IMG/VR virus record: IMGVR_UViG_3300017757_000025
Location: 1-43,938 of that record
Reading direction: 5' to 3' (one strand)
DNA from: a virus
DNA: 43,938 nucleotides
A program made the translations under genes and the position numbers. Every line of letters starts with the position of its first letter. The stretch's first letter is position 1. The notes under the pieces were generated by a model. It was not told where the DNA came from. It saw only the letters and a list, made by a program, of their open reading frames with translations, and ran no database searches. Below, one piece after another: positions 1 through 43,938 of this stretch.

Positions 1-83
1 TTACATATAAAATTTATCATTCACCTGATATTATAGTCAACGGTACTGCTGAGTTATTCGATGACATAATAGAGTTTGAATGA
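1..83 (+). CDS. 3' end of an unidentified gene (5' truncated)
   Basis: The frame starting at base 3 is open from the window edge to a TGA at 81-83 and gives 26 residues ending in an acidic tail (ELFDDIIEFE). The stop overlaps the next start as ATGA, the translational-coupling arrangement seen elsewhere in this window, which supports it as a real gene end. Too little remains to name a function. Confidence 0.6.
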   Translation, partial: TYKIYHSPDIIVNGTAELFDDIIEFE

Positions 84-643
84 AAGCCCATAGAATATTC
101 GACAAAGGACAAATAGTATATTGTTTATTAGCATCACATACTAACCCAAACATTTTATTACCAGTTAAAGGTAAGATCTTAGATTCCAAGTGGGATCCAG
201 TTAATCCTTTATATCAAATTAGGATTATTAAGTTTTATGATAATATGAAATTCATAAAGCAACATTTTTTTGATATGAATTTTAGGCATGTGTTTGAAAA
301 CCGAGCTAGAAAAATGATTCTTAAAGCAAAGGATTATAAAACCGTTAGATCATTAGAAGAAAGACTAAATGAAAAAGATAGAGAAAGATTTTATGTTGTA
401 GTAGAATCAGTTATGTGTACTAAAACTAAAGTTAGTTTATCTAAGCTTTTTGAAAAGGTTCAGTTTTACATGATTTCTAAAAACCTAAAAGAAATAAAAG
501 AAATTTCTGCAAGACCATTTTTTAAAGGTCCACTCTCTTTAGATAGTGTTAAAGAATTTGATGCTAGATTTAAGAAAGGATTTTATGATAAGTTTATGAT
601 GAGTGATATTGACATTGACAAATATCTAAATAGCTTAAGTTAA
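80..643 (+). CDS. hypothetical protein, 187 aa
   Basis: I do not recognise this protein. It is a soluble, lysine- and aromatic-rich chain with no signal peptide or membrane segment. The middle (about residues 75-105) is strongly charged and looks helical, and the C-terminus is acidic (SDIDIDKYLNSLS). The start overlaps the stop of the upstream gene (ATGA), so the two are probably translated as a pair. It sits directly before the tail/baseplate cluster and is separated from it by a 30-base gap with an ATATATAA box, so it probably belongs to the preceding transcription unit. Confidence 0.6.
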   Translation: MKAHRIFDKGQIVYCLLASHTNPNILLPVKGKILDSKWDPVNPLYQIRIIKFYDNMKFIKQHFFDMNFRHVFENRARKMILKAKDYKTVRSLEERLNEKDRERFYVVVESVMCTKTKVSLSKLFEKVQFYMISKNLKEIKEISARPFFKGPLSLDSVKEFDARFKKGFYDKFMMSDIDIDKYLNSLS

Positions 644-651
644 ATATATAA
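644..651 (+). promoter_or_regulatory. candidate late promoter box (ATATATAA)
   Basis: ATATATAA in the context taaATATATAAtaaa lies 22 bases before the ATG at 674. The same octamer recurs in seven other gaps of this window at similar distances from starts. It resembles the T4 late -10 box TATAAATA. The assignment is inferred from recurrence only. Confidence 0.4.
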
Positions 652-673
652 TAAAAATACTCTTTTTTAGAAT

Positions 674-2461
674 ATGAAATTCAGTGATAGAATACGAGAT
701 CTCAATGATGCAATGTTTCCAACTATTGATAAAAACAATCCTAATGTAATAGGGGCGTTTGGTGGAGAATCTGTTGGATTTGCTAGAGGAGTTGCAGAAC
801 AATATTCTTCTGGGTTTTATCAAAACACAGCCCCTGCTGATGCATTTACTGTCCCTACAGCTATGGCTGGTAAAGATTTACCTAAATCTATTGGTAACTC
901 ATATGCATTATTTAACTTTCAAGGTTTTAGTGGCGGGTTAGAAAATACAGCTTCTGCTAATTATATTGATAGCGATGGAAATCCTCTTATGGGAGGTAAA
1001 GATGCACATAGTGTTTCAATACCAAAAATTATAAATTTCTTTGATACTCACTATAAAAAAATAAATTATAAACCTGCAGATTTTTTATATTCTAAATATT
1101 ACAAAAAAATTCCAGTTAATCATTTAGTTACTTTAAGAAGATTTCCAACTCCTATTCCAGATAACATTTATGATTTAAAAGAAGCACAAGCAGCTAAGAA
1201 AGAAGGTGAAAAACCAAAAAAGATAGGTGAGACTATTTATACTGCAGGTGTTACTGCTGTTACTTATTTAGGAGAAACTGCTGGTAATACATTAGAAGAT
1301 ATATTAACAATGTCTTTTGGTACTAATTGGAAAGAAATTGAATCTGAAATGGAAGCCATAGCTTCTAATGATGGTGGATATACTTCACAGCCGTTTTACA
1401 GTAAGATAGGTGGAATTGGTAGAGCAACGACAGATGCTTTAGCAGGAGTTACGTCTGGTGAAAAATTTAGAAAAGGAATAAATTCAACAGATGATAAATT
1501 AGGTACTACTTATGCTAATTTTGTATTAGGGCCAGTGAATGTAGTAAACAAAACTAATATTAGAGATAGAGGATTAAAGTTTCAAAATGATATGAAGCTT
1601 AAATTTGAATATGAACTTAAATCATTAAGTTATGTTAATCCTAAAGTTGCTATGATTGATATTATGAGTAACATGTTAACTATGACAACTAATAATGCTC
1701 AATTCTTTGGTGGAGGCCATAGGTATTATGGATCTGCTGGTGCTGTTGCAAATCAATTTGGAGATATTAATAAATTAAAAGGTGGAGATTTCTCAGGATA
1801 TATGGGGAGTGTAGTTCAAGATGTTGAGACAGGTTTTAGTAATTTATTTGGAACAGGTGATGGTGGATTTGATGCTAATAGTATAGTAGATGGATTAAAG
1901 AAAGTTGGAACTACTATGTTAGGAAATGTATTAGGTGGATTCTTAAGTGGAAATGTAGGTGCTGTTAGTGGTACACAAGCTACAAAAACTTTTATTAGCG
2001 GGGAGCCTACTGGTAATTGGCATGTGACTGTAGGTAATCCATTAAATCCTATTGTTATGATGGGTAATATGATATGTGATAATGCTACAATGACACTAGG
2101 GGCAGGTTTAGGTTATGATGATTTTCCTATGGAGGTATCTTTTGAGTTAGATATTAAACATGGTAAGCCTAGAGATAAAGGTGATATTGAAAATATGTTT
2201 AATGCAGGTCGTGGTAGAATATATGCTTCTGCTCAAAATGTTGATGATATATTAAATTTAAAAGGATTAGAAGTTCAAACTTATGGATCTAAACCAGATG
2301 TTGGTACATCTTCTATACAAAAAAGCTCGAATGAAGGTTTAGCTACAGGTAGTGCAAATAATGAAAGTATTGGTAATGTTGGTGGAAGTGGTGATGGATC
2401 TAATATGAGTGCAAATGCAGCATATGTTTCTAACTTAACGAGTATGATGATTGATTCTTAA
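674..2461 (+). CDS. probable tail/baseplate structural protein with a tube-like C-terminal domain
   Basis: 595-aa structural protein. An N-terminal Gly/Ala/Ser-rich segment is followed near residues 150-165 by a motif NHLVTLRRFPTPIPDN, and near residues 443-505 by GNWHVTVGNPLNPIVMMGN and a strand-rich stretch ending in FELDIKHGKPRDKG. These resemble parts of tail-tube-fold proteins of large myoviruses (tube initiators such as gp48/gp54), though I cannot align them without a search. The region after residue 545 is low-complexity Ser/Asn/Gly. It opens the baseplate cluster, 13 bases ahead of the LysM-like gene and ahead of hub and spike genes. Alternatives are another baseplate or neck protein. 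Confidence 0.5.
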   Translation: MKFSDRIRDLNDAMFPTIDKNNPNVIGAFGGESVGFARGVAEQYSSGFYQNTAPADAFTVPTAMAGKDLPKSIGNSYALFNFQGFSGGLENTASANYIDSDGNPLMGGKDAHSVSIPKIINFFDTHYKKINYKPADFLYSKYYKKIPVNHLVTLRRFPTPIPDNIYDLKEAQAAKKEGEKPKKIGETIYTAGVTAVTYLGETAGNTLEDILTMSFGTNWKEIESEMEAIASNDGGYTSQPFYSKIGGIGRATTDALAGVTSGEKFRKGINSTDDKLGTTYANFVLGPVNVVNKTNIRDRGLKFQNDMKLKFEYELKSLSYVNPKVAMIDIMSNMLTMTTNNAQFFGGGHRYYGSAGAVANQFGDINKLKGGDFSGYMGSVVQDVETGFSNLFGTGDGGFDANSIVDGLKKVGTTMLGNVLGGFLSGNVGAVSGTQATKTFISGEPTGNWHVTVGNPLNPIVMMGNMICDNATMTLGAGLGYDDFPMEVSFELDIKHGKPRDKGDIENMFNAGRGRIYASAQNVDDILNLKGLEVQTYGSKPDVGTSSIQKSSNEGLATGSANNESIGNVGGSGDGSNMSANAAYVSNLTSMMIDS

Positions 2462-2474
2462 AAGATAAACGAAT

Positions 2475-3002
2475 ATGGATATAAGATCTTTAACATTAAA
2501 AAATAAATTGACTATTGAAGATACTGGAGAACAGTATTTTGATTTAACGGCTCCTTCTTTTACTTATATAACTGACCAAGGTATTAAGGCATTGCATTAT
2601 GTTATGCAAGATCAAGTAGGTAGAGTAGATAAAATATCCGAAATTTATTTTGGTACTGGAGAATATATTGATGCTATATGTATAGTTAATAATATCTTTA
2701 ATCCTTTTAGTTTAAATGAAGGTGATATATTAGTAATTCCTAATCTTAATAATTTAGATCTGTTATATAGAAGACCTAATCCAGCATCTAGACCAAATGC
2801 AGTATTAGCACAATATGTTAATACAGATGTACAAAGTGAAATTGATCAAAGCAGAGTTCAAAGATTAATACAAAAAGCTAAAACTAAAAAAGATGGTGTT
2901 AAAGCTCCTATCCCACCTAATATGTTACAACAAGGTCAAGATGCTAAGATATACGAAGGTGGTAAAATATTACTAGGTGCTAATCTAAAAACACGAAAAT
3001 AG
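2475..3002 (+). CDS. LysM-like baseplate protein (gp53-like candidate)
   Basis: 175 aa. Residues about 47-100 read as a LysM-type module: a helix (VGRVDKISEIYFGTGEYIDA) followed by NNIFNPFSLNEGDILVIPN, the typical 'start-here, write-down-the-index' pattern of LysM domains that end in a proline after a hydrophobic strand. T4 gp53 and related tail proteins use LysM-like folds to bind baseplate partners rather than cell wall, which is likely here given the flanking tube-like and hub genes. The C-terminal third is basic and helical and contains PIPPNMLQQG. I cannot tell gp53 from other LysM tail proteins (for example the gp53/gpX-like group) by eye. Confidence 0.5.
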   Translation: MDIRSLTLKNKLTIEDTGEQYFDLTAPSFTYITDQGIKALHYVMQDQVGRVDKISEIYFGTGEYIDAICIVNNIFNPFSLNEGDILVIPNLNNLDLLYRRPNPASRPNAVLAQYVNTDVQSEIDQSRVQRLIQKAKTKKDGVKAPIPPNMLQQGQDAKIYEGGKILLGANLKTRK

Positions 3003-3009
3003 TTAAGTT

Positions 3010-4503
3010 ATGTCTGAGAGTATAGTTGAAAGAAACATATTAACAATTATAGAGCCAGCCATAGAATTAGATCCATTAGAAATTTTTGATGTTGAAAGTG
3101 GTTCGGATAATTCTATGGGAGCAGAGATGAAAGAAAAACCTTCAAAGGTAAGTTCTTATATTCCATTAGTAAGAGTTAATAATTATGAACTTCAGGGTGA
3201 TAGATTAAATTTCTTTTCTTTAAAAAATGATGGGTTCTATCCAACATGTAAAATAATATTTGAAGACGTTGATGGATTCTTTACTGCTAGATTCTATCCT
3301 AAAGATGGTGATATTATTCAAGTTAATATTAGATCACAGGGTGATGAAACTACATTTAAGCCTATAAGAATAGATTTTACAATAGTAGATATTAAGCCTA
3401 TTGGTGGTGGGGGTGGACAAGAAGCTAATAAGTATATGGTATTAGGTAGAATGTTTGTTCCTAACTTATTTACAGAAAATGTAGAATATGAAGAAGATGT
3501 TACTAGTTTTGATGCCTTATTAAATATTGCAGAAAAATTAAAATTAGGATATGCTTCTAATATTGAAGAAACTGCTGATCAAATGACTTGGACAAATCCT
3601 AATGATACAACAGAAACGTGGATACAGGATATTGTAGCAAATAGTTATTTAAATGATGAAACATTTTTTACTGCTTATATAGATCCTTACTATTATTTAA
3701 CTTTAGTTGATGTAAATAGATTCTTTAGCCAAGAAGGAGCTATTGAAGCTAGCCAAACATTTAGCCAAAATGCTGGAGATAATTTTAGTGCTGAAGGTGC
3801 CGATGGGCAAGAAGATAATTTTCCTAATTATTTAAGTAATATGATTCAGATGCAAGGTGGTGCTAGATATATTTCCAAACATCAAATGGTTAATAAGAGC
3901 GGAGAAATAAGTAAAGCAAACGGTTATAAAAGATATACTCAATATTGGGATCTTAATGCTAAAGAATGGGTAAGTGAATTTGTTGATCCTTTAACAAACA
4001 ATACACCAGGAATGATACCAGCAACAAAAGGTAGAATAATTGATGGTGAAGTAGAAGGACCAAGAAATGATCAAGTTAAATATAAGTACTTAGGTACTCA
4101 AGGCGATAATGTTCATCCTGAATTTCAGTATAGTACAGTTCTTAATTATCAAAATATTACTGAGATTAATAAAATAGGAATGGTTATTGACTTAGATACA
4201 GTTAATCCTGCTCTTGTAAGATATAGTAGAATTTATGTTCAAATTTTAGAATATGGAAGCCCAGTACAAAATACTTTATTAAATCCAAGTAATAGAGAAC
4301 TTGAAGGTGAACAAACACCACAAACAAGATCATCAGACGAAACGGGAAATGATGCACAAACATCAGGTAATCAGAATGGAGTAGTAAATGAATATCTTAC
4401 TGGGTTTTATGTAATAGCTGGAGTAGAGTGGATATTAACCAAGCCAGGTGTATTAAGAATGAGACTTAAATTACAGCGCCGAGAGTTTACTCCATCTACT
4501 TAA
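3010..4503 (+). CDS. probable baseplate hub protein (gp27/gpD-like)
   Basis: 497 aa. The N-terminal half is beta-rich with a segment typical of hub domains (residues about 55-115, ending in DGDIIQVNIRSQGDE), followed by a helix-rich part with SFDALLNIAEKLKLGYASN (about 168-190) and WIQDIVANSYLNDETFFTAY (about 206-225), the arrangement found in phage hub proteins of the gp27/gpD class. A disordered Gln/Asn/Thr-rich insert lies near residues 425-460, then a final beta segment. It is followed by another tube-like gene and by the spike gene, the expected partners of a hub. Identification rests on general pattern and context. Confidence 0.5.
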   Translation: MSESIVERNILTIIEPAIELDPLEIFDVESGSDNSMGAEMKEKPSKVSSYIPLVRVNNYELQGDRLNFFSLKNDGFYPTCKIIFEDVDGFFTARFYPKDGDIIQVNIRSQGDETTFKPIRIDFTIVDIKPIGGGGGQEANKYMVLGRMFVPNLFTENVEYEEDVTSFDALLNIAEKLKLGYASNIEETADQMTWTNPNDTTETWIQDIVANSYLNDETFFTAYIDPYYYLTLVDVNRFFSQEGAIEASQTFSQNAGDNFSAEGADGQEDNFPNYLSNMIQMQGGARYISKHQMVNKSGEISKANGYKRYTQYWDLNAKEWVSEFVDPLTNNTPGMIPATKGRIIDGEVEGPRNDQVKYKYLGTQGDNVHPEFQYSTVLNYQNITEINKIGMVIDLDTVNPALVRYSRIYVQILEYGSPVQNTLLNPSNRELEGEQTPQTRSSDETGNDAQTSGNQNGVVNEYLTGFYVIAGVEWILTKPGVLRMRLKLQRREFTPST

Positions 4504-4510
4504 ATAAATA
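4501..4510 (+). promoter_or_regulatory. candidate late promoter box (TAAATAAATA)
   Basis: TAAATAAATA overlaps the stop codon of the hub-like gene and ends 18 bases before the ATG at 4529. The identical 10-mer occurs at 20203-20212, also 18 bases before a start, and at 32908-32917. Its last eight bases differ from the T4 late box TATAAATA at one position. Function is inferred. Confidence 0.3.
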
Positions 4511-4528
4511 TAAAAAGAAAACTAAATT

Positions 4529-6043
4529 ATGCCATTAATAGATTATGCAAATCCAGCAGGAAGTCAAGGACTACAGCAATTAGCTGGCCCTTTCGGTTCT
4601 TTATTAGGGCCGGGTGCTTCATTTCCTGCAAGTTATGATTATGCTAAACGATTTGTTAATAATTCTACAACTGCTGAAGGTAGTGGTGGTAATGGTGTTA
4701 CTGCTTTAGATGATCCTACTTATTTAGGATTCCAATTAATGTTTGATCCATTTAGCCCATTATTTGCTGGGGCTGGGATTGGTAGCCCAGGTATAGGTAA
4801 CGATGCTTTACCAGGTTCTGGTGGTAGTGGTAATTTAGGAAGTTTAGCTTCTCAGTTTGGTATTCCTAATCCAGGGGATGAAACTGCTGGTGTAGGTTAT
4901 GATAAGTCGGCTAATGCTATAGGTTATTTAAATAAGATTGGAGAAGGTACACGAGCTAAGTATTTGCAAGCCTTTGTTCAAGGAATACAAGAAATCAATA
5001 GAACTCGTCCATATTATTGGCAAACTATTGAAGGTTTAGATGAAGCCTGGGGAAAGGCTACAGATTTTAAATTGGACCCTTATACAGGTAGTGCACCTGG
5101 TGCAGGTATAACTATTGGTTGTTTAGAAGCAATAGATTTAAAATTAACTGCATTATTTAGTTTATATAAAATGGCTGTTTATGATGTTCAATATAAGAGG
5201 TGTATTTTACCACCTAACTTAATGAAGTTTGATGTATATGTTTATATTCAAGAAATAAGAAAATTTAAGACAGTAAGAAATTGGTTAACTACATTTAATC
5301 CTAGTAAAAATGGAGAAGATACTGCAAACTTTACAAATGAAAATACTTCTCAAGTAGGTTTTAAATTTACAGACTGTACTTGGGATATGGCTGCTACTGG
5401 TAAAGTTTTTGAAACTGTAACAAATTCTGGGGGAACTATAGCTACAACAAGCATAAAGTTTGGTTATTCTAATATAGAACAACAATCTCAGTTTTCCGGT
5501 TTTGATGGTGCTCTTAAAGATTGGACTCTACAGCAATCCAGTGCAAAGCTAGGATCAAGAGTTAAAAAGTTTGCTAAAGATCAAGTAAATAATATAGCAG
5601 CTGGTGCAGTTAATCAAGCTCAAAGAACTGTATCAAGTGCAATACAAGGAATTACTTTAGGTAATGTTTTTGGTGCACGAAATGAAATATTTGCTGCTAT
5701 ACAAAATCCACAAGCTTTAGCAAATGCTGCTGTAGGTGCAGCTGTTCAGGCAGGTGAAGGTTTAGGTGAATCATTAATAAACTTATTTAGAGACGGTGTT
5801 GATAAAATAGGTAATGCATTTGATCAACCTACAGCAGCCGGAAGTATAATTTCACAAACAGTTGGAGATAATATTTTTGCTGATGCAACTAATCCACCTG
5901 ATGGGCCTGCATCTGGACCAGACTTAGGAGGAAATATATTTGCAGCAGGGGCAGGCGGTCCGTCTTTAGAATCTACTAATGTGTTTGGTGATACTCCTCC
6001 AGGTAATAATTCCGATATAAGCGGGGAAAATATTTTTAGTTAA
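4529..6043 (+). CDS. tail-tube-like baseplate protein (gp48/gp54-type candidate)
   Basis: 504 aa. After a Gly/Ser-rich N-terminus, residues about 150-270 contain INRTRPYYWQTIEGLDEAW, ILPPNLMKFDVYVYIQEIRK and a strand pattern resembling the tail-tube fold (gp19-like), in which a 'PPNL-x-FDVYVYI-EIRKF' type strand is characteristic. The C-terminal 150 residues are Ala/Gly/Asn-rich and probably flexible. T4 baseplates carry gp48 and gp54, tube-like proteins that nucleate the tube on the hub, and this gene lies between hub-like and spike genes, so a tube-initiator role is likely. The stop overlaps the next start (TAATG at 6041-6045), indicating coupled translation. Confidence 0.5.
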   Translation: MPLIDYANPAGSQGLQQLAGPFGSLLGPGASFPASYDYAKRFVNNSTTAEGSGGNGVTALDDPTYLGFQLMFDPFSPLFAGAGIGSPGIGNDALPGSGGSGNLGSLASQFGIPNPGDETAGVGYDKSANAIGYLNKIGEGTRAKYLQAFVQGIQEINRTRPYYWQTIEGLDEAWGKATDFKLDPYTGSAPGAGITIGCLEAIDLKLTALFSLYKMAVYDVQYKRCILPPNLMKFDVYVYIQEIRKFKTVRNWLTTFNPSKNGEDTANFTNENTSQVGFKFTDCTWDMAATGKVFETVTNSGGTIATTSIKFGYSNIEQQSQFSGFDGALKDWTLQQSSAKLGSRVKKFAKDQVNNIAAGAVNQAQRTVSSAIQGITLGNVFGARNEIFAAIQNPQALANAAVGAAVQAGEGLGESLINLFRDGVDKIGNAFDQPTAAGSIISQTVGDNIFADATNPPDGPASGPDLGGNIFAAGAGGPSLESTNVFGDTPPGNNSDISGENIFS

Positions 6044-6960
6044 TGGGAAAAGTTAATCCAGCAAATTTTAATGCCGACGATTTGCGAACTACTCAATGGG
6101 TAGGAATCGTTGAAGATACTAATGATGATATCTTTGAAGGTAGATGCAAGATTAGGGTATACGGTAAAATGGATGATCGTGTAGATCCTGAGGATCCACA
6201 AAGTGCATTTAAGATTCCAACCGTTGCTTTACCTTGGGCAAGACCTCATCAATTAATGTATGGTGGTAGTAATAGTGGAAGCGGTAAATTTGAAATTCCT
6301 AAATTAGGTTCTATTGTTAGAATTACATTTGACAATGGTAATTATTATCAACCAGTTTATCATGAAAACATTTATCCTTCAGATGAAACAAAAGCTGAAG
6401 TAGAACCATCCTACCAGAATTCTCATGTATTAATTTATGATACAGCATTTGGTTTAACTGGAGAATTACAGGATGGTGTCTCAGAAGTAACCAACGAAAG
6501 AGAAGGTGAACATATTAAAGTTTTCTTTACAGAGGAAAAAGGATTAATGATGGACTATACTACAACAGAAGGTCCAACCACAGTAAATGTAAAACCTGAT
6601 AACTCTGTTGAAATAATAAATGCAAACGGAGATTCTATTGTAATGCTTAATGATGGAAATATAACATTTACACATTCTGCTCAATTTACAATTAATAGTG
6701 GAGCTGATACTGTAATTAATGCTGATGCTAATTGTCTTGTTAACTGTGTTGATGCTGTGATTACCGCTACAGGATCTACTCATTTAAATTCTCCAAAGAT
6801 TACATTAGGAGAACAAGGCACCGATGCTGTACTTAAAGGTACTCAGTTTATTAATGATCTTTATAATAATCATACACATATTGGAAATCATGGTTCACCA
6901 ACTAGTCCTCCAATGGCACCAGGAAATCCTGCATTAAGTACAAAGAATACAACTGACTAA
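6043..6960 (+). CDS. gp5: baseplate central spike, gp5-like OB-fold plus beta-helix, no lysozyme domain
   Basis: 305 aa. Residues about 15-115 match the gp5/VgrG N-terminal OB domain: WVGIVEDTNDDIFEGRCKIR, then VALPWARPHQ, then a strand pair ending in GSIVRITFDNGNYYQPVYH. Residues about 165-265 are short alternating strands rich in D, N, T and V (for example SVEIINANGDSIVMLNDG), as in the gp5 C-terminal triple-stranded beta-helix. The C-terminus has NHTHIGNHG followed by SPTSPP, the His-rich tip found on many metal-binding spikes. T4 gp5 has a lysozyme domain between OB and helix; here there is no room for one, so wall digestion must be supplied by another protein. Coupled to the preceding gene by TAATG. 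Confidence 0.8.
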   Translation: MGKVNPANFNADDLRTTQWVGIVEDTNDDIFEGRCKIRVYGKMDDRVDPEDPQSAFKIPTVALPWARPHQLMYGGSNSGSGKFEIPKLGSIVRITFDNGNYYQPVYHENIYPSDETKAEVEPSYQNSHVLIYDTAFGLTGELQDGVSEVTNEREGEHIKVFFTEEKGLMMDYTTTEGPTTVNVKPDNSVEIINANGDSIVMLNDGNITFTHSAQFTINSGADTVINADANCLVNCVDAVITATGSTHLNSPKITLGEQGTDAVLKGTQFINDLYNNHTHIGNHGSPTSPPMAPGNPALSTKNTTD

Positions 6961-6967
6961 TATATAA
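6960..6967 (+). promoter_or_regulatory. candidate late promoter box (ATATATAA)
   Basis: Context taATATATAAact, overlapping the stop of the spike gene and 23 bases before the ATG at 6991. One of the recurring ATATATAA boxes. Confidence 0.35.
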
Positions 6968-6990
6968 ACTATAAATTAAATAATTAAATT

Positions 6991-7284
6991 ATGCCATTAG
7001 TACCATCAATAATATTAGCAGCTATGGACTCAGCATTTGTTGCAGGAATCACTGCAATGGAGGAAGCTGCTCAGACTAACATAGACAATTCAAAGGAAAT
7101 AGTTTCTGAAACTCAAATTAAAGCAGCAGGAGGAGCGGCCTTTGCTGCTATAGCGGGCCCTGCTATCGATGCATACATAAGATCACAAACTTTGATTGTA
7201 CCACCAGGACAACTTGTAGTGGCACCGCCACCGGCAGGTACTGGAGCAACCACAGCACCATCTCCACCAATTATTCCTGTATAA
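6991..7284 (+). CDS. small hypothetical virion protein, 97 aa
   Basis: Unidentified 97-aa protein. The first 65 residues are Ala/Ile-rich and helical (ILAAMDSAFVAGITAMEEAA; AAGGAAFAAIAGPAIDAY), followed by a Pro/Gly/Thr/Ala tail (VVAPPPAGTGATTAPSPP). Small proteins of this composition are common right after spike genes in myoviruses, where they may help form the spike tip or its assembly, but nothing here proves that. The hydrophobic stretches are weak as membrane segments. The gap that follows (7285-7375) holds a direct repeat GTATAACT (7279 and 7309), a palindrome ACTTATAAGT (7301-7310) and an ATATATAA box. Confidence 0.6.
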   Translation: MPLVPSIILAAMDSAFVAGITAMEEAAQTNIDNSKEIVSETQIKAAGGAAFAAIAGPAIDAYIRSQTLIVPPGQLVVAPPPAGTGATTAPSPPIIPV

Positions 7285-7338
7285 CTTAAACAATCAACTA
7301 ACTTATAAGTATAACTAATATTAGATACCTAAAGAGTA

Positions 7339-7346
7339 ATATATAA
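7339..7346 (+). promoter_or_regulatory. candidate late promoter box (ATATATAA)
   Basis: Context gtaATATATAAtct, 29 bases before the ATG at 7376 of the S1-domain gene, within the 91-base gap. It would allow the S1 and amidoligase genes to be transcribed apart from the spike operon. Inferred from recurrence. Confidence 0.4.
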
Positions 7347-7375
7347 TCTATAATAACTTCTAAAAATAAAAAAAA

Positions 7376-8515
7376 ATGATTGAACAAGAAATTACCGTAC
7401 AATTAAGTGATGATCCATTTGATACAAAAACAGTAAAGGTACAAGTACCGCATGGAGTCAAACTTATGTGTAACGAATCATATGCACCTGATGTATTATC
7501 TATGTATGGTGTAACTGATGCCACTCTAAAGAAAGCACAACTAACAGAAGATAAAGTTGACTATACTACAAGAGGTGAAATATCCTTTATATCAGAAGAT
7601 AGGACTAGGGCATTAATTGATATTCAATCAAAACATACCGCTTATTGTGTATTAACCAAAGAACCTGATTATATTGTAGAACAATTAAAGGTAGGTATGG
7701 AAATTGATGTAAAAATTAAAACTAGTAAAACTGGTGATGTTATCGCTTCAATTTCTGATGCTTTAATGGAAGTTAAGTTAAAAGAAATAAAAGATGCTAT
7801 TGGAAACAGTTCTATAGGTTTTACTGGAAAAGTTAAAGAATTAATTCATGGTGGTTATTGGGTAGATGTTGCAGGTATTAAATGTTTTATGCCAGGATCA
7901 TTAGGAGGTTTAAATAAATTACATGACTTCAATGCTATTGTAGGAAAGGATTTAATTGTTATGCCAATTACATTCTCTAAAGAAAAAGACACTGTTGTAG
8001 TTTCTCATAGAGAATATTTAAGAACAATGATTCCTACTACTATTGAAAATCTTAAGGAAAATATTAAAGAAGAAAAAGTTGGTTTTGTTACAGGTACTAC
8101 TAAGTTTGGGGTATTTGCTGAATTTGACGAATGTTTAACTGGGTTAATTCCTAAGGCTGAATTAAGTGAAGAATATCAAAATGCTTTAAATGATAAAAGT
8201 ATTAAACCTGGCGATGAAATTAAATTTTGGACTAAAGAAATTATTACTGATAGGAAAATCATATTAAGTCAGTTAGGTCCTAAAATTGATTTATGGGATG
8301 GTGCAGATGAGAAATATAAACCTATGATGGTTACTGAAGGAAAAGTAACTAAATTAACTTCTTATGGTGCCTTTGTAGAATTAGAAAAAGGTATAAGTGG
8401 TTTAGTTCATAAATCAAAACTAAAGAACCGAGAAATTGCAAAAGGGGATATTATTAATGTTAAGATTGGTAGTGTGAATGTTAATGATAGAAAAATTACA
8501 ATGAACATTGTATAA
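7376..8515 (+). CDS. ribosomal-protein-S1-like RNA-binding protein, four S1 (OB) domains
   Basis: 379 aa that divide into four S1-type OB repeats: about residues 62-126 (divergent, RGEISFISEDRTRALIDI), 147-212 (FTGKVKELIHGGYWVDVAG), 229-300 (GFVTGTTKFGVFAEFDECLT then GLIPKAEL) and 317-379 (TEGKVTKLTSYGAFVELEKG then GLVHKSKL). The last two carry the classic G-x-V-T...GAFVE...GL-H/P-K pattern of bS1. S1 binds single-stranded, A/U-rich mRNA leaders and delivers them to the 30S subunit; bacterial bS1 usually has four to six such domains. The gene starts after an A-rich run (aaaaataaaaaaaa) with no Shine-Dalgarno. In this phage, most leaders look the same, so a role in favouring phage mRNA translation is plausible. 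It lies in a tail cluster with no obvious structural role. Alternatives: RNA stability or autoregulation. Confidence 0.85.
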   Translation: MIEQEITVQLSDDPFDTKTVKVQVPHGVKLMCNESYAPDVLSMYGVTDATLKKAQLTEDKVDYTTRGEISFISEDRTRALIDIQSKHTAYCVLTKEPDYIVEQLKVGMEIDVKIKTSKTGDVIASISDALMEVKLKEIKDAIGNSSIGFTGKVKELIHGGYWVDVAGIKCFMPGSLGGLNKLHDFNAIVGKDLIVMPITFSKEKDTVVVSHREYLRTMIPTTIENLKENIKEEKVGFVTGTTKFGVFAEFDECLTGLIPKAELSEEYQNALNDKSIKPGDEIKFWTKEIITDRKIILSQLGPKIDLWDGADEKYKPMMVTEGKVTKLTSYGAFVELEKGISGLVHKSKLKNREIAKGDIINVKIGSVNVNDRKITMNIV

Positions 8516-8520
8516 CTGCA

Positions 8521-8553
8521 TTCCTGATTGTAAATATATAAACAAATCAGGAA
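8521..8553 (+). promoter_or_regulatory. hairpin enclosing a candidate late promoter and hiding the amidoligase ribosome-binding site
   Basis: Perfect 9-bp inverted repeat TTCCTGATT (8521-8529) and AATCAGGAA (8545-8553) with a 15-base loop that contains ATATATAA (8534-8541). The 3' arm includes AGGA (8549-8552), a Shine-Dalgarno-like site 5 bases before the ATG at 8558. In read-through RNA from the S1 gene the stem would mask this site; RNA started from the box in the loop would lack the 5' arm. The base pairing is visible; the regulatory role is inferred from T4 genes e and soc, which use this design. Confidence 0.6.
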
Positions 8554-8557
8554 CTAC

Positions 8558-9850
8558 ATGTACTCTAACGAACAATTAAATGCAATATACTCTTCCAGGA
8601 TTGGATTAGAATTTGAATTCTTTGCAAATGAAGGATTAGAAGAGGTTAAACATAACCTATCTAATGTTTTAAATAAACAGATCCGAATAGAAGAAAAGGC
8701 TCATAGTGAATTTACTCCTACTGATGAAATTTTTAAATTAGAGCCTGATAATTCTGGTGGAACTGGGATGATTGAATTGGTCACAGGTCCTATGCCGTTT
8801 GTAGAATCAAAACTTATTATTGCAAAAACATTAAAGTGGATTAGAGAAAATGGATCTACTAATGAAAGATGTTCTATTCATATTAATGTAGCTTTTGATG
8901 GAAGTAAACTAGGTACTCCTGTTAATATTTCAAAATTAGATATTGGTAAATTTGTTTTAAACTTTAATGAAGAAAAAGTTTATGAAGCTTTTCCTAATAG
9001 AAAAGATTCAGTTTATGCAAAATCTATAAAATTTATCGTTCCTCTTAGTGGTATGACTCAACCGTCTCCTGAAAAAAGGTTATGGAAAAATTATATGTTT
9101 GTTACAGAAAAGTATTATGGGGTAAACTTTTCAAAGCTTCCTAAAAATTATATTGAATTTAGATATCTTGGTGGTAAAGATTATGAAAAGAAGTACAATA
9201 CTATTATGAATCTTACTGAGCATTTTGTTATATCTTTATATGAATCATTAATGAATCCAACTTATACAGAAAAAGATTTGCAGAAATTAGATTCTCTTCT
9301 TGAAAAGCATAGAGGAGTTATTCAATCATATAGAGATTATTCTTCATTTAAGAAAAAGTTTCCAGATATAAGATTAATGGTAGACTTAAATACAAGTGAT
9401 CAAATTGTAGAAACATTCTATCCTAAGATGAGAGAAAAAATATTTGAACTTTTAACAAAAGCAGATATGAAAAGAGGTTTAATTAACTATGATGCGGATA
9501 CAGGTAGAATGCAGATTAAAGATACTGAATTATTAAGATGTTATGAATTAGCTGGTATTGATATAGTAGATAGTAAGATACAAGGTAACCTTATTAAATG
9601 TGATATCTTTAACTGTGAATTACTAAATACTTCAGTAACTGAATGTAATCTTTTTGGAGCTACAGATGCTAGTGATTGTAAAATTGAAGATTCATATGTT
9701 AGTAAAAATGTAATGTGCAAAGATTCATATGTTTTTGGAATGAGAGGTGTTTTTAGTGGAGAAATGGACGGAGGTATATTTAGAAAAGGTAGAGCTACTA
9801 AATTAGCTAGATTTGAAAATACTGAAGTAATTGAAATAGAAAAAATATAA
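8558..9850 (+). CDS. putative amidoligase (glutamine-synthetase-fold COOH-NH2 ligase) with C-terminal beta-helix repeats
   Basis: 430 aa. The N-terminal 250 residues resemble the Amidoligase_2 family: RIGLEFEFF (Glu18 and Glu20, the E-x-E metal site), MIELVTGPMPF (71-81, with the acidic strand and Pro), a CSIHINVAF strand (105-113) in place of the usual GxHVH, an NKYYGVN-like turn followed by NYIEFRYLGG (198-206, the E-F-R site), and a helix after it. This family makes amide bonds between a carboxylate and an amine with ATP, often on peptides or cell-wall components. Residues about 335-400 contain stacked short strands with C/N/D at turns (KCDIFNCELLNTSVTECNL), like a pentapeptide-repeat beta-helix. 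It has AGGA 5 bases before ATG but hidden in a stem. Function in the virion or infected cell is unknown. Confidence 0.6.
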   Translation: MYSNEQLNAIYSSRIGLEFEFFANEGLEEVKHNLSNVLNKQIRIEEKAHSEFTPTDEIFKLEPDNSGGTGMIELVTGPMPFVESKLIIAKTLKWIRENGSTNERCSIHINVAFDGSKLGTPVNISKLDIGKFVLNFNEEKVYEAFPNRKDSVYAKSIKFIVPLSGMTQPSPEKRLWKNYMFVTEKYYGVNFSKLPKNYIEFRYLGGKDYEKKYNTIMNLTEHFVISLYESLMNPTYTEKDLQKLDSLLEKHRGVIQSYRDYSSFKKKFPDIRLMVDLNTSDQIVETFYPKMREKIFELLTKADMKRGLINYDADTGRMQIKDTELLRCYELAGIDIVDSKIQGNLIKCDIFNCELLNTSVTECNLFGATDASDCKIEDSYVSKNVMCKDSYVFGMRGVFSGEMDGGIFRKGRATKLARFENTEVIEIEKI

Positions 9851-9856
9851 AATAGT

Positions 9857-10720
9857 ATGGCTAACAAAAATACTTATTGTAATGATCCGGAAGAAGCAGC
9901 ATGTTTAGATGCATTAATAAAAGAAATTAATGATGATCTAACTATTGCTTGCCAAATACCGTTTACAGTTCCTAAAAAGGAATTGGCTCATATTATACAA
10001 AGAGCAAAAGGTTATTTTTATAAAATATATGAAGACAGTGTAGAACAGATGTATATTGCTTTACCTGCTGGAGCATTACATACAAAGGAGTTTAAACAAG
10101 GAGTCCCATTTGGATCTGGTAAAGATAAAGAAACTATTACTAATAAAGCAAACATTAATAATCCTAGAGGAATTGTACCAATGCCATCTAGAGTTTATTC
10201 AGTTAATGATGTATTTGAAATAGGCGGTTTTAGTGGTGAAGATGGTGGCTTTGGTGATTATAGTTTTAATGCAGGAGATGTAGATTTTTCCATTGACAAA
10301 TTTATTTATAGTGATGTGTATGGTGCAGGTATAGGTAGTGAAAATTTAATGTACTATGTAGTTAATTCTTTATTCTTAGATAATACAAGACAAGTACTCT
10401 TACCACAGATATCTTATACATATAATAGATTAACTAAAAAGTTTAGATTCCAAGGGCAATTACCAAAAAGAGCGGTTATCTTTGAAATATTTTCAACGAT
10501 TCCTGATTGTGCGTTATTTCAAGATGAAGCATTTGTTAGATATTGTATTGGACAGGCTAAAATACAGTTAGCAAGAATCTTAGGTACATTCTCGTTTAAC
10601 CTGCCTGGTAACATTACTATTAATTATGATTTAATTTCAACAGAAGGAAGAGATGAAGTAGATAGAGTAGTTGAAGAAATTAAAGGTGATGAAGGGGTTG
10701 ACTACTTTTTTACTGGATAA
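9857..10720 (+). CDS. conserved-looking structural protein of the baseplate/neck region, unidentified
   Basis: 287 aa, no name assigned. N-terminal helix region (CNDPEEAACLDALIKEINDD), a helix-strand part with HIIQRAKGYFYKIYEDSVEQ (about 46-65), a Gly/Asp-rich loop (about 115-145), and a C-terminal part with YNRLTKKFRFQGQLPKRAV, EAFVRYCIGQAKIQLARILG and FSFNLPGNITINYD. The last motif pair (Gly-x-Ala-Lys helix then LPGNI strand) looks like a soluble adaptor that forms rings. It sits just before gp25 and gp6, so I infer a baseplate or tail-completion role. It may not share a start of transcription with gp25, which has its own ATATATAA box. Confidence 0.5.
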   Translation: MANKNTYCNDPEEAACLDALIKEINDDLTIACQIPFTVPKKELAHIIQRAKGYFYKIYEDSVEQMYIALPAGALHTKEFKQGVPFGSGKDKETITNKANINNPRGIVPMPSRVYSVNDVFEIGGFSGEDGGFGDYSFNAGDVDFSIDKFIYSDVYGAGIGSENLMYYVVNSLFLDNTRQVLLPQISYTYNRLTKKFRFQGQLPKRAVIFEIFSTIPDCALFQDEAFVRYCIGQAKIQLARILGTFSFNLPGNITINYDLISTEGRDEVDRVVEEIKGDEGVDYFFTG

Positions 10721-10754
10721 TTTTATAATCTGAAAGCTATTAAATTTAAAGAGA

Positions 10755-10762
10755 ATATATAA
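10755..10762 (+). promoter_or_regulatory. candidate late promoter box (ATATATAA)
   Basis: Context agagaATATATAAtaaaa, 18 bases before the gp25 ATG at 10781. GAGAA (10751-10755) and TTCTC (10774-10778) could pair across the box, giving a 5-bp stem that ends 2 bases before the start; this stem is weak and may be chance. Confidence 0.4.
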
Positions 10763-10780
10763 TAAAATAATTGTTCTCCC

Positions 10781-11143
10781 ATGATTAAAGATATTTATAG
10801 TAGAGATATAACGGCTCCTAAGTATAATGAGAATACTTTAGAAGTCAGTGATGAACTATCTCAACTAATTCTTAAGATTGAAAATTGTCTTTTTACAAGA
10901 CGAGGCGATGTATTAGGGGCACCAGGTATGGGTGCTAATTTAGAAGATTTAATATTTTCTTTAGTCTTAAGTGAAACAGTTATAGCAAACAATATCACTA
11001 GCCAAATATCGGCTTATTGTTTACCTGAACAAGGTGGATTTAATGTTGAAACAGTAGTATCATTTTATTCCACTGCTGAAGTTGACGGTTGTTTAGTTGA
11101 TATTTTTGTTAATGAAATAAGAGTCATAGGAGCTCTTTTTTAA
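10781..11143 (+). CDS. gp25: baseplate wedge protein gp25 (GPW/gp25 family)
   Basis: 120 aa, close to the T4 gp25 length of 132. The diagnostic family core is present: LILKIENCLFTRRGDVLGAP (about 29-48) followed by GMGANLEDLIFS, the T-x-x-G-D/E-x-x-x-x-P-x-x-G-x-x-L pattern of GPW/gp25 proteins, then a helix and final strands (EVDGCLVDIFVNEIRVI). In T4, gp25 joins gp6 and gp53 in the inner baseplate and helps nucleate the sheath. Here gp6 follows 13 bases downstream, as expected. No lysozyme activity should be assumed. Confidence 0.85.
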   Translation: MIKDIYSRDITAPKYNENTLEVSDELSQLILKIENCLFTRRGDVLGAPGMGANLEDLIFSLVLSETVIANNITSQISAYCLPEQGGFNVETVVSFYSTAEVDGCLVDIFVNEIRVIGALF

Positions 11144-11156
11144 AATAAAAAATTGA

Positions 11157-13013
11157 ATGTCATTCTTTAGTAAAACACGATTAAGAGCCACTGAGTTATT
11201 TCAAGATTCATTTGAATACCTGCAACGTACTTACGACCAAGCAAGAGAAACTTTTACACCTGCTTCACCGTTTGGGCAAGTATTAACTGTTGTAGCAAAT
11301 CTAGGTGAAATGATTTTCTTTTATATTGAAGCCGTTGCAACAGAACTTAATATATCAAGAGCAAGAAATATAGAATCCATATATGGTTTATCCAGACTTA
11401 CTGGACATGATCCTACAAGAGGAATATCTGCAAGAGGTATTATTGGATTAAGATTAAATACAAGTGCATCTAGCCTTGTGAATGGTGACTATGTACAAAT
11501 TATGAATGGTTCGAGTTTTGAAATAGGTAATAATGGATTAACTTATTTCTTAAGATTTAATAGTGATTTTATAAGATTAGAAAAAACAAACTCGGCATTT
11601 ATAAATGTTGAGGTTATACAAGGAGAAAAGGAAGATCAATCATTTACTGGTACTGGCTTAGCTTTACAAAGTTATAACCTAACTACAAAGGAGCCTACCG
11701 ATCAATATTTAGTTGAAGTTTTTGTAGATGGTAAAAGATGGAAGTTAGAAGAATCTATTTATGATATGAATAATGGCGAGGAATGCGCTATGGTTAAAAC
11801 TAGTGTTAATGGAGGATTAAGTGTATTCTTTGGAAATAATCAATTTGGACAACCTCCAGCATTAGGATCAAGAATACGAATAACTTATGTTAAGACAAGA
11901 GGAAGTGCTGGAAACATTGGAGGAAAACAATTGGATATTAAATTTTCTGAACCAGGTACAGATTCATCTGGTGAGCAAGTAGATTTAAATGAAGTTCTTG
12001 CATTAAACATTACAAGAAATCCTATGTTTGGTTCTAATTCTGAAGATCCTGCATTTACTAGGTTAATTGCACCGTATGCAAGTAATTCATTTGTATTAGC
12101 TAATCCTAATAATTATATTTACTATTTAAGCAAGTATGATTTTTGGTCTTTTATAGATGCTTACAATACAAAGAATGATCAATACTTAGATGATGATAAT
12201 ATTATTTACTTATTTTTAATTCCTGATGTAAAGAAAAAATTAACTAGCGATTTAGATTACTTTAATGTACCAGAAGTAGAATTTACTATGACTGATGCTG
12301 AAAAGGAAATGACTTATGAAATTTTAAATAAAAGTGGAAGACAGGTTGTTACTGCTGAGGTTAGAATCAAGGATCCTATTATTAGAAAGTATGCTCTGAA
12401 TGTTGTAATAAGATATTTTGAAAATTTTGATAAAGATGCCATAAGAGTAGAAATTAGAAAGAACCTAGATGATTATTTCTTAAATGTTAATAGAAGAGAT
12501 AGAATTCCAAGATCGGATATTATTTCTATTATTGAAAATGTAGAAGGTGTAGATTCTGTAAATGTATTCTTTATTTCAGAACAGAATGAAGAAGCAATTA
12601 GAAATGGTTTTTATTTTGTAAAAGTGTATGGCACAGATCCTGTAACTGACCAAAGAGTTTTAATTGAAAACAAAAAGATTGTACTAAAAGAAGGTGAAGA
12701 TCCTCAATTAGGATTAGATAGTTTTGGTGATGTTCTTATTGGGAATGATGAATTAGCTATTATAAGAGGAGGGTGGAAAGACAGAAATGGTACCTTCTAT
12801 GAGCCTATACCTGAAGCTAATAAAATTAGTTCTTTAAATGTATTCTATAAAGAAGCTATTCCAAATAATCTTTATAATAAAATACAGCAAGAAAAATATA
12901 ATAAAGCTCAACGTAATAGGGGAACTACTATTGCTACTGGAAATAATGCAAGAGGTTTAAATACAGGTAGGTTACAAGATTCACCAACGTTAAAAGCACT
13001 TAAAGGAAATTAA
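11157..13013 (+). CDS. gp6: baseplate wedge protein gp6 (baseplate J family)
   Basis: 618 aa (T4 gp6 is 660). The N-terminus has the helical start of baseplate-J proteins (TRLRATELFQDSFEYLQRTY; ATELNISRARNIESIYGLSR), then a beta domain, and at about residues 405-475 the characteristic J-domain order: YALNVVIRYFENFDKDAIRV, helix with DDYFLNVNRRDRIPRSDIIS, then IENVEGVDSVNVFFISEQNE. gp6 forms the inner ring that reorganises during contraction. It directly follows gp25. The C-terminal 60 residues are basic and Asn-rich (AQRNRGTTIATGNNARGLNT), probably a flexible tail. Confidence 0.85.
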   Translation: MSFFSKTRLRATELFQDSFEYLQRTYDQARETFTPASPFGQVLTVVANLGEMIFFYIEAVATELNISRARNIESIYGLSRLTGHDPTRGISARGIIGLRLNTSASSLVNGDYVQIMNGSSFEIGNNGLTYFLRFNSDFIRLEKTNSAFINVEVIQGEKEDQSFTGTGLALQSYNLTTKEPTDQYLVEVFVDGKRWKLEESIYDMNNGEECAMVKTSVNGGLSVFFGNNQFGQPPALGSRIRITYVKTRGSAGNIGGKQLDIKFSEPGTDSSGEQVDLNEVLALNITRNPMFGSNSEDPAFTRLIAPYASNSFVLANPNNYIYYLSKYDFWSFIDAYNTKNDQYLDDDNIIYLFLIPDVKKKLTSDLDYFNVPEVEFTMTDAEKEMTYEILNKSGRQVVTAEVRIKDPIIRKYALNVVIRYFENFDKDAIRVEIRKNLDDYFLNVNRRDRIPRSDIISIIENVEGVDSVNVFFISEQNEEAIRNGFYFVKVYGTDPVTDQRVLIENKKIVLKEGEDPQLGLDSFGDVLIGNDELAIIRGGWKDRNGTFYEPIPEANKISSLNVFYKEAIPNNLYNKIQQEKYNKAQRNRGTTIATGNNARGLNTGRLQDSPTLKALKGN

Positions 13014-13014
13014 T

Positions 13015-13284
13015 ATGGCTACAGTAAAAAATGATAGAACAGGATTCCCTAGCTTATATAGAGCTACTTATGAAGAAGGTTGGAATTTAAAAAATACAGG
13101 ATATGATTATTCCAAAACTTTATTAAACATAAGTATGTCAAAATATATGTTTAAGAATCCACATCTTAAAAAATTCTTAGAAGATTATCTTAATCCTATT
13201 ATGGTATTTTGGGTTAATAAAGTTAAGTACCTAAGAATCTATTATAACTTTGCTGTACCTAAGTGGTACCAAAAAATAAATTAA
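13015..13284 (+). CDS. 89-aa protein, possibly the N-terminus of the downstream wedge protein
   Basis: Starts one base after the gp6 stop (TAATATG). It encodes an 89-aa Tyr/Lys-rich chain (PSLYRATYEEGWNLKNTGYD; SKYMFKNPHLKKFLEDYLNP). It ends at TAA 13282-13284, which is in the same reading frame as the 1374-aa gene starting at 13291. If that stop were bypassed the product would be one 1466-residue protein. Its own identity is unknown; the strong spacing and lack of any ATG for the next gene argue that the two ORFs are functionally joined. Confidence 0.6.
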   Translation: MATVKNDRTGFPSLYRATYEEGWNLKNTGYDYSKTLLNISMSKYMFKNPHLKKFLEDYLNPIMVFWVNKVKYLRIYYNFAVPKWYQKIN

Positions 13285-13290
13285 GACGTA

Positions 13291-16200
13291 GTGGCGAACT
13301 GGGAACACTTATACTTCTTTGATAAAAATGGGAAGAATTACAATATGGAATATGACAAGTCTGCTGATAAGTGGACGGGTGATATTTTTATTTCTCAAGT
13401 TTCTATTGATTTATTTGAAGTAGGTCAATTATTTATTTTACAAAAAATGATTAACTCCACTACAAGTGCTTTTGAGTGGGGATATCCACATGGCTATACT
13501 GATGCACCTACTGGTGAACCTACTGGGCAAGCTGCTTGTGATTGGGTTGTAGATTGGAAGACAGATGATCCATCTCAAATTTTTCTATTTAAATTTGATA
13601 TGGATTTTATCACTGGTACACAATCTGCTTTGGTACAAGAACCTGATGGTCCTAATTTAATAAAGTTAGCTAAAGTAAATGTACCTTTAGATTTTGATAT
13701 AAATCAAAAGGTAGATGGAGAAGGGTATATTATTACTGATGAAATAAGATCTATTGCAATGCAAGTTAATATTGCATTCTCGTCTCCAATAGAAAATACC
13801 TATAAAAGAACTTTAACTATAACAGATGAATGTACTAATACTATAATTGCAGAATTTACTGTTTATGCAGAAAGTATTGAAGAAGATGAAAGATTAAGAG
13901 TTATGACCCAGAATCTAGGTTATAATGTTATTGCTTCAGATAGTACTGTTTTTAAAGATACTAATATAAAAGAAGTTTTACCTGATTATGTAGAAATAAA
14001 TCTTAAGCGTAAAGAGATAATGTTAGAAGGGTCTAACATATATCCTTTTATTGGTGCATATAAAGGTTTAATAAATGCAATCAAATTTTTTGGATATGAT
14101 ACTCTAAAAGTTAAAGAATTCTGGAAAAATGTAAATGCAAATTCACCAACATTTGGAAAGTATATTCAAAGTAGTGCTATAGATTTATTTTCTCCTACTG
14201 CTCAATTTGATGATAGGAAGATAACTTTACCTAATAAGAACTTTAGGAAAACTAGTATGTTTGAACTTATCTATAGAATTAATAAAATTGTACCTAATAA
14301 GTTTACAGATGAAGACTTGCCTATTACTAAGGAGGTACAAGAATTTACTATAGAAGAAACGCTTATTAAATTATTTGGTTTAAAAAGAAAATTAGAGAAT
14401 GAATATTTACCACTTAATGCTCATATAAAAGGAATAACAGCAGAGGCTGATTTTTTTGGTTTATTAGAAGTTACAAATACAATTAGTAGAAATGATACCA
14501 ATACTATACAAGCAGGAGTAAAGGCATCTTTTAAAACACTACCTAATGAATGTTTATATTTAGAAGATTTAAGAGATTTTCAATCTTTTTGTTTAAAAGA
14601 AGCTGCAATAGTTGGTAAAGCAATAATAAATTATTGTAATGCTTACATTGCACCATTAGGCGCAGGTGGTGCTGCTGTTGGTGCAAATATGGTAGCTTCA
14701 TATACACCAGGCCAAGCTTTACCTGCTCCACCGATAGGACCTGATGTTAATAGTGTATTAGGAACATTACAAGATGGAGGAAATGTATCTATTCAATCAG
14801 TGGCTGGAGTATATGCTGCTTACTTTTCTAGATATGCTCCTGATTTGGATAGAACATTAGCTGATTATGTTCCAGGAGAATCATCATTAAGTTTACCAGA
14901 TCAACCCGGCACTCCTAGTGGTGCTTTAGTTACTTTAGAAAATGATACTTTTTCTAATATAACTTGGGACACTATAAATAGTACATGGGATCAATTAACT
15001 AATGCTAATGATTTCTTTACATTTGACTTTAATGTACAAGGAGCCCTAGTTGGGGATGTATATAGTATTAGTGATCCTGCAACATCAACCTCAGTTAGTC
15101 ATACTGTTGTTTTTGGAGATACTATTCAAATAATTACTACTTCTTTATTTAATCAAATAGTAGCACTTAAGAATCTTCAAACGGAACCTTGGTTATGGTT
15201 TGATTGGTCTCAGGTTACAAATGATATTGGCCCATGTATCAGAGCTTATGGAAATGATGTTAATAGATTTGTAGCTGAAGTTCAATTAGCAACGGCAGGA
15301 ACAGGTGGTCAATTTACTGATATTCAATTACCAGGAGAAACTTTATTTACATGGGATGGTTTAAAATATGCTAACATGGCTGAAATTGAGTGGACTATCT
15401 TTAAAGACGAAACTGATATTTCTCCTGCTTATTATTTTAATATAAGAGGAGCTATTGGAATTTACAATAGTTTACCAGTCACATTACCTTATGTAGGTGA
15501 GTATACAGTTGAAATGAGATTATATGATATGTATAATAATGTTTCTAATTTGGTTAAAGAATCTACAATATGTGTTGATTCTAGAGAAGTTGAATATTCT
15601 GGCTGGTACCAAGCAAGGAAGTTAAATTATACATGGAGTAGTGAAGGTAAATATACATGGAAAAATTATGGTGCATTATGGAACTTACCACAATCTCCTA
15701 CAATAACATGGGATGATGAAACTCCTAGCTTATATGAATCTCTTGATCGTGTTAATGCTATTCTAAATAATTTTGGAATTGGTACAAATGCTGATTTTCA
15801 AATTCTTAATTTTCAAGATAATGGAAAGGCTAGTTTTACAGGACCATACCAATGGAAGAATTTAAATACAACAAGCAGTACTTGGAATAATGCATATCAC
15901 TTATGGTGGGATATGACTCAATGTACTGGAGATACTCCTGCATTTTTTCAATTTAGTGAAATTAAACCTAATTCATATTTAAAGATCGTAGATAAAAATG
16001 GACAAACAGGACAACATTATTTTGATTTTGCTACTAATACTTTAAGTGAGGCTGTTAATCAACTTAACTTAAGTTCAGATCCTATCATAAATAAGTATGT
16101 TTATAATCTTGTTTTAGATTCATCATATAATCAGGTTTTTGTACAGGCAGTCTCTAGATATTATGGAGTATTTGGAGATTTTACTTCTGTTGATATAGTT

Positions 16201-17415
16201 GATGTAAATGGAGTTAGAATCTGTGCAGCATCAACAGGAACAGGAACTGATTATGTTGGAGGGCCTTTACAAACTTCAACACTATATCCACCCTTTGACA
16301 GATCATTAGCAATTAATGGATCTACTTTGGTAGCATTACCATCATTAGGTGGAACTAATCCAGTTACAGATGAATTTGTTAAAAAAGTTGCAAGAGTATA
16401 TGAAATGATCTTAGAACCAGATGCAACAGGAATTACATATAATAAACAGGCGGCGATTCTACAATCTTTACAAACTAAAAAGACTATTCAAAGAATAGGA
16501 TATAATGGAATGGGAGATTATACTCCTTCTTTAGAAACCTATCCTGGTTGGGATAACACAAATGATAATAATGCTAATGTTGACTTTATTTGGGAATTGA
16601 GTTCAGGTTCTCCTAATGATCAGATAACAGAAGTATTAGAACATACTTTACATACCCTAACTACATTTGGTTTACCAGGTGCATATCCTACTGTTTTTAA
16701 TCAGACTTCATCTTTTGGTCCTACATTTTTAGCTATGTCTGAAGCAATTAATAATGGAACATTTGATACTTCAGCTTATACACAACAGCCTGGCCAGACT
16801 TTAGATGAATTTAATGCTTTATTGATGAGAGAATATTTATACTTATTAATTTATGCAGAATGGAATTTTATTACTACTTATGTAAGCGGAGGTTCTTTAG
16901 CACCTGAATGGACGGCTACTACCCCAGCTCTAGTAGCTTCACAAAACCCTTTAGGTCATGCACTATATACTGATTATATAAGTAAAGTATTAGCTAAACC
17001 TTCTACTGTTATTTTGGATTCAATGTTTGCTGTTGGAGGATTATCTGGATATGTTCCTTTTGAAAATACTCCAATAAGTGGAAATGTAGATTGTTTAAGT
17101 AGAATTTATAAAGAAGGGCAAAGCAGATCCGGTAATGCAACATGGAATACTGCTAAATTTATTAATGATGGTAAAGTATTACCTCCTATGACATGGGCAA
17201 TGTTTGTTTATGATAAATGTAGAATAGTTGGTAAGGAACAACCGAGATGGACTATATCTAATACTACTGACTCATCGGTAGCGGATATATATTTCAATAG
17301 TAAGTATTTAACCTATCTTTTTAAGAACCCAGGAAGATATGTGATCACGTTAGAACTTACTGATAACAATGGGAATAAATATAAAAAGGATAGAAATATC
17401 TTAAATATAAAATAA
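13291..17415 (+). CDS. large baseplate wedge-like protein (gp7-like candidate) with two PKD-like Ig domains
   Basis: 1374 aa from a GTG start, the only non-ATG start here; the next in-frame ATG is at 13345. The first 480 residues are mixed alpha/beta; residues about 250-275 have FIGAYKGLINAIKFFGYDTL, reminiscent of the helix in gp7 and gpI-type wedge proteins. Residues about 690-770 (AEIEWTIFKDETDISPAYYF ... YVGEYTVEMRLYDMYNNVSN) and about 1310-1374 (KNPGRYVITLELTDNNGNKY) have the shape of PKD/Ig-like beta-sandwich domains. T4 has gp7 after gp6, which fits position. It is preceded by an in-frame stop after the 89-aa ORF; see findings. Assignment as gp7 is contextual. Confidence 0.55.
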   Translation: MANWEHLYFFDKNGKNYNMEYDKSADKWTGDIFISQVSIDLFEVGQLFILQKMINSTTSAFEWGYPHGYTDAPTGEPTGQAACDWVVDWKTDDPSQIFLFKFDMDFITGTQSALVQEPDGPNLIKLAKVNVPLDFDINQKVDGEGYIITDEIRSIAMQVNIAFSSPIENTYKRTLTITDECTNTIIAEFTVYAESIEEDERLRVMTQNLGYNVIASDSTVFKDTNIKEVLPDYVEINLKRKEIMLEGSNIYPFIGAYKGLINAIKFFGYDTLKVKEFWKNVNANSPTFGKYIQSSAIDLFSPTAQFDDRKITLPNKNFRKTSMFELIYRINKIVPNKFTDEDLPITKEVQEFTIEETLIKLFGLKRKLENEYLPLNAHIKGITAEADFFGLLEVTNTISRNDTNTIQAGVKASFKTLPNECLYLEDLRDFQSFCLKEAAIVGKAIINYCNAYIAPLGAGGAAVGANMVASYTPGQALPAPPIGPDVNSVLGTLQDGGNVSIQSVAGVYAAYFSRYAPDLDRTLADYVPGESSLSLPDQPGTPSGALVTLENDTFSNITWDTINSTWDQLTNANDFFTFDFNVQGALVGDVYSISDPATSTSVSHTVVFGDTIQIITTSLFNQIVALKNLQTEPWLWFDWSQVTNDIGPCIRAYGNDVNRFVAEVQLATAGTGGQFTDIQLPGETLFTWDGLKYANMAEIEWTIFKDETDISPAYYFNIRGAIGIYNSLPVTLPYVGEYTVEMRLYDMYNNVSNLVKESTICVDSREVEYSGWYQARKLNYTWSSEGKYTWKNYGALWNLPQSPTITWDDETPSLYESLDRVNAILNNFGIGTNADFQILNFQDNGKASFTGPYQWKNLNTTSSTWNNAYHLWWDMTQCTGDTPAFFQFSEIKPNSYLKIVDKNGQTGQHYFDFATNTLSEAVNQLNLSSDPIINKYVYNLVLDSSYNQVFVQAVSRYYGVFGDFTSVDIVDVNGVRICAASTGTGTDYVGGPLQTSTLYPPFDRSLAINGSTLVALPSLGGTNPVTDEFVKKVARVYEMILEPDATGITYNKQAAILQSLQTKKTIQRIGYNGMGDYTPSLETYPGWDNTNDNNANVDFIWELSSGSPNDQITEVLEHTLHTLTTFGLPGAYPTVFNQTSSFGPTFLAMSEAINNGTFDTSAYTQQPGQTLDEFNALLMREYLYLLIYAEWNFITTYVSGGSLAPEWTATTPALVASQNPLGHALYTDYISKVLAKPSTVILDSMFAVGGLSGYVPFENTPISGNVDCLSRIYKEGQSRSGNATWNTAKFINDGKVLPPMTWAMFVYDKCRIVGKEQPRWTISNTTDSSVADIYFNSKYLTYLFKNPGRYVITLELTDNNGNKYKKDRNILNIK

Positions 17416-17423
17416 CAAAGAAA

Positions 17424-18071
17424 ATGGCAATTAGCGTAACAGAAATTCTAGGAACGGATTCATTATCAGGATCAAGGTTAGTTATTAATGATAACTTCAA
17501 TGTTCTTGCTAGTGAGATTAATTCTATGGAGGTGTATTTTGCACCATCAGCCGGTACAATTACTAATTTAAATAATGTATCTACCGAAGCATTAAGGGTA
17601 GGTTTAAGTACCGTACTATTAGATATTAATGCAAGTACATTTGATATTCTTACTAATGTTAAGATGACTGGTAATTTAAATTTGACAGGTGGAGGTTTAT
17701 TCAGAAATGATACTAATCCTACTACCCAAAATGATACATTAGCAGGACCAGGTATGACATTAGATATTGGAGCGACTGGAGCAATTCCACCGTATTCAAT
17801 TTATAGAGTAGGTAATTCAGATACTACCAATAATCTACAAATAGATATATTTAATGGAAGTATTGGTCAGGAATTATTCCTTATCTATGCAGAATCAAAT
17901 ACAGGTACTGTAAGATTTAATGGTGTATCAAATAACTTGGTATTAACTGGTGCAGGATCTAATTTAGATTTAACTGCATTAGGACAGAGTGTACACTTAT
18001 TATGTATTGACAATGGATCAGGCGTAGGAGTTTGGTATGTTGTTGGTGGAACAGGATATACAGTATCATAA
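17424..18071 (+). CDS. short tail-fibre-like protein
   Basis: 215 aa. The N-terminus (MAISVTEILGTDSLSGSRLV then INDNFNVLASEIN) matches in pattern the start of the collagen-like fibre at 29214 (MPITIQEIIASDTISQLVDK then NFNFDQLL), so both probably use a common attachment module. After a helical linker the chain becomes Gly/Thr/Asn-rich beta (FNGVSNNLVLTGAGSNLDLT; SVHLLCIDNGSGVGVWYVVG), typical of trimeric fibre tips. It follows the large wedge protein by 8 bases and leads the peripheral fibre/baseplate group. Confidence 0.55.
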   Translation: MAISVTEILGTDSLSGSRLVINDNFNVLASEINSMEVYFAPSAGTITNLNNVSTEALRVGLSTVLLDINASTFDILTNVKMTGNLNLTGGGLFRNDTNPTTQNDTLAGPGMTLDIGATGAIPPYSIYRVGNSDTTNNLQIDIFNGSIGQELFLIYAESNTGTVRFNGVSNNLVLTGAGSNLDLTALGQSVHLLCIDNGSGVGVWYVVGGTGYTVS

Positions 18072-18088
18072 CAATAAAGAATTAACAC

Positions 18089-20209
18089 ATGGCAACGACG
18101 CCCTTAATTAGAACACCCCAAGCAGACGGTGGAACATTTTACACGTTCTCGTCATCAGCTAAAGACTTATCTAGGACCATCAATAATGATGATCTAAAGT
18201 TGGTCTTTTCTAAGTTTGTGCTTCTTAATCTACCAGATTTTGATAGATTAGATCCAAACACATTTAGTAATTATCAAAACTATATGCAGTTTGATACAAT
18301 TGATGGTGCTATTTGGTCAGGTGGTTTAAAAGGTGATCCTAATGTTAATTTTACAGAGAGTCTTCAAAATTATGCGCTAAATTTAGAAGAATTAATTATA
18401 AGTGATGCCAGTTATGATAACACTACAAATCTAACTGTAACTGAGAGAGTATTCTTTAAATGGTTAAAGGAAACTGGTGCAATGAGATTCAGAGAAGCTA
18501 CTTCAGCAGAAAAAATCTCAAGCCTTACTGATAAAAGATTTTGTGAAGAAGATGAAATAACAAGTGATCCTCGACAATACAGAAGAGTAGTAAAGTATAT
18601 AGGTGAAATTGACATTGTAAATAATGTAGATAAGGCCGGTGAATCATATACAGAATTATATATTAATGTACCAACGGAAGTGGGTAGAACGCCTACTATC
18701 CTCTTTGATTCAATTTCAGATGTCAACTATAGCCCTTCACTAAAGATTCAAGGAACTAGTGAATATATTATGGGAAGAAATTCTGCAACCGTTCACCCAC
18801 AAGGATTAGATATTTTAGCTTGGTATGATTATGATCAACAATTACAAGGTATAGGTCCTGCTGGTTATACAGATCCAGATGCTGATTGGATGGGGTTAGG
18901 ACCAGGTACAACTGTATCCGTTGCCGATGCTTATTTTACAGAACCTACAACCTTTGAAAGTGTTCTTAATGCTAACATACAAAAATATCCAGCAGATTAT
19001 AATAACCCACCAGGATTTTCAGGATCTGCATATGTAAGAAGTGAATTAGATGGAATTAGTATTGATTTTAATCCTAATGATTATCAACAAATTGCAACAG
19101 ACCAAAATATATCAACTATTCCACAATTTAATGGAACTGATTTAGCTGAGTCTTTTGAATTTAATGCTGTGTTAGTTTATTATGATATGGTAGACTTAAG
19201 CGATTCTTCTAAGACTAAAACTAATTTATATGGAATTTTATTATTAGATAATATTACTCCAACTACAGATGGTGGATATATTCAAAGATATCCTAAATAT
19301 AAACCTAATCCTACTACTGGCCAAAATGGTAATAGTTATGGATTTAAAATTAATTTAAGGTTTGATGCTTCTCCTGGAACTGCAGGTATTGATACAATTG
19401 TAAATGATTATAATACCTTTTCAATGGGATTATTTTCAGATGCATCTGCACAATTACAAGCATCATCACAAATATTCCAAAGACAGCAATTAGAGATTGC
19501 TGATATGGAAAAAAGATTAACGGCTGTACAAAATACATTAAACTCTGTATCTACTTCAGCATTTTTACAAGCACAAATTGATAATATGCAAACTCAGATT
19601 GATAATGCTTCGTTAGCTTTTGCGAGCAGTACTACATTATTAGATTTGATTGCAAAGAATGCAGATGAAATACAAGCATTGGCTAATGGAGATGTTTCAA
19701 AGACATTACAATATAATACTGATGTAGTTAGACAAGGTACTGGTATAACTATAAATACTAATACACCTAATCAAATACAAGTTTCAAATAATGTACAGGC
19801 ATACAATTTAATGGTTCCTGTTGATAGCGGAGATGTTCAAATAACAAAAGCAGCTCCTCTTAATTTAAATGTAGTAGCCCCTCAAGTATTTGCAGATTTA
19901 TTAACATACACTAATATGTTAAGATTAGATACAATTAATACTGCTGGTGGTGATATAAACATTTATATAGATGATACAGATATACAATGGAGAACTGGTC
20001 AGACTGCAAGAATAACATTTAATAATGTTCCTTTAGTAGGATCAAGAAATATTAACATATATACTGATGCACCTAGTAGACTGAACAATGGAACATTTGG
20101 TAAATTAGCAGCAACTATACCTAATGCAGATATTAGTACATTACCGATTATTGATTTAATCTGTACTGAACAAGGTGTGTTAAACTTTGTATTTGATATA
20201 GTTAAATAA
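18089..20209 (+). CDS. tail appendage/fibre protein with a central coiled coil
   Basis: 706 aa, unidentified by name. An N-terminal beta-rich globular part of about 440 residues (with FKWLKETGAMRFREATSAEK near residues 125-145) is followed by a coiled-coil stretch at about residues 450-535 (LQASSQIFQRQQLEIADMEK; AFLQAQIDNMQTQIDNA; LLDLIAKNADEIQALANG), then a C-terminal beta domain with NVVAPQVFADLLTYTNMLRL and NIYIDDTDIQWRTGQTARIT. The layout (head, trimeric coil, beta tip) suits a baseplate spike or short fibre such as gp10-gp12, but no sequence signature ties it to one of these. Confidence 0.5.
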   Translation: MATTPLIRTPQADGGTFYTFSSSAKDLSRTINNDDLKLVFSKFVLLNLPDFDRLDPNTFSNYQNYMQFDTIDGAIWSGGLKGDPNVNFTESLQNYALNLEELIISDASYDNTTNLTVTERVFFKWLKETGAMRFREATSAEKISSLTDKRFCEEDEITSDPRQYRRVVKYIGEIDIVNNVDKAGESYTELYINVPTEVGRTPTILFDSISDVNYSPSLKIQGTSEYIMGRNSATVHPQGLDILAWYDYDQQLQGIGPAGYTDPDADWMGLGPGTTVSVADAYFTEPTTFESVLNANIQKYPADYNNPPGFSGSAYVRSELDGISIDFNPNDYQQIATDQNISTIPQFNGTDLAESFEFNAVLVYYDMVDLSDSSKTKTNLYGILLLDNITPTTDGGYIQRYPKYKPNPTTGQNGNSYGFKINLRFDASPGTAGIDTIVNDYNTFSMGLFSDASAQLQASSQIFQRQQLEIADMEKRLTAVQNTLNSVSTSAFLQAQIDNMQTQIDNASLAFASSTTLLDLIAKNADEIQALANGDVSKTLQYNTDVVRQGTGITINTNTPNQIQVSNNVQAYNLMVPVDSGDVQITKAAPLNLNVVAPQVFADLLTYTNMLRLDTINTAGGDINIYIDDTDIQWRTGQTARITFNNVPLVGSRNINIYTDAPSRLNNGTFGKLAATIPNADISTLPIIDLICTEQGVLNFVFDIVK

Positions 20210-20212
20210 ATA
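20203..20212 (+). promoter_or_regulatory. candidate late promoter box (TAAATAAATA)
   Basis: Overlaps the stop codon of the preceding appendage gene and ends 18 bases before the ATG at 20231, the same spacing as the copy at 4501-4510. Confidence 0.3.
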
Positions 20213-20230
20213 ATAAAAGTAAACTAGAGA

Positions 20231-23200
20231 ATGGCTGAGAATAATTCAATACAAACAATGTTACCGGAGTTGTTAAGACTTTTTAACAATTCATTGGAGA
20301 GCTTTGAGAAAGTTAACCAAGCGATTACATCAAGCCGAGAGTCCGTTACTGTAAATATACAGAATCAAAATGGAACAAATTCTCGTGTAACTATTCCTAG
20401 TTTTGGTTTTCTTAAAAATTCAGTTGACAGGTTACAGAGTAATATCAATACTATTACTAATTTTAATGGTTCTGATAGTTCTATAAGATTACCTGATGGT
20501 ACATTTAGAAAATTGGTTTTAGCTAAGCTTCCTACTGAGGCCGCTGATTTAACTGCTATGACATCTGTTAATGAATTTAATGTAAAGCCTAATTGGTTTT
20601 TTGAAGAACTAATTAATCCATTATTATTTGTTTCATTTGATATAACAGGCCAAGCACCTATTGATACTGAAAGATGTATTGTTAAAAGATTTATATTAGA
20701 TACTAATACACAAAGTAAAACCAATTTCTTTGACTCTAGTTATAACGGGGCAGCTGATATTAATTATGATACTTTCTTACAGCAGATTGTAGAGAAAAAT
20801 ATATCTTATGTATTAGATGAAGCTGTAGTTGATTTACCACCAAGAGAATTGAGATATTCTGGAATGTTTAGTGTTACTAGAATTTCTGAAGAAAGCGTAA
20901 CTGAAACTGTAAATGGTGTAAATCAAACAACTACACAAAAGGTGTACAAATTAAATAAAATATTTTATACAGATTCTGAAGCGGATTTTGATGATACTGT
21001 TCAACTTAAAGTTGGTGATAGCTTAGAAGTAGTCTCATCTCCGATTGATACTAGATATACTGTATCTAGGATTGATAGTAGCACAAATTCTATTATTGTA
21101 AAATTACAAGAAGGTTCTAAAACTATAAGTATTGGTGCTGATGTTTTAAAAATAGGATCTTCTTTAAATGATGAATTAAATGTAGATGTTACTGTAGGTT
21201 TTGGAGAAAGGTGTGTAACTTTTATTAAGCCTATTGATCCAAATTCTAAAATACCAGCAGTTAACTGGTCTCCAGGTAGTGGTTTTTATACTAATGATTT
21301 AAATACTATTGATGCAGCTGGTAATCAACAAACATTGGCTGATTATTATCAACAGAGTGCTATTGATTTTGGAAGATATTTACTTTCATTTGCTCAAGAT
21401 AAAATACCAACAAGCAGAGAAGGTTTAATTCCTAATGCACCAACGCTTTCTGCTGATAACTTTTCTGTTTCTTTAATTAATGGGCAAGTTAGTAATTCTG
21501 ATGCTATTGTACAACTTAAAGATTTAAATAACCAGAAGAATACTAACCAGGCGCAATTAACTGAATTAGATACTGCTATATCTCAAAGTAGAACTAAAAT
21601 ACAAACTACTAATTACAGCACAGAGGTTGAAAGAGATGCAGATAAGAATGCGTTACAAGGACTTATAACTGAGAGAGCATCAACTTCTAAGTTGTATGCA
21701 TCTGTAGTAACAGAAATAGATGCATCGGCTCAAGATAATTCAATTAATAGTATAACACCTAAATATAGAGTAAGAGGATTCTGGGCTATGCCGCAAGAAA
21801 AGTCTGCTCCATCTACAGGTGTACAGGATATTGTTAAATTTAAATATCGTTATAGATATCTTTCTGCTGATGGTGCAGCTAACCCCGTAGATCAATTTAC
21901 TTTTGTAGATGGTAATGGAACAAGCCAAGGTGCTTTTTCAAACTATGCTCAAGTAGATAGTGTATTAAGACCTAGGGTTAGAAATCCACTTACAGGCTTA
22001 TATGAATGGGCTCCTATTGATGATGATAATGCCGATTCTATAAATATTAATCAATTAGATATTCCTATTAGAAAGGGGGAGCAAGTTGAAATACAAGTAA
22101 AGTCTATATCAGAAGCAGGCTGGCCATCTAATCCATTAGAGAGTGAGTGGAGTGATGCTATAAGAGTTGAATTTCCAGCAGATCTTAGTTCTGATAATGC
22201 AGTTGAATCAATATTAGCACAGAACCAAGAAGACTTGGCTAAAGTAACTTTACAAGAAGAATTAGAAGGTATTGGATTATATACTCATTTAAGTAGTTCT
22301 TTTACTGCTAATGAAACTTATTTTGCTCATTCAACACCAGTAATTGCATCTGGGTTTTTATCCGAAAACCAAACACCAATTGATTTATTTACTAAATTAA
22401 CCGAAATGCAAAATCAGCTAGATTTATTTGCTGAGATATTAAGTAATGCACAAGGTGAAATGGTAACTACATTAATTGATGACCAAGGTAATACCACGAG
22501 GTTGGCTAGAAATTCTACAACAAAGATATTTGCTGGATTCTATTCTCAAGAAGTTGATGGTTTGGATGATCCAAGAGGAGCAGTAATTACTAAAACTTAT
22601 TTTATAAACATAGGAAATAAATCTCAAACTACATTACAATTAGTTGCAAGAATTACTGGTAATAGAAAAAGAATGGTTAGGCAATCAGAAAATCCTGCTG
22701 ATGTTGCTGTTCCAGGTACTCCTAATTTAAATAATGGTACTACTATTCTTCCAGCTACTTATTCATGGTTAGATAACAGTGCTGCTAACCAAAGTAATAG
22801 TAGAGCAACATTTAGAGGGGACGATGTTGATTATAATACTATAAGAAAATATGACTTAACACCTTTACTTTTAACTAACCCTACAGTTACAAGTACTACT
22901 AGATATGGACAGACTGTTTCTTTAGCACCATATCAATCAACACAAAATAAAAATCAATTTATTTATAGTAGATTTTCTGATGTTAGCTCTGATAATAATT
23001 TTTATAGTTATGTTAATCCAGCTGGAGATTATACATTTAATTTAGATACCTTAGAAAATTTTTATACAAGAACTACCGATTCTGGTGTTGCAACTCCAAC
23101 TACTCAATTTATTTGGAGTGGTGGATTTACAGCAGGTGGCGCACCTACTACAGCAGCAGGCTTCTTTGGTGGTAGTGATGATTTGATTGAAGTTTCTATT

Positions 23201-24112
23201 GCACACCCATATTTAAAAAATTATGCTGCTTATAAATCTGTATATGAATCTTTAACTGGAGATACTACAACATTACCAGCCCCAGGCACTGGTGCGGTTG
23301 ATTGTACAACGGCTATTGGTGCAGGTACAGGAAATGGTACAGCTGCTGTCTTATTTAGGAATTCTAAATTTTCACCTTTAAAGGTTGATGATACTTATGG
23401 TGAAAGCCAAGGAATATATTTAAATGAAAACATTACTGATTTATTTGCATTAACACCCGCAGGAGGTGGAACATTAAATCCTACTTTTGATAGTGGTCAA
23501 ACATTACAAGCTAGTCCATCTTTAAGTGGAGCTAACTTAGCTGTTCTTTGGGATACTACACAAGCAGGTTATGTTAATTATAGCCGAAATGCTAAAACGT
23601 CTTTTGATAGTTTTGACCAATATCTATTAGGTGAACAGTCTTGTGGTTCATATTTATTTGTTTCTGCTGATGATCATGAAAATATTCAAGTAGAAGGTGA
23701 TTCAACGCAATCATATGAATTTGTTCAATTTGGTCAACAAAATTCATTAAACATTCCATTAGTATTTCAATATAGAATGACTGATTATTTTGGTTTAACT
23801 ACAGGTAGTGGTTTAGGTAATGTTGCTGGTGATGATTCAGGATCAACGGTTAATCTAACTTATTCCAAAAAAATAGGATTTGATATTTATCCTAATAATT
23901 CTGATGTCGTACAATTTGATATTGAAGTATTTGCTAAATATCGTTCTGATAGGTTAAGTATTGATAATTTCCCTAAAGCAACAGTAACTAAAGGATTAAA
24001 TGATTTGGAAAAAGTAGTGGCTGGATTAAGACCTTCATTGAATCAAGTAGCGGTAGATAGATTTACTCAACTTACCAATGTTGACGGTGGACAAGGACCA
24101 CTAACTCTGTAA
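20231..24112 (+). CDS. large tail/baseplate structural protein with coiled coil and FN3-like domain
   Basis: 1293 aa. N-terminal helical segment (MLPELLRLFNNSLESFEKVN) followed by a beta region; a coiled coil at about residues 427-497 (LNNQKNTNQAQLTELDTAIS ... RDADKNALQGLITERASTSK); then at about 505-650 a fibronectin-III-like domain (KFKYRYRYLSADG ... RKGEQVEIQVKSISEAGWPS ... EWSDAIRVEFP). The remaining half is Asn/Thr/Ser-rich beta structure, probably repeated tip domains. FN3 and coil elements are common in peripheral tail proteins that reach host surface. I cannot assign a T4 counterpart. Confidence 0.55.
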   Translation: MAENNSIQTMLPELLRLFNNSLESFEKVNQAITSSRESVTVNIQNQNGTNSRVTIPSFGFLKNSVDRLQSNINTITNFNGSDSSIRLPDGTFRKLVLAKLPTEAADLTAMTSVNEFNVKPNWFFEELINPLLFVSFDITGQAPIDTERCIVKRFILDTNTQSKTNFFDSSYNGAADINYDTFLQQIVEKNISYVLDEAVVDLPPRELRYSGMFSVTRISEESVTETVNGVNQTTTQKVYKLNKIFYTDSEADFDDTVQLKVGDSLEVVSSPIDTRYTVSRIDSSTNSIIVKLQEGSKTISIGADVLKIGSSLNDELNVDVTVGFGERCVTFIKPIDPNSKIPAVNWSPGSGFYTNDLNTIDAAGNQQTLADYYQQSAIDFGRYLLSFAQDKIPTSREGLIPNAPTLSADNFSVSLINGQVSNSDAIVQLKDLNNQKNTNQAQLTELDTAISQSRTKIQTTNYSTEVERDADKNALQGLITERASTSKLYASVVTEIDASAQDNSINSITPKYRVRGFWAMPQEKSAPSTGVQDIVKFKYRYRYLSADGAANPVDQFTFVDGNGTSQGAFSNYAQVDSVLRPRVRNPLTGLYEWAPIDDDNADSININQLDIPIRKGEQVEIQVKSISEAGWPSNPLESEWSDAIRVEFPADLSSDNAVESILAQNQEDLAKVTLQEELEGIGLYTHLSSSFTANETYFAHSTPVIASGFLSENQTPIDLFTKLTEMQNQLDLFAEILSNAQGEMVTTLIDDQGNTTRLARNSTTKIFAGFYSQEVDGLDDPRGAVITKTYFINIGNKSQTTLQLVARITGNRKRMVRQSENPADVAVPGTPNLNNGTTILPATYSWLDNSAANQSNSRATFRGDDVDYNTIRKYDLTPLLLTNPTVTSTTRYGQTVSLAPYQSTQNKNQFIYSRFSDVSSDNNFYSYVNPAGDYTFNLDTLENFYTRTTDSGVATPTTQFIWSGGFTAGGAPTTAAGFFGGSDDLIEVSIAHPYLKNYAAYKSVYESLTGDTTTLPAPGTGAVDCTTAIGAGTGNGTAAVLFRNSKFSPLKVDDTYGESQGIYLNENITDLFALTPAGGGTLNPTFDSGQTLQASPSLSGANLAVLWDTTQAGYVNYSRNAKTSFDSFDQYLLGEQSCGSYLFVSADDHENIQVEGDSTQSYEFVQFGQQNSLNIPLVFQYRMTDYFGLTTGSGLGNVAGDDSGSTVNLTYSKKIGFDIYPNNSDVVQFDIEVFAKYRSDRLSIDNFPKATVTKGLNDLEKVVAGLRPSLNQVAVDRFTQLTNVDGGQGPLTL

Positions 24113-24129
24113 GTCCAATTTATTTTAAC

Positions 24130-24168
24130 TTTATCTTTAGTGAATAAATAAAAAAAGTGAAAGATAAA
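24130..24168 (+). promoter_or_regulatory. start-occluding hairpin with a TAAATA-type box in its loop
   Basis: Perfect 9-bp inverted repeat TTTATCTTT (24130-24138) and AAAGATAAA (24160-24168) enclosing a 21-base A-rich loop that contains GAATAAATA (24142-24150). The 3' arm reaches the A of the ATG at 24168. All pairs are A-U except one, so stability is modest. It mirrors the hairpin before the amidoligase gene. Confidence 0.4.
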
Positions 24169-27100
24169 TGGCTGAAAACCTATTTGACAAAGCATCATAT
24201 AGTTTAATTCGAACTAATCCTAAATTAACAGGTAATGTAAAGGTTGTATCTGATGGTACAGATATTTACTTAGAATCGTTTAGTGCCAATACTCGTTTAT
24301 CTTCTCAGAGATATAAAGCATTTAAAGTTGATGGTACAAATACTTATGATGAGGATGTTTTTAGATTTTTTAATTCAGGTAAATTTCCTAAGGAAGCAGC
24401 ATATGAAGTATTCCAAGAATTTGAAAATACTTCAGTTTTAAGTTCTTATGGAAATCAATATGAAATGTTTTATAGTGCAGGTACTAGATCTGTAGCATCT
24501 GAAAGCTATAGCCAAAGCTTAGGTACATTGGCACCGCTATGGTTAAATGAACAAATACCTAATTATTTTGTAATTTTTAGATTAGATAATCCTGCAGCGG
24601 TTAATAATGTTAATGCAGCGACAGAAAATGCTGGTGCAACTAATGCACAAACTTCAGTAAATTTTTCTAAACAAGTTTTAGAAAATTGTACGGCAATTAA
24701 AACTTTTGATTTATCTGAAGGTACCAAACTAGGATCTTATATTAGGAATTATAGAAATCAAGAAGAATTTCCCGAAGTACCTCTAAATATTAGTTGGAGA
24801 AAAGATGAACCTATTTTATGGAATGGTATATCTTATAATAGTGGAGGTTTTACAAGTAGCGGTAGTTATTCTTATAATGACTTAGTAGGTAAAGATGCTA
24901 CAATAATGGAAAATGAATATTTCTTTACACAAGGGTTTCAAAATAATGGTATTCTCTTAGCTAATCTTTTAAATTTAGAATTTTTATTTGATGATCCAAA
25001 AGCACCAGATTATTCTCTTAATCGTTACTTTGGTATGTATGTAAATGAAGTTGAAGAAGGTTCATTTGATTTATCAGGTATAGGATTTTTTAAAAATACA
25101 GAAAAAACACAATTACCAAAAATAAAAACTATTACCGAAGTATCACAGTTTTTAAATACCCCATTTGAAATAACTAATGAAGAAGGTATTTTACTTTTCT
25201 TAGATCCTGCTAAAACTACAACCATAACAGGTTTACCTACACCTAATAGAGTAAATGAAGTTGAATCAATTTTTTATGTTAAGGATAAAGAAGATGATTT
25301 TCATACTATTAAAAAAGGATCAAAATGGGGAACAGATCAATTAAGATTATTTGATAAAAAAATTGATATTTCTTTACTAACTGGATATAAGGAACCAGAC
25401 ACTTATGCCAATGCTAATATAATAAGTAGACAAGGTTTGGCACAAATGTCAATGAAAGTTATTGGAAATCCTACAGAAACTCCAGCAGCACCTGGTGCTG
25501 CATTGGCAGGAGTAGGCCCTTGGCCAATATCAGCAGGACAACAGTCTGTTAGTGCAGGTAATACTGTTCAATTATATTCCCCATCAGGAAATGTTTTAAT
25601 TGGTGCAAGAGTAACTTCTCTTTCATCTTCTAATATTATACCTGTTGATACTTTTATAGAAAGTGTTTCTTATGATTATTCTGGCTTAACTGCCTCCCCA
25701 AGCTATCCTGTTATTTTAAACATCACATTAAATAATGATGTTACTTTAGATAACAACAGTAATATTCAATTTACTTCACCTACTCCAGTAGTAGAACATA
25801 TACCTAATGGATCAACAATATATTTTTATGACGGTGTATATTTGACTGGTTTTATTACAGCAAATACTGCTTTGGCTCCTACACCTGGAAAATCTACTCA
25901 AAACTTTTTTAATCCTACTGGTACTGTTCAGGAAGTTGCACAAGCAATAACAACTGCAATAAATAAAGGTATTAATGAAAATGATAGATTTTTTGAAGCT
26001 TCATATAATGATGATACTGTTTATGTCATATGTAGAAATGGTGGGTCTAGGTTTAATCAATTAAGTTTTAAATTAGATGTTGCATATCCTACACAATTTG
26101 ATTCTTTACAGTCACACCCTTTAGCCACACTAACCTCACCTAAACAAAACTTTATTGGTGGCAATGATACAAAGAATGCCTTATTAAAAGTTAAAAATGG
26201 AGGCCAAAAAAGATTCGTAAAAGGTAACTTTGTACAGACAACTGGAGGTTATGCTGAAATAGGAGACTGGGTTCCTTATACTGATGAGCCTATATATGAT
26301 AACTTTAATAATCAAATAGGTTATGAAAATATTGATACTTATGTTATAATTACATGTAATGATAATCAAATAGAAGTAAGTCGCTCTAACCAAGTTGCAC
26401 TCTATTCTGACTATAAACCATCTTTTGGTAGATTTTCATTTTTTGATGTTAGAGATTTTGATGTAGATTTTTATAGTACTCTTTACAGCGAAGAAGGTGA
26501 ATTGGTTTTTGAAAAAGCTCAATATAATCAGTCAGTACCAGGTCTTAACGGGCCAGATTATATAGGAATAAGTTCTACTCCAGAAATTAGAAAATTTTAT
26601 GATACTGGTGGATTTTTTAATTTAGTGGGACTATTAAAACCATCTTCTCCTGAGGATGTAGTACAAGATTATATAGCATCTGAATATATTAGATTAGAAG
26701 AAAACTTTTTAACTTCACAGGCTGCTATATCAAGAGTCATACCTTATATAAATAAATGGTCTTGGGTTAATGATGGTAAAGATGTTAGGAATCATCCTTA
26801 TAGATTAGATTTAAGTGAAGCCTTTGGATTAAATAATTTTGCGCCATCTAAATGGGATAGAGGCCAAGTAGCTAGTGGATATACTCATGAATGGTATTAC
26901 TTATCGGAATTTCCAACTTACTTTACACAAGATGCAATAAAGAGCTCATGGAGTTATATTGATAAAGCACCTACTGATGATATACCAGCTGATCCTATAG
27001 CTGGGACACCATTAATTCCAGGTACATTCCAAAGAGTAGATAAAAATTATTTTAATGATTATTTTATTGTTGAAAGATTTACTACAGGAGGTATTGCTGA

Positions 27101-29204
27101 AATAGATAGGCAATTAAGATATGGTAGATTTAATGGTGGTGATGATAAGAATTTTGCAGAAACTTTTTTGAGAGGTGTTAGAATTATAGCTAAACCTAAA
27201 GCAATAGGAACACAAAAACCTGATTTTGATAATGCATCACTATCTTATGTTACTAATGGGGAATTTAATGAATATAGGTTCTCAGCTATATTAGTACCTA
27301 ATTTACCGGATAAGCCTGAAACAGAAATTAAGTTTATTAAGAATGATAAATGGAAAACTGTTGTTATGTTAATTTCTTTAAAATTTGATGATCCTTGTTT
27401 AAATGGTGGTGCTGAAATAATTGATAGAACTTCTTTATATTCAATGGAAAGTAAATATAAAGTGGATTCTAATTGTGCACCAGTAACTCCAATTCAATAT
27501 TTAGATAGTACATTACAAGGGGCTATTAGATTTGATAATGCTCAAGTTGTAGGATCATTCTATCAAATTAATGGTGTACCTGATGTAAATGGAAATCCTA
27601 CTAGATTCCTTGATGATTTAACCATTGGTTTAGATGGATCCTTTCCTACAATTGAATTTGAGGATGGTGGAGCCACTTATCAAATTAGTAATATACAAGA
27701 AATAGTTTCACAATCTTCATTAATAGCAGCAACAGTAACTCGTAATGGTGCAAATTGGTTATTACCTAATATTACCCCAAGTACTTTTAATTTAATAAGA
27801 TCCAATTATAAAATTTTACAAGGAGGGTTTAATGCATACCAAAATAGATTAAACCAAGTTGGTTTTGCTGAAATATTTGAAGCTGTGAACATGGGTAATC
27901 CTAACATAGTATACCAAACAATAGACAAAGATGGTAATCAAGTTTTAAACAGTGATGGTAGTTTATCTCAAACTTTTTCAATTGAACTTAGAGCTCAAGA
28001 AGATATACTTAAAGCTGTATATGTAGGAGTTTTACCTGATCCTAATAAACCAACAGCATTTAATTTAACTGATGTTATTGGTTATGATCTTTCATTACAA
28101 AAAGCACCTAGGCTTACTCCTATAGGTAGGCATGCAGGATATTATCAACCTACTGCTTTATCTATATTATCATTTAGGGATCCTTATATGAATATAGATT
28201 TTAATGGTGGAGGAAGTACAGGATCTTCTACTGGTAGTTCTACCGGTAGTTCTACTGGAGGTAGTATAATTAATGATGAAGCTTATAAACTTAAGGTATT
28301 AGAATTATGTAAATATAAAAATACTCAATTCTTTAGTTCTGATTCTAATTTTGGACAATTAAAGAATTTCTTTTACCATAAAGTAAATGAACAAGATCCA
28401 TCAACTATATTGGAGCTATCAGCAGAAAGTGCATTTCCAAGTTTGTATCCTTTAATTAATGAGTGGGCTATTGACTATAAAGATTTTTATGCATTTTCTT
28501 CTAACTGGGAACCTTCATATTTTATTAAAACTATTGACAAGACTTTAATTGAAGATGTAATTGGTACAAGATCAATGAAAGAAAAGAAATCATTTTTTGG
28601 ATCTAAGTCTTTAAAGGTACCAGAGAAAATAATTTTAGAAACATTTACACCTGATCCTTTTGTTAAGGCTGCTATAAAACAACCGAGTTTAATTGACGGT
28701 ACCTTTATGTATCAAGATACTCCTTCAGTAACATTTAATCAGAGACAAGTAAATACTGTTAATGGAAGAAGTATTCAAGCTATTAAGAAAAGACAATCAG
28801 CACCTACTGTATCATTTTATCTTTTTAATCAAAAAAGATTAATAGAATATCTCTTTCCTCCGATTAAAGAACAATTTGAAAAGTACGTAAAAGACTTATA
28901 TGGTTGGGGTAATTTGGAAACTTTAGATGATGATGTGAATAGATACATTGAAGAAAATATATTAAAGCTTTATAAAATTGAAAGAATTGATTTTTATACT
29001 TTAGCATCTAGGGATGATCAACCTGATACTTACAGTACTGCACAATTAACAAATGAAGCAAAAATTACATCTGGGTTAACTATTAATGAGAATGTATCGT
29101 CAAAAACATTAAATACTAATCCATTTGATTTAAGGCTAATATATAATAAAAGAACAGGTTTCTCTGAATCGTATGGGTTCAGTGTAACTATAGTTAAAAA
29201 ATAA
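24168..29204 (+). CDS. very large virion structural protein (1678 aa), probable baseplate/tail-fibre network
   Basis: 1678 aa, the largest product in the window. The N-terminus YSLIRTNPKLTGNVKVVSDG followed by LESFSANTRLSSQRYKAFKV is a start seen in large structural proteins of Bacteroidetes phages (from memory). Beyond it the protein is a long series of mixed domains. At residues about 1349-1366 it has a low-complexity STGSSTGSSTGSSTGG linker. After the linker a compact C-terminal part of about 310 residues contains ERIDFYTLASRDDQPD and ends TGFSESYGFSVTIVKK. No catalytic motif was seen. Its start codon lies in a predicted stem. Exact position in the virion is unknown. Confidence 0.55.
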   Translation: MAENLFDKASYSLIRTNPKLTGNVKVVSDGTDIYLESFSANTRLSSQRYKAFKVDGTNTYDEDVFRFFNSGKFPKEAAYEVFQEFENTSVLSSYGNQYEMFYSAGTRSVASESYSQSLGTLAPLWLNEQIPNYFVIFRLDNPAAVNNVNAATENAGATNAQTSVNFSKQVLENCTAIKTFDLSEGTKLGSYIRNYRNQEEFPEVPLNISWRKDEPILWNGISYNSGGFTSSGSYSYNDLVGKDATIMENEYFFTQGFQNNGILLANLLNLEFLFDDPKAPDYSLNRYFGMYVNEVEEGSFDLSGIGFFKNTEKTQLPKIKTITEVSQFLNTPFEITNEEGILLFLDPAKTTTITGLPTPNRVNEVESIFYVKDKEDDFHTIKKGSKWGTDQLRLFDKKIDISLLTGYKEPDTYANANIISRQGLAQMSMKVIGNPTETPAAPGAALAGVGPWPISAGQQSVSAGNTVQLYSPSGNVLIGARVTSLSSSNIIPVDTFIESVSYDYSGLTASPSYPVILNITLNNDVTLDNNSNIQFTSPTPVVEHIPNGSTIYFYDGVYLTGFITANTALAPTPGKSTQNFFNPTGTVQEVAQAITTAINKGINENDRFFEASYNDDTVYVICRNGGSRFNQLSFKLDVAYPTQFDSLQSHPLATLTSPKQNFIGGNDTKNALLKVKNGGQKRFVKGNFVQTTGGYAEIGDWVPYTDEPIYDNFNNQIGYENIDTYVIITCNDNQIEVSRSNQVALYSDYKPSFGRFSFFDVRDFDVDFYSTLYSEEGELVFEKAQYNQSVPGLNGPDYIGISSTPEIRKFYDTGGFFNLVGLLKPSSPEDVVQDYIASEYIRLEENFLTSQAAISRVIPYINKWSWVNDGKDVRNHPYRLDLSEAFGLNNFAPSKWDRGQVASGYTHEWYYLSEFPTYFTQDAIKSSWSYIDKAPTDDIPADPIAGTPLIPGTFQRVDKNYFNDYFIVERFTTGGIAEIDRQLRYGRFNGGDDKNFAETFLRGVRIIAKPKAIGTQKPDFDNASLSYVTNGEFNEYRFSAILVPNLPDKPETEIKFIKNDKWKTVVMLISLKFDDPCLNGGAEIIDRTSLYSMESKYKVDSNCAPVTPIQYLDSTLQGAIRFDNAQVVGSFYQINGVPDVNGNPTRFLDDLTIGLDGSFPTIEFEDGGATYQISNIQEIVSQSSLIAATVTRNGANWLLPNITPSTFNLIRSNYKILQGGFNAYQNRLNQVGFAEIFEAVNMGNPNIVYQTIDKDGNQVLNSDGSLSQTFSIELRAQEDILKAVYVGVLPDPNKPTAFNLTDVIGYDLSLQKAPRLTPIGRHAGYYQPTALSILSFRDPYMNIDFNGGGSTGSSTGSSTGSSTGGSIINDEAYKLKVLELCKYKNTQFFSSDSNFGQLKNFFYHKVNEQDPSTILELSAESAFPSLYPLINEWAIDYKDFYAFSSNWEPSYFIKTIDKTLIEDVIGTRSMKEKKSFFGSKSLKVPEKIILETFTPDPFVKAAIKQPSLIDGTFMYQDTPSVTFNQRQVNTVNGRSIQAIKKRQSAPTVSFYLFNQKRLIEYLFPPIKEQFEKYVKDLYGWGNLETLDDDVNRYIEENILKLYKIERIDFYTLASRDDQPDTYSTAQLTNEAKITSGLTINENVSSKTLNTNPFDLRLIYNKRTGFSESYGFSVTIVKK
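28212..28265 (+). repeat. 12-bp tandem repeat encoding Ser-Thr-Gly linker
   Basis: Three units close to GGTAGTTCTACT (28221, 28233 and 28245) with degenerate flanks, in frame in the 1678-aa protein. They encode a GSST repeat, a flexible interdomain linker whose copy number could change by slippage. Confidence 0.75.
29139..29146 (+). promoter_or_regulatory. possible internal late promoter box (ATATATAA)
   Basis: Context gctaATATATAAtaaaag inside the 3' end of the 1678-aa gene, 67 bases before the ATG of the collagen-like fibre gene at 29214. It has the same flanks as the intergenic copies, but lies in coding DNA and may be chance. Confidence 0.25.
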
Positions 29205-29213
29205 CAAAAAGAA

Positions 29214-31889
29214 ATGCCAATTACTATACAAGAAATTATAGCATCGGATACTATTTCACAGTTAGTTGATAAAACAAATTTTAATTTTGATCAACTATTA
29301 CTGAACGGTGGTGGGCCTGCTGGTCCTAAAGGTCCTGCTGGTCCGATTGGGCCTGCTGGTGGAAGAGGACCAAAAGGTAGTACTTGGTATGAAGATACTA
29401 CTCCATTTGCTACTCCTCCTGTTGGTGTTAGCCCTAATGTTAGCCCACCTACTCCTAATCCTTTAGAAGGAGATTATTATTTACAGGCTAATGGTCAAGT
29501 ATGGGAATATAATGGCACTACCTGGGTTGTAACTCAAGTAGATTTACAAGGTCCTACTGGCGCCGCAGGTTTATCTGGTGGATTTGGATCTTATTTTGGG
29601 CAAGGGTCTTTAAATAATTTTAATACAACATTAGCTACACCTAAAGGTATAGGTGGTACCGGTGCAACTGGAATTAACCAAGGTATACTTACAGTTTTAG
29701 TAGGTGGTGCAGCAAGCAATACTTCTACAGCTGACTCAGGACAGGCTTTAACATCTGAGTATCAATTAACTGATACGCTTGCTCTTTCTATGGCATCTGA
29801 TGTTGTTTCATTAATGGTTCATCAAAAAAATACTTCAAGTAGAGCAATAGTTCTTCATGGTGGTGCTGATGCTACTAATAGTGAATTAATGGAGCAAAAT
29901 AATTTAGGTAATTTAAGTGCTATTAAATTAGGAATAGATGATAGAATGGTTATTGAAATTCCTAAGCCTGCTACTAACCCTTCATCTAATACCGATGTTA
30001 TAGGTTTTCAAGTAGATACTGGTGTAGGAGGTAGAGGTGTAGATATTTTCTCTGGTGGTCAAGTAACAATCTCAAGTGGAAATAATTCAGCACCATATTC
30101 TTTTGCAGGAGAAAATCAAAATATTGAAATAAACATAGGAACCGGTGCAACAGGATCTCCTGCTACCGGAAATAAGTTTAGATTGGTTGGAAATGGTACT
30201 CAAGGTTCAGGTATTTTTGAATTAGGTAATAGTGTTACATTACCTTCACTGACTTTACCGGTCGCCGGTAGTACAGTTACCGCTAATTCTGTTTTACAGG
30301 CTAGTAATATTATGCTTACTACTGATGTTACAGGTAAAATTCTTGGTATTGCTGGTGGAGGTATTAGTTTATCAAACGGAAATAATGGTACAGGAAATAT
30401 TGATTTAAATGCTGCTGTTGGTGGGTTACAATTAAATTCAACTGGAAACGTATCGTTAGTACATAAAGGTGCTGCGAATCCTGGTTTGGTAACTATTCTT
30501 AATGAATATACTGGAGCTAATAATGCTACTGGACAGGTTTTCATATTGACTCATAAAGATATTTCATTAAGAAACGCAGCCCTTAACGCTCAACAAGCAC
30601 CAAGTATTGTATTAAATTATACTAATGCAACTGCATCACATACAAGATTTAGAGGAATTAACACTTGGGCAAAGACAGACCCTCTCGGAACTGGTCAGGG
30701 TCCTATTTTAAGCGCAGGTGGTGGTTCAATATATCAATTTAATAATGTGGATGATGTATTAACACAAGCTTTAGGTGAATCTTTTAGAAGAGTTGGTAGT
30801 AAAGATACTATTGATTTTTTACCAGGAGGATCTCTTGAACAATGGATGTTAGGAAAAGGTACACTCTCACAGGTTACAGGAAATCAGATTTCTATTAGTG
30901 TTGGTGACGAAAGCTCAACTAATCCAGTACCAACAACATATAGCCCATCTACAGGTTCAAGTGGAAACGTTGGAGCTTATGATCCATCTTTTGATTCTAG
31001 TTTAGGTATAGAGGTTAGAACTAGTGATGGTCTACCAGGTGGAGTTAGACAATTCTTTAATGCTAATGCACAGAAAATATCAATAGCCGCACCTTTAGTT
31101 TTTAAGAGAAGTCAAGACAGAAATGCCAATGGTAATAAGACACCTATTTATGATTCTCCGGACTATCTAAATGAGGTAACACAGGGACCTCCTTATGGTG
31201 GACAAGGTAATTATTCATCTTTTGGTTTTGATTTTATGAGTAATATAAGTTATGCTTCTACTGCTCAATTAACATCCGGTATGCCGACTACTGCTGATCT
31301 TGCAAAAGCCCCATTGATATTTTTAAGATTTGGTTTCGGTGTAGGACAGAGGTCGACAAGTGTAGCTAGGCCAGCAGTTGGAGGACAAATATTTGTTGAT
31401 GCTTATGATAATAGTTTTAAATTTCCACTTGGTGCATACCCAGGACAAAAAATAGTAGTAGTTATAGAAAATTATTCTACACAAGGACAGTATATGAACG
31501 CACCAGCTCTAGGAGGAGGAACTTTGACCTTTAGGAATTATGGTACAGTAAGAATTAATTTCCCACAGAACCGAAAATGGTTTCCATCTGGAGGAAATTG
31601 GAGTGATTGGTATGAAAATGGCTCGGCTGCAACAAATGGACTTTATACACCAGATGGTACAAGAGGATATAAACAAGTAACACTAGGAACTAATAGTGTT
31701 GATGCTAATGGTAGTAGAATGAGAAGAAAGGTTGTTGAATTGATATGGAACGGTAATATCACTAACTCATTTGCAAGGTATCAATCTATGGGTAATCCAA
31801 ACGGAAGTAAAATCTATAACCAAAGTGGGTGGATGATCGCTAATGGTAGCAGCTTAGATAGAAATGAATTAAATGTAAACGCTTTTTAA
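29214..31889 (+). CDS. collagen-like tail fibre protein
   Basis: 891 aa. Residues about 1-30 (MPITIQEIIASDTISQLVDK then NFNFDQLLLNG) share a start pattern with the 215-aa fibre at 17424. Residues about 32-56 form a run of Gly-X-Y triplets (GPAGPKGPAGPIGPAGGRGP), with a second short stretch near 112-120 (GPTGAAG), as in phage collagen-like trimerisation segments. The rest is Gly/Thr/Asn-rich beta structure, with a basic C-terminal region (SRMRRKVVELIWNGNITNSF) and a final domain that may recognise the host. Likely a receptor-binding or side fibre. Hypervariability cannot be judged from one genome. Confidence 0.7.
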   Translation: MPITIQEIIASDTISQLVDKTNFNFDQLLLNGGGPAGPKGPAGPIGPAGGRGPKGSTWYEDTTPFATPPVGVSPNVSPPTPNPLEGDYYLQANGQVWEYNGTTWVVTQVDLQGPTGAAGLSGGFGSYFGQGSLNNFNTTLATPKGIGGTGATGINQGILTVLVGGAASNTSTADSGQALTSEYQLTDTLALSMASDVVSLMVHQKNTSSRAIVLHGGADATNSELMEQNNLGNLSAIKLGIDDRMVIEIPKPATNPSSNTDVIGFQVDTGVGGRGVDIFSGGQVTISSGNNSAPYSFAGENQNIEINIGTGATGSPATGNKFRLVGNGTQGSGIFELGNSVTLPSLTLPVAGSTVTANSVLQASNIMLTTDVTGKILGIAGGGISLSNGNNGTGNIDLNAAVGGLQLNSTGNVSLVHKGAANPGLVTILNEYTGANNATGQVFILTHKDISLRNAALNAQQAPSIVLNYTNATASHTRFRGINTWAKTDPLGTGQGPILSAGGGSIYQFNNVDDVLTQALGESFRRVGSKDTIDFLPGGSLEQWMLGKGTLSQVTGNQISISVGDESSTNPVPTTYSPSTGSSGNVGAYDPSFDSSLGIEVRTSDGLPGGVRQFFNANAQKISIAAPLVFKRSQDRNANGNKTPIYDSPDYLNEVTQGPPYGGQGNYSSFGFDFMSNISYASTAQLTSGMPTTADLAKAPLIFLRFGFGVGQRSTSVARPAVGGQIFVDAYDNSFKFPLGAYPGQKIVVVIENYSTQGQYMNAPALGGGTLTFRNYGTVRINFPQNRKWFPSGGNWSDWYENGSAATNGLYTPDGTRGYKQVTLGTNSVDANGSRMRRKVVELIWNGNITNSFARYQSMGNPNGSKIYNQSGWMIANGSSLDRNELNVNAF

Positions 31890-31891
31890 AA

Positions 31892-32128
31892 ATGACAAAA
31901 AAAGAAATAAAAGAACTAAATGAATATGTAAGTAGATATAGAGAAATTCAACTTTCTTTAGATCTTATGCAAAAAAGTATTGAAAGTTTAGCAAAGAAAA
32001 GAGATGGTCTGTTTGAAGAAGTAGACTCCATGAAACTTAAAGAAAAAAAGTTTATGGATAAAATAGTAAAAAAATATGGAGCATCAGAAGTTACTCCTAA
32101 TAAATTGCTTCAGTATATAAAGGAATGA
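31892..32128 (+). CDS. small coiled-coil protein, 78 aa
   Basis: Starts two bases after the fibre stop. 78 residues, almost entirely charged helix (MTKKEIKELNEYVSRYREIQ; LMQKSIESLAKKRDGLFEEV), with a short C-terminal part (YGASEVTPNKLLQYIKE). No membrane segment. Its stop overlaps the start of the membrane protein as ATGA (32125-32128), so the two are co-translated. A chaperone or adaptor for the fibre, or part of a lysis pair, are possibilities I cannot separate. Confidence 0.65.
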   Translation: MTKKEIKELNEYVSRYREIQLSLDLMQKSIESLAKKRDGLFEEVDSMKLKEKKFMDKIVKKYGASEVTPNKLLQYIKE

Positions 32129-32910
32129 TAGTTATAGTTAAAAATATTCTTGGTATTCTGACAGACCCAAAGAACACTAGGATGTTTTTACTGGGTGGTA
32201 TCGCGGTGCTATTCTTTTTATTAATGAGACAGTGTAATGAAACCGAAAATGCAAAAGGAGAAGTTACACGAATTCAAAATAATCTGATAGCTGCTAATGA
32301 TACTATTAAAAACTATGTTAATGAAAAGGGTGAATCAGTTGGAGAGATAAGAGGTTTAACATTAACTCTTGATGAACTTAAAGATAGCTTAGAGGTAGAA
32401 AGAATGAAACCTCCAATAACTATTGTAAAATATAAAACTATTATTAAAGAAAAGATAGTTGAAGTTCCTGTTACCTCAACAGATACTTTAATTAAACAAG
32501 GCAATAAAGAATTTAATTCTGTTCTTTCTTTTAATTCTGACAGTTCATGGGAAAGGAGTTCAAGAAGTTTAGGTGTTTCTGTTCCTTATGTAATTACAGA
32601 TAGTTTAACTTTTGGAAATGCGTCGATAGATCTTTCTCAAAATATATGGTTAAATGCTACACTATCACAAGACCAAAAAACTAAAGAAGTTTTTATTCAA
32701 TTAACTTCTGATTATCCAGGTACTACATTTAACAGTGCGCAAGGAATAATGATTGATACTAAAAGTTCTGCATTTAAAAGCTTACAGATGCAAAATAGAA
32801 AATCATTTGGTTTAGGTTTAAATTTAGGCATGGGCGTTAATGGGAGTGGTGATGTAGGCCCTTATATTGGAATTGGAGTTTCATGGAATCCAAAGCTTTT
32901 GCAATGGTAA
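32125..32910 (+). CDS. membrane-anchored periplasmic protein, spanin-like candidate
   Basis: 261 aa. One membrane segment near residues 20-34 (MFLLGGIAVLFFLLM) with a basic N-terminus, then a helical coiled-coil-like part (about 38-92), a basic-hydrophobic segment (about 93-110), a beta-rich domain, and a final glycine-rich amphipathic stretch (FGLGLNLGMGVNGSG then GPYIGIGVSWNPKLLQW) ending in Trp. That end resembles an outer-membrane beta hairpin. An inner-membrane anchor joined by a coil to an outer-membrane-like end is the layout expected of a unimolecular spanin, which fuses the two membranes at lysis. No holin or endolysin is nearby, so a periplasmic virion-assembly or injection role remains possible. 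Confidence 0.5.
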   Translation: MIVIVKNILGILTDPKNTRMFLLGGIAVLFFLLMRQCNETENAKGEVTRIQNNLIAANDTIKNYVNEKGESVGEIRGLTLTLDELKDSLEVERMKPPITIVKYKTIIKEKIVEVPVTSTDTLIKQGNKEFNSVLSFNSDSSWERSSRSLGVSVPYVITDSLTFGNASIDLSQNIWLNATLSQDQKTKEVFIQLTSDYPGTTFNSAQGIMIDTKSSAFKSLQMQNRKSFGLGLNLGMGVNGSGDVGPYIGIGVSWNPKLLQW

Positions 32911-32917
32911 ATAAATA
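32908..32917 (+). promoter_or_regulatory. TAAATAAATA box
   Basis: Third exact copy of TAAATAAATA, overlapping the stop of the membrane protein and only 7 bases before the ATG at 32925, closer than the other two copies, so weaker as a promoter candidate. Confidence 0.2.
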
Positions 32918-32924
32918 GAATAGA

Positions 32925-34307
32925 ATGGAATCATCAAGGTTTATACAAATATCAAATCAGATCTTAATAGAATATATCTATACAGATCAGGCTGCACCTA
33001 CAACATTTAATACGGCAACATACCCTATTGAATTAATGAGGGATGGACATACACAAGGAACTTACTTTTTTAATACTGATTCTGTTTCTGCCACAATGGG
33101 TAATTATAGAGATATATCAGCAGCTGCTGTTAATGAAACCAAAACTCAATATGTTTCTCTAGATACTAGTATAGGAGTTCCTTATAATGATTTTGATCCT
33201 CTTCTTACAGATTCATCTCAGTTATTACAAACTTTTAGTCCACAGTTAAATGTAGCTTATGATAAAATGAAAATTCATTTTATTTCAGGGTTTAGTTTTG
33301 AAGGTTTTGATGGAATAGTCTTTGAAGCATTGGCTCCTCGTAGAGATAGTGTTATGATGAATCTTGCTTCAATAAATTTCTTAAAAACAGATACACCAGT
33401 ATTTAATCCTGATCCTTTATTATTAGGAGATAAGTTATATGCTACTTATATTGAATGGAGAGTACCTTCATTATACTTTATGAATAATGAATTTACTACA
33501 GCAGATCCTAATGGTGTTGCTTATAGGATTACTGAAGGCCAAGGGTTTTTAAGCACTCCTCCTATTACACTAAAAGCTACAGGTATTTATGAAACTATTG
33601 TTGATAATGCATATAGTTTTTATAATATGCAAGAAATTAATTCTGTTTCTGTTTTAGCAAGAGATATTTACAGTAATTTATATGCATCTGTTAAAGCTGC
33701 CGACGATGGCGATTATTTTACTTTGCACGGAGAAGTAACTGGTTCTTCATTAAGTAATTTTATTGCTCAGCTAAATTCATCTGGTGGAAATTATGTAGTA
33801 TTTTATGAAATAGCTGTAGTTGAACAAGTAGGTACAGTATTCTCTACAACATCAACACAAGTATTTACACAGCAAAGTAATTTTGATGAACCTATATTAT
33901 ATAGACCTATTATACAAAATGCTAATACTGCTGTTTCTTTTAAAATAAATTTATCTATGAGACTATTTAATAAAGCTGATAGTACACAGATAATTAAAAA
34001 TGCTAGTCTTACTTCCTTTGATACCCAAAGATATGGTAAACAAATGTTAACTTTAAATTTAGGAGTTGTGCCAACTGTCGCTAATGTTTACAACCAAATT
34101 AATAATGATACCGGAAAACAAATAGTTGTAGGTGGTAGTGGAACGGCTGAAAGAATTGAAGTAGATGGAGGAACAACAACTGTAACTGAAACAACCATAC
34201 AGACTGCCTATGTAACTTCATTTAGAGATAGAATAAAAGTTAAAGCATCTATTTCACCTGTTAAAGTACAAACAGTAACAGATGAAACGAATGATGACAC
34301 AGAATAA
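32925..34307 (+). CDS. unidentified structural protein, 460 aa
   Basis: 460 aa of mainly beta composition with no membrane segment. Distinct stretches include YPIELMRDGHTQGTYFFNTD (about 28-47), KMKIHFISGFSFEGFDGIVF (about 114-133) and YIEWRVPSLYFMNNEF (about 172-187), then a Thr/Val-rich C-terminus with an acidic end (VTDETNDDTE). The first half looks like two beta sandwiches. It lies between the membrane protein and the coiled-coil/tube-like genes, so a peripheral baseplate or fibre-attachment role is likely. No T4 counterpart recognised. Confidence 0.5.
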   Translation: MESSRFIQISNQILIEYIYTDQAAPTTFNTATYPIELMRDGHTQGTYFFNTDSVSATMGNYRDISAAAVNETKTQYVSLDTSIGVPYNDFDPLLTDSSQLLQTFSPQLNVAYDKMKIHFISGFSFEGFDGIVFEALAPRRDSVMMNLASINFLKTDTPVFNPDPLLLGDKLYATYIEWRVPSLYFMNNEFTTADPNGVAYRITEGQGFLSTPPITLKATGIYETIVDNAYSFYNMQEINSVSVLARDIYSNLYASVKAADDGDYFTLHGEVTGSSLSNFIAQLNSSGGNYVVFYEIAVVEQVGTVFSTTSTQVFTQQSNFDEPILYRPIIQNANTAVSFKINLSMRLFNKADSTQIIKNASLTSFDTQRYGKQMLTLNLGVVPTVANVYNQINNDTGKQIVVGGSGTAERIEVDGGTTTVTETTIQTAYVTSFRDRIKVKASISPVKVQTVTDETNDDTE

Positions 34308-34321
34308 AATAAAATAATTAA

Positions 34322-35191
34322 ATGTCAATAGATACTAACATAACACTTACTGCACCACAAAAGGAATATTACCAAAGGTTTGTTAACTTAGGTGTTAATG
34401 ATCTTCCTATGCCGCAAGGAGATGGTGTCATAAGAATATCTCCATTTGATGATTATTATCTCTTTACTCTATTTAATGAAGTTGACGGTGAAGATACACC
34501 AATTGATCTAAGTAATGTAGGTGATATCTTTTTAAATTTTATTGGAACTAATGATGAGATTGATATTAAAAATCATACACAAGTTGAAGATATTGATATA
34601 GCACAAGGTGAAGTATTATTTCGTATAACTAGAGATGACAGTAGAAAAATCTTAGCATTAGATAATAATAATTTTTATATTTCTACAAAGATGATTGCCG
34701 AAGACGGAAATGTATCCGATGAATCAGTTGTTTACCAAGGTATTTGGTTAGCTGTTGATGAAGCAAGTAGAACTTCTTTAACTTCTCAAATAGAAGACCA
34801 AAGAATAGAATATAGTATTGAATTAGCTAAATTAAAAGAAGAGAATGAATTACTTAAAAAAGAAAATGCTGAATTAATAGAATCAGCTGGTAAAGATACA
34901 ATTACTATACAAACATTAGAAGCAACTATTGTTGAATTAGAGAATGAGGTACAGGAGTTAACAAATGCAAATAAAAATGCAGCCAATGACTTAGCAAGAG
35001 CGAGAGCAAAGAATGCCCAAGCATTAGCACAAAAAAGATTATTAGAAAAACAACAAGTAGATGCTTTAAAAAAATCTAGGCAAGTAGCTCAGACCGGGTC
35101 TAGGTCTAAATGGTTCTTTAGAAATGCTGCTAATAATTTAGAAGGTTATGGAGGAGGAAAATTTGGTAGAGGTGGAAGATCACAATTATAA
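34322..35191 (+). CDS. coiled-coil structural protein with basic Gly-rich C-terminus
   Basis: 289 aa. An N-terminal beta domain of about 150 residues (PMPQGDGVIRISPFDDYYLF; EVLFRITRDDSRKILALDNN) is followed by a long coiled coil at about residues 160-260 (IELAKLKEENELLKKENAEL; TIQTLEATIVELENEVQELT) and a basic tail (SRSKWFFRNAANNLEGYGGG then KFGRGGRSQL). The fold order (beta head, coil) suits a trimeric fibre-connecting protein or a tail assembly factor. A regulatory or RNA-binding role for the Arg/Gly tail cannot be excluded. Confidence 0.5.
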   Translation: MSIDTNITLTAPQKEYYQRFVNLGVNDLPMPQGDGVIRISPFDDYYLFTLFNEVDGEDTPIDLSNVGDIFLNFIGTNDEIDIKNHTQVEDIDIAQGEVLFRITRDDSRKILALDNNNFYISTKMIAEDGNVSDESVVYQGIWLAVDEASRTSLTSQIEDQRIEYSIELAKLKEENELLKKENAELIESAGKDTITIQTLEATIVELENEVQELTNANKNAANDLARARAKNAQALAQKRLLEKQQVDALKKSRQVAQTGSRSKWFFRNAANNLEGYGGGKFGRGGRSQL

Positions 35192-35203
35192 ATTAATTAG
35201 AAT

Positions 35204-35758
35204 ATGTTATTAAGCGCAAGAAATAATCAATTTAAATTTAATTTTCCTAGAAATTTTGTACCTGAAGAAGTAGCAAAAAGATATAAACCATTTCTTAATC
35301 GTATTCCAGGTGGATTAATCAAAGAACCTATTGACTTTTGGAATTATGGAATACAATCTATAAATTTACCAGGGCCTGCATTTGATCCTGTACAACAAAA
35401 TGATTTTCCAGGTAATACAAGAAACTTTAGAGCAAGCCTTCCTAAACAAGAATTGTTTGATAAAAAATTAACTGTTACAATGCAAGCATTTGATGGTTAT
35501 GTAAATTATTGGATGGCAATTGAAATGTTTGATTATTATTATAAACAAAGTGGAAGAAATCCTTTTTTACCTGAAGGTGTAGGTATCCAAATGTTAGATT
35601 CAGAAGGAACTATTTTTGTTACTATTCAATTAAAAGATATGATTATGAATAGTGTAGGTGCTTTAGATTTAAACTTTTCAAGTAATACTATTGAATTTGA
35701 AACTTTTGATATCGAGTTTACTTATAACATTTTAGATATAGCAGTTAATGTAACTTAA
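35204..35758 (+). CDS. tail-tube-fold protein (gp19/gp54-like)
   Basis: 184 aa, near the T4 gp19 tube length of 163. The C-terminal third shows the tube fold: FVTIQLKDMIMNSVGALDLN followed by SSNTIEFETFDIEFTYNILD, comparable with the T4 gp19 end (strand, GELQLDWDSNNEIQTFEVTL, strand). N-terminal part: FWNYGIQSINLPGPAF and ELFDKKLTVTMQAFDGYVNY. It may be the tail tube itself or a tube-like baseplate protein; which of the three tube-like genes here is the major tube protein cannot be settled without expression data. Confidence 0.55.
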   Translation: MLLSARNNQFKFNFPRNFVPEEVAKRYKPFLNRIPGGLIKEPIDFWNYGIQSINLPGPAFDPVQQNDFPGNTRNFRASLPKQELFDKKLTVTMQAFDGYVNYWMAIEMFDYYYKQSGRNPFLPEGVGIQMLDSEGTIFVTIQLKDMIMNSVGALDLNFSSNTIEFETFDIEFTYNILDIAVNVT

Positions 35759-35765
35759 TATATAA
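35758..35765 (+). promoter_or_regulatory. candidate late promoter box (ATATATAA)
   Basis: Context cttaATATATAAacaaa, overlapping the preceding stop and 18 bases before the ATG at 35784. Together with the shift in gene content it may start a new transcription unit. Confidence 0.4.
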
Positions 35766-35783
35766 ACAAATAAAACAATTAAA

Positions 35784-36140
35784 ATGAAAACCTTTAAAGA
35801 TTATTTAACCGAGAATAAAGATGAAACTTTAGATATAACAAATCTATTGAATGAATCCCACGATCTTACTGAAGAACAGGAAGCTGCAATTGATGCAACG
35901 GTTGATAGAATAGTAGAGGCACAAAAAGAAGGAAAGAATTTAGAAGATTGTGTTGAAGAAATAATCAATGAAGGAATTTTAGGAAGTATATTCGGTGGAT
36001 TAACTGGATTTGCTTTAGGAAAGACAATAGGTAAAGCAGTAGCTAAAGTATTAGGTGTTACTAAAGGTGCTCTTTATGATTTATTAACCTCACGTCTTGT
36101 CGGTGCTGCATTAGGTGCAGTTCTCGGTAAGAGATTATAA
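35784..36140 (+). CDS. capsid-targeted small protein with Gly-rich membrane-active-looking C-terminus
   Basis: 118 aa. The N-terminus MKTFKDYLTE closely parallels the T4 internal-protein capsid-targeting sequence MKTYQEFIAE, cleaved by prohead protease gp21 after (L/I)-x-E. Matching sites here are LTE/N (10), LNE/S (24), IVE/A (45) and INE/G (63). Cleavage at 63 would release 55 residues, GILGSIFGGLTGFALGKTIG then KAVAKVLG, a glycine-zipper amphipathic sequence that ends RLVGAALGAVLGKRL. The first 60 residues are acidic, as in a propeptide. Likely an internal head/core protein, and perhaps a membrane-active peptide sent into the host with the DNA. The gp21-type protease is not in this window. 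Confidence 0.6.
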   Translation: MKTFKDYLTENKDETLDITNLLNESHDLTEEQEAAIDATVDRIVEAQKEGKNLEDCVEEIINEGILGSIFGGLTGFALGKTIGKAVAKVLGVTKGALYDLLTSRLVGAALGAVLGKRL

Positions 36141-36146
36141 AACACA

Positions 36147-36806
36147 ATGATTCATATAGGAATTGATTTTTCTTTAAATAGCCCAGGTGCTTGTATAGAA
36201 ACCACTGATGGCAAATATCACTTTATAACTTTTTTTAATTATGGAAATCGTATATGGGATGAAGAAGGTAGGAAAATACCTAAAGCATTTAGTGTACATA
36301 AAGAATTAATGGATGACGAAACTATTTTAGGATTCCCTTATAATAGACAAGTCACTAGTAAAGAGTTCTTACCAAGAGAAAGGCAAAAGTTAGAAGATGC
36401 TGGAAATATCAGTTCTTTAATGGTGGGTATTTTTTCTACTCTATTTGAAGGTGATACTGTAAACGTAGCATTAGAAGGTTTCTCATATGGATCAAAAGGT
36501 AATTCATTTATTGATATAATTCAATACAATACATTTTTAAGAAAAGAATTAATAGATAAGTATTCTATTGAAAATCTATCTGTCTTTCAACCATCTCATG
36601 TAAAGAAGTTAGCTGGTAAAGGAAATGCTAATAAACATTATATGGCTGAAGCATTTCAAAATGATGTCCTTAATGATAAGAACTTAAGGAGCACTAAACT
36701 TTGGAAGTGGTGTCAAGGAAAAGACTTCAGCATAAAAATTCCTAAACCAATAGATGACATCATAGATGCCTACTTCATACTTAAAGCCTTGAAGGCTAAC
36801 AACTAG
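36147..36806 (+). CDS. RuvC-like Holliday junction resolvase
   Basis: 219 aa with an RNase-H fold. Acidic residues are placed as in RuvC: Asp7 in IGIDFSL, Glu110 in VALEGFSYGSKGN (105-119), and the C-terminal pair within PIDDIIDAYF (Asp203/204 and Asp207). A basic stretch SHVKKLAGKGNANKHYM (150-166) is the expected DNA-binding/lysine part. It would resolve recombination branches before packaging. T4 uses gp49 (endonuclease VII, unrelated) for this; a RuvC type here is a functional replacement. Starts 6 bases after the capsid-targeted gene. Confidence 0.75.
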   Translation: MIHIGIDFSLNSPGACIETTDGKYHFITFFNYGNRIWDEEGRKIPKAFSVHKELMDDETILGFPYNRQVTSKEFLPRERQKLEDAGNISSLMVGIFSTLFEGDTVNVALEGFSYGSKGNSFIDIIQYNTFLRKELIDKYSIENLSVFQPSHVKKLAGKGNANKHYMAEAFQNDVLNDKNLRSTKLWKWCQGKDFSIKIPKPIDDIIDAYFILKALKANN

Positions 36807-36851
36807 ATACATTTCTGACATTAAACAGTTAAAAATTATATTGCAACTTAG

Positions 36852-36859
36852 TAATTTTG
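36852..36859 (+). promoter_or_regulatory. possible host-type (Bacteroidetes sigma) promoter -7 box, TAATTTTG
   Basis: Inside the 84-base gap before the GroES-like gene. TAATTTTG fits the Bacteroidetes -7 element TAnnTTTG exactly. No clear TTG is present about 19-20 bases upstream (-33), so support is partial. If real, it would allow early, host-polymerase expression of the cochaperonin. The remainder of the gap shows nothing I can name. Confidence 0.3.
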
Positions 36860-36890
36860 TTTCAGCTTTTACTAAAAAAATTTAAATAAA

Positions 36891-37178
36891 ATGATAAAAC
36901 CTATAGGAAAAAGATTATTTATAAAGCAAGATCCTCAACCAGAGAAGAAAGGTGATATAATTTTATTAGAAAAAAAGGGTATGCTAGCCCCTCCTTATTC
37001 AGGAACTGTTATTAGTGTAGGTGATGAAGTAGAAGATAAAGATTTCCAACCAGGTGTAAAAATACTTTATCATGATCTTGCAGGAACCGAAATAATATAT
37101 AAAGACGAAACATTTATTAATCTTAGAGAGCATGATATAACTGCAATTATTTTAGATAAAAATGTACAAATAGTCTGA
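36891..37178 (+). CDS. GroES-like co-chaperonin (T4 gp31 analogue)
   Basis: 95 aa, the length of GroES (97) and shorter than T4 gp31 (111). The start IKPIGKRLFIKQDPQPEKKG matches the first GroES strand, the mobile loop that docks on GroEL is residues about 16-33 (PEKKGDIILLEKKG), then MLAPPYSGTVISVGDEVED and GVKILYHDLAGTEI, and the final DITAIILDKNVQIV matches the ESDILAIV end. It should cap host GroEL and enlarge the folding cage for capsid protein. Preceded by an 84-base gap and followed by gp32. Confidence 0.8.
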   Translation: MIKPIGKRLFIKQDPQPEKKGDIILLEKKGMLAPPYSGTVISVGDEVEDKDFQPGVKILYHDLAGTEIIYKDETFINLREHDITAIILDKNVQIV

Positions 37179-37196
37179 AACAAACTGACTTAGGAG

Positions 37197-37204
37197 ATAT
37201 ATAA
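37197..37204 (+). promoter_or_regulatory. candidate late promoter box (ATATATAA) of gp32
   Basis: Context gagATATATAAtaaac in the 162-base gap before gp32, 136 bases before the ATG at 37341. Unlike other copies it leaves a long 5' leader, which contains the structures listed next. Confidence 0.4.
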
Positions 37205-37245
37205 TAAACAAAGGTACTGAAAAGTTTGGTACTTTTTAAACTGGC

Positions 37246-37326
37246 GATAACAAGGCAAAATAAATAGGCAATTAAAATAAGAAGTTTAGGCATAGAGCTT
37301 TGTTATCATAAATTAATAATAACAAA
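37246..37326 (+). promoter_or_regulatory. gp32 mRNA leader with two mutually exclusive stems
   Basis: GATAACAAGGC (37246-37256) can pair with GCTTTGTTATC (37297-37307), 11 pairs including one G-U, loop 40 bases. The same 3' arm (TTTGTTAT, 37299-37306) can pair with ATAACAAA (37319-37326), 8 pairs, loop 12. The two stems exclude each other. The element AGGCAATTAA occurs at 37266-37275 (in the first loop) and again at 37330-37339, right before the ATG at 37341. T4 gp32 represses its own translation by binding a leader with a pseudoknot; a comparable control is inferred here. Confidence 0.5.
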
Positions 37327-37340
37327 AAAAGGCAATTAAC

Positions 37341-38258
37341 ATGGCAAATGAATTCGACATTTTTAATGTAAGTGTAAAAGATCTAGACACTGGTGAAAGA
37401 CCTTCCTCTGCAGGAAGTGATTTATACACACCGAAACCAGATCAAGGACAAGACGGAACTTACCGTTCTTTAATTAGGTTTCTACCTAATGCTAAAAATC
37501 CAAGAAAACCATTCGAACGTAAATTTGTCTACTGGTTAGAAGACAGAGAAGGAAACGGCTTTTATGCTGATTCTCCATCAACAGTTGGCGAGAAATGTCC
37601 TGTACAGGATATGTTCTTTAAACTAAGAAACTCTGAATCTGCTGTAGATAAAAAGATGTCTGAAGGTTTAAAGCGTAGAGAAGTATTTTATGCATTGGTA
37701 CAAATCGTAAAAGATCCACAAAACAAAGATCTTGAAGGTCAAGTTAAAATTATGAAATTTGGTTATAAAATCAAAACAAAAATTGATGAAGAACTGAATC
37801 CACAATTTGATGAACCTACTCAAGTATTTGATCCGTTTGAAGGAAAGAACTTTGAATTAGTAATTTCTAAGAAAGGTGGTTTCCCTAATTATGATTCAAG
37901 TAAATTTCACGGTACAAAATCTGCAATGGAGATTAACGGTGAAAAAGTAACTGATAGTGATGAAGGAAGAAAGGCAATTTTAGAATTACTAAAAGATGCA
38001 CCTGACTTAGCAAACTGGGGTTATAAAGCATGGAATGATGAAACTAGAGGAAAAGTATTAAATGTACTTTCTCAGTTTACATCACCAGGATCTGCTATTG
38101 AAAATATAACATCATCAAAACCTGCACCATCAAAACCAAAAGTTACTGAAGCTGCTGCTGCAAAGGTTACAGAAACTGCAACTGCAACTGCAACAGAAAC
38201 TAAAGGTGAAGAAAAGAAGGATGACTTCGATGATTTTATTAATGGGTTAGATCTTTAA
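37341..38258 (+). CDS. gp32: single-stranded DNA-binding protein, gp32-like
   Basis: 305 aa (T4 gp32 is 301). The core matches: YRSLIRFLPNAKNP, VFYALVQIVKDPQNKDLEGQ with KIMKFGYKIKTKID, and FEGKNFELVISKKGGFPNYD with SSKF, equal in order to the T4 'NYWANILVVKDP', 'FKYRFGKKI' and 'GFSNYDESKF' blocks. A 40-residue Ala/Thr-rich linker and the acidic tail (DDFDDFINGLDL) follow, as in T4, where the tail contacts partner proteins. The T4 zinc ligands are mostly lost: only one Cys in the region (GEKCPVQ), so the zinc ribbon is probably absent. It covers ssDNA during replication and recombination and has a long structured leader. Confidence 0.9.
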   Translation: MANEFDIFNVSVKDLDTGERPSSAGSDLYTPKPDQGQDGTYRSLIRFLPNAKNPRKPFERKFVYWLEDREGNGFYADSPSTVGEKCPVQDMFFKLRNSESAVDKKMSEGLKRREVFYALVQIVKDPQNKDLEGQVKIMKFGYKIKTKIDEELNPQFDEPTQVFDPFEGKNFELVISKKGGFPNYDSSKFHGTKSAMEINGEKVTDSDEGRKAILELLKDAPDLANWGYKAWNDETRGKVLNVLSQFTSPGSAIENITSSKPAPSKPKVTEAAAAKVTETATATATETKGEEKKDDFDDFINGLDL

Positions 38259-38263
38259 TAAGT

Positions 38264-39334
38264 ATGGCAACAGAAGTAATAATATCTTCTGAAATGAAAG
38301 CTCGGATTATCGATAAGGTAGTCCGAGTTCTTCATACTAACCATTCTCATCCAGAAAAAAGAAGAATATTAGAAAGCAAAGGTAGATTAAATTTTGCATG
38401 CCCGTATTGTGGTGATTCACATGATACCCCAAGAAAAAAGAGAGGTAACATTTATTGGAATGATTTATATTTTCATTGTTATAATTGTTCAGCTCATGAA
38501 AGTTTAGATACTTTTTTAAAAGATCATAATGAAAATTTTGAAGGTGATGATAGAATTAATGTTATTAATTACATTAAAGAAAACCGTAAACATTTTTCGT
38601 TAGGTGAAAATTTAGATTTTTATCTTTTTGATAAAGCAAAAGAATTAGCATTATCATTCGATGAATTAGCATTAGGGTTTAACATTTATCCAATTAACAC
38701 ATTAACTTATCAGGCATATCCTTATCTAAAGAGTAGGTTACTCCACCATAAAACTGAAAGGTTTGCTTTTGATCCAAGACGTCGAGAGTTATATGTTTTT
38801 AATCTAACACCTGAAGGAAAAATATTAGGATTTCAAACCAGAGACTTAGGTGGGAGTGGTCCTAAATATAAAACATGGAATATAGAAAGAATTTATGATA
38901 GGTTAAAATTACCATTAGAAGTTACAGAAGAAGAATTAGATAACTTAAATAAAATATCAATGTTATTTGGAATATTAACTGTTGATATGTCTCGAGACTT
39001 TTCCATTTTTGAAGGTCCTATTGATGCAATGTTTATGAATAACTCAATAGGTTTAACTGGGGTTAAAAAACAAATTATTGAATTTAATGAAATACCAACT
39101 GCAAGATATTTCTTTGATAATGATATGGAAGGTAAAACCAGAATGATTGAAAAATTAAAAAGTGGTCAGAATGTTTTTATGTGGGATAAGTTTTTAAAAG
39201 ACTTTGATATTCCTTCAAGGAAAGTAAAAGATTTAAATGATTTAGTGAAATGGGAATTTACTAATCGAAGTGGGTGCTTAAATGACCTGGATAAATATTT
39301 TACAAATAATTCATTAGATATAATTTTTATATAA
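38264..39334 (+). CDS. gp61: DNA primase, gp61-like (zinc finger plus TOPRIM)
   Basis: 356 aa (T4 gp61 is 342). N-terminal zinc ribbon: C46-P-Y-C49 and C72-Y-N-C75 (NFACPYCGDSH; FHCYNCSAHES). TOPRIM residues: Glu250 in FEGPIDAMFMNNS, and Asp285/Asp287 in FFDNDMEGK, the metal-binding D-x-D. It makes RNA primers for lagging-strand synthesis, normally with the gp41 helicase, which is not in this window. The 39-aa segment before the zinc ribbon is basic. Starts 5 bases after the gp32 stop; its stop overlaps the next gene as TAATG. Confidence 0.85.
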   Translation: MATEVIISSEMKARIIDKVVRVLHTNHSHPEKRRILESKGRLNFACPYCGDSHDTPRKKRGNIYWNDLYFHCYNCSAHESLDTFLKDHNENFEGDDRINVINYIKENRKHFSLGENLDFYLFDKAKELALSFDELALGFNIYPINTLTYQAYPYLKSRLLHHKTERFAFDPRRRELYVFNLTPEGKILGFQTRDLGGSGPKYKTWNIERIYDRLKLPLEVTEEELDNLNKISMLFGILTVDMSRDFSIFEGPIDAMFMNNSIGLTGVKKQIIEFNEIPTARYFFDNDMEGKTRMIEKLKSGQNVFMWDKFLKDFDIPSRKVKDLNDLVKWEFTNRSGCLNDLDKYFTNNSLDIIFI

Positions 39335-39552
39335 TGAGTTTGAAAAAATATAGCAATTTTGTGAATGAAGAAATAGATGACTTCTATAATGACTTAGAAG
39401 CAAGTAATAAAAAACTTAAACTTTTTACAAACTTTAATAAATCCAATCTTAAACAAGTAAAAACTAATTTTTCTATTCCAGTTCCTAAAAAGAAATTTAA
39501 GCCCAAAATAAAGAGTTATAAAAAGAGTAATAATGATAAAGGTATATTTTAA
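39334..39552 (+). CDS. small basic protein, 72 aa, unidentified
   Basis: Overlaps both neighbours by TAATG, so it is translationally coupled. The N-terminus MSLKKYSNFVNEEI resembles the phage's capsid-targeting-like starts (compare SFDKFVNEAYDK in the acidic protein at 41563). After an acidic stretch the last 40 residues are very basic (VPKKKFKPKIKSYKKSNNDK). It lies between primase and UvsY, so a replication or recombination accessory is possible, but a packaged DNA-binding peptide is equally consistent. A gp33 or gp59 assignment is not supported by sequence I can read. Confidence 0.55.
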   Translation: MSLKKYSNFVNEEIDDFYNDLEASNKKLKLFTNFNKSNLKQVKTNFSIPVPKKKFKPKIKSYKKSNNDKGIF

Positions 39553-40001
39553 TGGAATATAATGATTCTGCTACAGGCACCGCTAATGAAGAATTAGCAA
39601 CTAGATTAGCTAATGATAGATCTATTTGGAAAGAAAAGATAAGTAATTTAGTTTCTTTACTAAAAGATATGAATAAGTTATCGGAATGTCAAGTAATGAT
39701 GTTATCTTATAGGCAGATCTTATTAGATAAAATTACTGATTTTAAAACAACTAAACAAAAAAGGCAAGCAGCATATGATAGGTATTATAAAATTAAGTAC
39801 AGAGAATATTCCATTGATTATGATGTAAAATTAACAAGCGGAGAAAAGGTTGCTTTTATAAAGGCAGATTTATCTCATTTAAGAACTCAAATGGAAATGT
39901 TACAATCTCATATGGATTATTACCAGGAATGTATAAAGACCTGCGATAATCTTGCCTTTGCTATTCGTAATAGAATCAATTTAGATGATAAAGAATACTA
40001 A
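39552..40001 (+). CDS. uvsY: recombination mediator UvsY-like protein
   Basis: 149 aa (T4 UvsY is 137). All helical, with an N-terminal charged helix pair and a C-terminal part YDVKLTSGEKVAFIKADLSH then LRTQMEMLQSHMDYYQECIK, TCDNLAFAIRNRI, which follows the T4 order of a Tyr-rich charged stretch, 'KT-x-L-x-A-D-x-D-x-L-K', a helix and a final basic helix ending near 'FAIKHI'. It lies directly before UvsW, as in T4, and overlaps it by TAATG. UvsY loads the UvsX recombinase onto gp32-coated DNA; UvsX itself is not in this window. Similarity is moderate and context carries part of the call. Confidence 0.65.
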   Translation: MEYNDSATGTANEELATRLANDRSIWKEKISNLVSLLKDMNKLSECQVMMLSYRQILLDKITDFKTTKQKRQAAYDRYYKIKYREYSIDYDVKLTSGEKVAFIKADLSHLRTQMEMLQSHMDYYQECIKTCDNLAFAIRNRINLDDKEY

Positions 40002-41506
40002 TGGAATTATCACTCTCGGAAAATAAAAAGTTTTTAGTTATTGATGCTTGTACAGAGTTAGAGTATGATCAACTAAAAAGTTCATTAACTAAAAAGATTG
40101 AAGGTTGGCGTTTTCATCCTTTAGTAAAAAAGAGAGTGTGGGATGGTAATGTATCCTTTGTTAAAAGAAATAAAATACCAGCTGGTTTATGGAAAGAAAT
40201 AATTGATATATGTAAAGATTATGATTTTCAATATTCTCTAAATAATATTACCAATATTTTTGATACTGAAATAAAAGAGGATGAATTTAGATTATGGGTT
40301 ACTGAGATTTTTAAAAAGCATCCTGATTTTAAGCCTAGAGAATATCAAATAGATGCAGCATTTAAAATTTTAAAATATAGAAGGTGTTTAGCTGAGCTTG
40401 CCACTTCTGCAGGTAAAACACTAATATCTTTCATGGTGGTGGCTTATCTTATGGATCAACTGGGAAAGAAAAAGATTCTTATGATCGTTCCTAATGTAAA
40501 TTTGGTATTACAGGCTACTGGTGATTTTGATGAATATAATAAATGTGGAATTCCTTTAAAGACTCAACAAATATATGCAGGGGTAAAAATAAGAAAAAGT
40601 TCTAATCTGGTTATTGGTACCTATCAATCTTTGGTTAAAAAAGACGAGGAATACTTTAGTCAATTTGATGCTGTTTTTGTAGATGAAACACATAAAGCAA
40701 AAGCCAATTCCATACAAAAGATTATGGATAAATGCTGGCATTGTGATTTTAGATTTGGTTTAAGTGGTACTATTCCTAAAAGAGGAACTGTTAATAGATT
40801 AAGCTTAATGTCAGCAATGGGTCCACTGGTTACTCAAGTAAAAGCTAAACATTTACAAGATGAAGGTTTTATAGCTAGTTGTAAAGTAATACAACTTCAT
40901 ATGGATTATGCAACCGATGAACAAAAAGAATCCTTTTCATTTTTATCTAAAAATCCACATGATAGACAAAGATTATTTGGATTAGAACAAAATTTTATTA
41001 ATCAAAGTGAAAAGAGATTGGATTTTGTTTGCCAAGTAATTAAAAAATCTACATCAAATTCATTAGTACTATTTCATAAGATAGCATACGGTGAAAAGCT
41101 ATATAATAAATTAAGGCATATAACAGACAAAAAAGTTTATTATGTAGACGGTTCTGTTAATGTAGATATAAGAGAAGAATTTAAAAGCCGTATGGAAAAG
41201 AATGATGATGTTATTATTGTAGCATCTTATGGTACATTTTCTACAGGGATTTCAATTAAAAATATACACAATATCTTTTTTACCGAAAGTTTTAAGTCTG
41301 AAGTAATTATTAGACAAAGTATTGGTAGAGGATTAAGAAAGCATGCATCCAAAAGCGTAGTAAAAATCTACGATTTTATAGATGATTTTAGGTATAAGAC
41401 CGAAGACCATGATTGGGTTAATTATATCTACCGCCACGGTATTGCTAGGCGAACAATATATAAAGAAGAAAAGTTTCCATTCGAAGTTCAGAACATAAGA
41501 TTCTAA
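40001..41506 (+). CDS. uvsW: UvsW-type superfamily 2 DNA/RNA helicase
   Basis: 501 aa, nearly the same length as T4 UvsW (503). N-terminal domain ends in the GWRFHPLVKKRVWDGNVSFV block (T4: GYRFNPRFRYGNWDGRIRLL). Helicase motifs follow in order: motif I TSAGKT (135-140), DETH (228-231) for Walker B, LSGTIPKRGT for motif III, ASYGTFSTGISIKNIHNIFF for motif V and RQSIGRGLRKHASKSVVKIY for motif VI. UvsW unwinds R-loops and branched DNA, closing origin replication and promoting recombination-dependent replication and fork rescue. Start overlaps UvsY by TAATG. No odd features. Confidence 0.92.
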   Translation: MELSLSENKKFLVIDACTELEYDQLKSSLTKKIEGWRFHPLVKKRVWDGNVSFVKRNKIPAGLWKEIIDICKDYDFQYSLNNITNIFDTEIKEDEFRLWVTEIFKKHPDFKPREYQIDAAFKILKYRRCLAELATSAGKTLISFMVVAYLMDQLGKKKILMIVPNVNLVLQATGDFDEYNKCGIPLKTQQIYAGVKIRKSSNLVIGTYQSLVKKDEEYFSQFDAVFVDETHKAKANSIQKIMDKCWHCDFRFGLSGTIPKRGTVNRLSLMSAMGPLVTQVKAKHLQDEGFIASCKVIQLHMDYATDEQKESFSFLSKNPHDRQRLFGLEQNFINQSEKRLDFVCQVIKKSTSNSLVLFHKIAYGEKLYNKLRHITDKKVYYVDGSVNVDIREEFKSRMEKNDDVIIVASYGTFSTGISIKNIHNIFFTESFKSEVIIRQSIGRGLRKHASKSVVKIYDFIDDFRYKTEDHDWVNYIYRHGIARRTIYKEEKFPFEVQNIRF

Positions 41507-41534
41507 TATAGAATATCTTTTCACTAAGACATGG

Positions 41535-41542
41535 ATATATAA
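41535..41542 (+). promoter_or_regulatory. candidate late promoter box (ATATATAA)
   Basis: Context ggATATATAAaaaa, 20 bases before the ATG at 41563. A further copy lies within the 3' end of uvsW at 41456-41463. The acidic protein would then be transcribed separately from the recombination genes. Confidence 0.4.
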
Positions 41543-41562
41543 AAAAAATAAAAATAACTAAA

Positions 41563-43419
41563 ATGAAGTCAATCAAAAAGTTTTCTGCAATGACTGCTAC
41601 GGATCAATCGATCACAGAGTCTGCAAAAGTAAGCCAAGAAGCTGTTGAGGAATTGATCAAAAAGATTGGTTTTGACAGTATAGAAGAATTAAAGAAAGAA
41701 AAAGATCTACTTTCTAAACTCGAATCATTAGCTAAAAGTTCTGCTAAAAAAGATGACATCTCTGAAGATGAAATTGAAGAAGATAGAGCTGAAGATATCG
41801 AAGATGAAATGAAAGCCAAAGGCAAGCCAAAATCTTTAGAAGGTACTGAAGATAAAGAAGGTGATGAGGAAGTAGTTTTATCTGGTGAAGAAGAAGTAGA
41901 AGAAGATAGAGCTGAGGATATTGAAGATGAGGTATTATCTAAAGGTAAACCAAAATCTTTAGAAAAAGAAGAAGGTGATGTAGTCTCTGCTGATCAAGAA
42001 ATTACTAAAGAAGTTCCAGCTGAAGCCGATGAGGTTGAGGATGAGGACGGCGTTGAGGTTGCTTCAGAAGAAGAAGAAACTCCAAAAGCTACACGCAGAA
42101 TAATGGCTTTTGAAGATTTTATTAAAGAGAAGGAAGAAACTATCAATAAGAATATTAAATATCATGATGATGATGAAGAACCAGAAGATTACGCTGTTCC
42201 AGTAGCGGCCTCTGCTGATCCTCTTGCTGAAGCTAAAGTTAATGAAGATGATGAAGATAAAGGCGAAGAAGATGAAAAGAAAGGTGATGAGCTAGAAGAT
42301 AAAGGTGATAAGAAAGTTGATTCTGAAGATGATAAAGAAAAAGCAGACCATTATAAAGGAGCTGTTAAATCTGATGATAAACAAATCGATGCTTTAAAGA
42401 AAGATGTTAAGTATGATAAAGAAGAAGAGGAAGATGCTGAAAAGAATGAATCTGCTATTATGTCTTTTGATAAATTTGTAAATGAAGCTTATGATAAAGT
42501 AACTCTAGGTGGAAACAAAGGTGATAAATCTAAAACTCACGATGGAGAAGATTATGAAGATGAAGATGAAAAAGACGAATCTGCAAATGAAAAGTATGAC
42601 AAGGTAACTTTAGGCGGAAACAAAGGCGATAAATCTAAAACTCATGACGGTGAAGATTACGAAGATGAAGATGAGAAAGATGAATCAACAAATGAGAAGT
42701 ATGACAAAGTAACTTTAGGTGGTAATAAAGGCGATAAGTCTAAAACCAAAGAAGGTGAAGAAGATTATGAAGATGAAGATAAAACTGATGAAGCTTATGA
42801 TAAAGTAACTCTAGGTGGAAATAAAGGTGATAAATCTAAAACTCATGATGGAGAAGATTACGAAGATGAAGATGAAAAGGATGAATCTGTTGAAGAAGCT
42901 GTCGGTGAAGTAATTACTAAAGTTGAAGGTGATGAAATTAAAGCCGAAGAAACTGGTGCTGATGGTATAGCTATTCCTGTAATTAAAGGTGATGGACCAG
43001 AAACTGCTGCAGGTATCGCTGGAGATATGATGGATATGGGTAAACCTAAAAGTGTTGAAGGTAAAGGTAAAGAACTTATTTCAAAAGATCAAGTAATTAC
43101 TGATGTTGTAAAAGGTGAAGCTGATGATAAAGCAGATGGTACTGAAATAGTAAAGGAAGAAGAAGAAGTATTACCTGATGATTCAATTGCTGAAAAATTT
43201 AGAAAACTTGCTGTTAAGAAATTAGGAACCGTAAATGAAAAAGCTGAAATTAAATCTGCTGATGAATTTAAAGAATATGCAATGGCAATTCTAAAAGATG
43301 CTCACGGTGATAAATTTGACGAAGGTAAAGCAAAAGAAGTTGCTGATGGTTTAATCGATAAGTATGGAGAAGACTATGGAGCAATGGTTGGAGCTTTACA
43401 ATCTACGATGGGATCATAA
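41563..43419 (+). CDS. large acidic repeat protein, probable prohead core/scaffold protein
   Basis: 618 aa, extremely rich in Glu, Asp and Lys. It starts MKSIKKFSAMT and has ITE/S near residue 19, an (L/I)-x-E site of prohead-protease type. Internal parts repeat: DRAEDIEDE with GKPKSLE (about 72-92 and 113-133) and later GKPKSVE; two M-x-F-x-x-F starts (MAFEDFIKEKEE; MSFDKFVNEAYDK); and four copies of YDKVTLGGNKGDKSKT (42490-42888). The C-terminal 80 residues look folded (AEKFRKLAVKKLGTVNEK; DKFDEGKAKEVADGLIDKYG). T4 gp22, the major core protein, is likewise acidic and cut into peptides. I infer a core or scaffold role, with the internal starts as possible processing points. Other acidic disordered proteins would look similar. 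Confidence 0.55.
   Translation: MKSIKKFSAMTATDQSITESAKVSQEAVEELIKKIGFDSIEELKKEKDLLSKLESLAKSSAKKDDISEDEIEEDRAEDIEDEMKAKGKPKSLEGTEDKEGDEEVVLSGEEEVEEDRAEDIEDEVLSKGKPKSLEKEEGDVVSADQEITKEVPAEADEVEDEDGVEVASEEEETPKATRRIMAFEDFIKEKEETINKNIKYHDDDEEPEDYAVPVAASADPLAEAKVNEDDEDKGEEDEKKGDELEDKGDKKVDSEDDKEKADHYKGAVKSDDKQIDALKKDVKYDKEEEEDAEKNESAIMSFDKFVNEAYDKVTLGGNKGDKSKTHDGEDYEDEDEKDESANEKYDKVTLGGNKGDKSKTHDGEDYEDEDEKDESTNEKYDKVTLGGNKGDKSKTKEGEEDYEDEDKTDEAYDKVTLGGNKGDKSKTHDGEDYEDEDEKDESVEEAVGEVITKVEGDEIKAEETGADGIAIPVIKGDGPETAAGIAGDMMDMGKPKSVEGKGKELISKDQVITDVVKGEADDKADGTEIVKEEEEVLPDDSIAEKFRKLAVKKLGTVNEKAEIKSADEFKEYAMAILKDAHGDKFDEGKAKEVADGLIDKYGEDYGAMVGALQSTMGS
42490..42888 (+). repeat. four tandem repeats of about 35 codons
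   Basis: Copies begin at 42490, 42595, 42700 and 42796 (spacing 105, 105 and 96 bases), each encoding YDKVTLGGNKGDKSKT then DGEDYEDEDEKDES or a variant. Copies 1 and 4 share DNA spelling (gcttatgataaagtaactct) while 2 and 3 share another, suggesting duplication of units followed by exchange. Confidence 0.85.
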
Positions 43420-43431
43420 TTAAAACAAAAT

Positions 43432-43938
43432 ATGAAACATATAAAATTGTTTGAACAGTGGCTGGCCGATAAAAGCCAGCCATTTCTTTTTGAAGGGGGT
43501 GCTGCTGGTCATATGCAACATCCGTTTGATGATAAAGACCTGACCTTTGGTGATTTTAAAGCAATGGTTGATGCTGGTCTTAGAGGCCAATTAAACTTTG
43601 AAGAAGATCCTACTGAAAAGACTGATGGCCAAAATCTGTTTGTAACTATGCAAGATGGTAAAGTAAAATTTGCCAGAAATAAAGGACAGATGGCAAATCC
43701 TATAGATCTTAATGGTATTATAAAAATGTTTACAGGACATGCATCTAAATTAGTTGAAGATACTTATATCTTTGCAGCTAGAGATTTAGATAAATTATTA
43801 AGAAAGCTTTCTTCAGCAGATCAAGAAAAGTATTTTAAGAATGGAAAAGATTTTATGAATATGGAATTAATCTATTCATTAAATCCAAATGTTATTCATT
43901 ATGATACTGATGTTATACAATTTCATGGAATAAAAGAA
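43432..43938 (+). CDS. nucleotidyltransferase/ligase-like enzyme, 3' end beyond window
   Basis: The frame is open from the ATG at 43432 to the edge (169 residues). The core is that of an ATP-dependent ligase-type nucleotidyltransferase: motif I TEKTDGQNLF with candidate adenylated Lys63 in K-x-D-G, then VKFARNKGQM (Arg82) and later FMNMELIYSLNPNVIHYD, like motifs Ia and III. Residues 18-31 (FLFEGGAAGHMQHP) hold an L-F-E/G site. The start MKHIKLFEQWL shares its pattern with this phage's capsid-targeting-like starts. It could seal DNA or RNA ends, or adenylate another substrate; the missing C-terminal half prevents a choice. An intrinsic terminator lies inside codons 10-20. Confidence 0.7.
   Translation, partial: MKHIKLFEQWLADKSQPFLFEGGAAGHMQHPFDDKDLTFGDFKAMVDAGLRGQLNFEEDPTEKTDGQNLFVTMQDGKVKFARNKGQMANPIDLNGIIKMFTGHASKLVEDTYIFAARDLDKLLRKLSSADQEKYFKNGKDFMNMELIYSLNPNVIHYDTDVIQFHGIKE
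43459..43491 (+). terminator. intrinsic terminator inside the start of the ligase-like gene
   Basis: TGGCTGGC (43459-43466) pairs perfectly with GCCAGCCA (43475-43482) around an 8-base loop, followed by TTTCTTTTT (43483-43491). It is the only GC-rich hairpin with a T-run that I noticed in the window. It lies 40 bases past the stop of the acidic protein, as a terminator for that gene would, but within codons 10-20 of the next ORF. Confidence 0.75.

What the first reader, a model, noticed from the sequence alone, without database searches (positions are those of the whole stretch)
35784..36140. Capsid-targeted, protease-processed glycine-zipper peptide
MKTFKDYLTE nearly reproduces the T4 internal-protein capsid-targeting sequence. 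Four (L/I)-x-E sites are present, and cutting at residue 63 would free GILGSIFGGLTGFALGKTIG and following residues, which resemble amphipathic membrane-active peptides. T4 internal proteins enter the host with DNA. A membrane-active version carried in the head would be a new kind of injected effector, or a core peptide that acts inside the capsid.
Basis: partly seen in the sequence, partly recalled or inferred. Interest (0 to 1): 0.65.

Follow-up and report, generated by a model that had tools for sequence, protein, structure and literature searches.

The report
Head-targeted phage protein, probably protease-trimmed
A small gene in an uncultured T4-like phage carries almost the same ten-residue address label that sends T4's injected proteins into the virus head; its predicted cut-off point and 55-residue glycine-rich tail are nearly unchanged across very distant giant phages, so it is probably a basic but unrecognised part of what these viruses pack inside their heads.

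Summary
The ORF at 35784-36140 (118 aa) is real and widely conserved: at least 575 relatives in IMG/VR, about 150 distinct members extracted, reaching LR756500 (462 kb) and the Lak megaphages. No cellular relative was found. Its first ten residues, MKTFKDYLTE, match T4 IPII/IPIII (MKTYQEFIAE) at the positions shown experimentally to target proteins to the T4 head (4, 7) and to permit processing (8, 10). In relatives this tag is genome-wide: 27 of 278 proteins in one phage against 0.27 expected; in T4 a closely similar pattern finds only ipII and ipIII. A gp21-type (S77) prohead protease is encoded in 18 of 30 relative records tested. A propeptide of variable length (52-160 aa in complete members) always ends Glu|Gly (150 of 150), just before an almost invariant 55-residue basic glycine-zipper domain. 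Targeting is well supported and trimming is likely, but strict (L/I)-x-E at residue 63 holds in only 50 of 150 members (Thr or Val are common at P3). Membrane activity and injection remain untested. The domain is not uniformly amphipathic, and its near-invariance argues for a constant head component or entry factor rather than a variable host effector. The broader result, a T4-type capsid tag on up to ~27 proteins per phage, may matter more.

The parts
35784..36140 (+). 118-aa ORF: precursor of a head-targeted glycine-zipper protein
   Evidence: relatives
35784..35813 (+). residues 1-10, MKTFKDYLTE: capsid-targeting-like tag ending in an LTE processing site
   Evidence: T4 IPII/IPIII MKTYQEFIAE; conserved in 48/48 close homologues; tag-like motif in the first 25 residues of 130/150 family members
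35784..35972 (+). residues 1-63: acidic propeptide (net charge -13, pI 4.1) with five L/I-x-E sites (P1 = 10, 24, 30, 45, 63)
   Evidence: length varies 52-160 aa among complete relatives
35970..35975 (+). E63|G64: predicted maturation cut; Glu-Gly in 150/150 family members, preceded by Asn in 141
   Evidence: the AF2 model has a break between helices 53-63 and 65-90 here
35973..36137 (+). residues 64-118: predicted mature peptide, 55 aa, net +6, pI 10.7, no Glu; glycine zippers G67/71/75/79/83 and G107/111/115; invariant TSRL-type motif
   Evidence: helices 65-90, 96-101, 104-116
35204..35758 (+). upstream neighbour: tail-tube-like protein (weak gp19 match), directly upstream in 76 of 77 testable close relatives
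36147..36806 (+). downstream neighbour: RuvC-like resolvase, directly downstream in 77 of 77 testable close relatives

Best explanation
This is the precursor of a constant internal head protein of a large group of T4-like giant phages. The N-terminal tag takes it into the prohead core, as the T4 capsid-targeting sequence does (inferred from sequence, strongly). The phage's S77 prohead protease then cuts the acidic propeptide at several Glu sites and finally at E63|G64 (inferred, likely). This leaves a 55-residue, basic, all-helical glycine-zipper peptide in the capsid with the DNA. What the peptide does next is inferred only: my best guess is that it leaves the head with the DNA and packs, through its glycine zippers, into a helix bundle in or at the host inner membrane that helps DNA entry (about 0.35); a role that stays inside the head, against the DNA, portal or core, is about equally likely.
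For: Tag identity at positions 1-4, 7, 8, 10 in the classes used by T4 IPII/IPIII, the positions that PMC9026906 reports as targeting (4, 7) and processing (8, 10). A tight N-terminal tag pattern finds only ipII and ipIII in the T4 ORFs examined, with 0 of 871 internal Met; the same pattern finds 22/628 N-termini against 0/1763 internal Met in LR756500, and 25/278 against 2/1146 in G017 and 10/244 against 4/1136 in G016. Shuffling N-termini gives 0.27 expected against 27 seen in G017 with a related rule. Tags end [LIVT]-x-E with Asn at P2 in 39 of 58 against 7-9% background, the same x-N-E as the family junction (141/150). Propeptide length and sequence vary, but the Glu|Gly junction and the 55-60 aa domain do not. 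The propeptide averages -13 and the mature domain +5; Glu sites are dense in the first and nearly absent in the second. S77 protease in the same records, in Lak about 4 kb from the family gene. Unrelated proteins of the same genomes repeat the layout of tag or acidic leader, then x-N-E|G-hydrophobic: G001 22041 next to the capsid gene, G001 96690, G016 149872.
Against: At the junction P3 is Thr in 62, Val in 36, Met in 2 and L/I in only 50 of 150, outside the T4 gp21 rule, whereas the candidate capsid-protein site in the same phages keeps L (LNE/LYE). About a dozen members have the aromatic tag positions but no Glu at position 10, and the L200/L201 and Lak forms lack a clear tag at the N-terminus. 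No virion proteomics exist; no relative is cultured. The window itself does not contain the protease. dN/dS is no lower in the mature part than in the whole propeptide (0.135 against 0.132).
Confidence: 0.62

Rival explanations
1. The protein is a prohead core or assembly factor like T4 gp67/gp68: it is needed to build the head and works inside it, and the glycine-zipper part binds the core, portal or DNA and is never delivered to a membrane.
For: Near-invariance of the C-terminal domain over very divergent phages and a fixed place next to structural genes suit an assembly part; T4 core genes are conserved while IPs are not (PMC9026906). In Lak the gene lies about 4 kb from the protease-scaffold gene.
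Against: T4 gp67/gp68 show no sequence match (no T4 hit with the domain profile) and are acidic or Lys/Arg-rich without glycine zippers; a 55-aa hydrophobic basic remnant spared by the protease suggests a use after maturation.
Confidence: 0.33
2. A membrane-active effector in the first reader's sense: the freed peptide permeabilises or reprograms the host membrane after injection.
For: Hydrophobic, cationic, glycine-zipper helices; packaged proteins with a CTS are injected in T4 (PMC3012670, PMC12373910).
Against: Hydropathy over 19 residues peaks at 1.41, and residues 64-81 are not amphipathic. Strict conservation of a specific TSRL segment from Lak to marine phages is unlike effectors or lytic peptides. 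No glycine-zipper Pfam model reaches its cut-off.
Confidence: 0.2
3. The protein is never cut. MKTFKDYLxE is only a docking tag, Glu-Gly is a structural helix break, and the whole 118-aa protein works in the tail or head.
For: The P3 rule fails in most members; AF2 packs the propeptide helices with the C-terminal ones at moderate confidence (pLDDT 74.6, pTM 0.66); the upstream neighbour is a tail-tube-like gene.
Against: Variable-length, variable-sequence leader ending at one invariant bond; conserved Glu sites at 10, 24 and 45; the same x-N-E end on dozens of other tags in these genomes.
Confidence: 0.22
4. A holin or other small lysis or membrane protein unrelated to the head.
For: Two hydrophobic helices in a small protein.
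Against: Tag, propeptide sites, tail-gene neighbourhood and lack of any fold or family match to holins.
Confidence: 0.04

Closest known systems
T4 internal proteins IPI, IPII, IPIII (capsid-targeting sequence proteins)
   Same: N-terminal ten-residue tag with aromatic residues at 4 and 7, L/I at 8 and E at 10; basic remainder; gp21-type protease in the same phages
   Different: Long acidic propeptide with further Glu sites; hydrophobic glycine-zipper mature part; strongly conserved across distant phages, whereas IPs are variable and dispensable anti-restriction proteins
Cleaved head proteins of giant phage SPN3US and other phiKZ-like phages
   Same: Propeptides of very different length, cut at several Glu sites, released from proteins carried in the head (PMC10052503)
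   Different: A-x-E specificity, no T4-like tag, no sequence relation found here
T4 core proteins gp67 and gp68
   Same: Small proteins that enter the prohead core and are cut by gp21
   Different: No detectable sequence similarity; no glycine zipper
Glycine zipper 2TM domains (Pfam PF05433, PF13488, PF13441)
   Same: GxxxG-spaced helices
   Different: Scores well below the curated cut-offs; no sign of export or lipidation; not a member

Membership tests
T4 CTS-tagged internal head proteins | N-terminal tag with F/Y at 4 and 7, L/I at 8, E at 10 | tested here: met
   F4, Y7, L8, E10; T4 sequences read; 48/48 close homologues
T4 CTS-tagged internal head proteins | gp21-type prohead protease in the same genome | tested here: met
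   Not in the window fragment; PF03420 over cut-off in 18 of 30 relative records, including 12 of 13 in one batch of long contigs
T4 CTS-tagged internal head proteins | Cleavage at L/I-x-E | tested here: inconclusive
   Motif present at 10, 24, 30, 45, 63 in the window protein; at the junction only 50/150 family members have L/I at P3; the cut itself cannot be tested here
T4 CTS-tagged internal head proteins | Present in virions and injected with DNA | not testable with these tools
   No cultured relative or proteome available
T4 gp67/gp68 core proteins | Sequence homology to gp67 or gp68 | tested here: not met
   Domain profile finds no T4 ORF at E <= 10; sequences read
Glycine zipper 2TM / Gly-zipper Pfam families | Profile match over the curated cut-off | tested here: not met
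   PF05433 14.0 bits against 24.2; PF13488 10.6 against 25; PF13441 9.7 against 28.9
Membrane-active amphipathic peptide | Amphipathic helix along the peptide | tested here: inconclusive
   Hydrophobic moment 0.42 for 74-91 but 0.01-0.12 for 64-83 and 96-115
Membrane-active amphipathic peptide | Membrane permeabilisation | not testable with these tools
   Needs an assay

The most novel reading that the evidence does not exclude
A whole lineage of giant phages uses the T4 capsid-targeting tag as a general address for a large injected proteome (up to about 27 tagged proteins per genome), and this invariant glycine-zipper peptide is its constant member, freed in the head by the prohead protease and forming a membrane entry structure for DNA and tagged proteins.
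Probability: 0.2. Interest if true: 0.85.

Novelty: new variant of a known kind. Interest (0 to 1): 0.58.

Why it matters
If right, it names a conserved, previously unannotated head-internal protein shared by marine T4-like phages, a 462-kb phage and Lak megaphages, and gives a simple sequence rule (tag plus x-N-E end) for predicting which of the many unknown proteins of uncultured giant phages are packed in the head and delivered to the host. It would also give a test case for the open question of how long-tailed T4-like phages get DNA through the inner membrane.

Tried and rejected
Family libraries: PHROG and Pfam matches are weak and fit glycine-rich composition. Fold comparison of the AF2 model against BFVD and PDB: no match with E <= 0.001; sequence search of the PDB: nothing. 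Search of 84,980 prokaryote genomes: 60 pattern matches, no relative. GenBank phages: only LR756500 and Lak. Profile search for paralogues in G001, LR756500 and T4: none beyond the family gene itself. The count of (L/I)-x-E sites by itself was rejected as strong evidence (P = 0.03 in the propeptide, 0.08 over the whole protein). A looser tag pattern was dropped because it also matches internal segments. The idea that the mature part is under stronger dN/dS constraint than the propeptide was tested and not supported. A test for P3 covariation between this junction and the capsid-protein site found L at the capsid site throughout, so no covariation. A holin was considered and set aside.

Full report
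What is there. The ORF 35784-36140 (+) encodes 118 residues, MKTFKDYLTENKDET...EEIINEGILGSIFGG...GAALGAVLGKRL. The window is a 43.9-kb viral record with T4-type tail and baseplate genes, a GroES-like protein, gp32, and UvsY-like genes. In close relatives the gene always sits between a tail-tube-like gene (76 of 77) and a RuvC-like gene (77 of 77).

The family. A scan of IMG/VR found 166 and then at least 575 relatives; two further scans brought in more distant ones. From all loci I extracted 150 distinct proteins, falling into 18 groups at 80% identity of the C-terminal domain. The distant ends are LR756500 (a 462-kb metagenomic phage) and the Prevotella Lak megaphages, which read TAG as an amino acid. 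None of 84,980 prokaryote genomes holds a relative, so this is a phage gene.

The tag. The real T4 sequences are MKTYQEFIAE for IPII and IPIII and MKTFKEF... for IPI. The review PMC9026906 states that the first 10 residues of IPIII suffice for packaging, that residues 4 and 7 carry targeting and that residues 8 and 10 carry processing. The window protein has F4, Y7, L8, E10, and 48 of 48 close homologues keep LxE at 8-10. Across the wide family 130 of 150 have a tag-like motif in the first 25 residues; most of the others keep the two aromatic positions but lack the Glu, or have a different N-terminus. A tag with targeting residues but no processing site is tolerable if the later junction does the processing; that is inference.

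The tag is not peculiar to this gene. A strict anchored pattern finds, in the T4 ORFs examined, only ipII and ipIII, and nothing at 871 internal methionines. In LR756500 it finds 22 of 628 N-termini and 0 of 1763 internal methionines; in G017 (207 kb) 25 of 278 against 2 of 1146; in G016 (205 kb) 10 of 244 against 4 of 1136. With N-termini shuffled, a related rule expects 0.27 hits in G017 and 27 are seen. G016 even has MKTYEEFINEA and MKTYEQFTAEN. In G017 ten tagged genes stand in a row (84424-88841). In G001 (181 kb, a close relative of the window) the signal is weaker: 4 of 203 against 3 of 947. Of 20 tagged proteins scanned, most match no Pfam family; the rest include leucine-rich repeats, a DUF2201 metallopeptidase/VWA protein, a PNK3P phosphatase and a PAP2 protein.

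The cut. Of 30 relative records searched, 18 carry a Peptidase_S77 (gp21-type) protease over Pfam's cut-off, with HP and SSR motifs like those of T4 gp21. The window, a fragment, does not contain it. Leaders of 52, 63, 65, 67-71 and 158-160 residues all end at the same Glu-Gly bond (150 of 150), followed by 55-60 residues that hardly change. The leader is acidic (mean net charge -13) and rich in L/I-x-E sites (mean 4.2); the tail is basic (+5) and almost free of them. The residue before the Glu is Asn in 141 of 150, and Asn also precedes the Glu in 39 of 58 tags of other proteins, against 7-9% of all Glu residues. Unrelated proteins of the same genomes share the layout of leader, x-N-E, then G-hydrophobic (G001 22041, next to the major capsid gene; G001 96690; G016 149872). 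Against this, the T4 rule wants L or I three residues before the cut, and the junction has Thr in 62 and Val in 36 of 150 members, while the candidate capsid-protein site in these phages has L. Tags in these genomes do end in VxE and occasionally TxE, so a relaxed protease is plausible, but the cut at 63 is not proven. Propeptides removed by several Glu cuts are known in SPN3US (PMC10052503).

The mature part. Residues 64-118 have GxxxG spacing at 67/71/75/79/83 and 107/111/115, Lys at 80/84/88, no Glu, net +6. AF2 gives helices 65-90, 96-101 and 104-116 with moderate confidence and a break at residue 64. No fold match exists in BFVD or PDB. Hydropathy is below the usual transmembrane threshold and only part is amphipathic. 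The most conserved stretch (LLTSRLVGxALGA) is too specific for a generic membrane-lytic peptide. T4 IPs each inhibit one restriction system and are variable (PMC12373910, PMC9026906); this domain is the opposite, nearly constant. I therefore favour a constant virion function: helix packing in the head or, slightly preferred as a guess, in the inner membrane during DNA entry.

Confidence by step. Targeted to the head 0.85; leader cut somewhere 0.8; cut at E63|G64 0.65; leaves the head at infection 0.5; acts at a membrane 0.35.

Noticed in passing
L444-L454 (G017, IMGVR_UViG_3300027733_000028) 84424-88841 and 168648-175350 of the contig: Clusters of consecutive genes that all start with a CTS-like tag (MK..INTFEGFLNE and similar); 25-27 tagged proteins in one genome, mostly without any Pfam match: a probable head-packaged accessory proteome.
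   Followed up: partly
L104-L123, L206-L211 (LR756500): 22 proteins begin MKYIKEYEEFLxE or similar, among them leucine-rich repeat proteins, a DUF2201 metallopeptidase/VWA protein and a PNK3P phosphatase.
   Followed up: partly
L099 6690-7259 (G001 96690-97259) and G016 149872: A second family with the same layout: tag-like start, about 36-38 residue leader ending LNE, then G(L/I)F.(F/W)IKG(I/L)F(I/L)NP and a basic remainder.
   Followed up: partly
L095 4041-5111 (G001 22041-23111): Lys-rich 356-aa protein next to the major capsid gene, starting MAKLKTYSEFLNE|GIMDVLKS: candidate internal or core protein.
   Followed up: no
window 41563-43419: Very acidic 618-aa repetitive protein (net charge -105) with internal tag-like segments FEDFIKE and FDKFVNE; possible prohead core or scaffold protein.
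   Followed up: partly
window 43432-43938: Truncated ORF starting MKHIKLFEQWL with FLFE|GGAAGHMQHPF; in LR756500 the equivalent is MKFLKSYEEFLNENLILE|GGSYGHLNHPF, so a tagged and perhaps cut protein.
   Followed up: no
L082 15380-16231 (LR756500, next to the family gene): 283-aa protein with an acidic leader, LEE|GIGTIAKK junction and a basic, partly hydrophobic remainder; same layout as the family.
   Followed up: no
L083 6572-7822 (Lak-A2, next to the family gene, opposite strand): 416-aa protein with an acidic leader, LNE|LFGFGSS junction and a hydrophobic segment, weakly similar to tape-measure families.
   Followed up: partly
window 39334-39552: 72-aa basic protein starting MSLKKYSNFVNEE between the primase-like gene and the UvsY-like gene; tag-like start, but the position suggests it may instead be a replication or late-transcription factor.
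   Followed up: no
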